From contig NZ_VANR01000004.1 of assembly GCF_005885675.1 (NCBI RefSeq), forward strand, positions 248,001 to 312,000: DNA of 64,000 bases, read 5' to 3'. Below are positions 1-64,000 of the stretch, piece by piece. The DNA is from Polaribacter aestuariivivens. Its GTDB lineage: Bacteria > Bacteroidota > Bacteroidia > Flavobacteriales > Flavobacteriaceae. The translations under genes and the position numbers were made by a program. Position 1 is the stretch's first letter. Every line of letters starts with the position of its first letter. The notes under the pieces were generated by a model. That model was not told the origin of the DNA. It made no database searches and saw only the letters and a program-made list of their open reading frames with translations.

Positions 1-1089
1 GAACGTAGAGAAAATGAATGGTTAAAATCTTGGATAAAAAATAACGCAGAGTTTCAAAAAGTAAATGCAGAAGCTGCAAAAGCGGCTGAGTTTCACCCAT
101 CTGCTATGACAGCTTTTCCACAGCTTTCAGATTTACAAATTGATGCTATCTTGTATTATACTACAGTTGGTGAAATTAAAAAAGATCCAATAGTTGCAGA
201 AGGTGGTGTAGTAACTACTCAAACAGGAAGCGCTCCAGAATGGTTAATTTATTTATTAGCAGCAGCAATTGTTGTGGCTTTTTTAATGATTGCAAGCTTG
301 TTGAAGCAAGTAAGCGAATTAAAAGGAAATAAAAAACCGGAAGTTCAATCAAATCTAAAAAGAGATTTACAAGAACTTTGGATTGGTGTTAAAAACAATA
401 CGTTTTTAAAAGTATTAGGTACTATATTTTTATTATTAGTAGGTGCTTACGTTGTTTTTGGAACATTGTTTTCAGTTGGTGTAGATCAAGGTTATCAACC
501 AATTCAGCCAATTGTTTTTTCACATAAAATTCATGCAGGAGATAATAAAATCGACTGTCAATATTGTCACTCATCTGCAAAACATAGTAAGCATTCAGGT
601 ATTCCTTCTGTAAATGTTTGTATGAATTGTCATAAGAATATTGCAGAAGTAGCAGAAAATACGGTTGTTGAATTAGAAGACGGTGTTGTTTTAGGGAAAG
701 CAGAGTTAGATATGGAAATTGCTAAAGTTTATAAAGCTGCAGGTTGGGATCCAGAAGTCTTAGAGTATACAGGTGAAGAAAAGCCAATTAAATGGGTTAG
801 AATACATAATTTACCAGACTTTGTTTATTACAATCACGCTCAGCACGTAACTGTTGCAGGTATCGCATGTCAAACATGTCACGGTCCAGTTCAAGAAATG
901 GAAGAAATGTATCAATACTCACCATTAACAATGGGTTGGTGTATTGATTGTCATAGAGAAACAAATGTAGATTTAAAAAATAATGACTATTACGAAAAAA
1001 TTCATAAACAACTAGCAGACAAGTATGGTGTTGAGAAAGTTACAATATCTCAATTAGGTGGTTTAGAATGTGGTAAGTGTCACTATTAA
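1..1089 (+). CDS. actA: Alternative complex III multiheme cytochrome c subunit ActA (5' partial)
   Basis: The reading frame is open from base 1, so the 5' end lies outside the window; the ATG at 106 is internal. The first ~45 residues look like the last helix of a class I cytochrome c domain (SDLQIDAILYYT). A membrane segment follows (bases ~240-300), a second one lies at ~400-480, and then comes a periplasmic domain with five CxxCH haem sites (near bases 558, 620, 868, 941 and 1071). Pentahaem ActA is the electron-transfer subunit of alternative complex III, which oxidises menaquinol and reduces cytochrome c or the oxidase directly. Fusion to a monohaem domain upstream is, as far as I recall, usual in Flavobacteriia. 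It heads the act-cox operon; actB starts 70 bp downstream. Confidence 0.93.
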   Translation, partial: ERRENEWLKSWIKNNAEFQKVNAEAAKAAEFHPSAMTAFPQLSDLQIDAILYYTTVGEIKKDPIVAEGGVVTTQTGSAPEWLIYLLAAAIVVAFLMIASLLKQVSELKGNKKPEVQSNLKRDLQELWIGVKNNTFLKVLGTIFLLLVGAYVVFGTLFSVGVDQGYQPIQPIVFSHKIHAGDNKIDCQYCHSSAKHSKHSGIPSVNVCMNCHKNIAEVAENTVVELEDGVVLGKAELDMEIAKVYKAAGWDPEVLEYTGEEKPIKWVRIHNLPDFVYYNHAQHVTVAGIACQTCHGPVQEMEEMYQYSPLTMGWCIDCHRETNVDLKNNDYYEKIHKQLADKYGVEKVTISQLGGLECGKCHY

Positions 1090-1120
1090 TTTAAAAATAT
1101 AGTTTTTTAGTGAAAGTGAA

Positions 1121-1155
1121 AACTAAGAACTAAGAACTAAAACTAATAACTAAAA
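1121..1155 (+). repeat. Short tandem heptamers (ACTAAGA-like) between actA and actB
   Basis: The 35 bases before the actB start consist of about five degenerate direct repeats of a 7-base unit (AACTAAG, AACTAAG, AACTAAA and variants). There is no Shine-Dalgarno sequence. The stretch could be an unstructured A-rich initiation region or simple polymerase slippage; no function is shown. Confidence 0.5.
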
Positions 1156-1159
1156 GTAA

Positions 1160-4100
1160 ATGGCTTCAAACAAAAAATACTGGAAAAGTGTTGAAGAACT
1201 AAAAGATAGTTCTGTTGTTGAAACGCTGAGTAAAAATGAATTTGTAGAAAACATCCCTACAGATAATTTTTTAGGTGATAAAGAAACACTTGAGACTTCT
1301 TCTACATCTCGTAGAGACTTCTTGAAATATGTTGGCTTTACTACAGCAGCAGCTTCTTTGGCTGCCTGTGAAGGACCAGTAATAAAATCTATTCCTTACG
1401 TAGTAAAACCAAATGATGTTATTGCAGGTGTTGCAGATTGGTATGCTACTTCTATGGCAGATGGGTATGATTTTGCAAATGTTTTAGTAAAAACGCGCGA
1501 AGGTCGTCCTATTCAAATAATGCCAAACAAAGAAGCGAATGGAACAACAAGCGCAAGAGTGCAAGCAGCAGTTCTTTCTTTATATGATGAAAAACTTCGC
1601 TTGAAAGAACCATCAAAAAAAGGTGAAACTATTTCTTGGGCAGATGCAGATAAAGAAATTGGTATAGAATTGTTAAAGTTAAAAGAAGCAGGTAAACCTG
1701 TAGTTTTATTAACTGGAACAATGGCAAGCCCGTCAACATCTAAAATAGTTGATGAATTTACAACTGCGCATCCAAATATTTCTCATGTAGTTTATGATGC
1801 TGTTTCTGAAGCAGCAGCTGCAGATGCTTTTCAAGCAATGTATGGAAGAAGAGCTCTACCAAATTATAAGCTAGAAAATGCAAAAACAATCGTTTCTTTT
1901 GGAGCAGATTTTTTAGGAGATTTTCACGGAGGTTTTGAAAAAGCATATGTACAAGGTAGAAAACCTGAAACAGGTAAAATGTCTCGTCACATTCAAGTGG
2001 AGAGCAACATGTCATTAACAGGTGCCAATGCAGACAAGCGTATTGTTGCAAAACCATCTGATGTTGTTTTTAGTTTAATAAATTTATATAACGCAATCAC
2101 TAAAGAAGGAGTTGCATCTAAAGCAACACCAATTGATAGCGAAATTCAAAAAATAGCACAAGAATTAAAAAAGGCAGGTTCAAAAGCAGTTGTAATGACT
2201 GGTGTGAACGATATCAATGCTCAATTAATTTCTTTAGCAATAAACAGAGCTTTAAATAGCGAGATTTTAGATATTAATAATTCTTTAAATATCCGTCAAG
2301 GTAACTACGAACAAGTTCAAAAATTAGTTTCAGATGCAAAGTCTGGAAAAATAGGAGGAATTATTACTTACAATGTAGACCCAGTTTATAGTTTAGAAAA
2401 CGGAGCTGATTTTGCTGAGGCGTTAAAAAATGTATCTTTAAAAGTTGCAATCGCTGTTGAAAATAGTGCAACTGTAAATGCAATGGATTATGCTTTACCA
2501 GCACCACATTTCTTAGAGTCTTGGGGCGATACTCATTTCTCTGAAGGAAACTACGGATTGATACAACCTACAATTCAACCATTATTTAAAACTCGTCAAT
2601 TTCAAGATACGTTATTAAAATGGTCTGGAAGTTCAACTTCTTATTATGACTATTTAAAATCTTTTTGGTCAACAGAAGTTTTAGGAGGTAGTTCTTGGAA
2701 TAAAGCTTTACACAATGGTTTCTTTCAAAAAGAAGTAGCTCTTACAGAAGATGGTGTGGAAACTCCAAGAGATATTTCAATTGCTGAAGTAGCTAGAATT
2801 TTAAAAATGAATACGACTCCTTCAGGAATGGAGTTAAATTTATATACCAAAACTGGTTTAGGAGATGGTAAACAAGCAAACAATCCTTGGTTACAAGAAT
2901 TTCCAGACCCAATTACAAGAGCTTCTTGGGATAATTACTTAACAGTTTCTATGGCAGATGCTAAAGAAATTGGTTTTTCTAATCCTGTGAAAGATAATGG
3001 ATCAATTAACGGAGACTTTGCAAAAGTAACCGTGAATGGTGTTGAAGTTGTAGTTCCTGTTATGGTACAGCCAGGTCAAGCAAAAGGATCTGTTGGTTTA
3101 GCATTAGGTTACGGAAAAACATTTGGTTTAAAAGAAGAAATGCATGTTGGTGTTAATGCATATCCTTTGTATAAAGGAGGAAATAACATTCAATATAATG
3201 TAAAAGTTGAAAAAGCTAGTGGTGTTCACGAATTTGCTTGTACACAAGTACAAAAAACAATTGCTGGTCGTCACGATATTTTAAAAGTAACTTCTTTAAA
3301 AGATTACAAGACTGTAGATCCTAAAGATCATCATCATGGTTGGAACAAACCTGCGTATGTTTCTTATGATCATAAAGAGGTTGAAGCCAATACCATTGAT
3401 TTATGGGATGAACATAATAGAGAAATTGGACATCACTTCAATTTATCTATCGATTTAACATCTTGTACAGGTTGCGGTGCTTGTGTGGTAGCATGTCACG
3501 CAGAAAACAACGTACCAGTTGTAGGTAAAAAAGAAGTAAGAGTAGGTAGAGATATGCACTGGTTGCGTATAGATAGATACTATTCTTCAGAAGTAGAAAC
3601 AAGAGAAGAAGCAAAAGAATTAGGATTAAGCAGAGGTGAAATGTATGAAGCATTAGAAACTGAAGCAGAAAATCCTGAAGTTACTTTTCAACCTATGATG
3701 TGTCAGCACTGTAATCACGCTCCTTGTGAAACGGTTTGTCCAGTTGCTGCAACTTCACATGGTCGTCAAGGTCAAAACCAAATGGCATACAACAGATGTG
3801 TTGGTACAAGATATTGTGCAAATAACTGTCCATATAGAGTTCGTCGTTTTAACTGGTTTAATTATGCAAATAATAACGAGTTTGACTTCAATATGAATAA
3901 CGAATATGGTAAAATGGTATTAAATCCAGATGTTGTAGTTCGTTCAAGAGGAGTTATGGAAAAATGTTCTATGTGTATTCAAATGACACAAGCAACAATT
4001 TTAAAAGCGAAAAAAGAAGGAAGAAAAGTTAATACAGATGAGTTTGAAACAGCTTGTTCTTCCGCTTGTACAACAGGAGCTATGGTCTTTGGAGATGTAA

Positions 4101-4225
4101 ATAACAAAGAAGATAAAGTAGCTGCATTAGCAGAAGATAAAAGAGCTTACAATGTATTAGATTACCTTCAAACGAAGCCTAATGTAATATATCAAGTGAA
4201 AGTTAGAAATACAAACGAAGCGTAA
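1160..4225 (+). CDS. actB: Alternative complex III iron-sulfur/molybdopterin-like subunit ActB
   Basis: 1021 residues. Around residues 50-57 lies SRRDFLK followed by a hydrophobic stretch, an internally placed Tat-type signal typical of ActB. Residues ~90-720 resemble the molybdopterin oxidoreductase fold, which in characterised ACIII carries no cofactor. Residues ~768-970 are a ferredoxin-like domain with four cysteine clusters: CTGCGACVVAC (~769), CQHCNHAPC (~847), CVGTRYCANNCP (~880), and CSMC (~936) paired with CSSAC (~964). In the complex these hold three [4Fe-4S] and one [3Fe-4S] centre and link the quinol site to the haems of ActA and ActE. It lies 22 bp before actC in the same operon. 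Tat export is inferred from the motif. Confidence 0.94.
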   Translation: MASNKKYWKSVEELKDSSVVETLSKNEFVENIPTDNFLGDKETLETSSTSRRDFLKYVGFTTAAASLAACEGPVIKSIPYVVKPNDVIAGVADWYATSMADGYDFANVLVKTREGRPIQIMPNKEANGTTSARVQAAVLSLYDEKLRLKEPSKKGETISWADADKEIGIELLKLKEAGKPVVLLTGTMASPSTSKIVDEFTTAHPNISHVVYDAVSEAAAADAFQAMYGRRALPNYKLENAKTIVSFGADFLGDFHGGFEKAYVQGRKPETGKMSRHIQVESNMSLTGANADKRIVAKPSDVVFSLINLYNAITKEGVASKATPIDSEIQKIAQELKKAGSKAVVMTGVNDINAQLISLAINRALNSEILDINNSLNIRQGNYEQVQKLVSDAKSGKIGGIITYNVDPVYSLENGADFAEALKNVSLKVAIAVENSATVNAMDYALPAPHFLESWGDTHFSEGNYGLIQPTIQPLFKTRQFQDTLLKWSGSSTSYYDYLKSFWSTEVLGGSSWNKALHNGFFQKEVALTEDGVETPRDISIAEVARILKMNTTPSGMELNLYTKTGLGDGKQANNPWLQEFPDPITRASWDNYLTVSMADAKEIGFSNPVKDNGSINGDFAKVTVNGVEVVVPVMVQPGQAKGSVGLALGYGKTFGLKEEMHVGVNAYPLYKGGNNIQYNVKVEKASGVHEFACTQVQKTIAGRHDILKVTSLKDYKTVDPKDHHHGWNKPAYVSYDHKEVEANTIDLWDEHNREIGHHFNLSIDLTSCTGCGACVVACHAENNVPVVGKKEVRVGRDMHWLRIDRYYSSEVETREEAKELGLSRGEMYEALETEAENPEVTFQPMMCQHCNHAPCETVCPVAATSHGRQGQNQMAYNRCVGTRYCANNCPYRVRRFNWFNYANNNEFDFNMNNEYGKMVLNPDVVVRSRGVMEKCSMCIQMTQATILKAKKEGRKVNTDEFETACSSACTTGAMVFGDVNNKEDKVAALAEDKRAYNVLDYLQTKPNVIYQVKVRNTNEA

Positions 4226-4247
4226 TTAAATTTTAAGATATAAAAAT

Positions 4248-5714
4248 ATGTCTCATTACGAAGCACCCATAAGGGAACCTTTAGTATTAGGTGATAAAAG
4301 TTACCATGATATTACCGAAGACATTGCAAAACCTATAGAAGGTAAAGCAAACAAGAACTGGTATATAGCATTTTATATTTCTTTAGCAGCAATGCTTTGG
4401 GGATTTGGATGTATTTTCTATACAGTTGGAACAGGTATTGGAGTTTGGGGATTGAACAAGAACATTGGTTGGGCTTGGGATATTACCAATTTTGTATGGT
4501 GGGTAGGTATTGGTCACGCAGGAACATTAATTTCTGCAGTACTTTTATTATTCCGTCAAAAATGGAGAATGGCTATAAACCGTTCTGCAGAAGCAATGAC
4601 AATATTTGCCGTTTTTCAGGCAGGATTGTTTCCAATTATTCACATGGGACGTCCATGGAATGGCTATTGGGTAATGCCAATTCCAAACCAATTTGGATCT
4701 CTTTGGGTAAACTTTAACTCGCCACTATTATGGGATGTATTTGCAATCTCAACCTATTTATCTGTATCATTAGTTTTCTGGTGGACAGGTTTATTGCCAG
4801 ATTTTGCTATGATTCGTGATAGAGCCGTAAAACCTTTCCAAAAGAAAATTTATGCATTATTAAGTTTTGGTTGGTCTGGTAGAGCAAAAGATTGGCAGCG
4901 TTTTGAAGAAGTTTCATTAGTTCTTGCAGGTTTAGCAACACCATTAGTACTTTCTGTACACACAATTGTATCTATGGACTTTGCTACATCTATTAACCCA
5001 GGATGGCACTCAACAATTTTCCCACCTTATTTCGTAGCTGGAGCAATATTTTCAGGATTTGCAATGGTACAGACTTTATTAGGTATTATGAGAAAGGTTA
5101 CGAATATGGAAGACTATATTACACGTTTACACGTAGAATATATGAATATTGTAATCATTTTAACTGGTGGAATTGTAGCAGTAGCTTACGCAACAGAATT
5201 TTTTATAGCCTGGTATACAGGATCTCCTTACGAAAACTACACATACCTATCAGTAGGTGCAGCAACAGGACCTTATGCATGGGCATTTTACTCACTTTTA
5301 TTCTTTAACATATTAACACCACAATTGTTATGGTTTAAGAAAATTAGAAGAAGTTTTATATGGTCATTCATTATTTCAATATTTATTAATATTGGTATGT
5401 GGTTTGAGCGTTTTGATATTATTGCAATCGTACTAAGTAAAGGTCACTTACCGTCAACTTGGTGGCGTTTTGAACCAACATTTGTAGATGTAGGTATTTT
5501 TATTGGAACAATTGGGTTCTTCTTTGTATTATTCTTATTATATGCAAGAACATTCCCAGTAATTGCACAAGCTGAGGTAAAAACAATCTTAAAATCTTCT
5601 GGTGAATTTTACAAGAAGAGATTAGCACAAGGTATTCCAACGAAACCAACTGTTGTTATTGCAAAAAAGAAAATAACTGAAGTTGATTCTTCAGATAAAA
5701 ATACAAAAGAATAA
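4248..5714 (+). CDS. actC: Alternative complex III NrfD/PsrC-like membrane subunit ActC
   Basis: 488 residues, mostly hydrophobic, with about ten predicted membrane helices and the NrfD/PsrC family look (GIGHAGTLISAVLLLFRQKWR near residue 90, HMGRPWNGYW near 130). ActC is one of two homologous integral subunits of ACIII and is thought to form the quinol-binding pocket next to the Fe-S protein ActB. The C-terminal ~35 residues are basic and cytoplasmic. actD follows after 2 bases, so translation is probably coupled. A 106-codon ORF inside this gene in another frame is a shadow. Confidence 0.94.
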   Translation: MSHYEAPIREPLVLGDKSYHDITEDIAKPIEGKANKNWYIAFYISLAAMLWGFGCIFYTVGTGIGVWGLNKNIGWAWDITNFVWWVGIGHAGTLISAVLLLFRQKWRMAINRSAEAMTIFAVFQAGLFPIIHMGRPWNGYWVMPIPNQFGSLWVNFNSPLLWDVFAISTYLSVSLVFWWTGLLPDFAMIRDRAVKPFQKKIYALLSFGWSGRAKDWQRFEEVSLVLAGLATPLVLSVHTIVSMDFATSINPGWHSTIFPPYFVAGAIFSGFAMVQTLLGIMRKVTNMEDYITRLHVEYMNIVIILTGGIVAVAYATEFFIAWYTGSPYENYTYLSVGAATGPYAWAFYSLLFFNILTPQLLWFKKIRRSFIWSFIISIFINIGMWFERFDIIAIVLSKGHLPSTWWRFEPTFVDVGIFIGTIGFFFVLFLLYARTFPVIAQAEVKTILKSSGEFYKKRLAQGIPTKPTVVIAKKKITEVDSSDKNTKE

Positions 5715-5716
5715 TT

Positions 5717-6244
5717 ATGGAAGCATCAAAAGTTATTCACGCATTTTATACAGATGATGAAGTATTGCTAGACGCAGTGAAAGCTGTAAAAGCAAAACAC
5801 CATCATATAGAAGAAGTTTTTTGTCCATTTCCTGTTCACGGTTTAGACAAAGCAATGGGGTTAGCACCAACAAGATTGGCAATTACTTCATTCATGTACG
5901 GTATTACAGGTTTGTCTATCGCTATTTGGATGACAAATTATATTATGATTCAAGATTGGCCACAAGATATTGGTGGTAAACCAAGTTTTTCTTGGTTTGA
6001 AAACATGCCAGCATTTGTGCCAATTATGTTTGAATTAACAGTCTTTTTTGCAGCCCATTTAATGGTAATCACCTTTTATATGAGAAGTAGAATTTGGCCT
6101 TTTAAAGAAGCTGAAAATCCAGACCCAAGAACTACAGATGATCATTTTTTAATGGAAATTCCAGTTCATAATAATGAAGAAGAATTAACTGAATTATTAA
6201 CAAATACAGGAGCTGTAGAAATAAATATAGTAGACAAGCATTAA
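5717..6244 (+). CDS. actD: Alternative complex III subunit ActD (DUF3341)
   Basis: 175 residues with a soluble N-terminal domain (~1-55, with HHHIEEVFCPFPVHGLD, the DUF3341 signature) and two membrane helices (~58-78 and ~98-120) separated by a short loop. ActD is a small structural membrane subunit of ACIII without cofactors. It lies 2 bp after actC and 10 bp before actE. Family assignment is firm from sequence and position. Confidence 0.92.
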   Translation: MEASKVIHAFYTDDEVLLDAVKAVKAKHHHIEEVFCPFPVHGLDKAMGLAPTRLAITSFMYGITGLSIAIWMTNYIMIQDWPQDIGGKPSFSWFENMPAFVPIMFELTVFFAAHLMVITFYMRSRIWPFKEAENPDPRTTDDHFLMEIPVHNNEEELTELLTNTGAVEINIVDKH

Positions 6245-6254
6245 TATATAGATA

Positions 6255-6803
6255 ATGAAGAATTTTAAATTAATTATTGCTTTAGTAGTTGTTGCAAGTT
6301 TTATGTCTTGCAATAATAAAAGAACACGACAATTACAGTATATGCCAGATATGTATACATCTGTGCCTTACGATGCAGATGCAGAAAATGGTTTAAACGG
6401 TAATCCTGTAAATTTAAAACCAGTAGCAGGTACTATTCCAATTGGAGGCACACCAGCTTACGATATTCCAGATACTGTTGAAGGCTATGAATTGGCAAAA
6501 CAAACGCTTAAAAATCCATTAGAAATTACCGAAGAAAATTTAGATAATGGAAAAGCAATGTATACTATTTACTGTACATCATGTCATGGTAGCAAAGGAG
6601 ATGGAAATGGTTACTTAGTAGAAGCAGAAAAATTTGCTGGAATACCAAATTATAAAGATAGAGATATTACAGAAGGTAGCATTTATCATGTTTTAATGTA
6701 TGGTAAAGGTTTAATGGGTTCACACTCATCTCAATTAACTTATAAAGAACGTTGGCAAGTTGTACAATATGTAGAAGTATTACGTGCAGATTTGTTAAAA
6801 TAG
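6255..6803 (+). CDS. actE: Alternative complex III monohaem cytochrome c lipoprotein ActE
   Basis: 182 residues. A lipoprotein signal ends at Cys19 (SFMSC). The cytochrome c domain has one haem site, CTSCH at residues 107-111, and a likely axial methionine in GKGLMGSH around residue 154. ActE is the membrane-anchored monohaem subunit of ACIII and probably docks the oxidase or a carrier cytochrome. It lies between actD and actF in the usual act order. Confidence 0.93.
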   Translation: MKNFKLIIALVVVASFMSCNNKRTRQLQYMPDMYTSVPYDADAENGLNGNPVNLKPVAGTIPIGGTPAYDIPDTVEGYELAKQTLKNPLEITEENLDNGKAMYTIYCTSCHGSKGDGNGYLVEAEKFAGIPNYKDRDITEGSIYHVLMYGKGLMGSHSSQLTYKERWQVVQYVEVLRADLLK

Positions 6804-6831
6804 ATTACAAAAAGATAGAATACGAAAAGAT

Positions 6832-8289
6832 ATGTATCAATTCTCAGGTAAATTAAAAATTTTCTCTTTAGCACTAATTTTAGTAGGCGCTTTAGGTATC
6901 GCATTTAGTTTTTTTACAGCTCCAAAAACTGTAGAAGATGCTAAAGAAATTATAGCAAATCAATCTCATGGAGATGCACATGGCACTTCTCATGATAAAG
7001 TTGTAGAAGGAACACATTCAAACGAGGGCCATTCAACAACTCAAAAGCATGATACAAGTGGTTCACATGTTGGTGAAGGAAATATTGATAAAGAAATGAG
7101 TGCTCATGGAGCTCATGGAGATGATTCTCATGCAGAACACGTTTTACATCAATTACAAAACAGACCTTGGTCTGCTTTTTATGTAGCTCTATTCTTTTTC
7201 TTAGGAATTTCATTACTAGTATTGGCTTTTTATGCAGCTCAAAGAGTTGCACAATCTGGTTGGTCTATCGTTCTATTTAGAGTAATGGAAGCAATCACAG
7301 CGAATATTGTTCCTGTATCTATTTTAATGTTAGTTTTTATTGGACTAACTGTTGGACATTTCAATCATATGTTTTCTTGGATGACTCCTGGTACTTTTGA
7401 TCCATCTAGTGACAACTATGATGCAATTGTAGACGGTAAATCTTGGTGGATGAACGTTCCAGGTTGGGCAATAAGAAGTGTTGTTTATTTATTACTTTGG
7501 AATGCATATAGATGGTTTATTAGAAAAAATTCTATAGCAGAAGATACAGCAAATGACGGTTTTAAAACCTACAAGAAAAACTACAATGCATCAGTTATAT
7601 TCTTATTCGTTTTTATGATTACAGAATCTATGATGTCTTGGGATTGGATAATGGGGTTAGATCCACACTGGTTCTCAACATTATTTGGTTGGTATGTTTT
7701 AGCAACCCTTTTAGTAAGTGCATTAACAGTAATTGCTTTTGTGACTATTTATTTAAGATCAAAAGGAGCTTTACCATCAGTTAACGATAGTCATATTCAT
7801 GATTTGGCTAAGTTTATGTTTGGTTTTTCAGTATTTTGGACGTATTTATGGTTTGCACAATTTATGCTAATCTGGTATGCAGATATCCCAGAAGAAACAA
7901 CTTACTTTGTAGCAAGATTTTCAGAATATAAATTACCGTTTTTAGCAATGGTAGTTATGAATTTTGCTTTTCCAGTACTACTATTATTAAATAGCGATTT
8001 TAAGAGTATACCTTGGTTTGTTGTTATTGGAGGGGTTGTAATATTAGCAGGTCATTATGTAGATGTTTTTATTATGATAATGCCAGCAACAGTTGGCTCT
8101 CAATGGTATTTCGGAATTGCAGAAATTAGTGCATTATTATTTTTCTTAGGAATTTTCATATATACAACATTTAGTGCTTTTGCAAAAGCAAATGCAGTTC
8201 CAAAAGGAAACCCGTTCTTAGATGAAAGTGAACATTTTCACTATTATAATATTGAACACAGAGGAGAAGGATCAGCAGATCATCATTAA
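6832..8289 (+). CDS. actF: Alternative complex III membrane subunit ActF, with a His-rich loop
   Basis: 485 residues and about ten membrane helices; ActF is the second quinol-oxidoreductase-type integral subunit of ACIII, homologous to ActC but not sharing its quinol site in known structures. After the first helix (~10-30) there is a hydrophilic stretch at ~residues 42-105 with 12 histidines, many as SH, AH or GH pairs, and no matching region in ActC. The core then runs normally (WMTPGTFDP, SMMSWDWIMGLDPHWFST). The His-rich stretch could bind metal or be a low-constraint linker. The extreme C-terminus is also His-rich. coxB follows after 35 bp. Confidence 0.92.
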   Translation: MYQFSGKLKIFSLALILVGALGIAFSFFTAPKTVEDAKEIIANQSHGDAHGTSHDKVVEGTHSNEGHSTTQKHDTSGSHVGEGNIDKEMSAHGAHGDDSHAEHVLHQLQNRPWSAFYVALFFFLGISLLVLAFYAAQRVAQSGWSIVLFRVMEAITANIVPVSILMLVFIGLTVGHFNHMFSWMTPGTFDPSSDNYDAIVDGKSWWMNVPGWAIRSVVYLLLWNAYRWFIRKNSIAEDTANDGFKTYKKNYNASVIFLFVFMITESMMSWDWIMGLDPHWFSTLFGWYVLATLLVSALTVIAFVTIYLRSKGALPSVNDSHIHDLAKFMFGFSVFWTYLWFAQFMLIWYADIPEETTYFVARFSEYKLPFLAMVVMNFAFPVLLLLNSDFKSIPWFVVIGGVVILAGHYVDVFIMIMPATVGSQWYFGIAEISALLFFLGIFIYTTFSAFAKANAVPKGNPFLDESEHFHYYNIEHRGEGSADHH

Positions 8290-8324
8290 TAAATAATTGA
8301 ATTAAAAATTAAGACAAGATAAAT

Positions 8325-9338
8325 ATGCTAGCTCTATTTTATATTTTTATAGGTGTTGCAATCGGTGTAAGTTTTTGGCAAATCACTAGAATTATGAACT
8401 TTAGAAGTTCAATAGCCGACGATAAAGATAATGCTGCTCAAGGTAAATACGCAATCGGTTTTATGGCCTTTTTCTATGCAATGATGATTTATTGTTTAAT
8501 CTTCATGAATGTGATAATGCTGCCAGAATCTGCTTCATTCGAAGGCGAACATGATGATAATTTATTCAACATTACATTTTGGTTAATAGGTATTGTACAA
8601 TTCATAATGCAATTTCTTATTTTCTACTTCACTTTTAAATATAGAGGAAGTAAGGATAGAAAAGCTAAATTTTATGCAGATAGTCATAAATTAGAGTTTA
8701 TTTGGACAATTACTCCAGCAATTGTTTTGGTAGGTTTAATTGGTTACGGTTTATGGCAATGGAATAATGTAATGGATTTATCTGATGAAGAAAATGCTGT
8801 AGTTATTGAGGTGTATGCAAGACAGTTTGATTGGCAAGCACGTTATGCAGGAGAAGACAATACATTAGGTTTAGGAAATGTAAATTTCATAAAAGGACTT
8901 AATTCTATTGGTGTAGATATGAATGATAAAAATTCTCAAGACGACAAACAAGTTAGAGAATTATATTTACCAAAAGGAAGAAAAATTCATTTTAAATTCC
9001 GTTCACAAGACGTTTTACACTCTGCGTATATGCCACACTTTAGAGCACAAATGAACTGTGTTCCTGGTATGGTTACAGAATTTGGTTTTACTCCAAAATA
9101 TACTACAGAAGAAATGAGACAGCAACCAGAGGTTATTGAAAAAACAAATGGAATTAATAAAGTAAGAAGAGAAAAAGGTGAAGATCCTTATGTTTTCGAT
9201 TACTTATTATTGTGTAATAAAATTTGTGGAGCTTCTCATTACAACATGCAAATGAAAATTACAGTAGTAGAAGAAGATGAATACCAAAAATGGCTTGCAG
9301 AACAACCAACTTTAGCAGAATACATCACAACAAAATAA
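8325..9338 (+). CDS. coxB: Cytochrome c oxidase subunit II
   Basis: 337 residues: three hydrophobic segments (N-terminus, ~45-65 and ~80-100, with another helix near 125-145) and a periplasmic cupredoxin domain. The CuA ligands are visible: His232 in DVLHSAYMPHF, then C297-x3-C301-x3-H305-x2-M308 in CNKICGASHYNM. There is no CxxCH, so this is not a caa3-type subunit with fused cytochrome c. It takes electrons, probably straight from the neighbouring ACIII, and passes them to subunit I. The operon continues into coxA after 24 bp. Confidence 0.95.
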   Translation: MLALFYIFIGVAIGVSFWQITRIMNFRSSIADDKDNAAQGKYAIGFMAFFYAMMIYCLIFMNVIMLPESASFEGEHDDNLFNITFWLIGIVQFIMQFLIFYFTFKYRGSKDRKAKFYADSHKLEFIWTITPAIVLVGLIGYGLWQWNNVMDLSDEENAVVIEVYARQFDWQARYAGEDNTLGLGNVNFIKGLNSIGVDMNDKNSQDDKQVRELYLPKGRKIHFKFRSQDVLHSAYMPHFRAQMNCVPGMVTEFGFTPKYTTEEMRQQPEVIEKTNGINKVRREKGEDPYVFDYLLLCNKICGASHYNMQMKITVVEEDEYQKWLAEQPTLAEYITTK

Positions 9339-9362
9339 AAAATATACAAATACAAGAGGATT

Positions 9363-11144
9363 ATGTCAGATCATCATCATAAAGAAACGTTTGTAACAAA
9401 ATATATATTTAGTCAAGATCATAAAATGATCTCTAAACAGTTTTTGGTAACTGGTATGTTTATGGGAATTATAGGTGTATTAATGTCTATGTTATTTCGT
9501 ATACAACTTGCGTGGCCAGAAAAATCTTTTACAATAATTGAAGCTTTTCTTGGACCACACCAAACAGATGGAATTATGAATCCAGATATGTACTTGGCTT
9601 TGGTAACAATCCATGGTACAATAATGGTTTTCTTTGTACTTACTGCAGGTTTAAGTGGTACATTTTCAAATTTATTAATTCCATTACAAATTGGAGCTAG
9701 AGATATGGCTTCTGGCTTTTTAAATATGATTTCTTACTGGTTATTTTTTATATCTAGTATTGTAATGGTTATTTCTTTATTTGTAGAAGCTGGACCAGCA
9801 TCTGCAGGTTGGACAATTTATCCTCCTTTAAGTGCATTGCCTCAAGCAATTCCAGGTTCTGGAGCAGGTATGACTTTATGGTTGGTATCTATGGCTATAT
9901 TTATTGCATCTTCATTAATAGGATCTTTAAATTACATTGTAACGGTATTTAATTTACGTACAAAAGGAATGAAAATGACAAGATTGCCTTTAACAATTTG
10001 GGCATTCTTTATTACTGCAATTATTGGTGTAGTTTCTTTCCCAGTATTACTATCAGCAGCATTATTATTAATTTTCGATAGAAGTTTTGGAACCTCGTTC
10101 TATTTATCAGACATTTTTATTTCTGGTGAAGTTTTACATTATCAAGGTGGTTCACCTGTATTATTTGAACATTTATTTTGGTTCTTAGGTCACCCAGAAG
10201 TATATATTGTATTATTACCAGCATTAGGTATAACATCAGAAATAATTTCAACAAACTCTAGAAAACCAATTTTTGGATATAGAGCAATGATTGGTTCTAT
10301 CATGGCAATTGCATTTTTATCTACAATTGTTTGGGGTCACCACATGTTTATTTCTGGTATGAATCCATTTTTAGGATCTGTATTTACTTTTACAACATTA
10401 TTAATTGCAATTCCATCAGCTGTAAAAGCATTTAACTATGTTACTACTCTTTGGAAAGGTAATTTGCAACTAAATCCTGCAATGTTATTTTCAATTGGTT
10501 TAGTATCAACTTTCGTAACAGGAGGTTTAACAGGATTAGTTTTAGGAGATTCTGCATTAGATATAAATATTCACGATACATACTTTGTGGTCGCTCACTT
10601 CCACTTAGTAATGGGTGTTTCTGCAATTTTTGGAATGTATGCTGGTATTTACCACTGGTTTCCAAAAATGTATGGTAGAATGATGAATAAAACACTTGGT
10701 TATTGGCACTTTTGGATAACTATTATTTGTGCTTATGGTGTATTTTGGCCAATGCATTTTATCGGTTTAGCTGGTTTACCAAGAAGATATTATTCAAATA
10801 CAAATTTCCCAATGTTTGATGACTTAGCAGATATAAATGTAGTAATTACTATTTTTGCTTTAGTTGGAGGTATTGCACAAATAATTTTTATTGCAAACTT
10901 CTTCATATCAATGTATAGAGGAGAAAAAGCAACACAAAATCCTTGGAGATCTAACACGCTAGAATGGACAACTCCAGTAGAACATATTCATGGGAACTGG
11001 CCTGGTAAATTACCAGAAGTTCATAGATGGGCTTACGACTACAGTAAACGTGTAGATCCAAATGATGATGACAGTGACTATTTACATGGTAAAGATTTTG
11101 TATTACAAACAACGCCTTTACTAGAAGGAGAAGAACCTTCATAA
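9363..11144 (+). CDS. coxA: Cytochrome c oxidase subunit I
   Basis: 593 residues with about 12 membrane helices. Catalytic features are visible: HPEVY (His277 and Tyr281, the CuB ligand and cross-linked tyrosine), WGHHMF (CuB histidines, ~326), and VVAHFHLVMG (haem histidines, ~410-415). This is the haem-copper oxidase that reduces O2 to water and pumps protons. The N-terminus (MSDHHHKETF) is His-rich. It is the last gene of the act-cox unit: a terminator follows within 20 bp, and no subunit III gene is nearby. Confidence 0.96.
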   Translation: MSDHHHKETFVTKYIFSQDHKMISKQFLVTGMFMGIIGVLMSMLFRIQLAWPEKSFTIIEAFLGPHQTDGIMNPDMYLALVTIHGTIMVFFVLTAGLSGTFSNLLIPLQIGARDMASGFLNMISYWLFFISSIVMVISLFVEAGPASAGWTIYPPLSALPQAIPGSGAGMTLWLVSMAIFIASSLIGSLNYIVTVFNLRTKGMKMTRLPLTIWAFFITAIIGVVSFPVLLSAALLLIFDRSFGTSFYLSDIFISGEVLHYQGGSPVLFEHLFWFLGHPEVYIVLLPALGITSEIISTNSRKPIFGYRAMIGSIMAIAFLSTIVWGHHMFISGMNPFLGSVFTFTTLLIAIPSAVKAFNYVTTLWKGNLQLNPAMLFSIGLVSTFVTGGLTGLVLGDSALDINIHDTYFVVAHFHLVMGVSAIFGMYAGIYHWFPKMYGRMMNKTLGYWHFWITIICAYGVFWPMHFIGLAGLPRRYYSNTNFPMFDDLADINVVITIFALVGGIAQIIFIANFFISMYRGEKATQNPWRSNTLEWTTPVEHIHGNWPGKLPEVHRWAYDYSKRVDPNDDDSDYLHGKDFVLQTTPLLEGEEPS

Positions 11145-11162
11145 CAAAATATTATAAATTAT

Positions 11163-11192
11163 AAAAACCTTTCCAATTTGGAGAGGTTTTTT
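11163..11192 (+). terminator. Rho-independent terminator after coxA
   Basis: A-run, 11-bp stem (AAAACCTTTCC with GGAGAGGTTTT, one G-U pair), 5-nt loop and a T-run. It ends the act-cox operon. Confidence 0.85.
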
Positions 11193-11229
11193 GCTTTATA
11201 GAACATTATTTTATCATCTTAAATTCTAT

Positions 11230-11237
11230 TATCTTTG
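11230..11237 (+). promoter_or_regulatory. Candidate -7 element of the ruvB promoter (TATCTTTG)
   Basis: Exact match to the Bacteroidetes TAnnTTTG element. It ends only 5 bases before the ruvB ATG, so the transcript would be leaderless or nearly so. No TTG is seen at the usual upstream distance. Confidence 0.45.
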
Positions 11238-11242
11238 TTTTT

Positions 11243-12265
11243 ATGAACGAAAACTTAAATCCGGAAAACGATAATTATACAAATGAAGAGTTAGATGTAG
11301 AAAAAAAATTACGTCCACTTTCATTTCAAGATTTTTCGGGCCAAGACCAAGCAATAGACAACTTAAAAATTTTCGTTGAAGCTGCTAATCAAAGAGGTGA
11401 AGCATTAGATCACACATTGTTTCATGGTCCTCCAGGATTAGGAAAAACTACATTAGCACATATTCTTGCAAATGAGTTGGAAGTAGGTATTAAGGTAACA
11501 TCAGGTCCAGTTTTAGACAAACCTGGAGATTTAGCTGGCCTACTAACAAACTTAGATGAACGAGATGTTCTTTTTATCGATGAAATACATCGTTTAAGTC
11601 CTATTGTAGAAGAATATTTATATTCTGCAATGGAAGACTATAAGATTGATATTATGATAGAATCTGGCCCTAATGCCAGAACAGTACAAATAAATCTTGA
11701 GCCATTCACATTAATTGGAGCGACTACAAGATCCGGACTTTTAACAGCTCCAATGAGAGCTCGTTTTGGTATTAACAGTAGATTGCATTATTATTCAACA
11801 GAACTTTTAACTACTATTATCCAACGAAGTGCAAATATTTTAGGAGTTCCTATTTCTATGGAAGGTGCAATTGAAATAGCAGGAAGAAGTAGAGGAACCC
11901 CAAGAATTGCAAATGCTTTGTTAAGAAGAGTACGTGACTTTGCACAAATAAAAGGAAATGGAAGCATTACTATTGAAATCGCAAAATTTGCTTTAAAAGC
12001 ACTAAATGTAGATGCTCACGGTTTAGACGAAATGGATAATAAAATACTAATTACTATTATTGATAAGTTTAAAGGAGGGCCTGTTGGAATCAGCACAATC
12101 GCAACAGCAGTAAGTGAAAATACAGAAACAATAGAAGAAGTTTATGAACCTTTTTTGATTCAGCAAGGTTTTATCATGAGAACTCCAAGAGGAAGAGAGG
12201 TAACAGAATTAGCTTATAAACATTTAGGTAGAACAAAAGGAAGAATTCAAGGAGAATTGTTTTAA
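11243..12265 (+). CDS. ruvB: Holliday junction branch migration helicase RuvB
   Basis: 340 residues, full length for RuvB. Walker [10 protein letters not shown] spans residues 62-70, Walker [10 protein letters not shown] lies around 109-117, sensor I is GATTRSG, and the C-terminal winged helix has [16 protein letters not shown]. RuvB is the AAA+ motor that, with RuvA, moves Holliday junctions during recombinational repair. It stands alone here, with no ruvA or ruvC, between the oxidase operon and a sulfate-type carrier. Confidence 0.97.
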
Positions 12266-12318
12266 AAATAACCTGTATTTAACTTTTAGCAAAACTCTAA
12301 AAGAGAAAAGCAAAAGAA

Positions 12319-14046
12319 ATGAATATAAAAAAAGTAATACCAATTTTAGAATGGTTGCCAAACTACAACAAATCTCTTTTTAAAGGAGATTTAGTAGCAG
12401 GTATAACTGTAGGTATTATTTTAATTCCTCAGGGTATAGCATATGCATTAATTGCTGGTTTGCCACCAATTTATGGACTGTATTGTGCATTAGTTCCACA
12501 AGTAATGTATGCAATTTTCGGTTCATCAAGACAAGTTGCAATAGGTCCAGTTGCTATGGATTCTTTAATAGTTGCTACAGGAGTTTCTACATTAGCTTTA
12601 GCAGGTTCAGACAGTTACATTTCCATTGCTATTTTACTGGCGTTATTGGTTGGAACGATTCAATTCATAATGGGTATATTTAGTTTGGGGTTTATTGTAA
12701 ATTTTCTATCAAAACCCGTTATCACTGGTTTTACTTCAGCTGTTGCTTTGATAATTGGACTCAATCAATTTCGAAATTTACTAGGAGTAGATTTTATTCA
12801 AAGTGATCAAATTCATCTTCTTTTAGAAGATATTTGGTTACAATATTCAGATTTTAATCTTCACACAACAATTATAGGACTCATATCTGTAACCATCATA
12901 GTTTTTTTTAGAAGGATAAATAAAAAAATTCCAACAGCTTTAATTGTAGTTGTTTTTGGTATTTTAACAATGAAGTTTTTTGGAGAATTAATGTACAATG
13001 TTTCCATCGTAAAAAATATTCCTTCTGGTTTACCTAATTTTGAAATACCAACATTTGATTTAGAGCAAATAAGAGAATTATTACCTATTGCATTAACTTT
13101 GGTTATGGTTGGTTATTTAGAAACCATTTCAATTGGTAAATCTTTAGAAGCAAAACAAGACGAGTACAGAGTTAGACCGAATCAAGAGTTAATTGCTTTA
13201 GGTTTGGCAAACATGGTAGGTTCACTTTTTAAAGCATATCCAAGTACATCAAGCTTTTCACGTTCTGCAATCAATCAAGAAAGCGGAGCAAAAACAGGTA
13301 TGGCAGCATTAATTTCTGTAGTAATGGTTGTTATTACCTTATTGTTTTTAACCCCTTTATTTTACTATTTACCAAAAACTATTTTGGCAGCAATTATTAT
13401 TGTGGCTGTTTTTGGATTAATAAATGTTAAAGAAGCTGTTTTTTTATGGAAAGCAAATAATTTAGACTTTTGGTTAATGATCGCTACATTTTTGTCCACA
13501 TTAATATTCGGAATAGAATATGGTATAATTGTTGGGGTAGGTTTATCATTAATCATTTTAATATTTAGAACATCCAGACCTTACTTTACTGAATTAGGTA
13601 AAGTTCCAGACTCTGATTTCTACAGAAACAAGAATCGTTTTAAAGAAGTAATTATTGAAGATGATGTTTTGGTTTTTAGATTTGATGCGCAACTATTTTA
13701 CGCAAATTCAAGCTATTTTCGAGATAATCTAGATGCAATGGCTTTTAAAAAAGGAGATAAATTAAAATTAATTGTATTAGATGCAGAAAGTATTAATAGA
13801 ATTGATAGTACTGGAGTAGAAATGCTTAAAGAAAGAGTGAAATTTTACAAAAAAAAGAATGTTGCATTTTATTTTGCTGGTGTAAAAGGGCCTGTTAGAG
13901 ATTCTCTTTTTAAAGGAGGATTACTAGAAATAATAGATTTAAATCATTTTTTTATGAGAGATAATGATGCAGTTGTTTATTACAAAACAGGAGACAGAGC
14001 ACATCAAGAAAAATATGCAAAATACATTCACCAAGCATATCATTAA
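12319..14046 (+). CDS. SulP-family anion permease with STAS domain
   Basis: 575 residues. About 12-14 membrane helices occupy ~1-420, with the SulP signature around residue 35-70 (GITVGIILIPQGIAYALIAG, then PPIYGLYCALVPQ). A cytosolic STAS domain covers ~440-560, where DSTGVEML contains the usual serine. SulP proteins move sulfate, bicarbonate or similar anions, usually with H+ or Na+. Downstream genes handle sulfane sulfur, which fits a sulfur oxyanion, but substrate cannot be read from sequence. Confidence 0.9.
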   Translation: MNIKKVIPILEWLPNYNKSLFKGDLVAGITVGIILIPQGIAYALIAGLPPIYGLYCALVPQVMYAIFGSSRQVAIGPVAMDSLIVATGVSTLALAGSDSYISIAILLALLVGTIQFIMGIFSLGFIVNFLSKPVITGFTSAVALIIGLNQFRNLLGVDFIQSDQIHLLLEDIWLQYSDFNLHTTIIGLISVTIIVFFRRINKKIPTALIVVVFGILTMKFFGELMYNVSIVKNIPSGLPNFEIPTFDLEQIRELLPIALTLVMVGYLETISIGKSLEAKQDEYRVRPNQELIALGLANMVGSLFKAYPSTSSFSRSAINQESGAKTGMAALISVVMVVITLLFLTPLFYYLPKTILAAIIIVAVFGLINVKEAVFLWKANNLDFWLMIATFLSTLIFGIEYGIIVGVGLSLIILIFRTSRPYFTELGKVPDSDFYRNKNRFKEVIIEDDVLVFRFDAQLFYANSSYFRDNLDAMAFKKGDKLKLIVLDAESINRIDSTGVEMLKERVKFYKKKNVAFYFAGVKGPVRDSLFKGGLLEIIDLNHFFMRDNDAVVYYKTGDRAHQEKYAKYIHQAYH

Positions 14047-14126
14047 AAAAGCAATACTGATAAATATCATTTTAAAATTACTCTTTTAATGTTTATTTTG
14101 AAGTTTATAATAATAAAGAAAAGAAC

Positions 14127-15533
14127 ATGATAATAGAACAAATTTACACAGGTTGTTTAGCACAAGGAGCTTATTATATTGAAAGTAATGGCGAAGTAGC
14201 AATAATAGACCCTCTAAGAGAAGTACAAGATTATATAAATAAAGCCGCAAAAAACAATGCAAAAATTAAATATATTTTTGAAACACATTTTCATGCAGAT
14301 TTTGTGAGCGGACACGTAACTTTAGCAGAAAAAACAGGTGCAAAAATTATTTATGGTCCAACTGCTAAAACAAATTTTGATGCAGTAATAGCAGAAGACA
14401 ATCAAGTTTTTAAAGTAGGAGAAATAACAATAACTCTATTACATACACCAGGACACACAATGGAAAGTTCTTGTTATTTATTAAAAGATAAAAACGGAAA
14501 AGATCATGCTCTTTTTAGTGGCGACACACTGTTTTTAGGAGATGTTGGAAGACCAGACTTGGCTCAAAAAGGAGACCTTACAGAAAAAGATTTAGCAGGT
14601 TTTTTATTTGAAAGTTTACGTAATAAAATCATGCCCTTAGCAGACGACGTGATTGTTTATCCAGCACATGGTGCAGGTTCTGCATGTGGTAAAAATTTAA
14701 GTAAAGATACTGTTGGTACGATTGGTAATCAAAAAGAAACAAATTATGCTCTAAGAGCAAACATGACTAAAGAGGAATTTATAAAAGAAGTTACAGATGG
14801 TTTATTACCACCACCAGCTTATTTTCCTTTAAATGTAAAGCTAAATAAAGAAGGTTACGAAAATATTGATGATGTTATAAAAAATAGCGAAAAACCATTA
14901 TCTGTTGAAGAGTTTGAGGTAATTGCAAACGAAACAGATGCTTTAATATTAGATGTACGTCATCAAGAAGAATTTATAAAAGGATTCATACCAAAATCTA
15001 TTTTCATCGGAATTAACGGAGGTTTTGCACCTTGGGTTGGCGCATTAATTAAAGATATTAAACAGCCAATATTGTTGGTAACACCAATTGGTAAAGAAGA
15101 AACTACTATTACAAGACTCTCCAGAGTTGGTTTTGATAATGTATTGGGTTATTTAGATGGAAGTTTTGCTTCTTGGAAAAAAGCAGGTAAAGAAATTGAT
15201 ACAATAGAATCTATTTCAGCAGAAACTTTAAAACATAAAATAGATGCAAAAGAACCTGTTTTTGATGTTAGAAAACCTGGAGAATACAATAGTGAACATA
15301 TAAAAGTTGCAGAAAACACTCCTTTAGATTTTTTAAATGATCATATTTCTGAATTTCCTAAAAAAGAGAACTTTTACCTACATTGTGCAGGAGGTTATCG
15401 TTCAGTAATAGCAGCATCTATATTAAAAGCAAGAGGTTTTCATAACGTAGTTGATGTTGCTGGAGGTTACGCAGCAATTAAGAATACTACTATAGAAAGA
15501 ACAGAAGCAGTTTGCCCTTCAACTTTAAAATAA
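14127..15533 (+). CDS. MBL-fold hydrolase with two rhodanese domains (persulfide dioxygenase-like)
   Basis: 468 residues. The N-terminal metallo-beta-lactamase domain (~1-235) has THFHADFVSGH (His54, His56, Asp58, His63) and GDTLFLGDVGRPD, as in ETHE1-type persulfide dioxygenases. Two rhodanese domains follow. The first (~260-350) has VTPIGKE where the catalytic Cys loop should be, so it is probably inactive. The second (~365-460) has the active loop CAGGYRS near residue 420. The fusion suggests oxidation or transfer of glutathione-like or protein persulfides. It is probably cotranscribed with the next two small genes. Confidence 0.88.
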   Translation: MIIEQIYTGCLAQGAYYIESNGEVAIIDPLREVQDYINKAAKNNAKIKYIFETHFHADFVSGHVTLAEKTGAKIIYGPTAKTNFDAVIAEDNQVFKVGEITITLLHTPGHTMESSCYLLKDKNGKDHALFSGDTLFLGDVGRPDLAQKGDLTEKDLAGFLFESLRNKIMPLADDVIVYPAHGAGSACGKNLSKDTVGTIGNQKETNYALRANMTKEEFIKEVTDGLLPPPAYFPLNVKLNKEGYENIDDVIKNSEKPLSVEEFEVIANETDALILDVRHQEEFIKGFIPKSIFIGINGGFAPWVGALIKDIKQPILLVTPIGKEETTITRLSRVGFDNVLGYLDGSFASWKKAGKEIDTIESISAETLKHKIDAKEPVFDVRKPGEYNSEHIKVAENTPLDFLNDHISEFPKKENFYLHCAGGYRSVIAASILKARGFHNVVDVAGGYAAIKNTTIERTEAVCPSTLK

Positions 15534-15538
15534 AACCT

Positions 15539-15904
15539 ATGAAAAAGTTTTTCTTTTTAGCCTTTATAATGTTTTTTGTTTCAAATTGCGATTCTCAAAA
15601 AGAAATTAAAACAATTTCTACCAAAGAATTAAAAACACTTATAGCAGAAGAAAAAATTCAACTATTAGATGTTAGAACTCCTGATGAAATAGAAAAAGGC
15701 CATATAAAATCAGCTATTTTCATCAATTATTTTGATGATAATTTTTCAGAAATATCAAACAAATTATTAGACAAAAATAAATCAGTTTACGTGGTTTGTA
15801 GATCAGGAAATAGAAGTACCAAAGCATGTAAAATTTTAAAAGAAGAAGGTTTTGAAGTTGTAAATGTTTTAGGAGGTTACAATCAATGGGAAAAAGAAAA
15901 TTAA
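15539..15904 (+). CDS. Rhodanese-like lipoprotein
   Basis: 121 residues from the ATG at 15539; an upstream in-frame start at 15512 would run into the previous gene and spoil the signal sequence. The N-terminus is a lipoprotein signal ending at Cys17 (FFVSNC). A single rhodanese domain follows with the active-site loop CRSGNRS and an LLDVRTPDEIEKGHI segment. It is expected to be anchored outside the cytoplasm and to transfer sulfane sulfur there. It starts 5 bp after the MBL/rhodanese gene. Confidence 0.87.
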   Translation: MKKFFFLAFIMFFVSNCDSQKEIKTISTKELKTLIAEEKIQLLDVRTPDEIEKGHIKSAIFINYFDDNFSEISNKLLDKNKSVYVVCRSGNRSTKACKILKEEGFEVVNVLGGYNQWEKEN

Positions 15905-15911
15905 AAATAAA

Positions 15912-16178
15912 ATGACAACAGCAATAAAAATAGAAAATTTAAAATGTGGTGGTTGTGCAGCAACTATCAAAAAAGGATTACTAACTTTAGAAGGCGTGAA
16001 TGATGTAAGTGTAGATGTAGAAAAATCCATAGTTTCCATTACTTCTGAAAATGAAAATTCAGTAAATATAAAAGAAAAATTATCTAAATTAGGCTATCCA
16101 GAGGTTGGTGATAAGAATACCATTGTACACAAAGCAAAGTCTTTTGTGAGTTGTGCAGTAGGTAGAATAGATTCTTAA
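15912..16178 (+). CDS. Heavy-metal-associated (HMA) domain protein
   Basis: 88 residues with one ferredoxin-like HMA fold: CGGC (Cys12, Cys15) after the first strand, then GVNDVSVDVEKSIVSI and a second half ending near residue 70. These proteins bind Cu(I) or another soft metal as chaperones. The C-terminal ~20 residues (AKSFVSCAVGRIDS) lie beyond the domain. It starts 7 bp after the rhodanese gene and precedes a strong terminator, so it is the last gene of that unit. Confidence 0.85.
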   Translation: MTTAIKIENLKCGGCAATIKKGLLTLEGVNDVSVDVEKSIVSITSENENSVNIKEKLSKLGYPEVGDKNTIVHKAKSFVSCAVGRIDS

Positions 16179-16181
16179 ATA

Positions 16182-16209
16182 AAAAAACGAGCACTAGCTC
16201 GTTTTTTTA
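16182..16209. terminator. Bidirectional terminator between the HMA gene and rpoD
   Basis: Perfect 12-bp stem (AAAAAAACGAGC with GCTCGTTTTTTT) and a 4-nt loop ACTA. It works in both directions and serves the converging rpoD as well. Confidence 0.92.
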
Positions 16210-16272
16210 TTATTATATCTAAAATAAAACGCAATTTTTGCAAGTTAGATTTTTAAAATTTTAAGGGAATCA

Positions 16273-17136
16273 CTATCCTAAATATGTTCTTAACATATGT
16301 GTTTTAGATTTCGATTTTAAACGGTTTAAAGCACGTTGTTTTACTTGGCGAACTCGTTCTCTCGATAAATCAAACTTTAAACCAATTTCGGCTAAACTAG
16401 ACGGGTTTTCATTACCAATACCATAGAACATTTTAATCACTTTTGCTTCTTTTAAAGATAAAGTGTCTAAAGCCCTATCAATTTCTATAGATAGAGATTG
16501 TTTCATTAAGTTTTTATCTGGTTTTGGTGATTCGTCGTATTTTAAAACATTGTATAAATTAGAATCTTCACCTTCTTTAAATGGTGCATCCATAGAAACG
16601 TGTCTTCCAGAATTTTTTAATGATTGTTCAACTTCGCGTTCAGTCATATCTAACTGTTTTGCAATTTCTTTATTGGTAGGCATGCGTTGTTCATTTTGCT
16701 CTAACCTTGCGTAAATTTTCTTTATTTTACTAATACTACCAATTTTATTTAATGGCAAACGTACAATTCTAGATTGTTCAGCTAAAGCCTGCATAATAGA
16801 TTGACGAATCCACCAAACTGCGTACGAGATGAATTTAAAACCTCGAGTTTCGTCAAAACGTTTTGCCGCTTTTACCAAACCTAAATTTCCTTCATTTATC
16901 AAGTCAGATAATTTTAAACCCTGCCCTTGATATTGCTTAGCAACAGAAACTACAAATCTTAAATTTGCTTTAACAAGTGCGTCTAGTGCTCTATTATCTC
17001 CTTTTTTTATTTTCAAAGCTAATTCTACTTCTTCATCTGCAGTAATTAACCCGATTTTACTAATTTCTTGAAAATATTTCTCTAAAGATTTAGCGTCACG
17101 ATTGGTTACTTGCTTTACAATTTTAAGTTGTCTCAT
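16273..17136 (-). CDS. rpoD: Primary RNA polymerase sigma factor (sigma-70 family)
   Basis: 287 residues, the short primary sigma factor typical of Bacteroidetes, lacking region 1.1. Region 2 has [26 protein letters not shown] and [13 protein letters not shown]; region 3 lies at ~130-200; region 4 has [16 protein letters not shown] and the helix-turn-helix [24 protein letters not shown]. This sigma recognises the TTG / TAnnTTTG promoters seen in this window. It is monocistronic, with a ~200-nt upstream leader. Confidence 0.95.
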
Positions 17137-17450
17137 ATATAATTTTTGATTTTTTTTTCGGATTAATAAAAAATGATAATTCCAAAAGAGAAATAATTCT
17201 CTTAGATAATGTTTGCTAAAAAGCGATGCTTCTATATAAATTAGAAAACGGAAGAAATAATTTGAAGAAATTGATTTTTTAGAACTGTAAAATCAATAGT
17301 GGAAATAAAATAGATTTTTCTTTTCTTCATGAAATGACAATATACGAAAAAAAGAGCTATTTTAACTAAAAACGACTCTTTTTCTTTTGATTTTTAACTA
17401 AAATTAACGAAAAATGCCATTTTCATTAAAATTTCAATATTTTAAACCAC
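17137..17450. other. Gene-free stretch between the OYE gene and rpoD
   Basis: 314 bases. It holds the terminator of the minus-strand cluster (17347-17384) and the leader of rpoD. A degenerate minus-strand -7 element, TATATTG (17338-17344), may be the rpoD promoter. Nothing else is recognisable; the stretch is A/T-rich. Confidence 0.5.
17347..17384 (-). terminator. Probable terminator downstream of the OYE cluster
   Basis: Read on the minus strand: stem AAAAAGAG with CTCTTTTT, a ~20-nt loop and a T-run. It is about 65 bases beyond the OYE stop codon. The loop is large, so confidence is moderate. Confidence 0.55.
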
Positions 17451-18566
17451 CTAATTTACTTCTAAAAAAGGATAATCTGTATAACCTCTGGCAGTTCCTC
17501 CACCAAACAAAGTATGGTTATCGCTAATTTCATTCATTGTAGCATTCAACTCAACACGTTTTGGATAATCTGGATTTGTTAAAAATTTTCTTCCAAAGCC
17601 AACCAAATCTACTAAGTTTTTGCCTAATAAATCATTTGCTTGTTCTGGAGTTTTGTTTCCAGTTGCAATAATTGTTTTGCTGAAATTTGATCTTAATTGA
17701 ACTCTAAAATCATTCGGAATTTCAGGAGCATCGTCCCAATCTGCCTCACATAAATGAATATAGGTAACCCCAATTCTCTCTAAATCTTTTGCAGCGATTT
17801 GTATGGTTTCTAAAATTTCTGGGTCGTTCATGTCTTTAAAACTGATAAAAGGAGATAAACGAACACCCGTTTTTTCTGTACCCACTTCTTTGGCAACAGC
17901 CTCTGTAATTTCAGTTAAAATGCGAACTCTATTTTCTTTACTTCCTCCATAATTGTCAGTTCTTTCGTTAGAATTACTTCGTAAAAATTGGTCGATTAAA
18001 TAGCCATTTGCTCCGTGAATTTCTACACCATCAAAACCTGCTTCAATGGCATTTTTTGCACCAACTCTAAATTCTTCAATCACTTGATTGATGTCTTCTT
18101 GAGTCATTTCTCTTGGTTCTTCCACAGGAACAAAAGTTGCATCTCCATTTGGAGCTCCATCAAAAATATAAACAGTTGTTTCTTTTGCAATTTTTGAAGA
18201 AGGCGCAATTGGTTGTAAACCATTTACTTTAGAACTCGAAACACGACCAACGTGCCACAACTGTAAAAAGATTTTACTACCTTTTTTATGAACTTCGTCC
18301 GTTACTAATTTCCAACCTTCAATTTGTTCTTGTGTGTAAATTCCTGGTGTTTTTGCATAGCCCATTCCTTGCATAGAAACTTGTGTTGCTTCAGAAATTA
18401 TAAGTCCTGCAGAAGCTCTTTGTCCATAATATTCTGCCATTAACTGGTTAGGAACATCTCCAGGTTGCGATGCTCTAGAGCGCGTCATTGGAGCCATTAA
18501 AAAACGGTTTTCTAAAGAAATTCCGTTCATATTATAAGGTGTAAAAAGTGTATTTTTCATATTCAT
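17451..18566 (-). CDS. Old yellow enzyme family NADH:flavin oxidoreductase
   Basis: 371 residues; an FMN-binding TIM barrel of the OYE/NemA class. Visible features: NRFLMAPMTRSRA near the N-terminus, LQLWHVGR, EIHGANGYLIDQFLRSNSNERTDNYGGS (the catalytic His-Gly-Ala-Asn region), and GFGRKFLTNPDYP. OYEs reduce activated C=C bonds of enones, quinones and nitro compounds with NAD(P)H, and often serve electrophile detoxification. It is the last gene of the divergent AraC-linked cluster and overlaps the cupin stop by one base (TAATG), implying translational coupling. Confidence 0.93.
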   Translation of the reverse strand: MNMKNTLFTPYNMNGISLENRFLMAPMTRSRASQPGDVPNQLMAEYYGQRASAGLIISEATQVSMQGMGYAKTPGIYTQEQIEGWKLVTDEVHKKGSKIFLQLWHVGRVSSSKVNGLQPIAPSSKIAKETTVYIFDGAPNGDATFVPVEEPREMTQEDINQVIEEFRVGAKNAIEAGFDGVEIHGANGYLIDQFLRSNSNERTDNYGGSKENRVRILTEITEAVAKEVGTEKTGVRLSPFISFKDMNDPEILETIQIAAKDLERIGVTYIHLCEADWDDAPEIPNDFRVQLRSNFSKTIIATGNKTPEQANDLLGKNLVDLVGFGRKFLTNPDYPKRVELNATMNEISDNHTLFGGGTARGYTDYPFLEVN

Positions 18567-18952
18567 TATTTTTTAAATTCTACAGTGGTAAATAGTAATG
18601 TAGTTGTACCAATGTTTTCTAAATTGTGTATAAAGTAATTACTTTCGCTTAAATTGTTAAAGTACCTAATGTCGTTTTTTTTGTATTCTGTGTCAACTAT
18701 TTTGCCATCACTATAAAAAGATCTTGATTTCCCTGAAGTAATTGCTGTATAAAAATACGGTTTGGAATGTTTGTGAAAAGGTAAAGATTTTCCTGCCAAT
18801 AATTGTATGTTCCAAACTTTAAAAATATCGTTTTCTAATACTAAATGCTCACCAACAATTTCGTTTTTTTCGGCTTTTTTTAATGCTTCTTTTAAGTCTT
18901 CTGTCCAAAAAGAATCCCAATTTCCTTTTTTGTTAATTTCTGTTGTGTTCAT
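18566..18952 (-). CDS. Small cupin-fold protein
   Basis: 128 residues. A single cupin barrel is suggested by VWNIQLLAGKSLPFHKHSKPYFYTAITSGKSRSFY, with HKH as likely metal ligands, and by a C-terminal strand pair (NIGTTTLLFTTVEF). The reaction is not predictable. It starts with ATG overlapping the DoxX stop by one base and ends overlapping the OYE start by one base, so it is certainly translated in this operon and probably works with its neighbours. Confidence 0.78.
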   Translation of the reverse strand: MNTTEINKKGNWDSFWTEDLKEALKKAEKNEIVGEHLVLENDIFKVWNIQLLAGKSLPFHKHSKPYFYTAITSGKSRSFYSDGKIVDTEYKKNDIRYFNNLSESNYFIHNLENIGTTTLLFTTVEFKK

Positions 18953-19359
18953 TATTTCTTTTGGATTAAATTGTCGATCGAAATTTTATTTTTATCGATA
19001 TTAGTAATTATAAAATAAAAGAACAATGCATAAATCATTTGCATTCCTGCCCAATCCCACTTTTCTACTAAACAAGAACCTGTTATTAAAATAATAATTA
19101 CAATGGCTCCAGCAATACTTGCTCTGTAAGTAAACAAGCCTAAAATTAATAAAAGACCAATTGCGAATTCTAAAAATGGTAAAACACTCCCCCAAATCGA
19201 TACTGCAAAGTTGGGTAAAATACTATCTTGAAACGTAGTAATCATCCAGTTTTTAAAACCTTCTAATTTAGAAAATCGTACCAAACCATGCCCTAAAAAA
19301 TTTACACCCATTGCAATTCGAAGCAAAGCGAAACCTGTTTGTTGTGGAGTTGTTTTCAT
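18952..19359 (-). CDS. DoxX-family membrane protein
   Basis: 135 residues with four membrane helices; GFALLRIAMGVNFLGHGLVRF at the N-terminus is the DoxX signature. DoxX/DoxD proteins occur near oxidoreductases and thiol or quinone systems, and in some organisms take part in respiratory or oxidative-stress complexes. It lies 3 bp after the SMP-30-like gene and is coupled to the cupin gene. Confidence 0.87.
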   Translation of the reverse strand: MKTTPQQTGFALLRIAMGVNFLGHGLVRFSKLEGFKNWMITTFQDSILPNFAVSIWGSVLPFLEFAIGLLLILGLFTYRASIAGAIVIIILITGSCLVEKWDWAGMQMIYALFFYFIITNIDKNKISIDNLIQKK

Positions 19360-19362
19360 ACT

Positions 19363-20247
19363 TTATTTTTTAAAGTGATATTTTAATAACTTATTGTCTA
19401 ACATTAAAGGAATAAAAAGCGACTTCGATCTTTTATCGAAAAAAGTATCTGCACTTCCTTTTGTAAGATTGATAACCTTTGTTGTTGTATTTAGTTTTTT
19501 TGAATAATAAAGTAATTCTCCAGCCAACCAATCTGTTAGTAAAAAACCGTGTAAAGTTTCACTTAAACCATCTAAATTCCCAATTGGTTTTGACACCGAT
19601 TTTATTTCTTTAGATTTTAAATCTATACTTAATAAACTACCATTTGTGGTTGTTTCGTAGGTTTCTGGATTCATGTTTTCACCCCAATTTGCAACAAATA
19701 ATTTGTTTTTAGAAACGTATAAACCATTTGGCATATTTAGGTTTTCGTCTTTTAACCAAAGTTCTACAGTTCTTTTTCCTTTTTTTGGTAATCTGTAAAT
19801 TCCGCTAAAACCAAAGGTATTACTTGCATATACATTCCCTTTTTTATCGACTGTAATGTCATTTAAAAAAGTGGCATCTTTTGCTTTAAATTTTTTGATT
19901 TTACCATTTTTAATCTTTATTTCTACAATTTCATCTATATCTGTTGCGTATAATTTTCCTTTAGAAATAACCAATCCTTTAGGAGCATTTAAACCTGTAA
20001 TCCATTTTTGTTGTAAAATTTTACCCTCTAAACTAACTTTAGATATATAGCCATTTCCATCTTTTTCTGTTGGAGCGCCATTTACATTCGAAACATATAG
20101 AACATTATTTTTTGTGTCTAAAACAACACTTTCTGGATTTTCGAATCCTGTAAGTTCCCAGTCTTTTTCTAATTGAAAAGGCAAATTAGTTTGCGCATTT
20201 ACAAATTGAGAAATAACTAGTAATAATATGTATAATTGTGTTTTCAT
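19363..20247 (-). CDS. Secreted SMP-30/gluconolactonase-like beta-propeller protein
   Basis: 294 residues with a cleavable signal peptide (LLVISQFVNAQ). The rest is a six-bladed propeller pattern: ENPESVVLDTKNNVLYVSN, GLNAPKGLVISKGKLYATD, LNDITVDKKGNVYASN, MPNGLYVSKNKLFVANWG, repeated every ~45 residues, with Asp/Asn at the metal-site positions of SMP-30 proteins. It is probably a periplasmic or exported lactonase or sugar-acid binder; substrate unknown. It lies upstream of doxX in the same direction. Confidence 0.8.
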   Translation of the reverse strand: MKTQLYILLLVISQFVNAQTNLPFQLEKDWELTGFENPESVVLDTKNNVLYVSNVNGAPTEKDGNGYISKVSLEGKILQQKWITGLNAPKGLVISKGKLYATDIDEIVEIKIKNGKIKKFKAKDATFLNDITVDKKGNVYASNTFGFSGIYRLPKKGKRTVELWLKDENLNMPNGLYVSKNKLFVANWGENMNPETYETTTNGSLLSIDLKSKEIKSVSKPIGNLDGLSETLHGFLLTDWLAGELLYYSKKLNTTTKVINLTKGSADTFFDKRSKSLFIPLMLDNKLLKYHFKK

Positions 20248-20305
20248 TTTATGTTTTTTTAGTGATTGCTTTACTCGATTTTCTTGATTTCTAGTCCTGA
20301 TTGAG

Positions 20306-20324
20306 CCTTTCGACTTCGCTCAAG
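20306..20324 (-). repeat. Dispersed repeat CTTGAGCGAAGTCGAAAGG
   Basis: One copy, on the minus strand, of a ~20-bp motif also found at 29748, 29856, 35620 and 35729 and, as an inverted pair, at 24819-24863. Here it sits in the only sizeable gap of the AraC-linked cluster, within a GAGCCT/AGGCTC inverted repeat. Confidence 0.75.
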
Positions 20325-20397
20325 ACAGGCTCCATATCTGAAATACTTTTTGCCTTTTCAGTAAAAAGATTGAGTAGTAAAAGCAGATTCCTGGCTT

Positions 20398-21375
20398 CTA
20401 ATTATTAAACTTCAATTCAGAGTTGTCTTCTGGTGTATTTGGGTCGTCTTTTACCATATTTGCAATTTCATCTTTACGCATAAACACTACTCCTGTGTGC
20501 TCTTTCGCGTATTTTATAAATTGATCTACTGCATTTACAACAGCTGGAGTTCCACCAATTCTATCATGCATACTTACAGACATCATGCGTCTTTTTGTTG
20601 CACCTTCTTTGTATAATTGATCGAATTCCATTTTTAATTGTGCCAAATGTTGGTCTGGACTCCAATGTTTGCCTTCGATATTTACGATGTCGTTATTTCT
20701 TAAAGTATAAGGCATCACTACAAAGTTTTTTCCTCTAACTTTCGTCACGAAAGGCTCGTCTCTACTCAAATCGTCTATATGATATAAAAAATCTAAATCC
20801 TGTAAAACTTTTAACGTATTTACGCCTCTTCGCAACCAATTTGCATTGTAACCACGACCTCTTTGGCCGGTAATTGCTTCTACTGTATCGATTCCTTTTT
20901 TAATGAAATTCAACTCGTCTTTATAACTTAAATTCCACTGATCTTTCCAAGCGATTCCATGAGCCGCAATTTCATGACCACCATTTGCAATGGCTTTGGC
21001 AACTTCAGGATATTTTATAGCAGCCTCACCAACAACATGAGAAGTAACATGGATATCGTGTTTTTTCCAAAGGTCTAACATTCTGTAAATGCCTTCTTTT
21101 GCTCCATAACGAAACCAACTTTCTGCTGGCATATCTGGGTTTCCTTTTGGTAACGGATTTCCCGAAAAAGGACTTTCTGCGCCTTCTGGTTGTCCACCAG
21201 TTTCGAATTGCATAGAAACTGAAATAACTAATTGTGCACCATTTGGCCAAAAACTTTTTCCTTTGGTTACTTTGGTACTTATTTCTTTTTTTTCTGGTGC
21301 TTCTTCTTTTTTAGCATCGCAGGCAGAAAATGTGATTAGTATTATTGCTACAAATGTTTTGTATACTGTTTTCAT
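20398..21375 (-). CDS. Polysaccharide deacetylase / PuuE-like lipoprotein
   Basis: 325 residues. A lipoprotein signal ends at Cys19 (ITFSAC). The NodB-type fold is recognisable by WPNGAQLVISVSMQFE, HDIHVTSHVVGEAA, NGGHEIAAHGIAW and, near the C-terminus, SMHDRIGGTPAVVNAVDQFIKYAKEHTGVVF. This last block is typical of the PuuE/allantoinase branch rather than chitin deacetylases. Members hydrolyse ring amides or N-acetyl groups; the actual substrate here is open. It is the first gene of the cluster read away from the AraC regulator. Confidence 0.82.
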   Translation of the reverse strand: MKTVYKTFVAIILITFSACDAKKEEAPEKKEISTKVTKGKSFWPNGAQLVISVSMQFETGGQPEGAESPFSGNPLPKGNPDMPAESWFRYGAKEGIYRMLDLWKKHDIHVTSHVVGEAAIKYPEVAKAIANGGHEIAAHGIAWKDQWNLSYKDELNFIKKGIDTVEAITGQRGRGYNANWLRRGVNTLKVLQDLDFLYHIDDLSRDEPFVTKVRGKNFVVMPYTLRNNDIVNIEGKHWSPDQHLAQLKMEFDQLYKEGATKRRMMSVSMHDRIGGTPAVVNAVDQFIKYAKEHTGVVFMRKDEIANMVKDDPNTPEDNSELKFNN

Positions 21376-21410
21376 TTTATTTAAAATTTATTTCTTTTAT
21401 AATTACACTG

Positions 21411-21418
21411 CAAAATTA
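21411..21418 (-). promoter_or_regulatory. Candidate -7 element (TAATTTTG) for the deacetylase-led cluster
   Basis: Exact TAnnTTTG match on the minus strand, 36 bases before the ATG of the deacetylase gene. The inverted repeat at 21441-21469 lies just upstream of it. No TTG at the standard distance. Confidence 0.55.
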
Positions 21419-21440
21419 GAGGAGAAGTATAGTACTAATA

Positions 21441-21469
21441 TTGTACAAATACATTGTATATTTGTACAA
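21441..21469. promoter_or_regulatory. Operator-like inverted repeat and AraC-gene promoter
   Basis: TTGTACAAAT (21441-21450) and ATTTGTACAA (21460-21469) are perfect 10-bp inverted arms with a 9-nt spacer, so the arm centres are 19 bp apart. The + strand -7 element TATATTTG (21457-21464) overlaps the right arm, and the minus-strand promoter lies 23 bp to the left. The position suits a regulator controlling both directions. Confidence 0.7.
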
Positions 21470-21481
21470 AACCATTAAAAC

Positions 21482-22333
21482 ATGATTAAAAGGTTTACTA
21501 TTTTAAAATCTATTGATATTGTTGAGTTTGATGCTGCAAAAACTTGGGGATATCCTAAACACAAACACAATTTTTTTGAGCTTACTTTTATCTTAAAAGG
21601 TAAAGGAAAACATGTATTTAATGAGAGTGCTGTTACTTATAAAAAAGGAGATATTTTCTTTTTAACACCCAAAGATGAGCATGAATTTCTGGTGGAAAAA
21701 CCTTCTAAATTTGGGATTTTAAAATTTACGGAACAGCTTTTTTTAGAAAACACAAGTTTTAATACGAACAAGGAATTAAAAACACAAGTAGAGGAAATTA
21801 TTTTTAATTCTTCAATTTCTGATAAAAGTATAAAAGCTTACAAAGCAGATAAAAAGCAGTTATTGTTTTTGTATAAAGTGATTAAAACAGAATTAGAAAA
21901 CCCGAATTTACGAAGTAGAAATATAATCTTAGAGCTTTTTGGAGCTTTGTTATTAATTATTTCTCGAAACTTAATTTCTAATGTAGATTATTTATCGAAC
22001 CCAATTTTATCTGAAAAAGAAAAAATCGAAAACATTTTAGGATACATAAGATTGCATCTTTTTGATGCTGATAAAGTAAAAATTAAAGCGTTGGCAAATA
22101 CCTTTAATATGTCTGCAAATTACATTAGCATTTACGTGAAAAAGCAGACAGGAATTTCCATAAAAGATTACATTATAAAATCGAAATTAAAATTGGCAGA
22201 AAGACTTTTAAAAGAAAGTAACCTAAATATTACACAAATTGCTGCTAAAACTGGTTTTGTAGATGCGAGTCATTTTAGTAAAATATTCAAAAATAAATAC
22301 GGAAAAAGACCGAGCGAATATTATAAAAAGTAA
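21482..22333 (+). CDS. AraC-family transcriptional regulator
   Basis: 283 residues. An N-terminal cupin sensor (~1-90) has KHKHNFFELTFILKGKGKH and KKGDIFFLTPKDEHEF. The C-terminal double helix-turn-helix (~185-283) includes IKALANTFNMSANYISIYVKKQTGISIKDYI and the family signature NITQIAAKTGFVDASHFSKIFKNKYGKRPSEY. It is divergent from the deacetylase-DoxX-OYE cluster and separated by only 106 bp containing the inverted repeat, so it is probably the local regulator. The inducer is unknown. Confidence 0.92.
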   Translation: MIKRFTILKSIDIVEFDAAKTWGYPKHKHNFFELTFILKGKGKHVFNESAVTYKKGDIFFLTPKDEHEFLVEKPSKFGILKFTEQLFLENTSFNTNKELKTQVEEIIFNSSISDKSIKAYKADKKQLLFLYKVIKTELENPNLRSRNIILELFGALLLIISRNLISNVDYLSNPILSEKEKIENILGYIRLHLFDADKVKIKALANTFNMSANYISIYVKKQTGISIKDYIIKSKLKLAERLLKESNLNITQIAAKTGFVDASHFSKIFKNKYGKRPSEYYKK

Positions 22334-22364
22334 AAACCCTTTAAGAAATATCTTAAAGGGTTTT
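22333..22364. terminator. Bidirectional terminator between araC-type gene and TonB receptor gene
   Basis: Perfect 14-bp stem (AAAACCCTTTAAGA with its complement), 4-nt loop AATA. It serves both converging genes. Confidence 0.92.
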
Positions 22365-22372
22365 GTGTGAAT

Positions 22373-24718
22373 TTAAAATTTTAAAGTAACACCAACTAAG
22401 AAATTTCTTGTGGCTTGTGGGTAATATCCTGCGCCATCACCAGTAATTGTATTTCCATTACCATCATCAAAATTAAAAGTATAATAATAACCTCTATCCA
22501 CATATTCTGCATCAAAAATATTATTTACCAAAGCTGTGAATGTTACAGATTTAAAAATTTTAGTTGGTTTAATTTCATAAACTACGTTTAAATCAGATGT
22601 AAAAAAACCATCTAACACATCATTATCTGAAATTGCGCTGCTAAAATTACTCATAAATTGTTTACCAACGTATTTAGATAAGAATGAGAATTGTAGATTT
22701 TCTAAAGGCATGTATGTGAAAACATTTCCAATAACGATATCTGGAGAAAAAGAAATAGCAGTTTCTCCTAATGATTCTGGAGTTTGGTTTCCATTTCTGG
22801 TAATAAAAAAGTTTCTATTTTTATTAGAACTAAAAGCGGCATTTGGTTTTATTGTAAATTGGTCACTTAAACGAATATCAGCATCAATTTCTAAGCCTAA
22901 CCTATAACTGCTACCAGAAGTAGCTCTTACAGGAGCACCTACATCATCAATTGCACCTGTTAAAACAAGCTGGTTTTTATAATCCATGTAGTAAATATTG
23001 GTGTTTAATTTTACGTTTTCTTTTTTCAAACGCCAACCAAATTCAAAATCATTTAATGTTTCTGGTGTAGAAACTCCGTTTTCAAAATCATTTCTATTTG
23101 GCTCTCTATTAGCAGCTGCAAATGAAGTGTATAAATTATTTTGACTATTTATTTTATAAGTAAAACCAAATTTTGGATTAAAGAAATTAAAATTAGCATC
23201 TACATCAATAGGTACAATATCATTTGTAATTCCTTCGGTTTTATAACCTACAAATCTACCTTGTAAATCTGCATACATTGCTAATTTCTCAGAAAGATTA
23301 AATGTAGCTTTTGCGAATAATGAAAAATCATTTTTAGTTGCATCAGAAAAGTAATAACGATCTCTAATATTTGTATTTGGAGCCAAATCTGATCCCCAGA
23401 TGACTTCCCCAAAATGATCTCCAGTATAATTAGAGTAAGAAATTCCGGTAATTAAATTTATTTTATCGGTTTTGTAGTTTGTATTGAAGTTGAAAACGTA
23501 AAAATGGTTATCTAGCCAACGTCTTACAATTACGTCACTTCCATCAACAATTAAATTATTAAAATCGGCAGCATCTTCTCCGTCTTTAAATTGCTCAAAA
23601 TATCCAGCTCCTTTCGTATAATTTAATGCTACATTTGTAGACCAGTTGTTATTCAATTTTTCATTCCAATGTAGTTGGTAGTGATTTTGATTGTAATTAT
23701 CAACTTGATTGTCATATGTATAAGGGTTTTGTCTTCTGTTTTCTTTTAACTGAGTTTCAGTTAAACCTTCCCAAGATTGGTATGTTCTTTCTTTTCCACC
23801 AAAAGTAATGGCTTTAATTAACGTGTTTTCGTCAGTATAACTTCCTTGTAAATAGTATGATTTTAAATCGGCAAATGCTCTATCTACATAACCATCTGAG
23901 TAAATGTTAGACAAACGTCCAGCAATTTCTATGTTATTATTTAACTTTCCTGTACCAAATTTTACGGTATGTTTTCTGGTGTTAAAAGACCCAAAAGAAT
24001 TAGAAATTTCACCAAAGGCGTCTTCTGAAATTGCATCTGTTAATATGTTTAAACTTGCACCAAAAGCACCAGAACCGTTTGTTGATGTTCCAACTCCACG
24101 TTGCAATTGTAGGTTTTGAGTAGAAGAGGCAAAATCACCTAAATTTACCCAAAAAGTACCATGACTTTCTGCATCGTTATACGGAATTCCGTTTACGGTA
24201 ACATTAATTCGCTCGCCATTAGAACCACGAACACTCATGTAAGTATAACCTACTCCAGCACCAGCATCGCTTGAGGAAACTACGTTTGGTAAATAATTCA
24301 TTAAAATAGGAATGTCTTGTCCTAAATTTCGCTTTGCAATTTCTTTTTTAGATAAGTTAGAAAACGTTACAGGAATATCTGCATTAACACGAATAGCAGA
24401 AACTAAAATTTCGTCTAAAACAGCATATTCAGCTTTTAATTGAATAAGGTAGTTTTCATCTTTAGAAAGCGTAATTTTTTCTGAAATGGTTTTGTAACCT
24501 AAAAATGAAACTTCTACTGTGTACGTTCCTTTGCTAAGTTTAAATGCAAAATTTCCAGATACATCTGTAGAAGTACCTTTTTTAATTTCCTTTACAAATA
24601 CAGATGCTTCTGGTAAAGGTTTTTTGTTTTCATCTACAACTTTTCCAGAAAGTGTAAATGATTGGGCGTTTGCAAGTATACTTGCAAACAAGAATAAAAA
24701 AATAGATATTTTTTTCAT
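22373..24718 (-). CDS. TonB-dependent outer membrane receptor, TPP-riboswitch controlled (probable thiamine receptor)
   Basis: 781 residues: signal peptide to ~18 (ASILANAQ), a carboxypeptidase-like regulatory domain (~20-105: GKVVDENKKPLPEASVFV, GTYTVEVSFLGYK), a plug (~115-225: VSSSDAGAGVGYTYMSVRGSNGERINVTVNGIPYND) and a 22-strand-type barrel ending in TRNFLVGVTLKF. Such receptors take up scarce ligands across the outer membrane with TonB energy. The 5' leader holds a TPP riboswitch, so the ligand is most likely thiamine, its phosphates or a precursor. Family assignment is firm; ligand is inference from the riboswitch. Confidence 0.9.
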   Translation of the reverse strand: MKKISIFLFLFASILANAQSFTLSGKVVDENKKPLPEASVFVKEIKKGTSTDVSGNFAFKLSKGTYTVEVSFLGYKTISEKITLSKDENYLIQLKAEYAVLDEILVSAIRVNADIPVTFSNLSKKEIAKRNLGQDIPILMNYLPNVVSSSDAGAGVGYTYMSVRGSNGERINVTVNGIPYNDAESHGTFWVNLGDFASSTQNLQLQRGVGTSTNGSGAFGASLNILTDAISEDAFGEISNSFGSFNTRKHTVKFGTGKLNNNIEIAGRLSNIYSDGYVDRAFADLKSYYLQGSYTDENTLIKAITFGGKERTYQSWEGLTETQLKENRRQNPYTYDNQVDNYNQNHYQLHWNEKLNNNWSTNVALNYTKGAGYFEQFKDGEDAADFNNLIVDGSDVIVRRWLDNHFYVFNFNTNYKTDKINLITGISYSNYTGDHFGEVIWGSDLAPNTNIRDRYYFSDATKNDFSLFAKATFNLSEKLAMYADLQGRFVGYKTEGITNDIVPIDVDANFNFFNPKFGFTYKINSQNNLYTSFAAANREPNRNDFENGVSTPETLNDFEFGWRLKKENVKLNTNIYYMDYKNQLVLTGAIDDVGAPVRATSGSSYRLGLEIDADIRLSDQFTIKPNAAFSSNKNRNFFITRNGNQTPESLGETAISFSPDIVIGNVFTYMPLENLQFSFLSKYVGKQFMSNFSSAISDNDVLDGFFTSDLNVVYEIKPTKIFKSVTFTALVNNIFDAEYVDRGYYYTFNFDDGNGNTITGDGAGYYPQATRNFLVGVTLKF

Positions 24719-24818
24719 TTTAAAAAATTTAAAACGAATAAAAAGAGGTAATTATTCTTGCGATTAATATTGAATAATTTGTTAAAAACTTATAAATTAT
24801 TAGTCTTAAAATGTCTCC

Positions 24819-24863
24819 TCGAGCGCAGTCGAGAGGTTTTAAATAGTTCTCGACTGCGCTCGA
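24819..24863. repeat. Perfect 16-bp palindromic hairpin in the riboswitch leader
   Basis: Arms TCGAGCGCAGTCGAGA (24819-24834) and its exact complement (24848-24863), loop 13 nt. Each arm is a copy of the dispersed GAGCGCAGTCGA repeat, placed head to head. It lies between the TPP aptamer and the receptor start codon; there is no T-run, so it is not a simple terminator. Confidence 0.85.
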
Positions 24864-24894
24864 ACCGACAACTAAATAGTTTAGTTAAGTTCGA

Positions 24895-25030
24895 AATCCC
24901 TAAACAGCATTACCTGTTCTAGGTTCATTGGGTATGATCTCAGCCTCCATAAGTTCAAAGTTTCAAATTTAAAGTTCAAAATTATTGTGAACTGAAAACT
25001 GTTACTGCCAACTTATTTTAGCACCCCTTT
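24895..25030 (-). promoter_or_regulatory. TPP (thiamine pyrophosphate) riboswitch
   Basis: Read on the minus strand, all conserved pieces occur in order: GGGGTGC (25021-25027), a long variable P3 arm, GGCTGAGATCATACCC (CTGAGA at 24938-24943, ATACCC at 24930-24935), GAACCT (24921-24926), GGTAATGC and TTTAGGGA at the end. This is the THI-box aptamer. It precedes the TonB receptor start by ~175 nt. The rest of the 24719-25205 gap holds the hairpin at 24819 and an AT-rich repeat at ~25085-25185. Confidence 0.95.
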
Positions 25031-25042
25031 ATGAGAACACTG

Positions 25043-25050
25043 CAAAATTA
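25043..25050 (-). promoter_or_regulatory. Candidate -7 element (TAATTTTG) upstream of the TPP riboswitch
   Basis: Exact TAnnTTTG match on the minus strand, 13 bases before the aptamer begins, so the transcript would start directly with the riboswitch. Confidence 0.65.
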
Positions 25051-25084
25051 AGTTGGAAAAATTTAATGTGAAACTAAAAAGTGA

Positions 25085-25185
25085 TTTATTTTTTAGAAGC
25101 TATTTCCTGCTTTCACTACTCGCTTTTTTATCTTTTAAAAAAAAGATAAAAAGAGCTCAAACAAACCGTTCAATCAGGGCTAAGT
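25085..25185. repeat. REP-like intergenic repeat with AT hairpin
   Basis: Contains a perfect 12-bp hairpin (TTTTTATCTTTT, loop AAAA, complement; 25125-25152) followed by a GC-richer tail with CGTTCAATCAGGGCTA. I recall intergenic elements of flavobacteria with a comparable build (CGCT, hairpin, then AATCAGGGCTA); this is recognition from memory, not a search. No U-tract follows the hairpin on either strand. Confidence 0.45.
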
Positions 25186-25205
25186 TAACTTAGGTGTTTT
25201 TTGCT

Positions 25206-25610
25206 TTAATCAAATTTAGGTTTTTTTCTAAGTGCTTTTTTTAAAGATGTTTTTTTCTTAGTTTCAATTCTTTTTTTAATAGCAGCTTTACTTGGTTTTG
25301 TTTTTCTTCTTTTTTTAGGTCGAATTAAATTCGTTTTTATAATATCAATAAACTTTTTAATAGCTAAATCTTTATTTCTATGTTGTGAACGAGTTTCTTC
25401 ACAAAAAAGAATTAACAAATTATCGTTAGTTAACTTCGAAGAAAGTTTTGTTTTTAGTAATGCTTTTTCACTATCAGAAAGTGATTCAGAATTTTCTAAG
25501 TCGAAAGTCAATTCAATTTTAGACGACGTTTTATTTACATGTTGTCCACCAGCACCAGAACTTCTAATAGCCTTGAAATTTAATTCTTTTACAATGTTTT
25601 CAGTATTCAT
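25206..25610 (-). CDS. arfB: ArfB-like peptidyl-tRNA hydrolase (ribosome rescue)
   Basis: 134 residues; a class I release-factor catalytic domain without codon-recognition domains. The motif SSGAGGQHVNKT (~residues 17-28) carries the GGQ loop that enters the peptidyl transferase centre. The basic C-terminal tail (~95-134, KKRRKTKPSKAAIKKRIETKKK) is the ribosome-entry tail of ArfB/YaeJ. It frees ribosomes stalled on non-stop mRNA. It is 32 bp downstream of the NadR-like ATPase gene in the same direction. Confidence 0.92.
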   Translation of the reverse strand: MNTENIVKELNFKAIRSSGAGGQHVNKTSSKIELTFDLENSESLSDSEKALLKTKLSSKLTNDNLLILFCEETRSQHRNKDLAIKKFIDIIKTNLIRPKKRRKTKPSKAAIKKRIETKKKTSLKKALRKKPKFD

Positions 25611-25642
25611 TTTTCTTAGAAGTTGTTCGTTTGAGTGTAGAC

Positions 25643-26302
25643 TTAATACTCAAAATTTGTGCTAAAATCTCCAGAATTTTGATGTAAAAAGTGCATATCT
25701 AAATCTTGTAAAGAATCAGAAAATGAGTATAAATCTTTTTTCTCTAACAATATTTTATCAATGGCTTTTGTGGCAGTTTTTAAACGTGTTTCTTTGTCTC
25801 CTTTTAGTAAAATATAGTTTTTGTTGTGTTTTTTTAAAGCATTTTCAAAAGCATTAAACATTTCCAAACGTTCGTCTGGTCTGTCTCGTAAATCATCTTC
25901 TTCCCAAGGTGTATCAATATAAGTTAACAAATACAAATCATATTCGTTTTTATTTGCAGCTTCATTTAACTTATCATCTACAAAACCTCCATAAAATTCT
26001 TCTGAATATACTTTTGTTTCTAACAAATCTGTATCACAAATTAATATTTTATCGGCTTTTTTAGCTAATGAATTTTCTAACTCCATTTGTCCAGTTGCAA
26101 TAGGCAACAAATCTTCTTTTTCGCAAGTTTTACGTTCATTATTCCATTTGTTTTGCAAGTATTCACGTGCAAATTCTGGAGCCCAAACTGTGTTATAATG
26201 TCTTGCCAAGTGACGTGAAAGTGTTGTTTTTCCAGAAGATTCTGGACCAAATAAAACAACTTTTATCAAGTTGATTGGGTGTTGAGTAAGTTTTTTTTCC
26301 AT
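25643..26302 (-). CDS. NadR-kinase-like P-loop ATPase
   Basis: 219 residues. Walker A GPESSGKTT is at ~18-26, followed by WAPEFAREYLQ as in the ribosylnicotinamide kinase domain of NadR, ICDTDLLETKVYSEEFYG (Walker B region) and a lid segment DLRDRPDERLEMF. There is no NMN adenylyltransferase or DNA-binding domain, so this is the kinase alone. It overlaps the PnuC-type carrier gene by 37 bases. Likely role: phosphorylating the nucleoside or vitamin that the carrier imports, and so trapping it. Nicotinamide riboside is the default substrate; thiamine is possible given the nearby riboswitch. Confidence 0.82.
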   Translation of the reverse strand: MEKKLTQHPINLIKVVLFGPESSGKTTLSRHLARHYNTVWAPEFAREYLQNKWNNERKTCEKEDLLPIATGQMELENSLAKKADKILICDTDLLETKVYSEEFYGGFVDDKLNEAANKNEYDLYLLTYIDTPWEEDDLRDRPDERLEMFNAFENALKKHNKNYILLKGDKETRLKTATKAIDKILLEKKDLYSFSDSLQDLDMHFLHQNSGDFSTNFEY

Positions 26303-26895
26303 GCTAAATAACCAAAAATGGCAATAAAAGTAAATCCAAAATATTGCAGACTAGTAAATGTAAAACCTTTGTAAAAGTATAAAGGTACAGAAATGATGTT
26401 TCCAACAATCCAAAATAACCAATTTTCTATTTTTCGTTTTGCCATTAGCCACATACCTACAAAGAAAATTGCAGTCGTAAAAGTATCTACATAAGCAACC
26501 CAACTTGTCCATCTATCAAAATAATTATAAATACTATAAACAAAAATTAAGGTGGCAATAAATATAAATACAGCCATTTTTTTTTCTTGTAAATTAATTT
26601 TAGAAATTGGTGTAACATGTGTTTCGTCAACTTTACGAGTCCAAATATACCAACCATAAACACTCATTATAAAGTAGTAAGCATTTATCATCATATCTCC
26701 TAAAAGTTCCCATTTTAATAAAAGATACACAAAAATAATGGTGCTAACCATTCCAGTTGGAAATACCCAAATTTTGTTTTGCTTCGAAAACCAAACTGAC
26801 AAAAAACCAAAAAATACGGCAATAATTTCAAGAACAATATCTATGGTTGCGTATTCTTTGTATTGAGAAAAAAAGAAATCGAAAATTGTTGACAT
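26266..26895 (-). CDS. PnuC/PnuT-type vitamin precursor transporter
   Basis: 209 residues with about seven membrane helices; PnuC family by GFLSVWFSKQNKIWVFPTGMVSTIIFVYLLLKWELLGDMMINAYYFIMSVYGWYIW (spread over ~35-90) and WMLWFWIVGN-like ENWLFWIVGNIISVPLYFYKGF near the C-terminus. PnuC proteins diffuse nicotinamide riboside, and the PnuT subgroup thiamine, with trapping by a kinase. The kinase gene overlaps its 3' end. It starts 5 bp after the PcrB-like gene. Sequence alone does not separate PnuC from PnuT. Confidence 0.85.
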   Translation of the reverse strand: MSTIFDFFFSQYKEYATIDIVLEIIAVFFGFLSVWFSKQNKIWVFPTGMVSTIIFVYLLLKWELLGDMMINAYYFIMSVYGWYIWTRKVDETHVTPISKINLQEKKMAVFIFIATLIFVYSIYNYFDRWTSWVAYVDTFTTAIFFVGMWLMAKRKIENWLFWIVGNIISVPLYFYKGFTFTSLQYFGFTFIAIFGYLAWKKNLLNTQST

Positions 26896-26900
26896 TGAAT

Positions 26901-27623
26901 TTATTTTTTTAATTGATTAAAGAAACTTTCATCATTTTCAAAAGCTGTACCAATAACTACCAAATCTGCTCCAGCATTAAAAGCTGCATCTAATTGTTTT
27001 TTAGAACGGATTCCTCCACCAACAATTAATGGAATTTTTAAATTATCATTTACCAGTGAAATAATAGTTGCATTCACAGGTACTTTAGCACCACTTCCAG
27101 CTTCTAAATAAATTGCTTTTTTTCCAGAAAATTCACCAGCCAAAGCTGTGTTTTTTATAAGTTCTATATCTGATTGTGAAATTGGTTTTGTGTTGCTTAC
27201 CTTTTGAGTAGCCGTTTCTTTTTGGCCATCAATTAAAATATAACCAGTTGGAATAATTTCCAATTTAGTTTTTTGCAAAAGCGGAACTGCTTTTACTTGT
27301 TGCTCAATTAAATATTCAGGATTTCTTCCAGAAAGTAAACTTAAAAATAGAATTCCGTCTGCTTTATTGGTGATTTGAGAAACATCTCCAGGAAATAAAA
27401 TTACAGGTAATTTTGTTGCTTTTTTTATTTCAGAAACAACAGCTTCGGTTTTGTTATTTACATCCGTACTTCCACCCACAAAAATATGAGTTGCCATAGA
27501 TTGATGCACTTTTTCGAAAAAAGATGAAATGTTTTGCAGTTCAATTTTTTCAGGATCAATTAAAACAGCCAATAACTTTTTGCCTTCTTTTTTTGCTTGT
27601 AAAATGTTTTGGTAAAAATTCAC
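26901..27623 (-). CDS. Geranylgeranylglyceryl/heptaprenylglyceryl phosphate synthase (PcrB family)
   Basis: 240 residues, TIM-barrel prenyltransferase. Typical blocks: KLLAVLIDPEKI, THIFVGGSTDV, LPVILFPGDVSQI, DGILFLSLLSGRNPEYLI, GKKAIYLEAGSGA, and the phosphate-binding end IPLIVGGGIRSKKQLDAAFNAGADLVVIGTAFE. It couples a polyprenyl diphosphate to glycerol-1-phosphate. Bacteroidetes carry GGGPS-type homologues whose physiological lipid is poorly known. Its start lies ~100 bp from the phosphopantetheinyl transferase gene. Confidence 0.9.
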   Translation of the reverse strand: MNFYQNILQAKKEGKKLLAVLIDPEKIELQNISSFFEKVHQSMATHIFVGGSTDVNNKTEAVVSEIKKATKLPVILFPGDVSQITNKADGILFLSLLSGRNPEYLIEQQVKAVPLLQKTKLEIIPTGYILIDGQKETATQKVSNTKPISQSDIELIKNTALAGEFSGKKAIYLEAGSGAKVPVNATIISLVNDNLKIPLIVGGGIRSKKQLDAAFNAGADLVVIGTAFENDESFFNQLKK

Positions 27624-27720
27624 GATTGCGAAAATACAATTTTTTGTTGCGTTGAGTATTCACGAAATTATTTATAAAATAAATTCAACTTTAAATTTTA
27701 AACCTAAAAATTTGAATCTC

Positions 27721-28347
27721 TTAGTAAGCAAACACACAGGTAAAACCTTCAAATTCTAAAAACTCAATGCTATAAGAAAATTGTTCACCATTGTATTTAA
27801 TTTCTCCTGTGGTTTTTTCGTCTTCAAACTTAAAATCTTCAATATAAATATTGTGTAAAAAAAGTAACTTTTTCTTTCCGTAAATTTTATATAAACTCTC
27901 TTTTGCTCCCCAAACAATGGTTAATTTGCTAATTAATGCATCGTGATTTGCAATTGTTTTGTACTCTTCTAAAGGGGTAAATTTATGAGCAATTTTTAAA
28001 ATTTTATCACGTTGTTTTTCTATGTCAATTCCTACTTGTAAATCATCCGAAAAAATAATCGCCGTAAAAGTGAAAGAATGTGTAATAGAAATAAATTTTC
28101 CATCTTTTAAATGAGGTTTTCCGAAATCGTCATACATCAAATCAAAATCCGTATAGCCCACTTTTTTTAACAGGTGTCTAATACTTAAAAATCCTTTTTG
28201 ATGTAGTTCAGATTTCATTGAATTCAAACGAGTTGAGCTACTTTCAGAAAGAGAAACTCCGCTTTTTAAATCAGGTATAGATTCTTCAATCTTCCAAATC
28301 AAGACTTTAGTTGTTTTGTTAACCGTTAATGTTTTGTAAAGAGCCAT
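27721..28347 (-). CDS. 4'-phosphopantetheinyl transferase superfamily protein
   Basis: 208 residues. The Sfp-type signatures are visible: FISITHSFTFTAIIFSDDLQVGIDIEK (Asp and acidic metal ligands in GIDIE) and FTPLEEYKTI ... VWGAKESLYKIYGKK (the WGAKES motif). It moves the phosphopantetheine arm from CoA to an acyl or peptidyl carrier protein. No carrier protein or synthase is nearby; it may serve fatty acid synthase ACP. It diverges from ahcY across 62 bp. Confidence 0.9.
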   Translation of the reverse strand: MALYKTLTVNKTTKVLIWKIEESIPDLKSGVSLSESSSTRLNSMKSELHQKGFLSIRHLLKKVGYTDFDLMYDDFGKPHLKDGKFISITHSFTFTAIIFSDDLQVGIDIEKQRDKILKIAHKFTPLEEYKTIANHDALISKLTIVWGAKESLYKIYGKKKLLFLHNIYIEDFKFEDEKTTGEIKYNGEQFSYSIEFLEFEGFTCVFAY

Positions 28348-28367
28348 ATTTTTTAATTTCTATGTCG

Positions 28368-28375
28368 TAACTTTG
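28368..28375 (+). promoter_or_regulatory. -7 element of the ahcY promoter (TAACTTTG)
   Basis: Exact TAnnTTTG match 34 bases before the ahcY ATG, inside the short divergent gap. No good TTG at the standard distance. Confidence 0.6.
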
Positions 28376-28409
28376 CAATTCGAAAATTTAGAATATAAAT
28401 ATACATAAA

Positions 28410-29723
28410 ATGAGCACAAAAACAGCTTACGTACCTTACAAAGTTAAAGATATTTCTCTTGCAGAATGGGGAAGAAAAGAAATTGAATTGGCAGAAGCAG
28501 AAATGCCAGGACTAATGAGTTTAAGAGAAGAATATGGAGATAGCCAACCTTTAAAAGGAGCAAGAATTGCAGGTTGTTTGCATATGACTATTCAAACTGC
28601 GGTTTTAATAGAAACGTTACAAGCTTTGGGCGCAGAAGTTACTTGGAGTTCTTGTAATATTTTCTCTACACAAGATCAAGCTGCTGCTGCAATTGCTGCA
28701 ACAGGCACTCCTGTTTATGCGTGGAAAGGTATGAACGAAGAAGAATTTGATTGGTGTATAGAACAAACCTTATTTTTTGGTGAAGATAGAAAGCCATTAA
28801 ATATGATTTTAGATGATGGTGGAGATTTAACCAATATGGTTTTAGATAGATATCCTGAATTAGCGGAAGGAATTAACGGTTTGTCTGAAGAAACAACTAC
28901 AGGAGTACACAGATTATATGAGCGTGTAAAAAACGGAACATTACCAATGCCAGCTATCAATATTAACGATTCTGTTACAAAATCAAAATTCGATAATAAA
29001 TACGGTTGTAAAGAATCTGCAGTAGATGCAATACGTAGAGCAACAGATATTATGTTAGCAGGAAAACGTGTTGTGGTTTGTGGTTATGGAGATGTAGGTA
29101 AAGGTACAGCTGCTTCTTTTAAAGGTGCAGGTTCTATTGTTACAGTTACAGAAATCGACCCAATTTGTGCTTTACAAGCTGCAATGGATGGTTTTGAAGT
29201 AAAACGTTTAGAAACAGTAATGGGGAATGCAGATATTATTATCACCACAACAGGTAATAAAGATATTGTTACAGCAGAACATTTTAAAGGAGTAAAAGAC
29301 AAAACCATTATCTGTAATATTGGACATTTTGATAACGAATTAGACATTGCTTGGTTAAACAAAAACTATGGTAATACTAAAGTAGAAATCAAGCCACAAG
29401 TAGATAAATATACCATTGATGGTAAAGATGTAATTATTTTGGCAGAAGGTCGTTTGGTAAATTTAGGTTGCGCAACTGGTCATCCAAGTTTTGTAATGAG
29501 TAACTCGTTTACCAACCAAACGTTAGCGCAAATAGAATTATGGAACAATGCAGATGCGTATAAAAACGAAGTGTATATGTTACCAAAACATTTAGATGAA
29601 AAAGTAGCAAAATTACATCTAGAAAAAATTGGTGTAGAGTTAACAGAATTGCGTAAAGACCAAGCAGATTATATTGGTGTTACTCAAGAAGGACCTTACA
29701 AGCCAGAGCACTATAGATATTAA
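28410..29723 (+). CDS. ahcY: S-adenosylhomocysteine hydrolase
   Basis: 437 residues, full length. Substrate and NAD motifs are intact: [53 protein letters not shown] (Rossmann), [10 protein letters not shown]-like [33 protein letters not shown] and the C-terminal KPEHYRY that reaches into the partner subunit. It splits S-adenosylhomocysteine to adenosine and homocysteine, closing the methyl cycle. The last ~95 codons and the 3' flank are duplicated at 35311-35760, after the inserted segment. Confidence 0.97.
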
Positions 29724-29747
29724 TAAAGTGTTATTCTGAAGATGTCA

Positions 29748-29767
29748 CCTTGAGCGCAGTCGAAAGG
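29748..29767 (+). repeat. Dispersed repeat CCTTGAGCGCAGTCGAAAGG
   Basis: Copy of the same motif as at 20306 and 24819; a degenerate second copy (CTTGAACAAAGTCGAAAAGG) follows at 29856-29875 on the other side of the ahcY terminator. Both are duplicated in the right direct repeat. Confidence 0.75.
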
Positions 29768-29791
29768 TTGTTTCAGAATCTCATAAAACTC

Positions 29792-29823
29792 AAAAATCCT
29801 TACATTAATTTGTAAGGATTTTT
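29792..29823. terminator. Terminator of ahcY
   Basis: Perfect 13-bp stem AAAAATCCTTACA with its complement, loop TTAATT, then a T-run. Confidence 0.92.
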
Positions 29824-29929
29824 TTATTTGGGCGTTTTAACAGGCTATAATTTATCTTGAACAAAGTCGAAAAGGCTACTCTTTTTTAAAAGCCTAAACT
29901 CTATTACAAAACATCAATTTATTAAATTT

Positions 29930-30184
29930 TTACAACCTAATATTTGATAGAGGTTTTTTTAGGGGAAAAATATAGGCAATAAGTCATGAAAATATATTTG
30001 ATAAAAAATTAAGAAAGCTTTTAAACATGAGACGTTTAATTTGACTAATATTTTTAAGTTCGTCATTTGCAGTTTCAATAAAAGAACTTTTTCTAAGTAA
30101 AACTTTATCACTTATTGTTGTTAAAGAATTCTTCATATGTTTTGGAATAAAAAATATAGAAGTATTTAAAGTTCCTGATTCCAA
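29930..30184 (-). pseudogene. Remnant of an IS982-type transposase (C-terminal end)
   Basis: Read on the minus strand: KHMKNSLTTISDKVLLRKSS, then FIETANDELKNISQI, then FLNFLSNIFS, a TGA at 29984-29986, and in the same frame LIAYIFPLKKPLSNI to the TAA at 29930. From memory this matches the C-terminus of IS982-family transposases (MKN..M...DK.LLRKR..IET.ND.LKN.SQIEH...NF..NL..GLIAY...PKKPSL), with a Gly codon turned into a stop. The 5' part is missing or too decayed. The rest of the 29724-30472 gap holds the end of the direct repeat and an A/T-rich stretch before the next gene with no clear signal. Confidence 0.7.
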
Positions 30185-30472
30185 TTAATTGGAATAAAAT
30201 ACAAAATATTATTACTTAGCTTTTACTCGTCATTAATGAATTTCCTATAAAAAATATGTCAATAAATTTATCAAATTTTTCTTTAAAATTATAAAGATTT
30301 ATCAAATTCATTTTATTAGTATTAATTTTTTTAGATTTTGATATTTAAAGACTATAATAATACCATTATTGATAATCATTAAACCTTAAATGCTTTTGTG
30401 AAATATACTTTAGCGTTAGTGTTGTTGTAGACAACTAAAATTATTTATTTACTAACCACCAAAACCCAAAAA

Positions 30473-33400
30473 ATGAAAATTTTTAATTCTAATACTCTTA
30501 TAATTTTACTGTTATTTGTTTGCTCAACGGTTTACTCACAAAATTTAGGAGCTCTAATACCAACTAACACAGCAACACATACTGCTGTACAAGAAGGATC
30601 TTGGTTTGATGGTTCTACATGGGACACTGAAACAGTTCCAGGTGATGGAGCAATTGTTGTTATACCAAGTGGCATAACCGTACATTATAGCGGACAATCA
30701 TCGGCTCATATTTTTGCAATAAGAGTTGATGGTGTATTTAATTGTACTCAAACCAACAATTCACTAACTACCACTTTAACGGTTGATACATTTGTAGGCA
30801 CCATGATGTCTACAGTGAAATTTTTAGCCAGCGCAACTACTGATGGAAAAATTGACGTTAGTATTTCTCCATTTGATATAGAGGCGCATAAAGCTGGAAC
30901 AAGTGGTTATTCGCAAACATGGAATAGCAGTGCAATGTCCCATTATAGTGATGGAAAAACTACTTATGAAGTCACTAAAACCATAGGAAACAATTATAGG
31001 TATAAAACTCATGCAGATGCTTTAGCTGCCAATACAACAGTTACCGAAACATCTAGAAACGTCATATCAGATGGACCAGGTGTATTAGGAAGACATGAGT
31101 GGGATCCAGATCAAGTATCCATTGGAATAGCATTAATGGGACAGGTTGAAATTATTGGTAAACAAAAACTAGGCATGTCTAAATTGTCTATTGATGCCTT
31201 ATCGGGACAAAATAAGGTAGTTTTAAGCACTACGCCAACAGGATGGGAAGAGGATGACACAATCGTGATTTCTTCAGGAGGAAATAAAGGCGCTTCAAAC
31301 AATGGTGAAGATGTAAGCGTAATAGATTATATTACAGATAAAACCATTACTTGTACTTCTAATTTATTAAAAAACCATCAAGGAAGAGCTGCAGATAATT
31401 TACACTGTTATGTTGGGAATTTAACACGTAATATTACATTTCGTTCTACTGATATTTCACAGGTTCATAGAAGAGGTCATTTTATGGCAATGCACAACGA
31501 TATAAATGTCCAAGTAAGGAATGCCGCGTTTGTAGATATGGGAAGAACAGACAAATCTAAACTATTAGATGATTTTATTTGGGATGAATGGGTGGAGCCA
31601 AAAACATTTAAATCATTCTCTTCGCCATTAGGTCAAGAATGTGTTAAAACGGTAAAAAACCCTGTAAACGAAATCACAAATTCTAGAGGGCGTTATTCTA
31701 TTCATTTACATCATACTGGTTCTGTTGCTACATCAAGCATGACTTATGTTACAGGAAATGTTGTTTGGGGTAACCCAGGATGGGGAATCACGCATCACGA
31801 TGCTAATGCAACGATTTCAGATAATGTAGTATATGATGTAACTGGTGCAGGTATTGTATCAGAAGCTGGAAATGAGACAGGAGTTTGGGAAGATAATTTA
31901 GTAATTGATGTTAAAAAAGGACATTCCGAAAGTCCTTATCGTTCTGTTATAACTTACGAAGATTATTTATTTTCAGGACAAGGTTTAGGATTAAAAGGAA
32001 GAGCTGTTGTTTGTAAAGGCAATGTTATTGTAAATGCCAAACAAGGAGTAGGTGTTATGAATATGAATCCAGTAAGCACTAATCAGGTACGAATGGATGC
32101 TGCTGCATTAGCACAAAGACCAGGATATGAGGTAGATAATTTTCCTTTAAGTGTAAATGGCTACAGTAGTGAAGGTGATGGTGTTATGCCTCAAGAAGTG
32201 GCGTTAATTATGGAGAATACCACAGTTATTAATACTACTTTAGGATTAAAGTCTATAGAGAGAGAAATGGGTGTAAACCATGAGTCGCGTTCTGTTTTTG
32301 ATGGATTTTATGCATGGGGAGTAAACCAAGGCTTATCTATAACGTATCAAGCAGACTATACTTTTAAGGATGTTTTTATCTCAGGTAAAAATTCAAATGC
32401 TATAGGGGCGTATTTATGGAAGCATGCACACAACCATACTTTCGAGAATATTAAAATGGTAGATTTAGGCTATGGCATTCAAGTTTCAAAATTAGTTGAA
32501 AATAATGATGGCTCTCTAAAAACCAGAAATAATGGTTTTACACCTTGGATATTTGTGAATTTAACAACAGAAAATGTTACTAAGTTATACAAAATAGAAA
32601 AAGAAGACCCAGGCACACCAGAGAATTATGTAGAACATGGCGATAATTCAATTATTTTAAATACATCTGATATTACTACAAGACCAACTACATTTACCAT
32701 ATTGGATGACTCGACATTAGAAGTTGATTATGCCACTAATGATTTTAAATTTGAAGTAGACGGTATTATTACTGATGATTTTGGAAGTTATAATATGGGA
32801 ATTAGACAAGCATTGGCTCAAGGGACATTAAGACAAGGATATCCAACACGTATTTATGAGTTTGCATCTCAGGCGAAATTTGAAGAGTATTTAACTGTTA
32901 ATGGTGTTTATAAAGACGCTACAACCAATGAATTGTACTTTATCATTAATGAAAATTTACCTAACAGACGCACCTACGCATATACTAGTTTTCCTGTTAG
33001 AGTAAATATAAAAAACGCCCCTTCTTCAGGAGTATTTGCATCACCACAAACGGAGTCGCCTGCTGCATTAGCACCTAAGCTGGAAATGATAAGTAGGCTT
33101 GGAACAGTAACTCAAAGTAGTACAGATACGTCTTTATCCTATGGAGATGTAACAAGTATTGATGCTGGTGCTCATAAAGCGGTTGATGGTAATAATAACG
33201 GTAGAATAAACGCAGAGTATTACCAACAAAGATTGGTTTCTGTAGGAAGTATTTCTTCAACAAACGTTGAAAACGAGCCTTGGTTCGACCTTGATTTAGG
33301 AGAAATAAAAGAAATAGAATTTATTGACCTTTGGAATAGCGTAGAACTGAAGGGTGAAGACATAGAAACACCATCACCACATTTTAAAGATTTTTATGTT

Positions 33401-35239
33401 TTAATTTCAGACACTCCTTTTGGAACAATGGACTTAACAAGTGCTAGAAACATCGCAAATTATGAATATTTAAAAGATGGTACACCTTCAAGAAAATTTT
33501 CATTAAATAACTTGGGTGCTACTGGGCGATATATTAGAATCCAAGCCATTGGGTCTACTAAAATAAAACTTGCTGAGGTAGAAGTAATTGGAAAATCAAT
33601 TGCTTCTCCAACAATACCAGATGAACCAACTCTACTTGAAGTAGCAGAGGAAACTTGTACCTCTATAAAACTTACTTGGAATGATGCATCAAATAATGAA
33701 ACCGGTTTCAAAATCATGCAAAGTATTAATGGTAGTGCTTACACATTATACCACACAACTGAAGAGGACATTGAAAGTTATACCGCAACTGGTTTAGATG
33801 AAAATACTGAGTACGGTTTTAGAGTTAAAGCATATAATGAAGCTGGAAATTCTGCTGCTGCACGAACAGACCTTATAACAACTAGTACTTGTCCAACTGT
33901 GCCAAATGCACCTTTAGTTTTTGAGGCTACAGAGGGAGATTGTAATTCAATAAACCTTGATTGGACTGATAATTCGGATAACGAAGATGGTTTTGAAATT
34001 CTACAAAGTACAGATGGAGGTATAAATTATATAAGTATTCATACAACAGCAGAAAACATTATTAGTTATTCTGTAACTGGTTTAGAAGAGAATACTGAGT
34101 ACAGTTTTAGAGTTGAAGCATATAATGAAGCTGGAAATTCTGCTGCTGCACAAGTTAATAAAACAACTAGTGTTTGTCCAACTGTGCCAATTGCACCTAC
34201 AATGCTGCCTGTTACAAAAGTAGAGTGTACATCAATAGATATTGCGTGGTCAGACAATTCAGATAATGAAGATGGTTTTAAATTATTTAGAAGTGTAGAT
34301 GGAGGTGCTTATGAACTATATCAAACGCTAGCGGCTGATGTTACATCGTTCAGTGCCACAGGGCTTACAGAAAGTACAAGCTATGGATTTAAAGTTATTG
34401 CCTATAATAATATAGGTGATTCTGTACCAAGTGAATCAATTACATCAACCACTCTTGCTTGTCAAAGTTCAACTACTTTAGCTGTAGTGCATGATGCACA
34501 TGTTAGAAATGGAAGTTATAAAAATGACAATTTTGGTTCAGCATCCAGTTTACAGATTAGACAAAAAAATGGAAATGGACTTAAACGTTATGGTTATTTA
34601 ATGTTTGATGTAAGCACGGTTTCAAATATAACTTCTGCTACTTTAAGATTCTATAATACAGGAAGTAATGGCACAGTAAATATTTATGAAGTTGATGATG
34701 ATAATTGGAATGAAAACAATATCACTTGGAATAATAAACCATCTATCGGTAATTATATAACAAATGTATCATTCAATGGTAATGGATTTTATGATGTAGA
34801 TGTAACCAATTTTGTTATAAACGAAAAAAGCGCTGAAGATGATAATAAAGTAACCTTAGGTATAAAAGGTTCTACAGATAATTACATGACCATATCAAGT
34901 AAAGAGGGTACAAATGCTCCTGTTTTGATAATTAACGGTAGTGCTTCAGGCGCTAAAAATGCAAATACTAAAGAAACGTTAAATGTTGTTTCTAATGAAC
35001 TTATTGAGTTTGCTTCTGTGTATCCTAATCCAACATCAGGATCTTTAACGGTACATATTAATGATGCAGATATAGAAAATGGCACAATTACAATCTATGA
35101 TAGTATTGGTAGATTAATCCAAAAAATAGCAGTTACAAATGAAAAAATGAAGATTCAACTAAAAAATAAATCTGGTATATACTTTGTAAGAATTCAAAAC
35201 AAAGGCATTTTGGAAACTAAAAAAATAATTAAGAAATAA
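30473..35239 (+). CDS. Giant secreted surface protein: G8, beta-helix, discoidin-like, 3 FN3, CBM96-like, T9SS tail
   Basis: 1588 residues. Signal peptide (1-23); a G8-type domain from ~40 (WFDGSTWDTETVPGDGAIVVIPSG); a long right-handed beta-helix region (~330-700, e.g. NPGWGITHHDANATISDNVV), an arrangement known from CEMIP/TMEM2-like hyaluronidases; a discoidin/F5-8C-like domain (~880-1040, WFDLDLGEIKEIEFIDLW); three fibronectin III domains starting at ~1049, 1143 and 1238; a CBM96/DNRLRE-like domain (~1333-1500, VVHDAHVRNGSYKNDNFGS); and a type A T9SS sorting tail (YPNPTSGSL at ~1516). Probably a polysaccharide lyase/hydrolase or adhesin on the cell surface; no catalytic residue set can be named. 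It sits between the two ahcY direct repeats, so it is probably acquired. Confidence 0.88.
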   Translation: MKIFNSNTLIILLLFVCSTVYSQNLGALIPTNTATHTAVQEGSWFDGSTWDTETVPGDGAIVVIPSGITVHYSGQSSAHIFAIRVDGVFNCTQTNNSLTTTLTVDTFVGTMMSTVKFLASATTDGKIDVSISPFDIEAHKAGTSGYSQTWNSSAMSHYSDGKTTYEVTKTIGNNYRYKTHADALAANTTVTETSRNVISDGPGVLGRHEWDPDQVSIGIALMGQVEIIGKQKLGMSKLSIDALSGQNKVVLSTTPTGWEEDDTIVISSGGNKGASNNGEDVSVIDYITDKTITCTSNLLKNHQGRAADNLHCYVGNLTRNITFRSTDISQVHRRGHFMAMHNDINVQVRNAAFVDMGRTDKSKLLDDFIWDEWVEPKTFKSFSSPLGQECVKTVKNPVNEITNSRGRYSIHLHHTGSVATSSMTYVTGNVVWGNPGWGITHHDANATISDNVVYDVTGAGIVSEAGNETGVWEDNLVIDVKKGHSESPYRSVITYEDYLFSGQGLGLKGRAVVCKGNVIVNAKQGVGVMNMNPVSTNQVRMDAAALAQRPGYEVDNFPLSVNGYSSEGDGVMPQEVALIMENTTVINTTLGLKSIEREMGVNHESRSVFDGFYAWGVNQGLSITYQADYTFKDVFISGKNSNAIGAYLWKHAHNHTFENIKMVDLGYGIQVSKLVENNDGSLKTRNNGFTPWIFVNLTTENVTKLYKIEKEDPGTPENYVEHGDNSIILNTSDITTRPTTFTILDDSTLEVDYATNDFKFEVDGIITDDFGSYNMGIRQALAQGTLRQGYPTRIYEFASQAKFEEYLTVNGVYKDATTNELYFIINENLPNRRTYAYTSFPVRVNIKNAPSSGVFASPQTESPAALAPKLEMISRLGTVTQSSTDTSLSYGDVTSIDAGAHKAVDGNNNGRINAEYYQQRLVSVGSISSTNVENEPWFDLDLGEIKEIEFIDLWNSVELKGEDIETPSPHFKDFYVLISDTPFGTMDLTSARNIANYEYLKDGTPSRKFSLNNLGATGRYIRIQAIGSTKIKLAEVEVIGKSIASPTIPDEPTLLEVAEETCTSIKLTWNDASNNETGFKIMQSINGSAYTLYHTTEEDIESYTATGLDENTEYGFRVKAYNEAGNSAAARTDLITTSTCPTVPNAPLVFEATEGDCNSINLDWTDNSDNEDGFEILQSTDGGINYISIHTTAENIISYSVTGLEENTEYSFRVEAYNEAGNSAAAQVNKTTSVCPTVPIAPTMLPVTKVECTSIDIAWSDNSDNEDGFKLFRSVDGGAYELYQTLAADVTSFSATGLTESTSYGFKVIAYNNIGDSVPSESITSTTLACQSSTTLAVVHDAHVRNGSYKNDNFGSASSLQIRQKNGNGLKRYGYLMFDVSTVSNITSATLRFYNTGSNGTVNIYEVDDDNWNENNITWNNKPSIGNYITNVSFNGNGFYDVDVTNFVINEKSAEDDNKVTLGIKGSTDNYMTISSKEGTNAPVLIINGSASGAKNANTKETLNVVSNELIEFASVYPNPTSGSLTVHINDADIENGTITIYDSIGRLIQKIAVTNEKMKIQLKNKSGIYFVRIQNKGILETKKIIKK
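33791..34149 (+). repeat. Near-identical FN3 segments inside the giant gene
   Basis: The stretch at 33791-33861 (end of FN3 domain 1) recurs at 34079-34149 (end of FN3 domain 2), 288 bp or 96 codons apart, with only a few base changes. FN3 domain 3 is clearly more diverged. This points to a recent tandem duplication of one module. Confidence 0.85.
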
Positions 35240-35248
35240 TACAGAGTG

Positions 35249-35288
35249 AAAAAGGAAAATTTTAAGTTTTTAAAATTTTCCTTTTTTT
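35249..35288. terminator. Strong terminator after the giant surface protein gene
   Basis: Perfect 17-bp stem (AAAAAGGAAAATTTTAA and its complement), loop GTTT, followed by T's. Confidence 0.93.
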
Positions 35289-35310
35289 GTTTAAATCGAT
35301 TATTTCTAAT

Positions 35311-35595
35311 TTAGCAGAAGATTGTTTGGTAAATTTAGGTTGTGCAACAGGTCATCCAAGTTTTGTAATGAGTAACTCGTTTACCAACCAAACTTTGGCA
35401 CAAATGGAATTATGGAACAATGCAGATGCGTATAAAAACGAAGTGTATATGTTACCAAAACATTTAGATAAAAAAGTAGCAAGATTACATTTAGAAAAAA
35501 TTGGTGTAGAGTTACTAGAATTGCGTAAAGACCAAGCAGATTATATTGGTGTTACTCAAGAAGGACCTTACAAGCCAGAGCAATATAGATATTAA
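35311..35595 (+). pseudogene. Truncated duplicate of ahcY (last ~95 codons)
   Basis: The frame matches the C-terminus of AhcY from [19 protein letters not shown] to KPEQYRY and stop, with five amino-acid differences from the intact copy after that start (I/M, E/K, K/R, T/L, H/Q). It has no NAD-binding or catalytic domain; an upstream TTG (35287) makes an open frame but lies inside the previous terminator. It cannot be an active hydrolase. It is evidence of a duplication or integration at the 3' end of ahcY. Confidence 0.93.
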
Positions 35596-35760
35596 TAAAG
35601 CGTTATTCTGAAAATGTCACCTTGAGCGCAGTCGAAAGGTTGTTTCAGAATCTCATAAAACTCAAAAATCCTTACATTAATTTGTAGGGATTTTTTTATT
35701 TGGGCGTTTTAACAGGCTAAGAATTTATCTTGAGCGAAGACGAAAGGCTATATCTTTTTT
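35311..35760. repeat. Right ~450-bp direct repeat (3' end of ahcY plus flank)
   Basis: Second copy of 29439-29887. It includes the ahcY terminator copy (35664-35697, one stem pair changed to G-U) and two copies of the dispersed repeat (35620-35639 and 35729-35747). Beyond 35760 the 35596-35901 gap holds only A/T-rich sequence and the probable promoter region of the SLC13-family gene. Confidence 0.95.
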
Positions 35761-35901
35761 TCATTTTTCAAAAAAGGATGTCGTTTCTATCCTTAAAGCA
35801 AACTTTCAGAATTTTAAAATAATGATTTTACATCAAATTTGTAGTGAGATGTTTTTTGAAGATTACTTTTTAGTATTTTGCATTCATATTAATCAACCAA
35901 A

Positions 35902-37332
35902 ATGCAACCAACCAAAAAAATAGGCTTATTACTAGGTCCCATTTTATTTTTTTTGATTCAGTTTTTACCAATCACTTTAATTTCAGACAAAGCAGATGCA
36001 GTAATTGCAGTGGCTGTTTGGATGGTTATTTGGTGGATTACAGAAACCGTTCATATTGCAGTAACAGCATTATTGCCTTTACTACTTTTTCCGTTGTTAA
36101 AAGTTATGGACATTGCAGATGTTGGCGCCAATTATGGGAGTCCAATTATCTTTTTATTCTTTGGAGGTTTTGTGTTGGCTTTAGCGTTAGAAAAAGTCAA
36201 TTTACATAGAAGAATTGCGTTAACCATTGTAAAACTTACAGGCACAACACCAGAAAAAGTAGTTTTGGGTTTTATGTTGGCCACAGCATTTATGAGCATG
36301 TGGATTAGCAATACAGCAAGTACAGTAGTGATGTTGCCCATTGCAATTTCCGTAATTAGATTATTAATAAAAGACGAAGATGGTTTTACAAAAGGCGATC
36401 AAAATTTTGCTTTAAGTATTATGTTAGGTATCGCTTTTGGAGCAAATGCTGGTGGAATTGCAACCGTTATTGGTACACCACCAAACTCTGTTTTAATTGG
36501 CTTACTTGAAAATCAATACAACATCCAAATATCCTTTTTAACTTGGATGAGTTTTGGCTTACCTTTTTCGCTATTGATGATAACTGCAGTTTATTTTGTA
36601 TTGGTAAAATGGATGTTTCCTTGCAAAGACATTTTATTTACAGCATCAGGAACTATTATAGATGACGAACTTAAAAAACTGGGTAAAATATCCAAAGAAG
36701 AAAAAAGAGTATTAACCATTTTTGCCATTACAGTTTCACTTTGGATTACCAGGACAATTATCAATAGTATTTTTCCAGAACTAAAATTGTCTGATACCAT
36801 TATCAGTTTAATAGGTGCTGTTTCGTTATTTGCAATTCCTCTAAATTTTAAAAAAGGAAATTTTATTTTAGAATGGAATGATACCCAAAAATTAGCTTGG
36901 GGTATTTTAATTCTTTTTGGAGGAGGTTTAGCGCTCGCAAAAGGAATGGCTTCTAGTGGTTTGGTAGATTTAATAACCGAAACAATTGCAGCTGGTAACT
37001 TCCCAATTTTACTCACAGTTTCTTTATTAATTGTGTTGATGTTGTTTATGACAGAGCTCATGAGCAATGTTGCTTTAGTAGCAGTTTTAGCGCCAGTTGT
37101 AGCAGGTATTGCTATCGGATTAAATATTCCGATTTTGAATTTATTAATTCCTGTAACTATGGCAAGTAGTTGTGCTTTTATGTTACCCATGGCAACACCA
37201 CCAAATGCGATTGTTTTTGCAAGTGGTTATGTAAAAGTTAATCAAATGGTAAAAGCTGGAGTTGTCTTAAATATAATAGCTGTTGGTTTACTAATTTTGT
37301 ACTATCAATATGTAATTCCGTTGTTTTTCTAG
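35902..37332 (+). CDS. SLC13/DASS-family sodium:anion symporter
   Basis: 476 residues with about 11-12 membrane helices. The DASS motifs are present: SNTASTVVMLPIAISV (SNT motif, ~135), NAGGIATVIGTPPNSVLIG (~195) and, in the second repeat, TELMSNVALVAVLAPV and SCAFMLPMATPPNAIVFASGY. Members import di- or tricarboxylates or sulfate with Na+. The missing cytosolic TrkA-C insert and length of 476 fit the dicarboxylate branch. It follows the right ahcY repeat and is probably the original downstream neighbour of ahcY. Confidence 0.9.
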   Translation: MQPTKKIGLLLGPILFFLIQFLPITLISDKADAVIAVAVWMVIWWITETVHIAVTALLPLLLFPLLKVMDIADVGANYGSPIIFLFFGGFVLALALEKVNLHRRIALTIVKLTGTTPEKVVLGFMLATAFMSMWISNTASTVVMLPIAISVIRLLIKDEDGFTKGDQNFALSIMLGIAFGANAGGIATVIGTPPNSVLIGLLENQYNIQISFLTWMSFGLPFSLLMITAVYFVLVKWMFPCKDILFTASGTIIDDELKKLGKISKEEKRVLTIFAITVSLWITRTIINSIFPELKLSDTIISLIGAVSLFAIPLNFKKGNFILEWNDTQKLAWGILILFGGGLALAKGMASSGLVDLITETIAAGNFPILLTVSLLIVLMLFMTELMSNVALVAVLAPVVAGIAIGLNIPILNLLIPVTMASSCAFMLPMATPPNAIVFASGYVKVNQMVKAGVVLNIIAVGLLILYYQYVIPLFF

Positions 37333-37410
37333 TCTATTTTTGAATAAGACTAAAAATTAGACTTTAGAAATTTTTATTTATAAAACACTGATAATCAAGG
37401 TATTTTAAAT

Positions 37411-37439
37411 TTGTTAATTAGTTCTTTTTAATTTAACAA
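37411..37439. promoter_or_regulatory. Inverted repeat upstream of umuDC
   Basis: TTGTTAA (37411-37417) and TTAACAA (37433-37439), 15-nt spacer, 33 bases before the umuD start. A degenerate -7 element (TAATTTTA, 37460-37467) lies between it and the gene. Possible operator; AT-rich, so chance is a real alternative. Confidence 0.35.
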
Positions 37440-37471
37440 TTCTATATTTCTTTTTCTCGTAATTTTAAAGT

Positions 37472-37837
37472 GTGGAACAGGAAGAAGTAAAACGAATTCA
37501 AAAAACGAAAAAAAGCTACAGAGTTGTGCGTCCAAATCAGACGGGTTTTTCAAGTCCTGCAACACATTATACAGAACCAAGAATAGATTTAAACGATGCT
37601 TTAATCGAAAATCCGTCAGCCACTTTTTATGTGCGAGTTGCAGATAATAGTTTTAGCGAATTTGAAATTTTTGAGAAAGATGTTTTAATTATTGATAAAT
37701 CGCTCACACCAAAAAATAATCAATTAGCAGTTGTTGTGCAAGAAGGATGTTTTCAAATTAATAGAATAGATTCCAACTCTAAAGAAGAGCTTCAACTTTG
37801 GGGAGTAATTACCTATATTATAAAATCTACTTTATGA
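37472..37837 (+). CDS. umuD: UmuD-like protein with altered catalytic dyad
   Basis: 121 residues from a GTG start. Aligned by eye without gaps to E. coli UmuD from PSAT onwards, Ser60 is kept (ADNSF for GDSM), but the catalytic lysine K97 is Asn97 (QINRI for TVKKL). The cleavage site Cys24-Gly25 is Thr24-Gly25 (QTGFSSPA). About 18 residues before the C-terminal strand are missing. UmuD normally self-cleaves to UmuD' and activates Pol V; this protein probably cannot self-cleave. It overlaps umuC by four bases (ATGA). Confidence 0.85.
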
Positions 37838-39108
37838 TAGCTTTAGTAGATTGTAACAGTTTTTATGCTTCTTGCGAACAAGTTTTTAGACCCGATTTAC
37901 AAGGAAAACCAGTTGTGGTTTTAAGTAACAACGATGGTTGTATAATTGCTGCCAATAAAGAAGCAAAAGCCTTGGCACACATTCCTATGTTTCAGCCTGT
38001 TTTTAAAATTAAGGAGATTTTAAAAGCCAATAATGTTACTTGTTTTTCATCAAATTACACCTTGTATGCAGATATGTCTCAACGTGTTATGGATACTTTG
38101 AGAGAATTTTCGCCAATTGTAGAAGAATATAGTATTGATGAAAGTTTTGTGGATTTATCGCATTACGCTATTGATGAATTGGATGAAATCGCTCATAGAA
38201 TTAAAGAAAGAGTTCATAAAAATACAGGAATTCCTGTTGGAGTGGGTGTTGCCAAAACAAAATCGTTGTCTAAAATGGCGAATAAATTTGCCAAAAAAGT
38301 AACTGAAAACAATGGTGTTTATACTGTAGAAAATGAAGCAAAGCGAATAGCAATGTTACATTATTTTAAGGTGAAAGATATTTGGGGAATTGGAAGAAAG
38401 CATAAGATTAGAGTAGAAAATACAGGAGCCATAAGCGCTTTCGATTTTACAAAGTTACCATTGGCTTGGGTTCGTAAAGAAATGACAGTAGTTGGTGAGC
38501 GTTTGTGGCGAGAGCTTAACAACTTACCTTGCCATGAAATGACAGTAGAGGTTGATGCCAAAAAAGGAATTGGTACTGCAAAATCTTTTGGCTACAAGTT
38601 AGAAGATTATGGTTTAATTGAAGAAGCAACTAGTTATTATGTAGCAGAAGTGGCAGATTTATTACGCCAGCAAAACTCGGCAGCCAAGTATATTGAAATT
38701 TTTTTAACCACCAATTCGTTTAGTAATATTGATAATCAATATCGTAATAAAATTATCATCACTTTAGAGGTTCCTACAAATAGTACTGTAAAATTAACAC
38801 AAGAGGCTTTAAAAGGATTGAGAGCTATTTTTAAAAAAGGATACCGTTACAAAAAAGTAGGCGTAAACTTGTTTGGTTTAGTACCAGATACAGATATTCA
38901 AACGAATTTATTTTATCAACCTCAAAAAAGTGAATCTTCAAAATTGACTGAAGTTATTGATGCATTAAACAGTAAGTTTGGTAAAAATAAAGTAAAACTC
39001 GCAACTGTTGGCAATCGCGAAAAAAAATGGGCGCTAATTAAAGAACACAGAAGCCCAAGATTTACTACTCAATGGAGTGAGTTGTTAACTATTGGAGGAG
39101 TAAAGTGA
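37834..39108 (+). CDS. umuC: Y-family DNA polymerase UmuC (Pol V catalytic subunit)
   Basis: 424 residues from the ATG at 37834, which overlaps the umuD stop (ATGA); an earlier in-frame ATG (37798) lies within umuD and is unlikely. The polymerase blocks are intact: [54 protein letters not shown] (catalytic Asp-Glu) and the helix-hairpin-helix around [13 protein letters not shown]-terminal little-finger and DUF4113 part follow. It performs error-prone synthesis past lesions. Its stop is 4 bp from the end of the converging gene. Confidence 0.95.
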
Positions 39109-39112
39109 GAAC

Positions 39113-42100
39113 TTACTTTCTTAATAAACTAAAATTACCAACTCTTTTTTTTATCTCATTGTTTTGATTAATTAGTATCACGCTAAACCAATAATCATTA
39201 GAAAGTAATATTTTTCCATTGTAAGTTCCATCCCAACCTACATCATTTATCGTAAAATTAGTTATACGATTTCCATATCTATTGTAAATAACTATTTCTC
39301 CACTTTTATAAAAACCTTTTTCTAATCCTTTTATTTGCCAAATGTCATTTTTTCCATCTCCATTTGGTGTAAAGAATTTCGGAAAACTAATTAGTGAAAC
39401 TTCAAAAGGTATGCTACCACAACCATTCTTATCGTTTACTTCTATAATATAATTTCCTCCGTCGAGATTTTCGAAATTTAAATTATCTTGATATCCGAAT
39501 AAAATATTAGAGTTCGAATCTAATAATCTAAATTCATAATTTCCTAAACCAAGATTCGTGGTATTAATTTTTATAAAATTATTATCAGAATCATCTTGTA
39601 TTTCAAGATCAGTTATACGAATAGTACTCACTGAAGATTCTTTTACGGTAATACTAGCTTCTTCAGAATTACAACCATAAACAGAAGTTGCTGTTACACT
39701 ATATATCCCTCCTTTGGAAATTGTTGTGTTTTCAGAATTACCAACTACGGTATTGTTTTCATCTCTCCAAGTATAACTATAATTAGAATTTGGATTTTCA
39801 ACGCTAATTTGTAATTGAGGGTTGGCATTCATACAAATAATATCTTCCTTAATTACGTTTACAGTTGGTTTTTCTCTAACTATAAAATCTATAGTAGTTT
39901 CTTCAAAACAAACATCGTAAATTGGGTTTTCTAAACGAACTCTAATGGTTTGAGATGCTGTTGTAAAAGGATTTGGCAATGGACTTGGTAAAATGTTGTT
40001 GTTTTCATCAAAATATTTAACAACTAAACCTGTTTGAGCTCCTAGAATTGTGCCTTGTATTGCTGAGGTATCAAAACTTATAATTCCATCAAAATCATCA
40101 TCACATTCTTCTTGTGGAGCAATTGCATTTGCAATAGGTACAGAATTTACTATAAAACTTAGTATAGTTTCATCAAAACATTGTCCGTCTTTATCTTGGG
40201 AGTTTGTATTTACAATTCTTGCTGTAATATTTTGTGAAGCCGTTATAAATGGATTTGGTAATGGACTAGAAAGCGGTGTTCCATTCTCATCAAAATAAGT
40301 AACAGCCACATTAGTTTGTGTGCCAATAATTATAGTATTTATTGTGGAAGTATCAAAAGCATAAAATCCATCTCTATCATTATCGCATTCAGGATTAATT
40401 GTAACAGGGCTTGCAATTGGAACTTTTTCTACATTTAAAGAAATATGCGCACCCAAACCTAAACAAGAATTGTCAGTTTTACTATCTACTCTTATATAAA
40501 TATTTTGCTGATTTGGTGAACTCGTATTTTGATAGTTAGAAATATCTGTAATTTTATTTAGCTCAGCTAAAGCATTTTCTTCATTTCTGTAATAGGTGAT
40601 TTCTAATTGTTGATTTGCTGGGAAAAGGTTGATAATATCATTGTTTACCTCACTAAAATCGAAAGTTGCAATTCCATCTGTTGTATTTGTACCATCATCA
40701 CATTGATAAAACGATTTTGAAAAATTCAGAGGAATTTGGGTTGTAGAAACTAATAAATTTACTTCACTAATATCAAAACAACCATTACTGTTTTCTACTC
40801 TTGCCCAAATTTTATCGATACTTACTTGTTCGTTTTTATAATTTGTAATGTTGGCAATCGCTGTTCCTTTATTTTCTGCATCAATTTTTTCTTCGTGAAA
40901 GGTAATCGTATAATCTTCTGGATTTGATATAATTTTTTCTTTAACTTCATTTAAATTGAAGAAGCTAAAACCATCAATATCGCTATTATCGCATTGTTTT
41001 AAGGAAACAGAAGAATTGATGTTTGGTGATTCGAAAATTTCTATTTTCTTAGGAATGGTATAGCTTGTATTGTCTGTATGAACAACTTCCGCTGTAACAT
41101 TATAAGTTCCAGCATCGGTAAATTGATGATTTACATCTATTGAAGTTGAGGTATTATTTGTGCCAGAAGTTGGATCGTCGAAATTCCAAATTACAGATTT
41201 TATTTCTGATTGGTTTGTTAAGCTAAAATTATTAATTCTATTATCACAGTCATTATCGTTTGTAATTTCAAAAGGAAAAACTGTTTTCACTTCTCCGTTA
41301 ACAGTTATGTAGAAATTTATATCGTTACTAGGATTTGATAATATTTGATTTATAGTTTTATACTCATTTAAAGTATTAAAAGGGCAATCTCCCCTATACC
41401 AAGAGTCATCATTTTCTTGTTTGGTTCCAGAAACAAAAAGCAGTCCATCTCCGTATTCTATTCCTCTTTTGACTTCAACTAAAATCATTTCAACATCAGC
41501 AGGAATAGTAATAGGAGTTTCAAAATCTGTTTTCATGATTTTTGAACTAGTTGAGTTCCATGAAAAAGGATTAATTACTTTTTTTTGACTACTTCCAATT
41601 AAGTCGCTTTTAGAAAAAGAAGAAGGAAAATTATTATCAATTTTATAAATATTAAATGTTACGTTGGCTAACCATCCTGCACCGCTAATTCCAATATCTC
41701 CACTTTTAATAATATATTCTTCATTAGAATTTATACCAAATTCAGATAAGTCAAATTTTCTCGCCCAATTCATTAAGCCTCCCTTACAGGAAGGTATGCT
41801 TGTTGTTACTAAATCGTCACCTATGCTATGAGATAAAGTAGTATTTTCCTTAGAGTTTATTACGCTTCTTTTTTCGCCAGTAGCATTTATAAAGAAATTA
41901 GCATTTGGGGCAGGAAAATCTAATTTGTCAGTTCTTATATATGGGTAATATGTGCTACATCCTTGAAACCATGAAAAGTCTTTATCTTTTTCGGTACCAG
42001 CAATAATGGCTTTTTTATAATCGGGGTTGCCAAAATTTTGATCCTGACTAACTACAACTAAAATTCTTTTCGTTTTTGAAGGAACTACAATTTGAGTTTC

Positions 42101-42460
42101 GAAATCTATTTGAATAATTTCTGGAGTATCACCTATCTGATGGGTTACTATTCTACCACCACCGATATATTTATCATTAAAATTTGGAAAATCTTCATCT
42201 ATAACTAGTACTCCAAAGTTTAAAGTTGCTCCATCATGTATATTACTTACAGCAACTTGAGCAGATTTAATAATGAATTGATCTGTATTAGATATGCCAA
42301 AATCAGAGAGCGTAAATACTCTTGCCCACGATTCTTCATTCAAACAAAAAGAACTATTTGTTTTTGTAGGTGTATTACCTACATTATAGGTTAAGGTAAT
42401 TTGAGAGTTCAAATTAAAACTTAATAAATAAAAAAGGGCTATTAAAAAAAACTTATTCAT
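39113..42460 (-). CDS. Large surface protein with repeated domains and type B T9SS (CHU_C) tail
   Basis: 1115 residues. Signal peptide (~1-19); two related ~190-residue N-terminal units (~20-190 and ~195-390, both with SWARxF/NWARKF-DLSxFGI followed by IIKS); a PKD-like domain (~395-475, VIWNFDDPTSG, HQFTDAGTYNVTAEV); four ~100-residue repeats starting with (Q/E)CD and DxDG (e.g. ECDNDRDGFYAFDTSTI); an Ig-like domain; and the gliding-motility-type C-terminal signal (FPKFFTPNGDGKNDIWQIKG ... VIYNRYGNRI). Exported by T9SS and held on the surface, possibly an adhesin. Function unknown. Confidence 0.88.
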   Translation of the reverse strand: MNKFFLIALFYLLSFNLNSQITLTYNVGNTPTKTNSSFCLNEESWARVFTLSDFGISNTDQFIIKSAQVAVSNIHDGATLNFGVLVIDEDFPNFNDKYIGGGRIVTHQIGDTPEIIQIDFETQIVVPSKTKRILVVVSQDQNFGNPDYKKAIIAGTEKDKDFSWFQGCSTYYPYIRTDKLDFPAPNANFFINATGEKRSVINSKENTTLSHSIGDDLVTTSIPSCKGGLMNWARKFDLSEFGINSNEEYIIKSGDIGISGAGWLANVTFNIYKIDNNFPSSFSKSDLIGSSQKKVINPFSWNSTSSKIMKTDFETPITIPADVEMILVEVKRGIEYGDGLLFVSGTKQENDDSWYRGDCPFNTLNEYKTINQILSNPSNDINFYITVNGEVKTVFPFEITNDNDCDNRINNFSLTNQSEIKSVIWNFDDPTSGTNNTSTSIDVNHQFTDAGTYNVTAEVVHTDNTSYTIPKKIEIFESPNINSSVSLKQCDNSDIDGFSFFNLNEVKEKIISNPEDYTITFHEEKIDAENKGTAIANITNYKNEQVSIDKIWARVENSNGCFDISEVNLLVSTTQIPLNFSKSFYQCDDGTNTTDGIATFDFSEVNNDIINLFPANQQLEITYYRNEENALAELNKITDISNYQNTSSPNQQNIYIRVDSKTDNSCLGLGAHISLNVEKVPIASPVTINPECDNDRDGFYAFDTSTINTIIIGTQTNVAVTYFDENGTPLSSPLPNPFITASQNITARIVNTNSQDKDGQCFDETILSFIVNSVPIANAIAPQEECDDDFDGIISFDTSAIQGTILGAQTGLVVKYFDENNNILPSPLPNPFTTASQTIRVRLENPIYDVCFEETTIDFIVREKPTVNVIKEDIICMNANPQLQISVENPNSNYSYTWRDENNTVVGNSENTTISKGGIYSVTATSVYGCNSEEASITVKESSVSTIRITDLEIQDDSDNNFIKINTTNLGLGNYEFRLLDSNSNILFGYQDNLNFENLDGGNYIIEVNDKNGCGSIPFEVSLISFPKFFTPNGDGKNDIWQIKGLEKGFYKSGEIVIYNRYGNRITNFTINDVGWDGTYNGKILLSNDYWFSVILINQNNEIKKRVGNFSLLRK

Positions 42461-42512
42461 TGGGTTTGTAAAAATAAGGATTTAAGCTTATTTATCTCTT
42501 TCATTTCAAAAA

Positions 42513-42539
42513 AAAATCCACACAATTTGCGTGGATTTT
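42513..42539 (-). terminator. Terminator downstream of the HMA gene
   Basis: Stem AAAATCCAC with GTGGATTTT, 9-nt loop, U-run on the minus strand; 24 bases beyond the HMA stop codon. Confidence 0.8.
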
Positions 42540-42562
42540 ATCATTTTATAAATGGAAATAAT

Positions 42563-42970
42563 TTACTGTTTTTTTAATTCTCCATTATGGTCTTCTACAA
42601 TTTTGCTATCTCTGTATTTACAACAAGGATGTACAGAATTATAAGCTTCGTCTTTTGCAACTAATTTTTTGTCGTTGTCTAATAAAATATCATGACCAAC
42701 AGCCATAATGTTTTTTTGAACTGTGGTTACATCTGTTTTTCTCTCGTCCATAATTAAGTTCATTTGATGCGATTTTACATCCCAAATTGCAAATTTTACG
42801 CCTTTGGTTTTTAAAGCTGCAGTTTCAATTCGTTTTTTACACATACCGCAAATGCCATCTACTTTAAAAGTTACTTTTGCATTTTTATTCTTTTTTTCTT
42901 TTTTGACTTCTTGTGCTTGCGTTGCAAAACCCACTAAGAATAAACTTAATACTAAAATTATTTTTTTCAT
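42563..42970 (-). CDS. Secreted heavy-metal-associated (HMA) domain protein
   Basis: 135 residues: signal peptide (~1-20, VGFATQAQ), a Lys-rich linker, then an HMA domain with CGMC (Cys41, Cys44) and GVKFAIWDVKSHQMNLIMD. Residues ~95-135 add a second possible metal site, HPCCKYRD. A periplasmic Cu or other soft-metal binder is likely. It is 41 bp downstream of the TonB receptor, with which it is probably cotranscribed. Confidence 0.85.
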   Translation of the reverse strand: MKKIILVLSLFLVGFATQAQEVKKEKKNKNAKVTFKVDGICGMCKKRIETAALKTKGVKFAIWDVKSHQMNLIMDERKTDVTTVQKNIMAVGHDILLDNDKKLVAKDEAYNSVHPCCKYRDSKIVEDHNGELKKQ

Positions 42971-43011
42971 TTTTTATTTTAATTAATTTTTATTGAATAC
43001 CACTGTGTGGC

Positions 43012-45267
43012 TTATTTTATTTTAAATCGTAAACCAGCATAAATTGCACGACCAAAAATTGGTGAATATACTATAGTAGTATCAAAATTTGCGCCAAAAG
43101 GATTGTCACTTGCTAAAATAGGATTTTTTTGCTGAACATTTGTTAAGTTTTCGGCGCCTAAATACACTTCAAATTTATTTGAAAATACTCTTGTAACCTG
43201 ACTATTTAGTAGTTGAAAAGTATTAGAAAACACTGCCAATTGATATTGACTTGGGTTTGTACTTGTGTTTGGTAAACGCTGTTTTCCAATACTATTAAAT
43301 GTAGCATCAAACTTCCATTGAGCTCCGTTATCTTTTGCTATTGTTTCGTAAGAAAGGTTTGCGAAAAACCTATTTTCTGGTTGAATAGGTTTCTGTAAAT
43401 TTCCGCTATTATAATCTGTAGTTACATTAAAATACTTGTAAGCTGTTCTTAAATTAAATCCTTTACTTAATTGATAATACAATTCAACTTGAAAACTATT
43501 AGCAATACTTTTTCCATCTAAATCGTAAAATGAAATTTCTTGCGGATTTTCCCAATCTACCACAACTTGGTTATTGAAATCTGTTTTATAAAAATCAAAG
43601 GTAAGATCTCCTTTTTGATCAAATAATTTAAACTTTTGCATGTAAGAAATTCCATAATTCCAAGCAATTTCAGGGTTTAAACCATAAATGTTTCCACCTA
43701 CATTATCAATATTAATTTGTCTGGAACTTGCAAAAAATTGTTGATTTTCAGCAAAAATATTCGCACTTCTTTTTCCTCTTCCTGCAGAAGCTCTAAAAAC
43801 TCCATTTTCCCAAGGAGCATATCTTAAGTGTAATCTTGGTGTAATGAAATTTCCTAATAAATTATGTGAATCTACTCGCAAACCTGCAGTAAAACTAAAG
43901 TCGTCTAAATTATCGAATGCATATTCAAAAAATGCACCTACAGATTGTTCTTTTCTTTTAAAGTTTTCATTAAAAGTACCTACTTCAACAAGTTCATCAT
44001 ACTTATCATAGGTAAAGCTAATTCCTGTTTTAAATTTGTTTCTAGTATCACCAATTATTGAGTTGAAGAGTAGGTTGGAATACACACTTTCATGCTGAAC
44101 GTCGTACACGTTCAATCCAAAATAAGAATCTTGTTGATGATTGCTATAAGCTAACTGAAAGCCAAAACTTTGAAACGGAAGTTCAGGAAAAACATAACCT
44201 AATTTTGCTGAAGTTTCAAAACGTTTTGTATCAATTTCACTTCCCCAAGCATTTGTTGTTCCTCTATCTGTTTCAGGGTAAAAATTGAGTTCTCCTGTTT
44301 GTTTTTCGTCAGCTAAATAACGAAAATTAATAAAACTTACCCAACCATTTTGAGCATCTGTATATTGCCAACGGTTCATAACGTTTATTTGATTTGCTAA
44401 AGGAGCATCTAAAAAATTATCGTTGTTATTGTCGAATTTTTCTCCTCTATAATTTCCATGAATGTATAAACCAGATTGCCATTTTTCAGAAATCTTTTCA
44501 TTAAAATGAGTGTTTAATTCTAAGCGTCCGTTTAAAGAACTGTAAGCGTTTAAAAAGAATTTATTGTCAGAAAAAGGTTTTACCAATTCTGCATTTATTT
44601 GACCAGAAATACTTTCGTAACCATTTACAACACTTCCTGCTCCTTTTGTAATTTGAATACTTTCTACCCAAGTTCCTGGTGTAAAAGTTAAACCAAATGC
44701 TTGTGCAGCACCTCTAACTGATGGCACGTTTTCTTGCGTGATTAATAAATACGGACTTTTTAAACCTAACATTTGTATTTGTCTTGTACCAGTTAAAGCA
44801 TCAGAAAAACTAACATCTATACTAGGATTTGTTTCAAAACTTTCTGCCAAATTACAGCAGGCCGCTTTTAACAATTCGTCATTATTTACGGTAAACATAT
44901 TTGCAGTAGCAAATAATGATTTTTGAATTGCATCTCGTTTACTTTTTATGGTAATTTCTTGAAGCTCACTTTCTGGTGTTATAAAGTGATGAATTGTTTT
45001 TAAACTAGTAATGGTAATTGTATCTGTTTTGTAACCAAGATAACTTATTACTAGTTTTTTATATTCAGGTTTATAAGGAATTGTAAACCATCCTTTTTCA
45101 TCAGTTACAGCTCCAATTGAGGTATTTAACCAATTTACAGTTGCGCCTGAAACGCCTAAATTATCTTTAGGATTTTGTTTGTCCATTATCATTCCTTTTA
45201 AATTGCTTTGTGCAAAAAAGATAATTGGAAACAGTAGTAAAAAACTACTAAAAATATATTTTTTCAT
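43012..45267 (-). CDS. TonB-dependent receptor, probable metal (copper?) uptake
   Basis: 751 residues: signal peptide, carboxypeptidase-like domain (~20-105), plug (~115-230, with CCNLAESFETNPSIDVSFSD and GTRQIQMLGLKSPYLLI) and barrel ending FGRAIYAGLRFKIK. The CC pair at the start of the plug is unusual among receptors and suits a soft-metal ligand. It is flanked by the HMA protein and by a HYC_CC_PP protein, a group I associate with copper handling in flavobacteria. Receptor class is certain; the ligand is inferred. Confidence 0.88.
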   Translation of the reverse strand: MKKYIFSSFLLLFPIIFFAQSNLKGMIMDKQNPKDNLGVSGATVNWLNTSIGAVTDEKGWFTIPYKPEYKKLVISYLGYKTDTITITSLKTIHHFITPESELQEITIKSKRDAIQKSLFATANMFTVNNDELLKAACCNLAESFETNPSIDVSFSDALTGTRQIQMLGLKSPYLLITQENVPSVRGAAQAFGLTFTPGTWVESIQITKGAGSVVNGYESISGQINAELVKPFSDNKFFLNAYSSLNGRLELNTHFNEKISEKWQSGLYIHGNYRGEKFDNNNDNFLDAPLANQINVMNRWQYTDAQNGWVSFINFRYLADEKQTGELNFYPETDRGTTNAWGSEIDTKRFETSAKLGYVFPELPFQSFGFQLAYSNHQQDSYFGLNVYDVQHESVYSNLLFNSIIGDTRNKFKTGISFTYDKYDELVEVGTFNENFKRKEQSVGAFFEYAFDNLDDFSFTAGLRVDSHNLLGNFITPRLHLRYAPWENGVFRASAGRGKRSANIFAENQQFFASSRQINIDNVGGNIYGLNPEIAWNYGISYMQKFKLFDQKGDLTFDFYKTDFNNQVVVDWENPQEISFYDLDGKSIANSFQVELYYQLSKGFNLRTAYKYFNVTTDYNSGNLQKPIQPENRFFANLSYETIAKDNGAQWKFDATFNSIGKQRLPNTSTNPSQYQLAVFSNTFQLLNSQVTRVFSNKFEVYLGAENLTNVQQKNPILASDNPFGANFDTTIVYSPIFGRAIYAGLRFKIK

Positions 45268-45343
45268 GAGTATTAATTTTATAATAAATAACTATTTTTT
45301 TCTTCTACAGAAAGAAGATTGTATTAGCTGTATTACTATAAAA

Positions 45344-45748
45344 TCAAATTAAAAAAGATTGGTATAAAACCTGATAATCAATTGATATATCTGGTGGAGA
45401 AAAGTCTTGAAAAACTGTTTTTTCTGAAGTACTTTCTATAAATAAATCTTTATAGGAAATTAAAAAAGCAGTAAAAAATTGTTGTTTTTTTAGGTCAAAT
45501 TTTAATTCCGAGGCATGTTGCAACTCATCTTGACCTTCGATTTTATGAACTTCGTCAGAACAACAATCTTTCATTTTAATAGACAAATCATCAACTATAT
45601 CACTTTCACAAATTTCTGCATTTCCTGTAAATGAAATATCCATTAAAAAATCTCCACAAAAGTGACTTTCTACCGTAAAAGAAAAGGTAGAAAATAGCAC
45701 TAAAAATGCTAAAATTGTGGATACTATTTTAGTAAAAACTTGTTTCAT
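45344..45748 (-). CDS. HYC_CC_PP family protein
   Basis: 134 residues. An N-terminal signal or anchor (~1-25) is followed by the three marks that name the family: H-F-C (29-31), C-C (62-63) and P-P (118-119). The spaced cysteines and His suggest metal binding outside the cytoplasm. Family function is not established to my knowledge. It is the first gene of the minus-strand group with the TonB receptor and HMA protein, 76 bp upstream of the receptor. Confidence 0.75.
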   Translation of the reverse strand: MKQVFTKIVSTILAFLVLFSTFSFTVESHFCGDFLMDISFTGNAEICESDIVDDLSIKMKDCCSDEVHKIEGQDELQHASELKFDLKKQQFFTAFLISYKDLFIESTSEKTVFQDFSPPDISIDYQVLYQSFLI

Positions 45749-45756
45749 TTGTTTTG

Positions 45757-45764
45757 CAAATTTA
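45757..45764 (-). promoter_or_regulatory. -7 element (TAAATTTG) for the HYC_CC_PP / TonB / HMA group
   Basis: Exact TAnnTTTG match on the minus strand, 9 bases before the ATG, giving a very short leader. Confidence 0.55.
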
Positions 45765-45793
45765 CAAAATGTTCTTTTAAATAATTTGTTAAA

Positions 45794-46225
45794 TTATCGA
45801 TTGCTTAATTTTTGATAATAAAATGCAGGCAACAGTAACAGCAAAAATAAAGGGTGTATTATAAAACGACGTATGTAAAAAGGAAGCAAATACCCGTTTT
45901 CAAATTGATTTCTTAATAAAAGAACAAAAGCAATAATTAATACTGTAAATGCTGCCATTAAAAAAAAGCCTGTAAATTTTAAATAATCTTTTCTTTCAAA
46001 TAAAACCCAAATAATCCCTAAGCTAACCAATGAGTTTAAAATATACCTAAATAGCATATCTATCATTAAATGCCAAACGTCTATTTTTGGAATTTTACTG
46101 TATAAATAATCATTTTTAAAATATTCTATTAATGGGTCATAAAATAATTCTTCGGAAAATGCTCTAATTACAAAAAGTAATAGCACTAAAATGATAGTTA
46201 ATATTATTTTAATGTATTTGTTCAT
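45794..46225 (-). CDS. Exosortase F system-associated membrane protein
   Basis: 143 residues, four membrane helices, with EELFYDPLIEYFKNDY after the first helix and FRYILNSLVSLGIIWVLF. It matches the small partner always encoded next to XrtF in flavobacteria. Its start overlaps the xrtF stop by four bases, so the two are translationally coupled. Role unknown; perhaps a subunit or chaperone of the transpeptidase. Confidence 0.82.
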   Translation of the reverse strand: MNKYIKIILTIILVLLLFVIRAFSEELFYDPLIEYFKNDYLYSKIPKIDVWHLMIDMLFRYILNSLVSLGIIWVLFERKDYLKFTGFFLMAAFTVLIIAFVLLLRNQFENGYLLPFYIRRFIIHPLFLLLLLPAFYYQKLSNR

Positions 46226-46758
46226 TTTTTATAATTAGAAAATTTATTTACCCAAATTACCCAAAGTAAAAATACGGTTCCGTAAATAATTGCGGGAAAT
46301 ACCAAGTTGTGTAAAAACTCTTGTTGCTCAGGGTATTTATGAAGCATAACTGTTAAAAAAGCAATTCTAAGTATGTTAATAACGTAAATAAAAACACTAC
46401 CCAATATAGAAAAAATAATGGTGGCCTTTATGCTACCAGCAAAAGCAACAATAAAAGCAATAAAAAGTATAATTATACTTATAGAGTTACAGCCTTCAAT
46501 TACTCTAGCAATATAAACATTGTTAATGAGTAATTTTACAGAAAGCTCTTCAGTATGTTGCATGTAATCTGCATGAAAACCAAAAAATTCTAAAACTCCA
46601 ACAGTTTGTTTGGCAACACTTGTGGTAATAGATGCCGTTTGAAAAGAAGTTTCTTTTTCTTGAGATTTTTCTAAATATGCCGCATAAATTCCAAACAAAA
46701 TAAAATATGTGACAAAAAATTTAATCAGAAAAATGACAACGTTTTTATGTTTTTTCAC
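46222..46758 (-). CDS. xrtF: Exosortase family protein XrtF
   Basis: 178 residues with about six helices. The exosortase/archaeosortase catalytic triad is present: Cys90 (IEGCNS), Arg131 (NILRI) and His150 (EFLHN). Exosortases cut C-terminal PEP-CTERM-like signals and attach proteins to the envelope. To my knowledge no substrate tag is established for XrtF, and no PEP-CTERM-like tail is visible in this window. It is coupled to its associated membrane protein and divergent from the GAF-type reductase. Confidence 0.9.
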   Translation of the reverse strand: MKKHKNVVIFLIKFFVTYFILFGIYAAYLEKSQEKETSFQTASITTSVAKQTVGVLEFFGFHADYMQHTEELSVKLLINNVYIARVIEGCNSISIIILFIAFIVAFAGSIKATIIFSILGSVFIYVINILRIAFLTVMLHKYPEQQEFLHNLVFPAIIYGTVFLLWVIWVNKFSNYKK

Positions 46759-46772
46759 AACAGATTTTAATT

Positions 46773-46780
46773 TAATTTTG
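46773..46780 (+). promoter_or_regulatory. -7 element (TAATTTTG) of the GAF-type reductase gene
   Basis: Exact TAnnTTTG match 28 bases before the ATG, in the 50-bp gap shared with the divergent xrtF. Confidence 0.6.
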
Positions 46781-46808
46781 CATCTTTATTAAAAACGAAG
46801 ATACAAAA

Positions 46809-47261
46809 ATGGATATTTATAAAATACAAAAAGAAATTGATGCAATAATTGCTTCGTCAAATACAACAGATATCAAATTACAAAAAATATGTGATACGTT
46901 AGAAAATCAAATTTCTTATTATGATTGGGTTGGTTTTTACTTTAAAAATGGAAATAAAGAAGAGTTAAAATTAGCACAATACACAGGTGAAGAAACAGAG
47001 CATACAATTATTCCTTTTGGAAAAGGTATCTGTGGTCAAGTTGCTGTAAGCAATCAAAACTTTGTAGTGCAAGATGTTTCTGAGCAAGACAATTATATTT
47101 CTTGTGGTTGGAAGGTTAAATCGGAAATTGTTATTCCTATTTTTGTAGATGGTGAAAACGTTGGCCAAATTGATATAGATTCTCATACAGCAAATACTTT
47201 TACAGATAGTGATGAAGAGTTATTAGAATACATTTGCAAAAAAGTGGCTACAATTTTATAA
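46809..47261 (+). CDS. GAF-domain free methionine-(R)-sulfoxide reductase
   Basis: 150 residues, one GAF domain, matching fRMsr/YebR: DWVGFYF, GKGICGQVAV (Cys75), DNYISCG (Cys99), SEIVIPIFVDGENVGQIDIDS. The Cys75-Cys99 spacing of 24 equals C94-C118 of the E. coli enzyme. The third E. coli cysteine (C84) corresponds to His65 here, so recycling of the oxidised enzyme would differ. It reduces free Met-R-sulfoxide with thioredoxin. Monocistronic. Confidence 0.85.
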   Translation: MDIYKIQKEIDAIIASSNTTDIKLQKICDTLENQISYYDWVGFYFKNGNKEELKLAQYTGEETEHTIIPFGKGICGQVAVSNQNFVVQDVSEQDNYISCGWKVKSEIVIPIFVDGENVGQIDIDSHTANTFTDSDEELLEYICKKVATIL

Positions 47262-47288
47262 AAAAAATTGGCATTTAGTATTTTTTTA

Positions 47289-47313
47289 ACTATGTTTGTT
47301 AAACATACATAGT
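47289..47313. promoter_or_regulatory. 25-bp near-perfect palindrome before two small ORFs
   Basis: Arms ACTATGTTTGTT and AACATACATAGT around a central A; only one pair of positions breaks the symmetry. It is followed by AATTTTTT, so it could be the terminator of the upstream gene, or an operator for the small ORFs that begin 39 bases later. Confidence 0.6.
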
Positions 47314-47351
47314 AATTTTTTAAATTCTAACATCATTAAACCCCTAAAATA

Positions 47352-47480
47352 ATGAGAAAAGAACAGCTTAGTACTTCTGTTGCAGGTAGCAACAATCACT
47401 CAAATTTTGTTGAAAAGAAAAAATCATGGACAGATAATTTTGTTCAGTGGTTTCATAATTTTTTAGACTCAGCAGAATAA
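47352..47480 (+). CDS. Small ORF 1 (42 residues), unrecognised
   Basis: ATG at 47352, TAA at 47478-47480. The product starts MRKEQLSTSVAG and ends WTDNFVQWFHNFLDSAE, the last part forming a plausible amphipathic helix with two Trp and three Phe. CCCCTAAAA lies 8 bases before the start. A second ORF of exactly the same length follows after 33 bases with the same upstream motif. I do not recognise a family. It may be a real small protein; coding status is unproven. Confidence 0.5.
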   Translation: MRKEQLSTSVAGSNNHSNFVEKKKSWTDNFVQWFHNFLDSAE

Positions 47481-47513
47481 TTTTTTACCCCTAAATATCT
47501 AATACCCCTAAAA

Positions 47514-47642
47514 ATGAAGAAAAGCCAACACAGTTTTATTGGAAAACTCTTTCCTATTTTAAAGAAAAATGAAGAGAAAAGAGAGCCAAGAAATTACACA
47601 ACTTTGGTAGAAAGTTTTAAAACAAAGGTGCAAGTAAACTAG
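47514..47642 (+). CDS. Small ORF 2 (42 residues), unrecognised
   Basis: ATG at 47514, TAG at 47640-47642. The product starts MKKSQHSFIGKLFPILKKNEE and is strongly basic, without a membrane segment. CCCCTAAAA ends one base before the ATG; another CCCCTAAA is at 47488. Together with small ORF 1 it fills most of the 471-base gap 47262-47732. No similarity recognised. The remaining ~90 bases contain the purH promoter. Confidence 0.5.
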   Translation: MKKSQHSFIGKLFPILKKNEEKREPRNYTTLVESFKTKVQVN

Positions 47643-47678
47643 TTGTTAATTACTTCTGCTTTTTGTTACTATCTTTTA

Positions 47679-47709
47679 TTGCCTTAGAAAATTCATTTAA
47701 CTAAATTTG
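47679..47709 (+). promoter_or_regulatory. purH promoter (TTG - 20 nt - TAAATTTG)
   Basis: TTG at 47679-47681 and TAAATTTG at 47702-47709, spacing 20, a full match to the Bacteroidetes consensus, 23 bases before the ATG. Confidence 0.8.
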
Positions 47710-47732
47710 CGTGCTTAACAACACAACACTAA

Positions 47733-49262
47733 ATGAGCACTTCAAAAACAATTAAATCCGCATTAATTTCGGTATTTCACAAAGATGGTTTAGAGCCAAT
47801 TGTAAGAAAATTAGATGAATTAAATGTAACCATTTATTCAACAGGTGGTACAGAAAAATTTATCAAACAACTTGGTATAAATGTAGTTCCAGTAGAAGAC
47901 GTTACTTCTTATCCTTCTATTTTAGGTGGGCGAGTTAAAACTTTACATCCAAAAGTTTTTGGAGGAATTTTAAACAGACAAGATCACGAAGGTGATGTTG
48001 CTGAGTTGAAAGAATACGACATTCCTCAAATAGATTTGGTAATTGTAGATTTATATCCGTTTGAAAAAACAGTTGCTTCAGGTGCTTCTGAACAAGACAT
48101 TGTAGAGAAGATTGATATTGGTGGTATTTCATTAATTAGAGCTGCAGCGAAAAATTTTAAAGATACTTTTATTGTTTCTTCAATGGATCAATATGAAGAT
48201 TTCTTATCAATTTTATCAGAAAATAATGGAGAAACTTCTATTGAACAAAGAAAAAAATACGCCGCAAAATCCTTTAATATTTCATCACATTACGATACTG
48301 CAATTTTTAATTATTTCAATAATAATGAAGAGCCTGCTTTAAAAGTTAGCGAAACTAACGTACAGATTTTACGTTATGGAGAAAATCCACATCAAAAAGG
48401 ATATTTCTTTGGCGACTTAGAAGAAATGTTCGACAAATTGCATGGTAAAGAATTAAGTTACAATAATTTATTAGATGTAGATGCTGCTGTAAATTTAATG
48501 GAAGAGTTTAAAGGAGAAGCTCCAACATTTGCCATATTAAAGCATAATAATGCTTGTGGTTTTGCACAAAGAGAAACCATTAGTGAAGCTTATTCAGATG
48601 CTTTAGCTGGTGACCCAGTTTCTGCCTTTGGGGGAATTTTAATTGCAAACACACAAATAGATGCCGAAACTGCAGAGAAAATTCATACTTTATTTTGCGA
48701 GGTAGTAATTGCACCAAGTTATTCTGATGAAGCTTTAGAAATTTTAAAGGGAAAAAAGAACAGAATTATTTTAATTCAGAAAGAAGTTGCTTTACCAAAA
48801 ACAACTATTAGAACCTGTTTGAACGGTAATTTAGTGCAAGACAAAGATAACATTACAGATAAATTAGAAGATTTAAAATACGTTACCAACAATAAACCAA
48901 CAGAAAGTGAGTTAGAAGATTTATTATTTGCATCTAAGCTGTGTAAAAACACAAAATCTAACACAATTATTTTGGTAAAAAATAAGCAATTATTAGCTGG
49001 TGGAACTGGACAAACAAGTAGAGTAGACGCGTTAAATCAAGCAATTGAAAAAGCAACATCTTTTAAATTTGATTTAAACGGATCTGTTATGGCAAGTGAT
49101 GCGTTTTTTCCATTTCCAGATTGTGTAGAAATCGCAAACAAAGCAGGTGTAAAAAGTGTAATACAACCAGGAGGTTCTATAAAAGATCAATTAAGTATAG
49201 ATTATTGTAACGAAAATAATCTATCTATGGTTATGACAGGAACAAGACATTTTAAACATTAA
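47733..49262 (+). CDS. purH: Bifunctional AICAR transformylase / IMP cyclohydrolase
   Basis: 509 residues, full length. The N-terminal MGS-like IMP cyclohydrolase domain (~1-150) shows STGGTEKFI, SYPSILGGRVKTLHPKVFGGIL and DLVIVDLYPFEKTV. The transformylase part (~195-509) shows LRYGENPHQKGYF, ILKHNNACGFA (Lys-His motif), SAFGGIL and the end SDAFFPFPDCVEIANKAGVKSVIQPGGSIKDQ. It does the last two steps of purine synthesis to IMP. Transcribed from its own promoter, upstream of mreB. Confidence 0.97.
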   Translation: MSTSKTIKSALISVFHKDGLEPIVRKLDELNVTIYSTGGTEKFIKQLGINVVPVEDVTSYPSILGGRVKTLHPKVFGGILNRQDHEGDVAELKEYDIPQIDLVIVDLYPFEKTVASGASEQDIVEKIDIGGISLIRAAAKNFKDTFIVSSMDQYEDFLSILSENNGETSIEQRKKYAAKSFNISSHYDTAIFNYFNNNEEPALKVSETNVQILRYGENPHQKGYFFGDLEEMFDKLHGKELSYNNLLDVDAAVNLMEEFKGEAPTFAILKHNNACGFAQRETISEAYSDALAGDPVSAFGGILIANTQIDAETAEKIHTLFCEVVIAPSYSDEALEILKGKKNRIILIQKEVALPKTTIRTCLNGNLVQDKDNITDKLEDLKYVTNNKPTESELEDLLFASKLCKNTKSNTIILVKNKQLLAGGTGQTSRVDALNQAIEKATSFKFDLNGSVMASDAFFPFPDCVEIANKAGVKSVIQPGGSIKDQLSIDYCNENNLSMVMTGTRHFKH

Positions 49263-49295
49263 TATTTTATAGGCTATTTACAATTAGAAATTTAG

Positions 49296-49303
49296 TAAAT
49301 TTG
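49296..49303 (+). promoter_or_regulatory. -7 element (TAAATTTG) of the mre-mrd-rod operon
   Basis: Exact TAnnTTTG match 37 bases before the mreB ATG; no clear TTG at the standard distance. Confidence 0.6.
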
Positions 49304-49340
49304 TAATACTATAGCTAAAATAATACAATAAAGATATTTT

Positions 49341-50369
49341 ATGGGTTTTTTTGATTTTATGACGGAAGACATTGCGATTGATTTAGGGACCGCAAACACG
49401 TTGATAATTCACAATGGAAAAGTGGTTATTGATAGTCCTTCAATTGTTGCAAGAAATAGAATTACCGGAAAAATCATTGCAATTGGTAAAGAAGCCAATT
49501 TAATGCAAGGAAAAACCCATGAAAATATTAAAACGATTCGTCCGTTAAAAGACGGTGTTATTGCAGATTTTCAGGCATCTGAAGAGATGATTAAAGAGTT
49601 TGTAAAACAAATTCCTTCCATTAAAAAGAAATTATTTCCACCAGCATTAAGAATGGTTATCTGTATTCCTTCAGGAATTACAGAAGTAGAAAAACGAGCA
49701 GTTCGTGATTCTGCAAAACACATGAATGCCAAAGAAATATATTTAATTTACGAACCAATGGCAGCTGCAATTGGTGTAGGAATAGATATTATGGAGCCAA
49801 AAGGAAACATGATTATTGATATTGGTGGAGGAACAACAGAAATTGCTGTAATTGCCTTAGCTGGTATTGTTTGCGACCAATCTGTAAAAGTTGCAGGAGA
49901 TTTATTTACCAACGATATTATGTATTACATGCGAACACAGCATAACTTACATGTTGGTGAAACTACTGCAGAAAAAATAAAAATAACCATAGGTGCCGCA
50001 ACTGAAGATTTAGAAACTCCGCCAGAAGATATGTTGGTTCAAGGTAGAGATTTGTTAAGCGGAAAACCAAAACAAGTACAAGTTTCTTATCGAGAAATTG
50101 CAAAAGCTTTAGATAAATCCATTTTAAGAATAGAAGATGCTGTAATGGAAACCTTATCTAAAACACCACCAGAATTGGCAGCAGATATTTACAATACAGG
50201 AATTTATTTAGCAGGAGGTGGTTCTATGTTAAGAGGTTTGGATAAACGGCTTTCTAGAAAAACAGATTTACCAGTGTACGTTGCAGAAGATCCATTAAGG
50301 GCTGTTGTTCGTGGAACAGGAATTGCTTTAAAAGAATTAGACAAATATAAGAATGTCTTAATGAAATAA
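49341..50369 (+). CDS. mreB: Rod shape-determining actin homologue MreB
   Basis: 342 residues. Actin-fold ATP motifs: AIDLGTANTLI (phosphate 1), IDIGGGTTEIAVIAL (phosphate 2) and GIYLAGGGSMLRGLD (adenosine). N-terminal FFDFMTEDIAI is typical of the bacterial protein. MreB filaments guide side-wall synthesis by the Rod complex, whose other parts (MreC, MreD, PBP2, RodA) follow in the same operon. First gene of the operon. Confidence 0.97.
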   Translation: MGFFDFMTEDIAIDLGTANTLIIHNGKVVIDSPSIVARNRITGKIIAIGKEANLMQGKTHENIKTIRPLKDGVIADFQASEEMIKEFVKQIPSIKKKLFPPALRMVICIPSGITEVEKRAVRDSAKHMNAKEIYLIYEPMAAAIGVGIDIMEPKGNMIIDIGGGTTEIAVIALAGIVCDQSVKVAGDLFTNDIMYYMRTQHNLHVGETTAEKIKITIGAATEDLETPPEDMLVQGRDLLSGKPKQVQVSYREIAKALDKSILRIEDAVMETLSKTPPELAADIYNTGIYLAGGGSMLRGLDKRLSRKTDLPVYVAEDPLRAVVRGTGIALKELDKYKNVLMK

Positions 50370-50387
50370 TTTTGAGCAATTTAAACT

Positions 50388-51215
50388 ATGCAACAACTTA
50401 TTTACTTTTTTCAGAAGTTTAAATATCTTTTATTTTTTTTGTTGTTGCAATTCATTGCAGTTGTTTTAACCTTTAATAACCTTAATTTTCATAAAAGTAA
50501 ATATGTTAGTTCTGCAAATGCAGTTACTGGAGGCATGTATAGTAAAGCTTCTAGTATTTCAGAATACTTTAATTTAAAATCTGTTAATCAGCAACTTTTA
50601 GAAGAAAATACACTTCTTAGAAATCAATTAGAAAAAAATACGTCTATTGTTTTTAATAAAGATTCTACTATTGTAGATTCTGTAAAATACAATCAAAAAT
50701 TTACATTTATTAGTGCTAAAATAATAAACAATAATTATTCGAAAGCTTTCAATTATCTTACAATTAACAAAGGTAAAAACGAAGGATTAGATAAGGAAAT
50801 GGCAGTTATAAATGGCAAAGGAATAATTGGAATTACAGACGCTACTTCTTCAAACTATACAAGAGTACAATCTATTTTAAATAAAAATAGTAAAATTAAT
50901 GCCAAGTTAAAAAACGATCGTTCATTTGGAACTTTAAAATGGAACGGAAAAAAATATAATATTGTACAGTTAACAGACGTTCCAAGACAAGCTCCTGTAA
51001 AAATTGGGGATACAATAGAAACTGGAGGAAAATCAACTATTTTTCCAGCAGGAATTCCAATTGGAACTGTAGTTAAAGTTGATGAAGAAAATAGTTTAGA
51101 TAACATTATTGAAGTGAAGTTATTTAATGATATGAGTAATATTGGGCCTGTTTACGTCATAAAAAATTTACATAAAATAGAAATTAAAACATTAGAAAAT
51201 CAAGATATTGAATAA
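50388..51215 (+). CDS. mreC: Rod shape-determining protein MreC
   Basis: 275 residues: one N-terminal membrane helix (~10-30), a coiled coil (~55-85, NQQLLEENTLLRNQLEKN) and the periplasmic beta-barrel part with NKGKNEGLDKEMAVINGKGIIG and VKIGDTIETGGKSTIFPAGIPIG. It bridges MreB/MreD and PBP2. It starts 18 bp after mreB and overlaps mreD by eight bases. Confidence 0.95.
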   Translation: MQQLIYFFQKFKYLLFFLLLQFIAVVLTFNNLNFHKSKYVSSANAVTGGMYSKASSISEYFNLKSVNQQLLEENTLLRNQLEKNTSIVFNKDSTIVDSVKYNQKFTFISAKIINNNYSKAFNYLTINKGKNEGLDKEMAVINGKGIIGITDATSSNYTRVQSILNKNSKINAKLKNDRSFGTLKWNGKKYNIVQLTDVPRQAPVKIGDTIETGGKSTIFPAGIPIGTVVKVDEENSLDNIIEVKLFNDMSNIGPVYVIKNLHKIEIKTLENQDIE

Positions 51216-51711
51216 AACTATTTATTTTGGGTTGTTATTTTTTTTCTTGCTTTTTTTGCAAGTTTTCGTGCTAAATAATATTTTATTTTTAGGTTATATT
51301 AACCCATACTTATACATCGCTTTTGTTTTTTTATATCCATTAAATAAAAACCGATTTCCTTTTTTATTAGCAAGTTTTATATTGGGTTTGAGTGTAGATT
51401 TTTTCTCAGATTCAGGAGGTATTCACGCATTTTCCATTCTTACAATAGCATATGTAAGATTGTTTTTTGTGAAAATTTATTTTAGAAAATATCCTGTAGA
51501 TTATCCTTTTTTTAATTTACAATCAGAGTCTTTTGGTAAAGTTTTTAACTTTGTAGTAACTTTAACATTTTTACATCATTTTATTCTGTTTTCATTTGCT
51601 AATTTTAGTTTTCAAAACATATCTAATGTTTTATTAAATACACTATTTTCAGGTATATTTACGTTAACATTATATTTCTTGGGTTCATACATTTTTTCTA
51701 AAAGGCAATAA
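51208..51711 (+). CDS. mreD: Rod shape-determining protein MreD
   Basis: 167 residues, five or six membrane helices (LLFFFLLFLQVFVLNNILFLG at the start). The start is a TTG at 51208 that overlaps the mreC stop; no ATG gives a better N-terminus. The end overlaps the mrdA start by one base (TAATG). Sequence is poorly conserved, as usual for MreD; the position makes it clear. Confidence 0.92.
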   Translation: MNKTIYFGLLFFFLLFLQVFVLNNILFLGYINPYLYIAFVFLYPLNKNRFPFLLASFILGLSVDFFSDSGGIHAFSILTIAYVRLFFVKIYFRKYPVDYPFFNLQSESFGKVFNFVVTLTFLHHFILFSFANFSFQNISNVLLNTLFSGIFTLTLYFLGSYIFSKRQ

Positions 51712-53600
51712 TGCAAAGAAGTTTTTTATTATATTTTTTAATCACCATAGTTGGTTTTGTGTTTATTGGGCGTTTGTTTCAACTTCAAATTATAAGAGGT
51801 AGTGATTACGACCCAATAAAAAATGCTGCTGTAAAACCCCAATATGATTATCCAGAACGTGGTTATATTTACGATAGAAATGGAAAATTATTGGTGGCAA
51901 ATCAACTTTCTTATGATGTAATGGTACAGCCAAATCAAGTAAAACCATTAGATACTTTAGAGTTTTGTAAACTGATAAAAATTACCAAAGAAGATTTTAT
52001 AAAACGCTTTGAAAAAGCAGAAAATTATGCACCATATTTACCCTCTGTATTTTTAAAACAATTGGCAAAAGAAGATTTTGCATTTTTACAAGAAAAACTA
52101 CATAAATACAAAGGGTTTTTTATTCAAAAAAGAATTATTAGAAATTACCCAATAAATGCGGCTGCAAATGTTTTGGGATATATTGGTGAAGTTGATGAAA
52201 ATTTAGCAAGAAAAAGTGATTATTATCAACAAGGAGAATTAATAGGAAGAGATGGTGTAGAAAAACAATATGAAAATTTACTAAGAGGAAAAAAAGGAAA
52301 GAAATATTTACACAGAAATCGTTTTAATAAAGTTACTGGTTCGTACAAAAATGGTGCATATGATACTTTACATGTAAATGGAAAAGATTTAACATTAACC
52401 TTGGACATTGAATTACAGTTATACGCACAAAAATTAATGAAAGGTAAAAGAGGAGGTATAGTTGCAATTGAACCTTCTACTGGCGAAATCTTAGCTTTAG
52501 TGACAGCACCAACTTACAATCCAAACATGTTGGTAGGTAGAAAAAGATCTGTTAATTCAGCAATTTTAATGGATCCTAATAATTTAGAAAAACCCACTTA
52601 TGATAGAGGATTAATGGCTGCTTATGCACCTGGTTCTCCTTTCAAAATGATGAACGCATTAATAGGTTTACAAGAAAATGTAATTACCGAAAAAACATCA
52701 TTTTATTGCTACAATGGTTATAGATATGGTAATAGAAAAGGAGCATTTATGGGCTGTCACTGTGGTATTTTTGGTAGACCTATTCATTTGGAAACAGCAA
52801 TAGCAAAATCTTGTAACAGTTATTTTTCGAACACCTTTAAAAGAATCGTAGAAAAAAACAATGAGCCATCACAAGGTTTAGATACCTGGAGTAAACATGT
52901 AAAAAGTTTTGGTTTAGGAGATTATTTAGGATACGATTTACCTGCAGGAAGTCCTGGTTTAATACCAGATGGAAAATATTATGATGCAAGAAAAGACTTC
53001 AGATGGAATGGTTCATCAATCATATCTAATGCCATTGGTCAAGGAGAAGTATTAACAACACCAATTCAATTGGCAAATTTTACAGCAGCAATAGCAAACA
53101 GAGGCTATTTTTATACACCTCATATTTTAAAGAAAGTAGAAAATACTTCTATAGAAAACCCAGAATATACTGAGAAAAAAATAACCACTATAAACAAAGA
53201 ACATTTTGATCCAGTTATAGAAGCCATGCATGAAGTTTTTAAAACAGGAACAGGAAAATGGAGTCAAGTGAAAGGAATTGAAATATGTGGAAAAACAGGA
53301 ACTGCTGAAAATTTTGCAATCGTAAATGGAGAAAGAATTCAATTAGCAGATCATTCTATTTTAGTGGCATTTGCACCTAAAAAAAATCCACAAATTGCAT
53401 TAGCCATTTTTGTTGAAAATGGAGGTTATGGATCAACAATTGCAGCACCAGTTACTAGTTTATTGATAGAAAAATATTTAAACGGAGAAATTTCTAAGGC
53501 AACTAAATACAGAGAAACGAGAATGTTGGAAATGAGTTTGCAATCAGAATATGATAAATTAATTCCAAAAACAGAAGAAATTGCGTCAGGAACGAAATAA
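51711..53600 (+). CDS. mrdA: Penicillin-binding protein 2 (elongation transpeptidase)
   Basis: 629 residues: N-terminal membrane helix, dimerisation domain (~45-230) and transpeptidase. The three motifs are present: SPFK (SxxK, in AYAPGSPFKMM), SCN (SxN, in AKSCNSYF) and KTGT (in CGKTGTAENF). It cross-links side-wall peptidoglycan with RodA as partner. There is a Cys-rich CMGCHCG-like spot (GAFMGCHCGIFG) before the SCN motif. It overlaps rodA by 20 bases. Confidence 0.96.
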   Translation: MQRSFLLYFLITIVGFVFIGRLFQLQIIRGSDYDPIKNAAVKPQYDYPERGYIYDRNGKLLVANQLSYDVMVQPNQVKPLDTLEFCKLIKITKEDFIKRFEKAENYAPYLPSVFLKQLAKEDFAFLQEKLHKYKGFFIQKRIIRNYPINAAANVLGYIGEVDENLARKSDYYQQGELIGRDGVEKQYENLLRGKKGKKYLHRNRFNKVTGSYKNGAYDTLHVNGKDLTLTLDIELQLYAQKLMKGKRGGIVAIEPSTGEILALVTAPTYNPNMLVGRKRSVNSAILMDPNNLEKPTYDRGLMAAYAPGSPFKMMNALIGLQENVITEKTSFYCYNGYRYGNRKGAFMGCHCGIFGRPIHLETAIAKSCNSYFSNTFKRIVEKNNEPSQGLDTWSKHVKSFGLGDYLGYDLPAGSPGLIPDGKYYDARKDFRWNGSSIISNAIGQGEVLTTPIQLANFTAAIANRGYFYTPHILKKVENTSIENPEYTEKKITTINKEHFDPVIEAMHEVFKTGTGKWSQVKGIEICGKTGTAENFAIVNGERIQLADHSILVAFAPKKNPQIALAIFVENGGYGSTIAAPVTSLLIEKYLNGEISKATKYRETRMLEMSLQSEYDKLIPKTEEIASGTK

Positions 53601-54861
53601 TATTTTTGCAGGTATAGATTGGATATTGATCTTCTTATATGTTGTTTTAGTTGGTTTTGGCTGGTTAAACATATACGCAGCTTCAATTACTGACGAAGAT
53701 ACAGAGTTGCTAAGTTTTTCAACAAAATATGGAAAACAACTTATTTTCATTTGTTTAACAATACCATTAATTATCATAATTCTTTTTTTTAATTCTAAGT
53801 TTTATGAAAAATTTGCAAGCATATTTTACCTAATTTCACTCATATCATTAGCAGGTTTATTTGTTTTCGGAAAAAAAATAAACGGAGCAACTTCTTGGTA
53901 TAACTTTGGAGTAATTGGTTTGCAACCTTCAGAATTTGTAAAAGCATTTACAGCTTTAGCAGTAGCAAAACTATTAAGTGATAGGCAGTATAATTTAAAA
54001 TTGATAAAAAATCAAGTCAAAGCATTCATTATCATTTTTACGCCTGCTTTGTTAATTACTTTACAACCAGACGCTGGTTCTGCACTCATTTATTTGGCAT
54101 TCTTTTTTGTGTTAAATAGAGAGGGTTTAACACTAAATTATATTCTTTTTGGGCTATTAGTTATTGTACTTTTTATTTCGACAATATTTTTTGGTATCAA
54201 GGTAATATTAACTTCCGTTTTTCTATTAATAACAATTGCTGTTGCATATATTACTTATAGAGGAGGTAAAAGGTTTTTACGTTTTAATTGGCATAAAATT
54301 ATAATTGTTTATATAGTTTCTGGATTATTTATTGTCGGAACAGGTTATATATATGATTCTGTTTTTAAACAACATCACAGAGATCGTTTTGAAATACTTT
54401 TAGGTATTAAACAAGATAATAAAGGTATTGGATACAATTCCTATCAATCAGAACTAACAATTAGCTCTGGAAGTTGGACTGGAAAAGGATTTTTAAAGGG
54501 AGATTTAACACAAGGAGATTTTGTGCCAGAACAACATACAGATTATATTTTTAGTACAGTTGGAGAAGAGTGGGGTTTTTTAGGAACATCAACTGTTATT
54601 ATATTATTCATGTTTATGCTTTATCGAATTATTTATTTAGCAGAAACGCATACCAATAAATTCGGAAGAATATATGGTTATGGATTGGCTTCCATCTTAT
54701 TTTTTCATGTAATTGTAAATGTAGGAATGGTTATTGGTTTATTGCCAACAGTAGGTATTCCACTTCCTTTTTTTAGTTATGGAGGTTCATCTCTTTGGGG
54801 TTTTACTATTTTGTTATTTATTTTTATAAGGCTAGATGCTCATAAAAATTACGAATGGTAA
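53581..54861 (+). CDS. rodA: Peptidoglycan glycosyltransferase RodA
   Basis: 426 residues with ten membrane helices; SEDS family by GLQPSEFVKAFTALAVAKLLS, LITLQPDAGSALIYLAFFFV, FVPEQHTDYIFSTVGEEWGFLG and GLLPTVGIPLPFFSYGGSS (catalytic Asp in WD-type loop region). The start is a TTG overlapping mrdA by 20 bases, implying coupling. It polymerises lipid II together with PBP2. Last gene of the operon. Confidence 0.96.
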   Translation: MRQERNNIFAGIDWILIFLYVVLVGFGWLNIYAASITDEDTELLSFSTKYGKQLIFICLTIPLIIIILFFNSKFYEKFASIFYLISLISLAGLFVFGKKINGATSWYNFGVIGLQPSEFVKAFTALAVAKLLSDRQYNLKLIKNQVKAFIIIFTPALLITLQPDAGSALIYLAFFFVLNREGLTLNYILFGLLVIVLFISTIFFGIKVILTSVFLLITIAVAYITYRGGKRFLRFNWHKIIIVYIVSGLFIVGTGYIYDSVFKQHHRDRFEILLGIKQDNKGIGYNSYQSELTISSGSWTGKGFLKGDLTQGDFVPEQHTDYIFSTVGEEWGFLGTSTVIILFMFMLYRIIYLAETHTNKFGRIYGYGLASILFFHVIVNVGMVIGLLPTVGIPLPFFSYGGSSLWGFTILLFIFIRLDAHKNYEW

Positions 54862-54973
54862 GTTATTTTAAAATGGAAAAACATTTGTAATAGGAATAAA
54901 CTGTAACTAAAGTATTCCTTAAAAAAGATAAGAGATATATTTGATATAAAAAAATAAAAATATCATATACAAA

Positions 54974-55004
54974 AAAAGCTCTGAATATAAATTCAGAGCT
55001 TTTT
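54974..55004. terminator. Bidirectional terminator between rodA and rpsT
   Basis: Perfect 13-bp stem AAAAGCTCTGAAT with its complement, loop ATAA, A- and T-runs on the two sides. Confidence 0.92.
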
Positions 55005-55025
55005 AATATTTTTTTAAATAGAATC

Positions 55026-55277
55026 TTACAATGCAGCTACGTGCTTTGTTAATTTAGATTTTAAATTAGCAGCTTTATTCTTATGAATAATGTTTTTCTT
55101 AGCTAATTTGTCTAATAAAGAAATAACTTTACTTAAGCTTCCTTCTGCTTCTTTCTTGTCTTCTATAGCACGTAAATCTCTTACAGCATTTCTAGTAGTT
55201 TTATGCTGATATTTGTTACGTAACCTTTTAGCTTCGTTACTTCTAATTCTTTTTAATGCTGACTTATGATTTGCCAT
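55026..55277 (-). CDS. rpsT: 30S ribosomal protein S20
   Basis: 83 residues, highly basic and helical. MANHKSALKRIRSNEAKRLRNK is the classic bS20 start; the C-terminal helix has IIHKNKAANLKSKLTKHV. It binds 16S rRNA early in 30S assembly. It is 34 bp downstream of tRNA-Glu in the same direction and probably shares its transcript. Confidence 0.97.
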   Translation of the reverse strand: MANHKSALKRIRSNEAKRLRNKYQHKTTRNAVRDLRAIEDKKEAEGSLSKVISLLDKLAKKNIIHKNKAANLKSKLTKHVAAL

Positions 55278-55311
55278 AATTTCTTAATTCGTTTTTTTAT
55301 TAAAACTTTTG

Positions 55312-55383
55312 TAGTCCGTACGGGAATCGAACCCGTGTTACATGGATGAAAACCATGCGTCCTAACCCCTAGACGAACGGACC
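55312..55383 (-). tRNA. tRNA-Glu (anticodon UUC)
   Basis: 72 nt on the minus strand. Acceptor GGTCCGT pairs with ACGGACT (one G-U), discriminator A; D arm with CTAGGGGTTAG; anticodon stem CATGG/CCATG with a 7-nt loop TTTTCAT, anticodon TTC; T arm CGGGTTCGATTCCCG. CCA is not encoded. Confidence 0.97.
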
Positions 55384-55416
55384 ATAACAACTAAAAATAT
55401 ATCTTAATTGCGGGTG

Positions 55417-55446
55417 CAAATATACAACGTTTTTTAAATTGTGCAA
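55417..55446 (-). promoter_or_regulatory. Promoter of tRNA-Glu / rpsT (TTG - 19 nt - TATATTTG)
   Basis: On the minus strand TTG (55444-55446) and TATATTTG (55417-55424), spacing 19, about 33 bases before the tRNA. Full match to the Bacteroidetes consensus. Confidence 0.85.
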
Positions 55447-55481
55447 TAGTTTTTGAAAAAAAAATTAATTTTTTTCAAAAA

Positions 55482-56960
55482 TTAATATGCCTTTGCAAAA
55501 AGAACCCTTTTTGTTGATGGTTTTCCACTAAAAACACATACCCCAGCTTCTTGTTTTGCATCGTTTGGAATACAACGAATAGTGGCTTTTGTATATTCTT
55601 TAATTTTATCTTCTGTTTCTTCAGTTCCATCCCAATGCGCAGAAACAAAACCACCTTTATTTTTAATTACTTTTTTAAATTCTTTAAAGTCATTTACCTC
55701 TGTAGTATGCTCTTTTCTATAGTCACTGGCTTTGTTAAATAAACTCTCTTGAATTTCTTCTAATAAATTGCTCACAAAATCAACAACATTATCTTGCGAT
55801 ATTGTTTGTTTTTCAAAGGTGTCTCTTCTAGCAACTTCTACTGTATTATTTTCTAAATCTCTTCCTCCAAAAGCAATTCTTACTGGAACTCCCTTTAATT
55901 CATATTCAGCAAATTTTGCTCCTGGTCTAAATGTGTCTCTATCATCAAACTTTACTGAAATCCCTCTTTTTCTTAATGCTTTTACAATAACAGCTACTCT
56001 TTCTGAAATAGCAGTCAATTGTTCTTCACCTTTATATATAGGAACAATTACAACTTGTATTGGCGCTAATTTTGGAGGTAAAACTAAACCACTATCATCT
56101 GAATGTGTCATAATTAAACCACCAATCAAACGAGTAGAAACTCCCCAAGAAGTTGCCCAAACATGTTCTTGTTTTCCTTCTTTAGAAGTAAACTTTACAT
56201 CAAAAGCTTTGGCAAAATTTTGTCCTAAAAAATGACTAGTACCTGCTTGTAGAGCTTTTCCATCTTGCATTAAAGCTTCAATTGTAAAAGTATCTTCAGC
56301 ACCAGCAAAACGCTCGCTATCAGACTTGTATCCTTTTATTACTGGCATTGCCATAAATTCTTCAGCAAATGTTGCATACACTTCTTGCATTTGTTTTGCT
56401 TCAGCAATGGCTTCAGACTTAGTTGTATGCGCTGTATGGCCTTCTTGCCATAAAAACTCTGCAGTACGTAAAAATAAACGTGTACGCATTTCCCAACGAA
56501 CAACATTTGCCCATTGATTTATTAGTAAAGGCAAATCTCTGTAAGATTGAATCCACCCTTTGTAAGTATTCCATATAATTGCTTCAGATGTTGGTCTTAC
56601 TACCAATTCTTCTTCTAATTTAGCTTCTGGATCAACACGAAGTTTGCCTGGGTTTTCAGGATCATTTTGTAAACGATAATGTGTAACAACTGCACATTCT
56701 TTAGCAAAACCTTCAGCATTTTTTTCTTCTGCTTCAAACAAACTTTTAGGAACAAATAAAGGAAAATAAGCGTTCTGATGACCAGTTTCTTTAAACATTC
56801 TATCTAATTCTGCTTGCATTTTTTCCCAAATGGCAAACCCATAAGGTTTTATAACCATACAACCTCTAACTGCAGAGTTTTCCGCTAAATCGGCTTTTAC
56901 TACGAGTTCGTTATACCATTTTGAGTAATCTTCTGATCGTTTTTTTAAATGTTTGCTCAT
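55482..56960 (-). CDS. proS: Prolyl-tRNA synthetase (archaeal/eukaryotic-type)
   Basis: 492 residues, the short ProS form without the bacterial editing insert. Class II motifs: [17 protein letters not shown] and [12 protein letters not shown] (motif 1 region), RPTSEAIIW and [26 protein letters not shown] (motif 2), [16 protein letters not shown] (motif 3). An anticodon-binding domain (~290-400) and a C-terminal zinc-type extension ending in KAY follow, as in archaeal enzymes. It charges tRNA-Pro. The 182-base upstream gap is shared with the divergent lipoprotein gene. Confidence 0.97.
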
Positions 56961-57142
56961 ATTCTAAACTTTGGCACAAATATTGTTATATTTCAAGTGA
57001 AATTTTTGTTAAAACTTGTAATGTATTTTACAAAAGTTGTACAAAACTACTATAAAAAGGTTAAATCCTTTGAAAACTTTAGAGTTTTTTACGTAACAAT
57101 TTTTTCTAAAAAAAATAATGTTCACTTTAAAAACATACCAAT

Positions 57143-58417
57143 ATGAAACTTTTGCAAAATAAATCTAGCTTTTATCAATATCTACTATTTCTTTTATCAA
57201 GTATAGTATTGGTTTCTTGTGGAACTTATCAAAGTGCTTACACTAATGATGGTATATATGGAGATAAAATACCAGAAGAAAGAACTAACAATGTTATAAT
57301 TGCTAACGAAAGAGATTATGACAACTACAATAATAATTATTTTACAAAAGAATTAGAACGTTTAGAAAGTATAAATGATACTGATTTTTTTACGAATATA
57401 GATAACTATAATTCACCAGATACACTATATGTTCAAGATAATTTGAATTATAATACTAATCCATCTTGGGGAAATAACCCAAATAATGATGTTGTGGTTA
57501 ATGTTAACCTAATAACAGATCCATATTGGAATGATTTTGCTTTTGGCTTCAATAATTGGGGTTTCAATAACTGGGGCTATAATAATTGGGGTTGGAATAA
57601 TTGGGGATTTAGAAATAGATGGAATAGATGGAACAGGTGGAATACTTGGGGTTACAACCCATATTGGCATCCTTACCACAACAACCTAGCTTGGGGTTGG
57701 GGCTGGAACAACGGTTTTTACAACCCACCATTTTACGGACACGGTTTTGTAACACCATACTACTATAATAATATATATAATAGAAACAGAAATGTAACTT
57801 ATGGTAGAAGAACTGCTTATAACAATACATTTGATAGAAGAAGCAGTATAAATAGAAATAACTCAAGTATATCAAGAAGAAGAACTACAAACACAGTTCC
57901 AAGAACAACAACTAGTAGAAGAAGAAGTTCTACGATTACACAACCTACAAGAACTACAAGAAGATCTACTTCAACTATAAGAAGAAGTTCTACAGGGAAC
58001 TCTAGTACTAGAAGTACAAGAAGCTCTTCAACCAGAAGAAGTTCATCTACCAGCTCTAGAAGAAGAGGAGGCAATACACCTAATGTAAGTGCTACAAACT
58101 ATAAAAGTAGAAGTACAACAGTAAATAGACCAACATCTTCAACAAGAAGAAGTTCATCTACTAGTTCTAGAAGAAGAGGAGCTAATACACCTAATGTAAG
58201 CGCTACAAACTATAAAAGCAGAAACACAACAGTAAACAGACCAACATCTTCAACCAGAAGAAGTTCATCAACTGTGAATAGAAGCTACAATCCAAGATCT
58301 AGATCTACTACTAGAACAAGTAGTTCTACAAGATCAACTAGGTCTAGTTCAGCAAGAACATCTTCTAGAAGTTCCTCTACAAGAAGTTCATCTTCATCAA
58401 GAAGAAGAGGTAATTAA
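57143..58417 (+). CDS. Lipoprotein with Trp/Asn/Gly-rich centre and Arg/Ser/Thr-rich tail
   Basis: 424 residues. A lipoprotein signal ends at Cys26 (VLVSCGTYQS). Residues ~130-180 consist of short repeats (NNWGFNNWGYNNWGWNNWG-like), then a Tyr/Asn stretch, and from ~215 onwards an extremely Arg/Ser/Thr-rich tail (RRSSSTSSRRRG) that includes two copies of a 37-residue repeat (58031-58252). Such proteins are sometimes labelled vitellogenin II precursor in flavobacteria, with no real homology. Strongly basic, probably disordered and surface-associated. Function unknown. Confidence 0.75.
   Translation: MKLLQNKSSFYQYLLFLLSSIVLVSCGTYQSAYTNDGIYGDKIPEERTNNVIIANERDYDNYNNNYFTKELERLESINDTDFFTNIDNYNSPDTLYVQDNLNYNTNPSWGNNPNNDVVVNVNLITDPYWNDFAFGFNNWGFNNWGYNNWGWNNWGFRNRWNRWNRWNTWGYNPYWHPYHNNLAWGWGWNNGFYNPPFYGHGFVTPYYYNNIYNRNRNVTYGRRTAYNNTFDRRSSINRNNSSISRRRTTNTVPRTTTSRRRSSTITQPTRTTRRSTSTIRRSSTGNSSTRSTRSSSTRRSSSTSSRRRGGNTPNVSATNYKSRSTTVNRPTSSTRRSSSTSSRRRGANTPNVSATNYKSRNTTVNRPTSSTRRSSSTVNRSYNPRSRSTTRTSSSTRSTRSSSARTSSRSSSTRSSSSSRRRGN
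58031..58252 (+). repeat. Two tandem 111-bp units in the Arg/Ser-rich tail
   Basis: Units 58031-58141 and 58142-58252 are nearly identical (37 codons: TRRSSSTSSRRRG, NTPNVSATNYKSR, TTVNRPTSS); the start of a third unit follows at 58253. In frame, so expansion or loss would change protein length only. Confidence 0.9.
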
Positions 58418-58450
58418 AAAATTGTTTATTTATAATTTAGTACTATTAAA

Positions 58451-59842
58451 ATGAAAAAATTTATAACACTTGCGACATTGTTCGCATTCACGATAGCGTC
58501 TCATTCTCAATCTTTAAGTTACCAAGATTTGGCTCTACTTTTTTCAAGAGATGATGGAAATGGAACAGCACGTTTTAATTCTATGAGTGGCGCTTTTGGT
58601 GCACTTGGAGGCGATATTTCGTCAATAAATATAAATCCTGCTGGTGTTGCAGTATTTAACAATAGTATGTTTTCTGGATCTTTAAATACGAGAGAAACAG
58701 ATATTCAATCGACATTTTATGGAAACACGTTAAATAATCAAAATCAAATTTTTAATTTGTCTCAAGCAGGTGCAGTTTTAGTTTTTGATAGTGCTTACAA
58801 ATCAAACTGGAGCAAATTTGCAATAGGTTTAAATTATAGATTAACAACAGATTTTGAAAACAATTTTAATATTGCAGGAAACAGTGGTGTACCAACTTTT
58901 AGAGATTTTCCATTAGATAACAATTCACCAACAATAGATTATAATGTTTCAGATGAACAACGTTTTTCAAACATATATAAAGGTGAGGTGAGTGAATTTA
59001 ATATTGCTTTTTCATCAGTTCATAACAATAACTTATATGTAGGTGCTGGGTTAAATTTTTATAGTTTAGATTTTAGTCAGCAATCTAATTTAATAGAACT
59101 AAATAATGATGGAAATGGAAACACATTAGATGCTCGTTTTTATCAAGAAAACTTTACAACAGGAACAGGTATTTCATTAAATGCAGGTTTTATATACAAA
59201 GCAAATCAAAATTTTAGATTTGGTTTGTCTTATCAAACACCAAGTTGGTTTACAGAAATGTTAGAAGAAACAAACATTGTAAATAACGACGGTTTTTTTG
59301 GTGATACTGAAATTACTGTAAGCGAAGATCCAAATTCTATTTACGACAATACAGCTGGAAACAATTTTCCAAGTACACGTTTAATTTATAGGCTTAAAAC
59401 ACCAAGTAAGTTAACTGCAAGTGCAGCTTTGATTTTTGGAAAAAATGGTTTGTTCAGTGTAGATTATACTAGTAGAAATTATTCAAACATGAATTTATCT
59501 GGTGATGATTTCAGTCAAGAAAATCAGTTTTTTCAAAACGATTTACGAAACACACATGCTGTAAATTTAGGAACAGAATGGCGTTTTAATAGACTTAGCA
59601 TTAGAGGAGGTTACAAGTTTGAGCAAGATCCTTTAAAAACGGCTTTAGATTCTGATAATTTAGAAGGATATTCATTAGGAGCAGGTTATAACTTCGGAAA
59701 CTTTAAATTAGATTTTTCATACAGTGATAATAACAGAACTACTTTTTATGATATTTATCCACAATTTTCAAATCAAATAAATACGGCAGATTTAAATATA
59801 GATAATAGAGTTTTTACGGCAACATTTTCAATAAACTTGTAA
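58451..59842 (+). CDS. OmpP1/FadL-family outer membrane transporter
   Basis: 463 residues: signal peptide (~1-20, TIASHSQS), then GTARFNSMSGAFGALGGDISSININPAGVAVF, the N-terminal plug signature of FadL/TodX-like porins, and a beta-barrel rest with alternating strands ending FTATFSINL. Likely imports hydrophobic compounds such as long-chain fatty acids. It lies 33 bp after the Arg/Ser-rich lipoprotein gene and before a terminator. Confidence 0.87.
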   Translation: MKKFITLATLFAFTIASHSQSLSYQDLALLFSRDDGNGTARFNSMSGAFGALGGDISSININPAGVAVFNNSMFSGSLNTRETDIQSTFYGNTLNNQNQIFNLSQAGAVLVFDSAYKSNWSKFAIGLNYRLTTDFENNFNIAGNSGVPTFRDFPLDNNSPTIDYNVSDEQRFSNIYKGEVSEFNIAFSSVHNNNLYVGAGLNFYSLDFSQQSNLIELNNDGNGNTLDARFYQENFTTGTGISLNAGFIYKANQNFRFGLSYQTPSWFTEMLEETNIVNNDGFFGDTEITVSEDPNSIYDNTAGNNFPSTRLIYRLKTPSKLTASAALIFGKNGLFSVDYTSRNYSNMNLSGDDFSQENQFFQNDLRNTHAVNLGTEWRFNRLSIRGGYKFEQDPLKTALDSDNLEGYSLGAGYNFGNFKLDFSYSDNNRTTFYDIYPQFSNQINTADLNIDNRVFTATFSINL

Positions 59843-59861
59843 AAACTAAAAAACAAATAAA

Positions 59862-59912
59862 TTTCGGCTCCATTTTTAACAATGATAAATATTGTTAGAA
59901 GTGGAGCCGAAA
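59862..59912 (+). terminator. Long imperfect hairpin terminator after the OmpP1-like gene
   Basis: Outer stem TTTCGGCTCCA with its exact complement, small internal loop, inner stem TAACAAT with ATTGTTA, then AGTTTTAT. Unusually GC-rich outer stem for this window. Confidence 0.75.
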
Positions 59913-59955
59913 AGTTTTATACCATCAAAAACAATTCTATTTATCTTTTTTCCCT

Positions 59956-59963
59956 TAATTTTG
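59956..59963 (+). promoter_or_regulatory. -7 element (TAATTTTG) of the Nfu gene
   Basis: Exact TAnnTTTG match 19 bases before the ATG; no clear TTG upstream. Confidence 0.6.
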
Positions 59964-59982
59964 CAATTCAATTTTTTAGCAA

Positions 59983-60888
59983 ATGTCACATACAAAAATT
60001 ACCATACAAGAAACTACCAATAATACTATTATAAAATTTAATAGTAATCAAATTTTAATCAATGGAGGTAGTTATGAATTTAATAATATAGATGAAGCTA
60101 AAAACTCACCTTTAGCGCAGCAACTTTTTTATTTACCATTTGTAAAAAAAGTATTTATAACAGCCAATTTTATAGCTATACAACGTTTCGATATTTTAGA
60201 GTGGATAGATGTTCAAGAAGAAGTAAAAGAACAAATAGAAGCTTATTTAAACGATGGAAATACAGTTGTAAACGAAGAAAAAACACCAAAAAAAGAAGCA
60301 GTTGAAGTGTATGCAGAAGTTACACCAAACCCAGCAGTAATGAAGTTTGGAACAAACAAGGCATTAACACAAACAGATGTTGAATTTAAAAATATTGACG
60401 AAGCAAGTCAATCATCACCTTTGGCACAAGCCATTTTTAACTTTCCATTTGTAAAAGAAGTGTTTATTTCTGATAATTATATTTCAATAACCAAATATGA
60501 TATGGTTGAGTGGAATGAAGTTTATGGAGAAGTAAGAACTTTTATACGTGAATATTTAGCAGATGGAAAAACCATAATTAAAGAATTACCGAGAGAAAAA
60601 GTTGTTGCAGAAGGATCAAAAGATATGGCTCCAGAAGTACAACTAGAAGGTGTTTCTGCACAAATTGTAGATATTTTAGATGAATATATAAAACCTGCAG
60701 TTGCTGGAGATGGAGGTAATATTGCTTTTCGTTCTTATGATGAACAAAATAAAGTAGTAAGCGTAATATTACAAGGAGCTTGTAGTGGTTGCCCATCATC
60801 AACAGCAACTTTAAAAAACGGTATCGAAAGTTTATTAAAGGAAATGTTACCAAATCAAATTAATGAGGTAATTGCAATAAACGGATAA
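59983..60888 (+). CDS. NifU-type Fe-S cluster carrier with duplicated Nfu N-domain
   Basis: 301 residues. Two related N-terminal domains (~5-90 and ~105-195), each with SPLAQ(Q/A)(L/I)F..PFVK(K/E)VFI..N(F/Y)I(A/S)I and a following D(I/M)(L/V)EW, are Nfu N domains in tandem. The C-terminal NifU domain (~220-300) has AVAGDGGNIAFRSYD and the cluster-binding GACSGCPSS (Cys266, Cys269). It delivers [4Fe-4S] clusters to target enzymes. The duplicated N domain is usual in Bacteroidetes. Confidence 0.92.
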   Translation: MSHTKITIQETTNNTIIKFNSNQILINGGSYEFNNIDEAKNSPLAQQLFYLPFVKKVFITANFIAIQRFDILEWIDVQEEVKEQIEAYLNDGNTVVNEEKTPKKEAVEVYAEVTPNPAVMKFGTNKALTQTDVEFKNIDEASQSSPLAQAIFNFPFVKEVFISDNYISITKYDMVEWNEVYGEVRTFIREYLADGKTIIKELPREKVVAEGSKDMAPEVQLEGVSAQIVDILDEYIKPAVAGDGGNIAFRSYDEQNKVVSVILQGACSGCPSSTATLKNGIESLLKEMLPNQINEVIAING

Positions 60889-60931
60889 TTAATCTTTTAA
60901 ATTTCCTATAAGAGGAAGCAAGAAATACAAA

Positions 60932-61663
60932 ATGTCAGCAGAAAAAATAAATCCTTATAAAGATTCTAAACTTGGTAAAAAAGAACAAGTTACCCAAATG
61001 TTCGACAATATTTCTGAAAATTACGACGGTTTAAATCGAGTAATCTCTTTAGGGATAGATGTAAAATGGCGAAAAAAGGTAGTTGAAATTGTTGGTAAAA
61101 ATAATCCAAAACAAATTTTAGATATTGCAACAGGAACAGGTGATTTAGCTTTAATGATGGCAGATTTAAATCCTGATAGAATTGTTGGGTTAGATATTTC
61201 TGCAGGTATGTTAGAAGTAGGAAAACAAAAAATAAACAAAGCAAACCTTTCCGATAAAATAGAAATGATGGTTGGCGATTCTGAAGATATGCCTTTCGAA
61301 GACAATACTTTTGATGCTATTACAGTTTCTTTTGGAGTTCGTAATTTTGCAAACTTAGCGAAAGGAATTAGAGAAATTGCAAGAGTTTTAAAACCAACAG
61401 GAGTTTTGGTAATTTTAGAAACCTCAAACCCAACAAAATTTCCATTTAAACAAGGCTATAAACTATATACAAATTTATTTTTACCAGTTGTTGGTAAATT
61501 ATTTTCAAAAGATAAAGTTGCATATTCCTATTTATCGGAATCTGCAAATTCTTTTCCATTTGGTGAAGCTTTCAACAATATTTTGAAAAAAAATGGGTTT
61601 ACACATACAGAAGATAATCCTGTAACTTTTGGAGTTGCAACAATATACACAGCACGCAAGTAA
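60932..61663 (+). CDS. menG: Demethylmenaquinone methyltransferase
   Basis: 243 residues, UbiE/MenG family. SAM-binding motif [16 protein letters not shown], then [16 protein letters not shown], and the UbiE signatures [21 protein letters not shown] and [15 protein letters not shown]. It C-methylates demethylmenaquinone to menaquinone, the quinone oxidised by ACIII. It lies 44 bp after the Nfu gene and 2 bp before the porT-like gene. Confidence 0.95.
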
Positions 61664-61665
61664 TT

Positions 61666-62373
61666 ATGATTAAAAGAAATTTTCTTTTTTGTTATTTTTT
61701 ATTGATTTCTGTTTCGTTTTTTGCACAAAAAGAACGTGTAGAATATTTACCATCATTTGATAAAAGACCTTTACACTATGGTTTTTATTTAGGGTTAAAT
61801 AACAATGATTTTAAATTAAATTTAAGAGAAAGCACCATTGCAAATGCAGATATTACTGTAGAGCCCACAGCTGGTTTTAATGTTGGTTTAATAGCAGATT
61901 TTCGCTTGCATAAGAATTTAAACTTACGATTAGAACCAGGTTTGGTAAGTAATTCTAAAAGAATTTTATTCAATCATTTAAAAAATTCTCCTACACCACA
62001 AGATAGTATTAGAGAAATTGGTTCCACATATTTACATGTTCCTTTAGTTTTTAAATTTAGTACAGATAGGTATAAAAATATTCGTCCATATTTATTAGGA
62101 GGAATTTCTTACGACTACAATTTTTCTAGTAATGAAAGAAATCAAGATGATAATTCAGCAGGTCAATTTCGAATGAAAACTCATAACTTTATGTACGAAG
62201 TTGGTATAGGAATAGATATTTACTTGTATTTCTTTAAATTTTCACCATCCATTCGTGGCGTTTTTGCCATTAATAACGAAATTAAATATGATGATGATCC
62301 AAATAGTAGATGGACAGCTCCAGTAAACTTTATGGGAACTCGTGGTATTTTCTTAAACTTCGCGTTCGAGTAA
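61666..62373 (+). CDS. porT: PorT-family outer membrane protein (type IX secretion)
   Basis: 235 residues with a signal peptide ending near FFAQKERVEYLPSFDKRPLHYGFYLG, a start typical of flavobacterial PorT next to ubiE/menG. The rest is an eight-stranded barrel pattern ending NFMGTRGIFLNFAFE. PorT is required for T9SS export in Porphyromonas and Flavobacterium, probably as an accessory envelope component. It starts 2 bp after menG. The two T9SS-tailed proteins of this window would depend on that system. Confidence 0.85.
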   Translation: MIKRNFLFCYFLLISVSFFAQKERVEYLPSFDKRPLHYGFYLGLNNNDFKLNLRESTIANADITVEPTAGFNVGLIADFRLHKNLNLRLEPGLVSNSKRILFNHLKNSPTPQDSIREIGSTYLHVPLVFKFSTDRYKNIRPYLLGGISYDYNFSSNERNQDDNSAGQFRMKTHNFMYEVGIGIDIYLYFFKFSPSIRGVFAINNEIKYDDDPNSRWTAPVNFMGTRGIFLNFAFE

Positions 62374-62410
62374 CTTTTTAAAACTTTAAATTTTAAAGTT
62401 AACATAGTTA

Positions 62411-63142
62411 CTAAATACTTCGTTTAAACTCACTCAACAAAATAGCTGTAGCAGTTGCCACATTTAAACTTTCTGTTTCTTTTGTTTCACCAAAACGTGG
62501 AATAGAAATTTTATGCTTTACAACATTTCTAACATTTTCAGAAACTCCATTTGCTTCATTACCCATTACTAAAATACCTTCTTTAGGTAAAGTGGTTTTG
62601 TACACATTTTCACCATCCATATCTGCAATAAAAGTTGGTAAATTTGTTTCAGATAAATAATTTTTTAAGTCTAAATAATGAATAGCAATTCTTGTTAAAG
62701 ATCCCATACTTGCTTGTACAACTTTAGCGTTATAGCAATCTACAGTATCTTTAGAACAAACCAACTGGGTAACACCAAACCAATCGCACAAACGAATAAT
62801 AGTACCTAAATTTCCAGGATCATTTACAGTATCTAAAGCAATTGTAAAGCCACTTTTATTCAGTTGTTTTTCTTCAGGAATTTTAAAAATCCCTAAAACT
62901 TTATTAGGTGTTTTTAAGTTGCTTATTTTTTTTAAATCGGTATCTAAAATCCGAACTATTTTTTCTACTGGAAGATTAATTTCAAAATCATCAACACAAA
63001 AAATAGTGGCAACTTCAAAAGAAGAATTTAAAAGTTCATTTACTACTTTTACTCCTTCTGCAATAAATAAATTATGCTTTTGACGATACTTTTTTTGCGA
63101 TAAACTAGTTATTAATTTTAATTGATTCTTTGAAATACTCAA
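62411..63142 (-). CDS. TrmH-family (SpoU) RNA 2'-O-methyltransferase
   Basis: About 243 residues if translation starts at the TTG at 63142 (SISKNQLKLITSLSQKKYRQKHNLFIAEG), the usual N-terminus of these enzymes. The open frame continues to 63301, but the extra ~53 residues are hydrophobic and out of character, so that start is rejected. SPOUT knot motifs: ALDTVNDPGNLGTIIRLCDWFG, ILVMGNEANGVSENV and IPRFGETKETESLNVATATAILLSEF. It methylates ribose in rRNA or tRNA. Converges with porT. Confidence 0.9.
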   Translation of the reverse strand: MSISKNQLKLITSLSQKKYRQKHNLFIAEGVKVVNELLNSSFEVATIFCVDDFEINLPVEKIVRILDTDLKKISNLKTPNKVLGIFKIPEEKQLNKSGFTIALDTVNDPGNLGTIIRLCDWFGVTQLVCSKDTVDCYNAKVVQASMGSLTRIAIHYLDLKNYLSETNLPTFIADMDGENVYKTTLPKEGILVMGNEANGVSENVRNVVKHKISIPRFGETKETESLNVATATAILLSEFKRSI

Positions 63143-63371
63143 AATTGATAGATTTTTAAAGTTGTAAATACCGTATTTTTTTGTTGTTAAAGTAATTTTT
63201 AAAAAGGTATAACCTTTAATAGAGCTAAAAGTTAACACAAATAAAGGAAAAAAGAACCAGTATAAAAACCGAAACACTATCTCTTTTAGATGGATACTCA
63301 TTAATTAAATCTAAATGAGAATAAACCGTTGAAAAATATTATTTTTGATACTTGATTCTATTGCTAAAGTA

Positions 63372-64000
63372 ATGAAAAAACTTTCTTTTTACTTTCTACT
63401 TGTTTTAATTTTGGTTGCATGTAATTCTACTAAACATGTTGCCGAAAATGAACATATGCTTACGCAAAATTATATTTATGTAGATAGTGTAAAAGAGAAC
63501 AATAGCGAACTGCAAAAATACATTCTTCAAAAACCTAATTCCAAGTTATTAGGTATGCCTTTAGGGTTGTATTTTCATAATTTCGGAAGTCACGAAAAGC
63601 CAAAAACACCTTCAAAATGGGGTGAAGAAAATCCAAAGTCATATAATTTTATAAAAAAAGTTTTTTCAGAAAAACAAAGTATTGCCTACGCAAACTCGTT
63701 AATAAATTTAAATAATTGGTTTTTAGATTTTGATAAGCCAGTAATTATTAATGAAAATAAAATTAAAAGAACCGAAAATAATTTATGGGCATATTATAAA
63801 ACACAAGGTTTTTTTGAATCCAAAGTAATTTCGAACATAAAAAGAGATTCTACTAATAAAAAAGCCACAGTTTCTTACTACATTGAAAAGGGTAAACCTA
63901 CTTTATTAGATACAATTAAACTAAAAATAGAGTCACCAGTTTTAGATTCTATATACAAAGCTTCTGGTATAACTTCTTTGCTAAAAAAGGGCGACCAGTA
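63372..64000 (+). CDS. TamL-like BamA-family lipoprotein (3' partial)
   Basis: ATG at 63372; open to the window end (209 codons shown). A lipoprotein signal ends at Cys17 (LILVAC). The following NSTKHVAENEHMLTQNYIYVD, MPLGLYFHNFG and NLWAYYKTQGFFESKV are characteristic of TamL, the lipidated BamA/TamA paralogue of Bacteroidetes; POTRA domains begin here and the barrel would lie beyond the window. It is divergent from the TrmH-family gene. In Bacteroidetes TamL works with TamB in envelope biogenesis. Confidence 0.85.
   Translation, partial: MKKLSFYFLLVLILVACNSTKHVAENEHMLTQNYIYVDSVKENNSELQKYILQKPNSKLLGMPLGLYFHNFGSHEKPKTPSKWGEENPKSYNFIKKVFSEKQSIAYANSLINLNNWFLDFDKPVIINENKIKRTENNLWAYYKTQGFFESKVISNIKRDSTNKKATVSYYIEKGKPTLLDTIKLKIESPVLDSIYKASGITSLLKKGDQ

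Follow-up and report, generated by a model that had tools for sequence, protein, structure and literature searches.

We describe here a locus of Polaribacter aestuariivivens that probably serves thiamine salvage, pairing thiamine uptake with a NadR-fold kinase that would convert thiamine to TMP. The locus lies in a 64,000-nucleotide stretch of DNA, called the window below, and contains a TonB-dependent receptor behind a TPP aptamer, along with a pnuC-family carrier and a stand-alone NadR-kinase-like ATPase (hereafter KIN). The host most likely cannot make its own vitamin B1, and instead imports thiamine and traps it by this unusual, unnamed kinase; ThiL and a TPK (thiamine pyrophosphokinase)-like gene are present in its genome, and ThiC and ThiE are absent. 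With somewhat less assurance, we favour the broader view that KIN is a further, non-orthologous thiamine kinase family built on the NadR nicotinamide riboside (NR) kinase fold and standard for Flavobacteriaceae and related lineages, and that the receptor's TPP switch works without a P1 helix.

The proposal draws on gene content, conserved gene order, the aptamer, the protein fold, and phyletic patterns, all observed directly; from these we infer the substrates of receptor, carrier, and kinase, and TMP as the product. Thiamine would cross the outer membrane by way of the TonB receptor, this being the TPP-controlled step, and the inner membrane by way of the PnuC-family protein; KIN would then phosphorylate it to TMP, trapped in the cell, and ThiL, encoded elsewhere, would form TPP. 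The carrier and kinase would be expressed together with pcrB and arfB as one operon, free of direct TPP control. The initial annotation proposed a complete uptake route—receptor, carrier, and kinase are indeed found here, but the route also needs ThiL or the TPK-like gene, which are encoded elsewhere.

Organization of the locus

Table 1. Features of the locus, in window coordinates.
Feature	Position	Strand	Match or score
PcrB/GGGP synthase gene	26901-27623	(-)	NF003198 288 bits
pnuC-family inner-membrane carrier	26266-26895	(-)	PF04973 (NMN_transporter) 3.5e-53
KIN, stand-alone NadR-kinase-like ATPase, 219 aa	25643-26302	(-)	PF13521 (AAA_28) 1.2e-43
arfB, ribosome-rescue hydrolase	25206-25610	(-)	NF006718 129.7 bits, above cut-off
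Flavo-1 RNA-like element	25099-25185	(-)	RF01705 38.8 bits, sub-threshold (gathering 42)
TAATTTTG, fits TAnnTTTG (Bacteroidetes -7 promoter element)	25043-25050	(-)	
UCUCA box, presumed 5' end of RNA	25032-25036	(-)	
TPP aptamer core (GGGGUGC ... AGGGA), P1 helix absent	24897-25027	(-)	RF00059 33.2 bits
Enlarged P3 arm of aptamer, 76 nt	24945-25020	(-)	
Palindromic hairpin between aptamer and receptor start	24819-24863	(-)	
TonB-dependent outer-membrane receptor	22373-24718	(-)	PF13715, PF07715, PF00593 (plug + barrel)

As first annotated, a PnuC-type carrier and an overlapping NadR-kinase-like ATPase lie upstream of the receptor on the same strand, the overlap being 37 nt. The pcrB gene is positioned 5 bp before pnuC, and is likely co-transcribed with pnuC-KIN-arfB. 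Between KIN and the aptamer sits arfB, a conserved neighbour whose function is presumably unrelated to the route. The arm of the hairpin ahead of the receptor has two near-copies elsewhere in the window, so this element is probably a dispersed repeat.

The TPP aptamer

The receptor is the gene directly under the predicted TPP switch, and is itself a predicted thiamine receptor. Default-threshold Rfam scans of the window and the whole genome did not report the aptamer because its RF00059 match (24880-25038, minus strand; E 1.2e-4 for the stretch searched) falls short of the gathering score of 54.3 bits, a curation threshold. The weak score is explained by the long P3 arm, which ranges from 8 to 99 nt among relatives, and by the missing P1 helix. 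The core motifs GGGGUGC, GCUGAGA, ACCC, GAACCU, and AGGGA are all intact, and a model built from related loci including the window (R1) gives the aptamer 80 bits (E 2.5e-14), its sole match in the genome; the initial annotation of a TPP aptamer ahead of the receptor, at 24895-25030, was right to within a few bases.

A P1 helix was looked for across 44 family loci, where the longest helix came to 1.70 versus 1.75 in shuffles; as this helix is missing, the receptor aptamer is filed as a TPP riboswitch variant. The P4/P5 pairs are retained in 34/34 rows, with compensatory changes, and the aptamer also precedes receptor orthologues in conserved loci. A match to the Bacteroidetes -7 promoter box, TAnnTTTG, occurs 12-18 nt ahead of the aptamer GGGG in 43 of the 44 related loci, and the UCUCA box in 41; from its sequence we infer that this box pairs with the UGAGA of the ligand-binding CUGAGA.

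The carrier

The carrier is the sole Pnu gene in the genome and scores 97.5 bits against TIGR01528 PnuC (cut-off 42.45). In the carrier tree it belongs to a 38-row clade (support 97/91) whose members are KIN-linked, TPK-linked, or TPP-controlled, two of them lying immediately behind Rfam-confirmed TPP switches (L117 and L120); carriers linked to full-length NadR all fall outside this clade. NR and thiamine carriers could not be told apart by comparing their residues, WxxW motif included. On the strength of the tree and gene linkage, we predict a thiamine carrier with PnuT function, as the initial annotation had suggested together with a thiamine kinase role for the ATPase; both assignments gain support from the genome comparisons.

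Several observations count against the route: TIGR01528 names the carrier an NR transporter, the nearest solved relatives of KIN are NadR NR kinases, the carrier WxxW motif is identical to that of NR PnuC, and carrier and kinase are not immediately behind the riboswitch. Carrier and KIN might then be an NR transporter (PnuC) and an NR kinase that simply happen to adjoin a TPP-controlled thiamine receptor, a reading to which the NCBIfam equivalog score, the NadR-like fold of KIN, and its NadR catalytic residues all lend weight. We regard it as unlikely, however, since KIN and TPK substitute for each other (see below) and the carrier clade holds TPK- and TPP-linked carriers and zero NadR-linked ones. 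Furthermore, one genome (G001) carries the present system plus a separate receptor-PnuC-NadR (adenylyltransferase + kinase) set, which is expected to be its NR system, and a thiamine-making genome (G018) has lost carrier, KIN, and receptor-type switch together.

The kinase

NadR combines an NMN adenylyltransferase with a ribosylnicotinamide kinase. KIN matches the kinase part of the NadR model TIGR01526 (2.9e-31) and is below cut-off for the whole model (108.9 vs 341 bits); the domain search returned AAA_28 only, with no NMN adenylyltransferase domain. The AlphaFold model of KIN (pLDDT 91) has NadR as its best PDB folds. Walker A, the DT motif, W133, D136, and R139 are conserved in KIN, and catalytic residues are common to KIN and NadR; stand-alone KINs also conserve Y48, G71, Q72, E76, and P142, positions mostly occupied by other residues in NadR, which suggests an altered pocket and does not by itself name the ligand. 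In the kinase tree, the Flavobacteriaceae KINs form a single clade separate from NadR kinase domains with moderate support (85/87), and the node linking this clade to other stand-alone KINs has 87/75; the firm clustering of carrier and kinase with NR systems that would speak against a thiamine route was thus not seen.

We predict that KIN is a thiamine kinase producing TMP. A different substrate for KIN, such as a thiamine precursor or breakdown product, beside a carrier that does import thiamine, would also accord with the five altered residues and with a sequence that does not fix the ligand; this seems quite improbable, given that KIN is replaced by TPK, which is known to act on thiamine, and that no other TMP source for ThiL was found in 79 family genomes.

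Exchange of KIN and TPK

The family survey covered 120 Flavobacteriaceae genomes, with ThiE counted from strong matches. KIN is found in 115; four of the five genomes that lack it carry TPK, and the fifth is the thiamine maker described above. Outside the family, within the same class, TPK occurs in 10/10 genomes without KIN and in 1/33 with a KIN match, that match being a full NadR. Fisher tests, which ignore shared ancestry, gave 7e-5 and 6e-9. Individual cases follow the same pattern—all three KIN-less genomes of genus g112 carry TPK, G085 keeps the carrier orthologue and has TPK, with KIN missing from between carrier and DUF4301, and the G014 operon reads TPP-receptor-carrier-TPK. Exclusion is not strict: the window's genome, G054, G062, G101, and most of the g112 genomes sampled contain both KIN and a TPK-like gene.

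ThiL, which requires TMP, is above cut-off in 119/120 family genomes, compared with 37 for ThiE, 23 for ThiC, and nine for TPK; no genome of the 120 reaches the cut-off of the ThiK model. As ThiL is nearly universal and 79 genomes have none of ThiE, ThiC, TPK, or ThiK, KIN is the only candidate TMP source there. Retention of ThiL alone is no proof of TMP supply, since G014 and G105 keep it despite having neither ThiE nor KIN. The gene set recurs in nearly all sampled genera of the family. Most of these lack the customary enzymes for B1 synthesis and phosphorylation, and those without ThiC, the majority, rely on outside thiamine or its precursors.

Conserved neighbourhood

The initial annotation found it puzzling that carrier and kinase are not downstream of the riboswitch; the order PnuC-KIN-...-TPP-receptor proves to be standard in the family, with the receptor alone placed directly under the switch. 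Of the 115 KIN-bearing family genomes, 103 have a TPP aptamer downstream of KIN, on the same strand and no more than 10 kb away, and the distance is at most 3 kb in 72. Such linkage could be functionally meaningless if the genes simply belong to an old housekeeping block (ahcY, PPTase, pcrB, pnuC, KIN, DUF4301, arfB), the order of which is conserved throughout and in which arfB and DUF4301 have no obvious thiamine link. This explanation is very hard to credit: KIN and aptamer are just 10-29 nt apart in three small genomes, with neither arfB nor DUF4301 between, KIN adjoins Rfam-confirmed TPP-receptor units outside the family as well (L135, L136, L144, and L156), and displacement by TPK is independent of synteny. 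A loose text pattern also pointed to TPP switches at L149, L167, and L168, close to stand-alone KINs; these were dropped when Rfam did not confirm them.

Relation to known systems

The predicted salvage route resembles the OMthi and PnuT-Tnr3(TPK) thiamine uptake operons of Bacteroides, which are under TPP riboswitches (PMC5613172), in having a TPP riboswitch before a TonB receptor, a Pnu inner carrier, and an ATP-dependent trapping enzyme. It differs from them in that a stand-alone NadR-fold kinase replaces TPK—the product presumably being TMP, so that ThiL is needed—and in that the switch comes after the carrier and kinase genes, which form part of a housekeeping operon. With NadR and PnuC it shares the kinase fold, catalytic motifs, and adjoining Pnu carrier; KIN, however, lacks the adenylyltransferase domain, has a separate tree position, is associated with TPP switches, and is interchangeable with TPK. 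The E. coli thiamine kinase, ThiK/YcfN, likewise forms TMP for ThiL; KIN has the same predicted reaction, but belongs to a different protein family. An open-access literature search did not find a NadR-like thiamine kinase, although an earlier mention is possible.

An enzyme to phosphorylate imported thiamine is missing from the current annotation of these bacteria, in which models label the kinase NadR-like and the carrier as a transporter of NR. If our reading is true, a defined route of B1 salvage would be added to their metabolic models and a false one of NAD salvage removed, and genomes would become a more reliable guide to vitamin B1 dependence. A TPP aptamer devoid of P1 would also offer a useful way to examine how ligand binding is relayed by the switch. 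The receptor aptamer has the core motifs, P2-P5, and downstream thiamine-related gene of the canonical RF00059 riboswitch found before thiC in the same family; it departs from it in the absent P1 and in the UCUCA box and promoter element directly ahead, whereas the thiC-linked riboswitches of the family reach the gathering score and have a 6-bp complement at the P1 position.

Locus organization

The genes and aptamer noted in the initial annotation—pnuC, an overlapping gene for a NadR-kinase-like ATPase (KIN), the TPP aptamer and the TonB receptor—are all present on the minus strand. In our sample of 120 Flavobacteriaceae genomes, nearly one per genus, PnuC occurs in 119 and KIN in 115. In 103 of the 115, KIN is followed within 10 kb, on its own strand, by an aptamer of the window type (within 3 kb in 72 of those 103), so it is the rule for the switch to lie downstream of carrier and kinase; the position that had seemed puzzling is real, and is the standard family arrangement. 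Only the receptor is directly TPP-controlled, not the carrier or the kinase.

Features of the locus in the window, in transcription order, and repeats and RNA matches in the window
Feature	Position	Strand	Remark
pcrB	26901-27623	minus	first in transcription order
pnuC	26266-26895	minus	after pcrB
KIN	25643-26302	minus	37-nt overlap with pnuC
arfB	25206-25610	minus	after KIN
TPP aptamer	24897-25027	minus	between arfB and receptor
TonB receptor	22373-24718	minus	last in transcription order
Flavo-1 RNA match	25099-25185
Palindromic hairpin	24819-24863		between aptamer and receptor
Near-copies of hairpin arm	29750-29763; 35622-35635

The commonest order among fetched loci is ahcY, PPTase, pcrB, pnuC, KIN, usually DUF4301 (about 1.5 kb), arfB, TPP aptamer and receptor; in the window DUF4301 is missing from its usual place after KIN. 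The gap between KIN and aptamer shrinks to 10-29 nt in three small genomes (G003, G047, G058). KIN is fused to the 500-aa protein DUF4301 in many genomes of genus g112 and at loci L122:6269-8389 and L085:4894-7074, the fusion in L085 being shown by Pfam; in g112, reading frames for KIN repeatedly measure about 730-770 aa. Near-copies elsewhere in the window of the hairpin arm, TCGACTGCGCTCGA, suggest a dispersed repeat. Flavo-1 RNA also matches at L117:9504-9581 and L049:5469-5615, the latter overlapping a second pnuC-like gene (5595-6245, minus strand) at its end.

Carrier and kinase relationships

Comparative evidence lends good support to the proposal of a thiamine uptake route with a NadR-fold kinase: most likely, thiamine is the substrate of the carrier and KIN is a thiamine kinase. 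The 38-row clade of the window carrier (support 97/91) is made up of KIN-linked carriers, f23-family carriers adjacent to thiamine pyrophosphokinase (TPK), and others that immediately follow a TPP switch confirmed by Rfam; no NadR-linked carrier belongs to it. A second KIN-linked group (families f3, f5, f9) joins the NadR-linked carriers with weak support (90/62); hence the tree cannot fix the substrate of every KIN-linked carrier. Genome G001 holds a separate receptor-PnuC-NadR set, adenylyltransferase domain included, which is expected to be a nicotinamide riboside system. In six f23 loci (L177, L178, L180, L181, L182, L187) the carrier gene and the TPK gene converge, tail to tail, and a text-pattern search of the 11 kb fetched gave no TPP aptamer.

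KINs of the Flavobacteriaceae group in a single clade (85/87, moderate), nested in stand-alone KINs (87/75, moderate) and separate from NadR kinase domains. The structure model (pLDDT 91) matches NadR first, then thymidylate kinases. KIN retains Walker A, the DT motif, W133, D136 and R139; Y48, G71, Q72, E76 and P142 are conserved among stand-alone KINs and usually different in NadR—a pattern that fits a changed substrate, without naming one.

Thiamine enzymes and displacement by TPK

ThiL, which makes TPP from TMP, scores above its cut-off in 119/120 family genomes and ThiK in none of the 120; ThiC occurs in 23, ThiE in 37 (matches better than 1e-20) and TPK in 9, and KIN is the only candidate TMP source in 79. 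The window's genome has ThiL and one TPK-like gene but neither ThiC nor ThiE. In this TPK-like family (L106:5517-6140, from the window's own genome, and L107-L112, both with and without KIN), E replaces R of the usual R-x-DH motif (e.g. KEQDH).

Four of the five KIN-less family genomes carry TPK (G002, G014, G085, G105). In G085 the carrier is clearly orthologous to that of the window, KIN being missing between carrier and DUF4301; the G014 operon reads TPP-receptor-carrier-TPK. The fifth, G018, has neither KIN nor TPK and lacks PnuC; it has ThiC and a ThiE match, and its sole TPP match precedes thiC. Elsewhere in the class, TPK occurs in 10/10 sampled genomes without KIN and in 1/33 with a KIN match (a full-length NadR). 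In g112, TPK is in 3/3 KIN-less genomes, yet also in most KIN-bearing ones. Shared ancestry is not accounted for in the Fisher tests of the displacement.

A variant TPP aptamer

Default Rfam scans of window and genome missed the aptamer, which scores 33.2 bits against a gathering score of 54.3; its core motifs are nevertheless complete. With our own model, built from 34 loci including the window, it is the sole match in its genome (E 2.5e-14). Across 44 family loci no P1 helix was found in receptor-linked aptamers (longest helix 1.70 vs 1.75 in shuffles), whereas L100 and L101, the thiC-linked family aptamers that were examined, reach 74 and 65 bits, with a 6-bp complement at the P1 position. 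P3 arms vary in length between 8 and 99 nt; that of the window has 76 nt. In 43/44 loci a TAnnTTTG promoter element lies upstream, its end 12-18 nt from the aptamer's GGGG, and a UCUCA box comes after it in 41/44; in the window, promoter element, box and aptamer fall within 24897-25050. With both so placed, transcription probably begins at the aptamer. The complement of the box, UGAGA, is part of the ligand-binding CUGAGA, with which UCUCA may pair.
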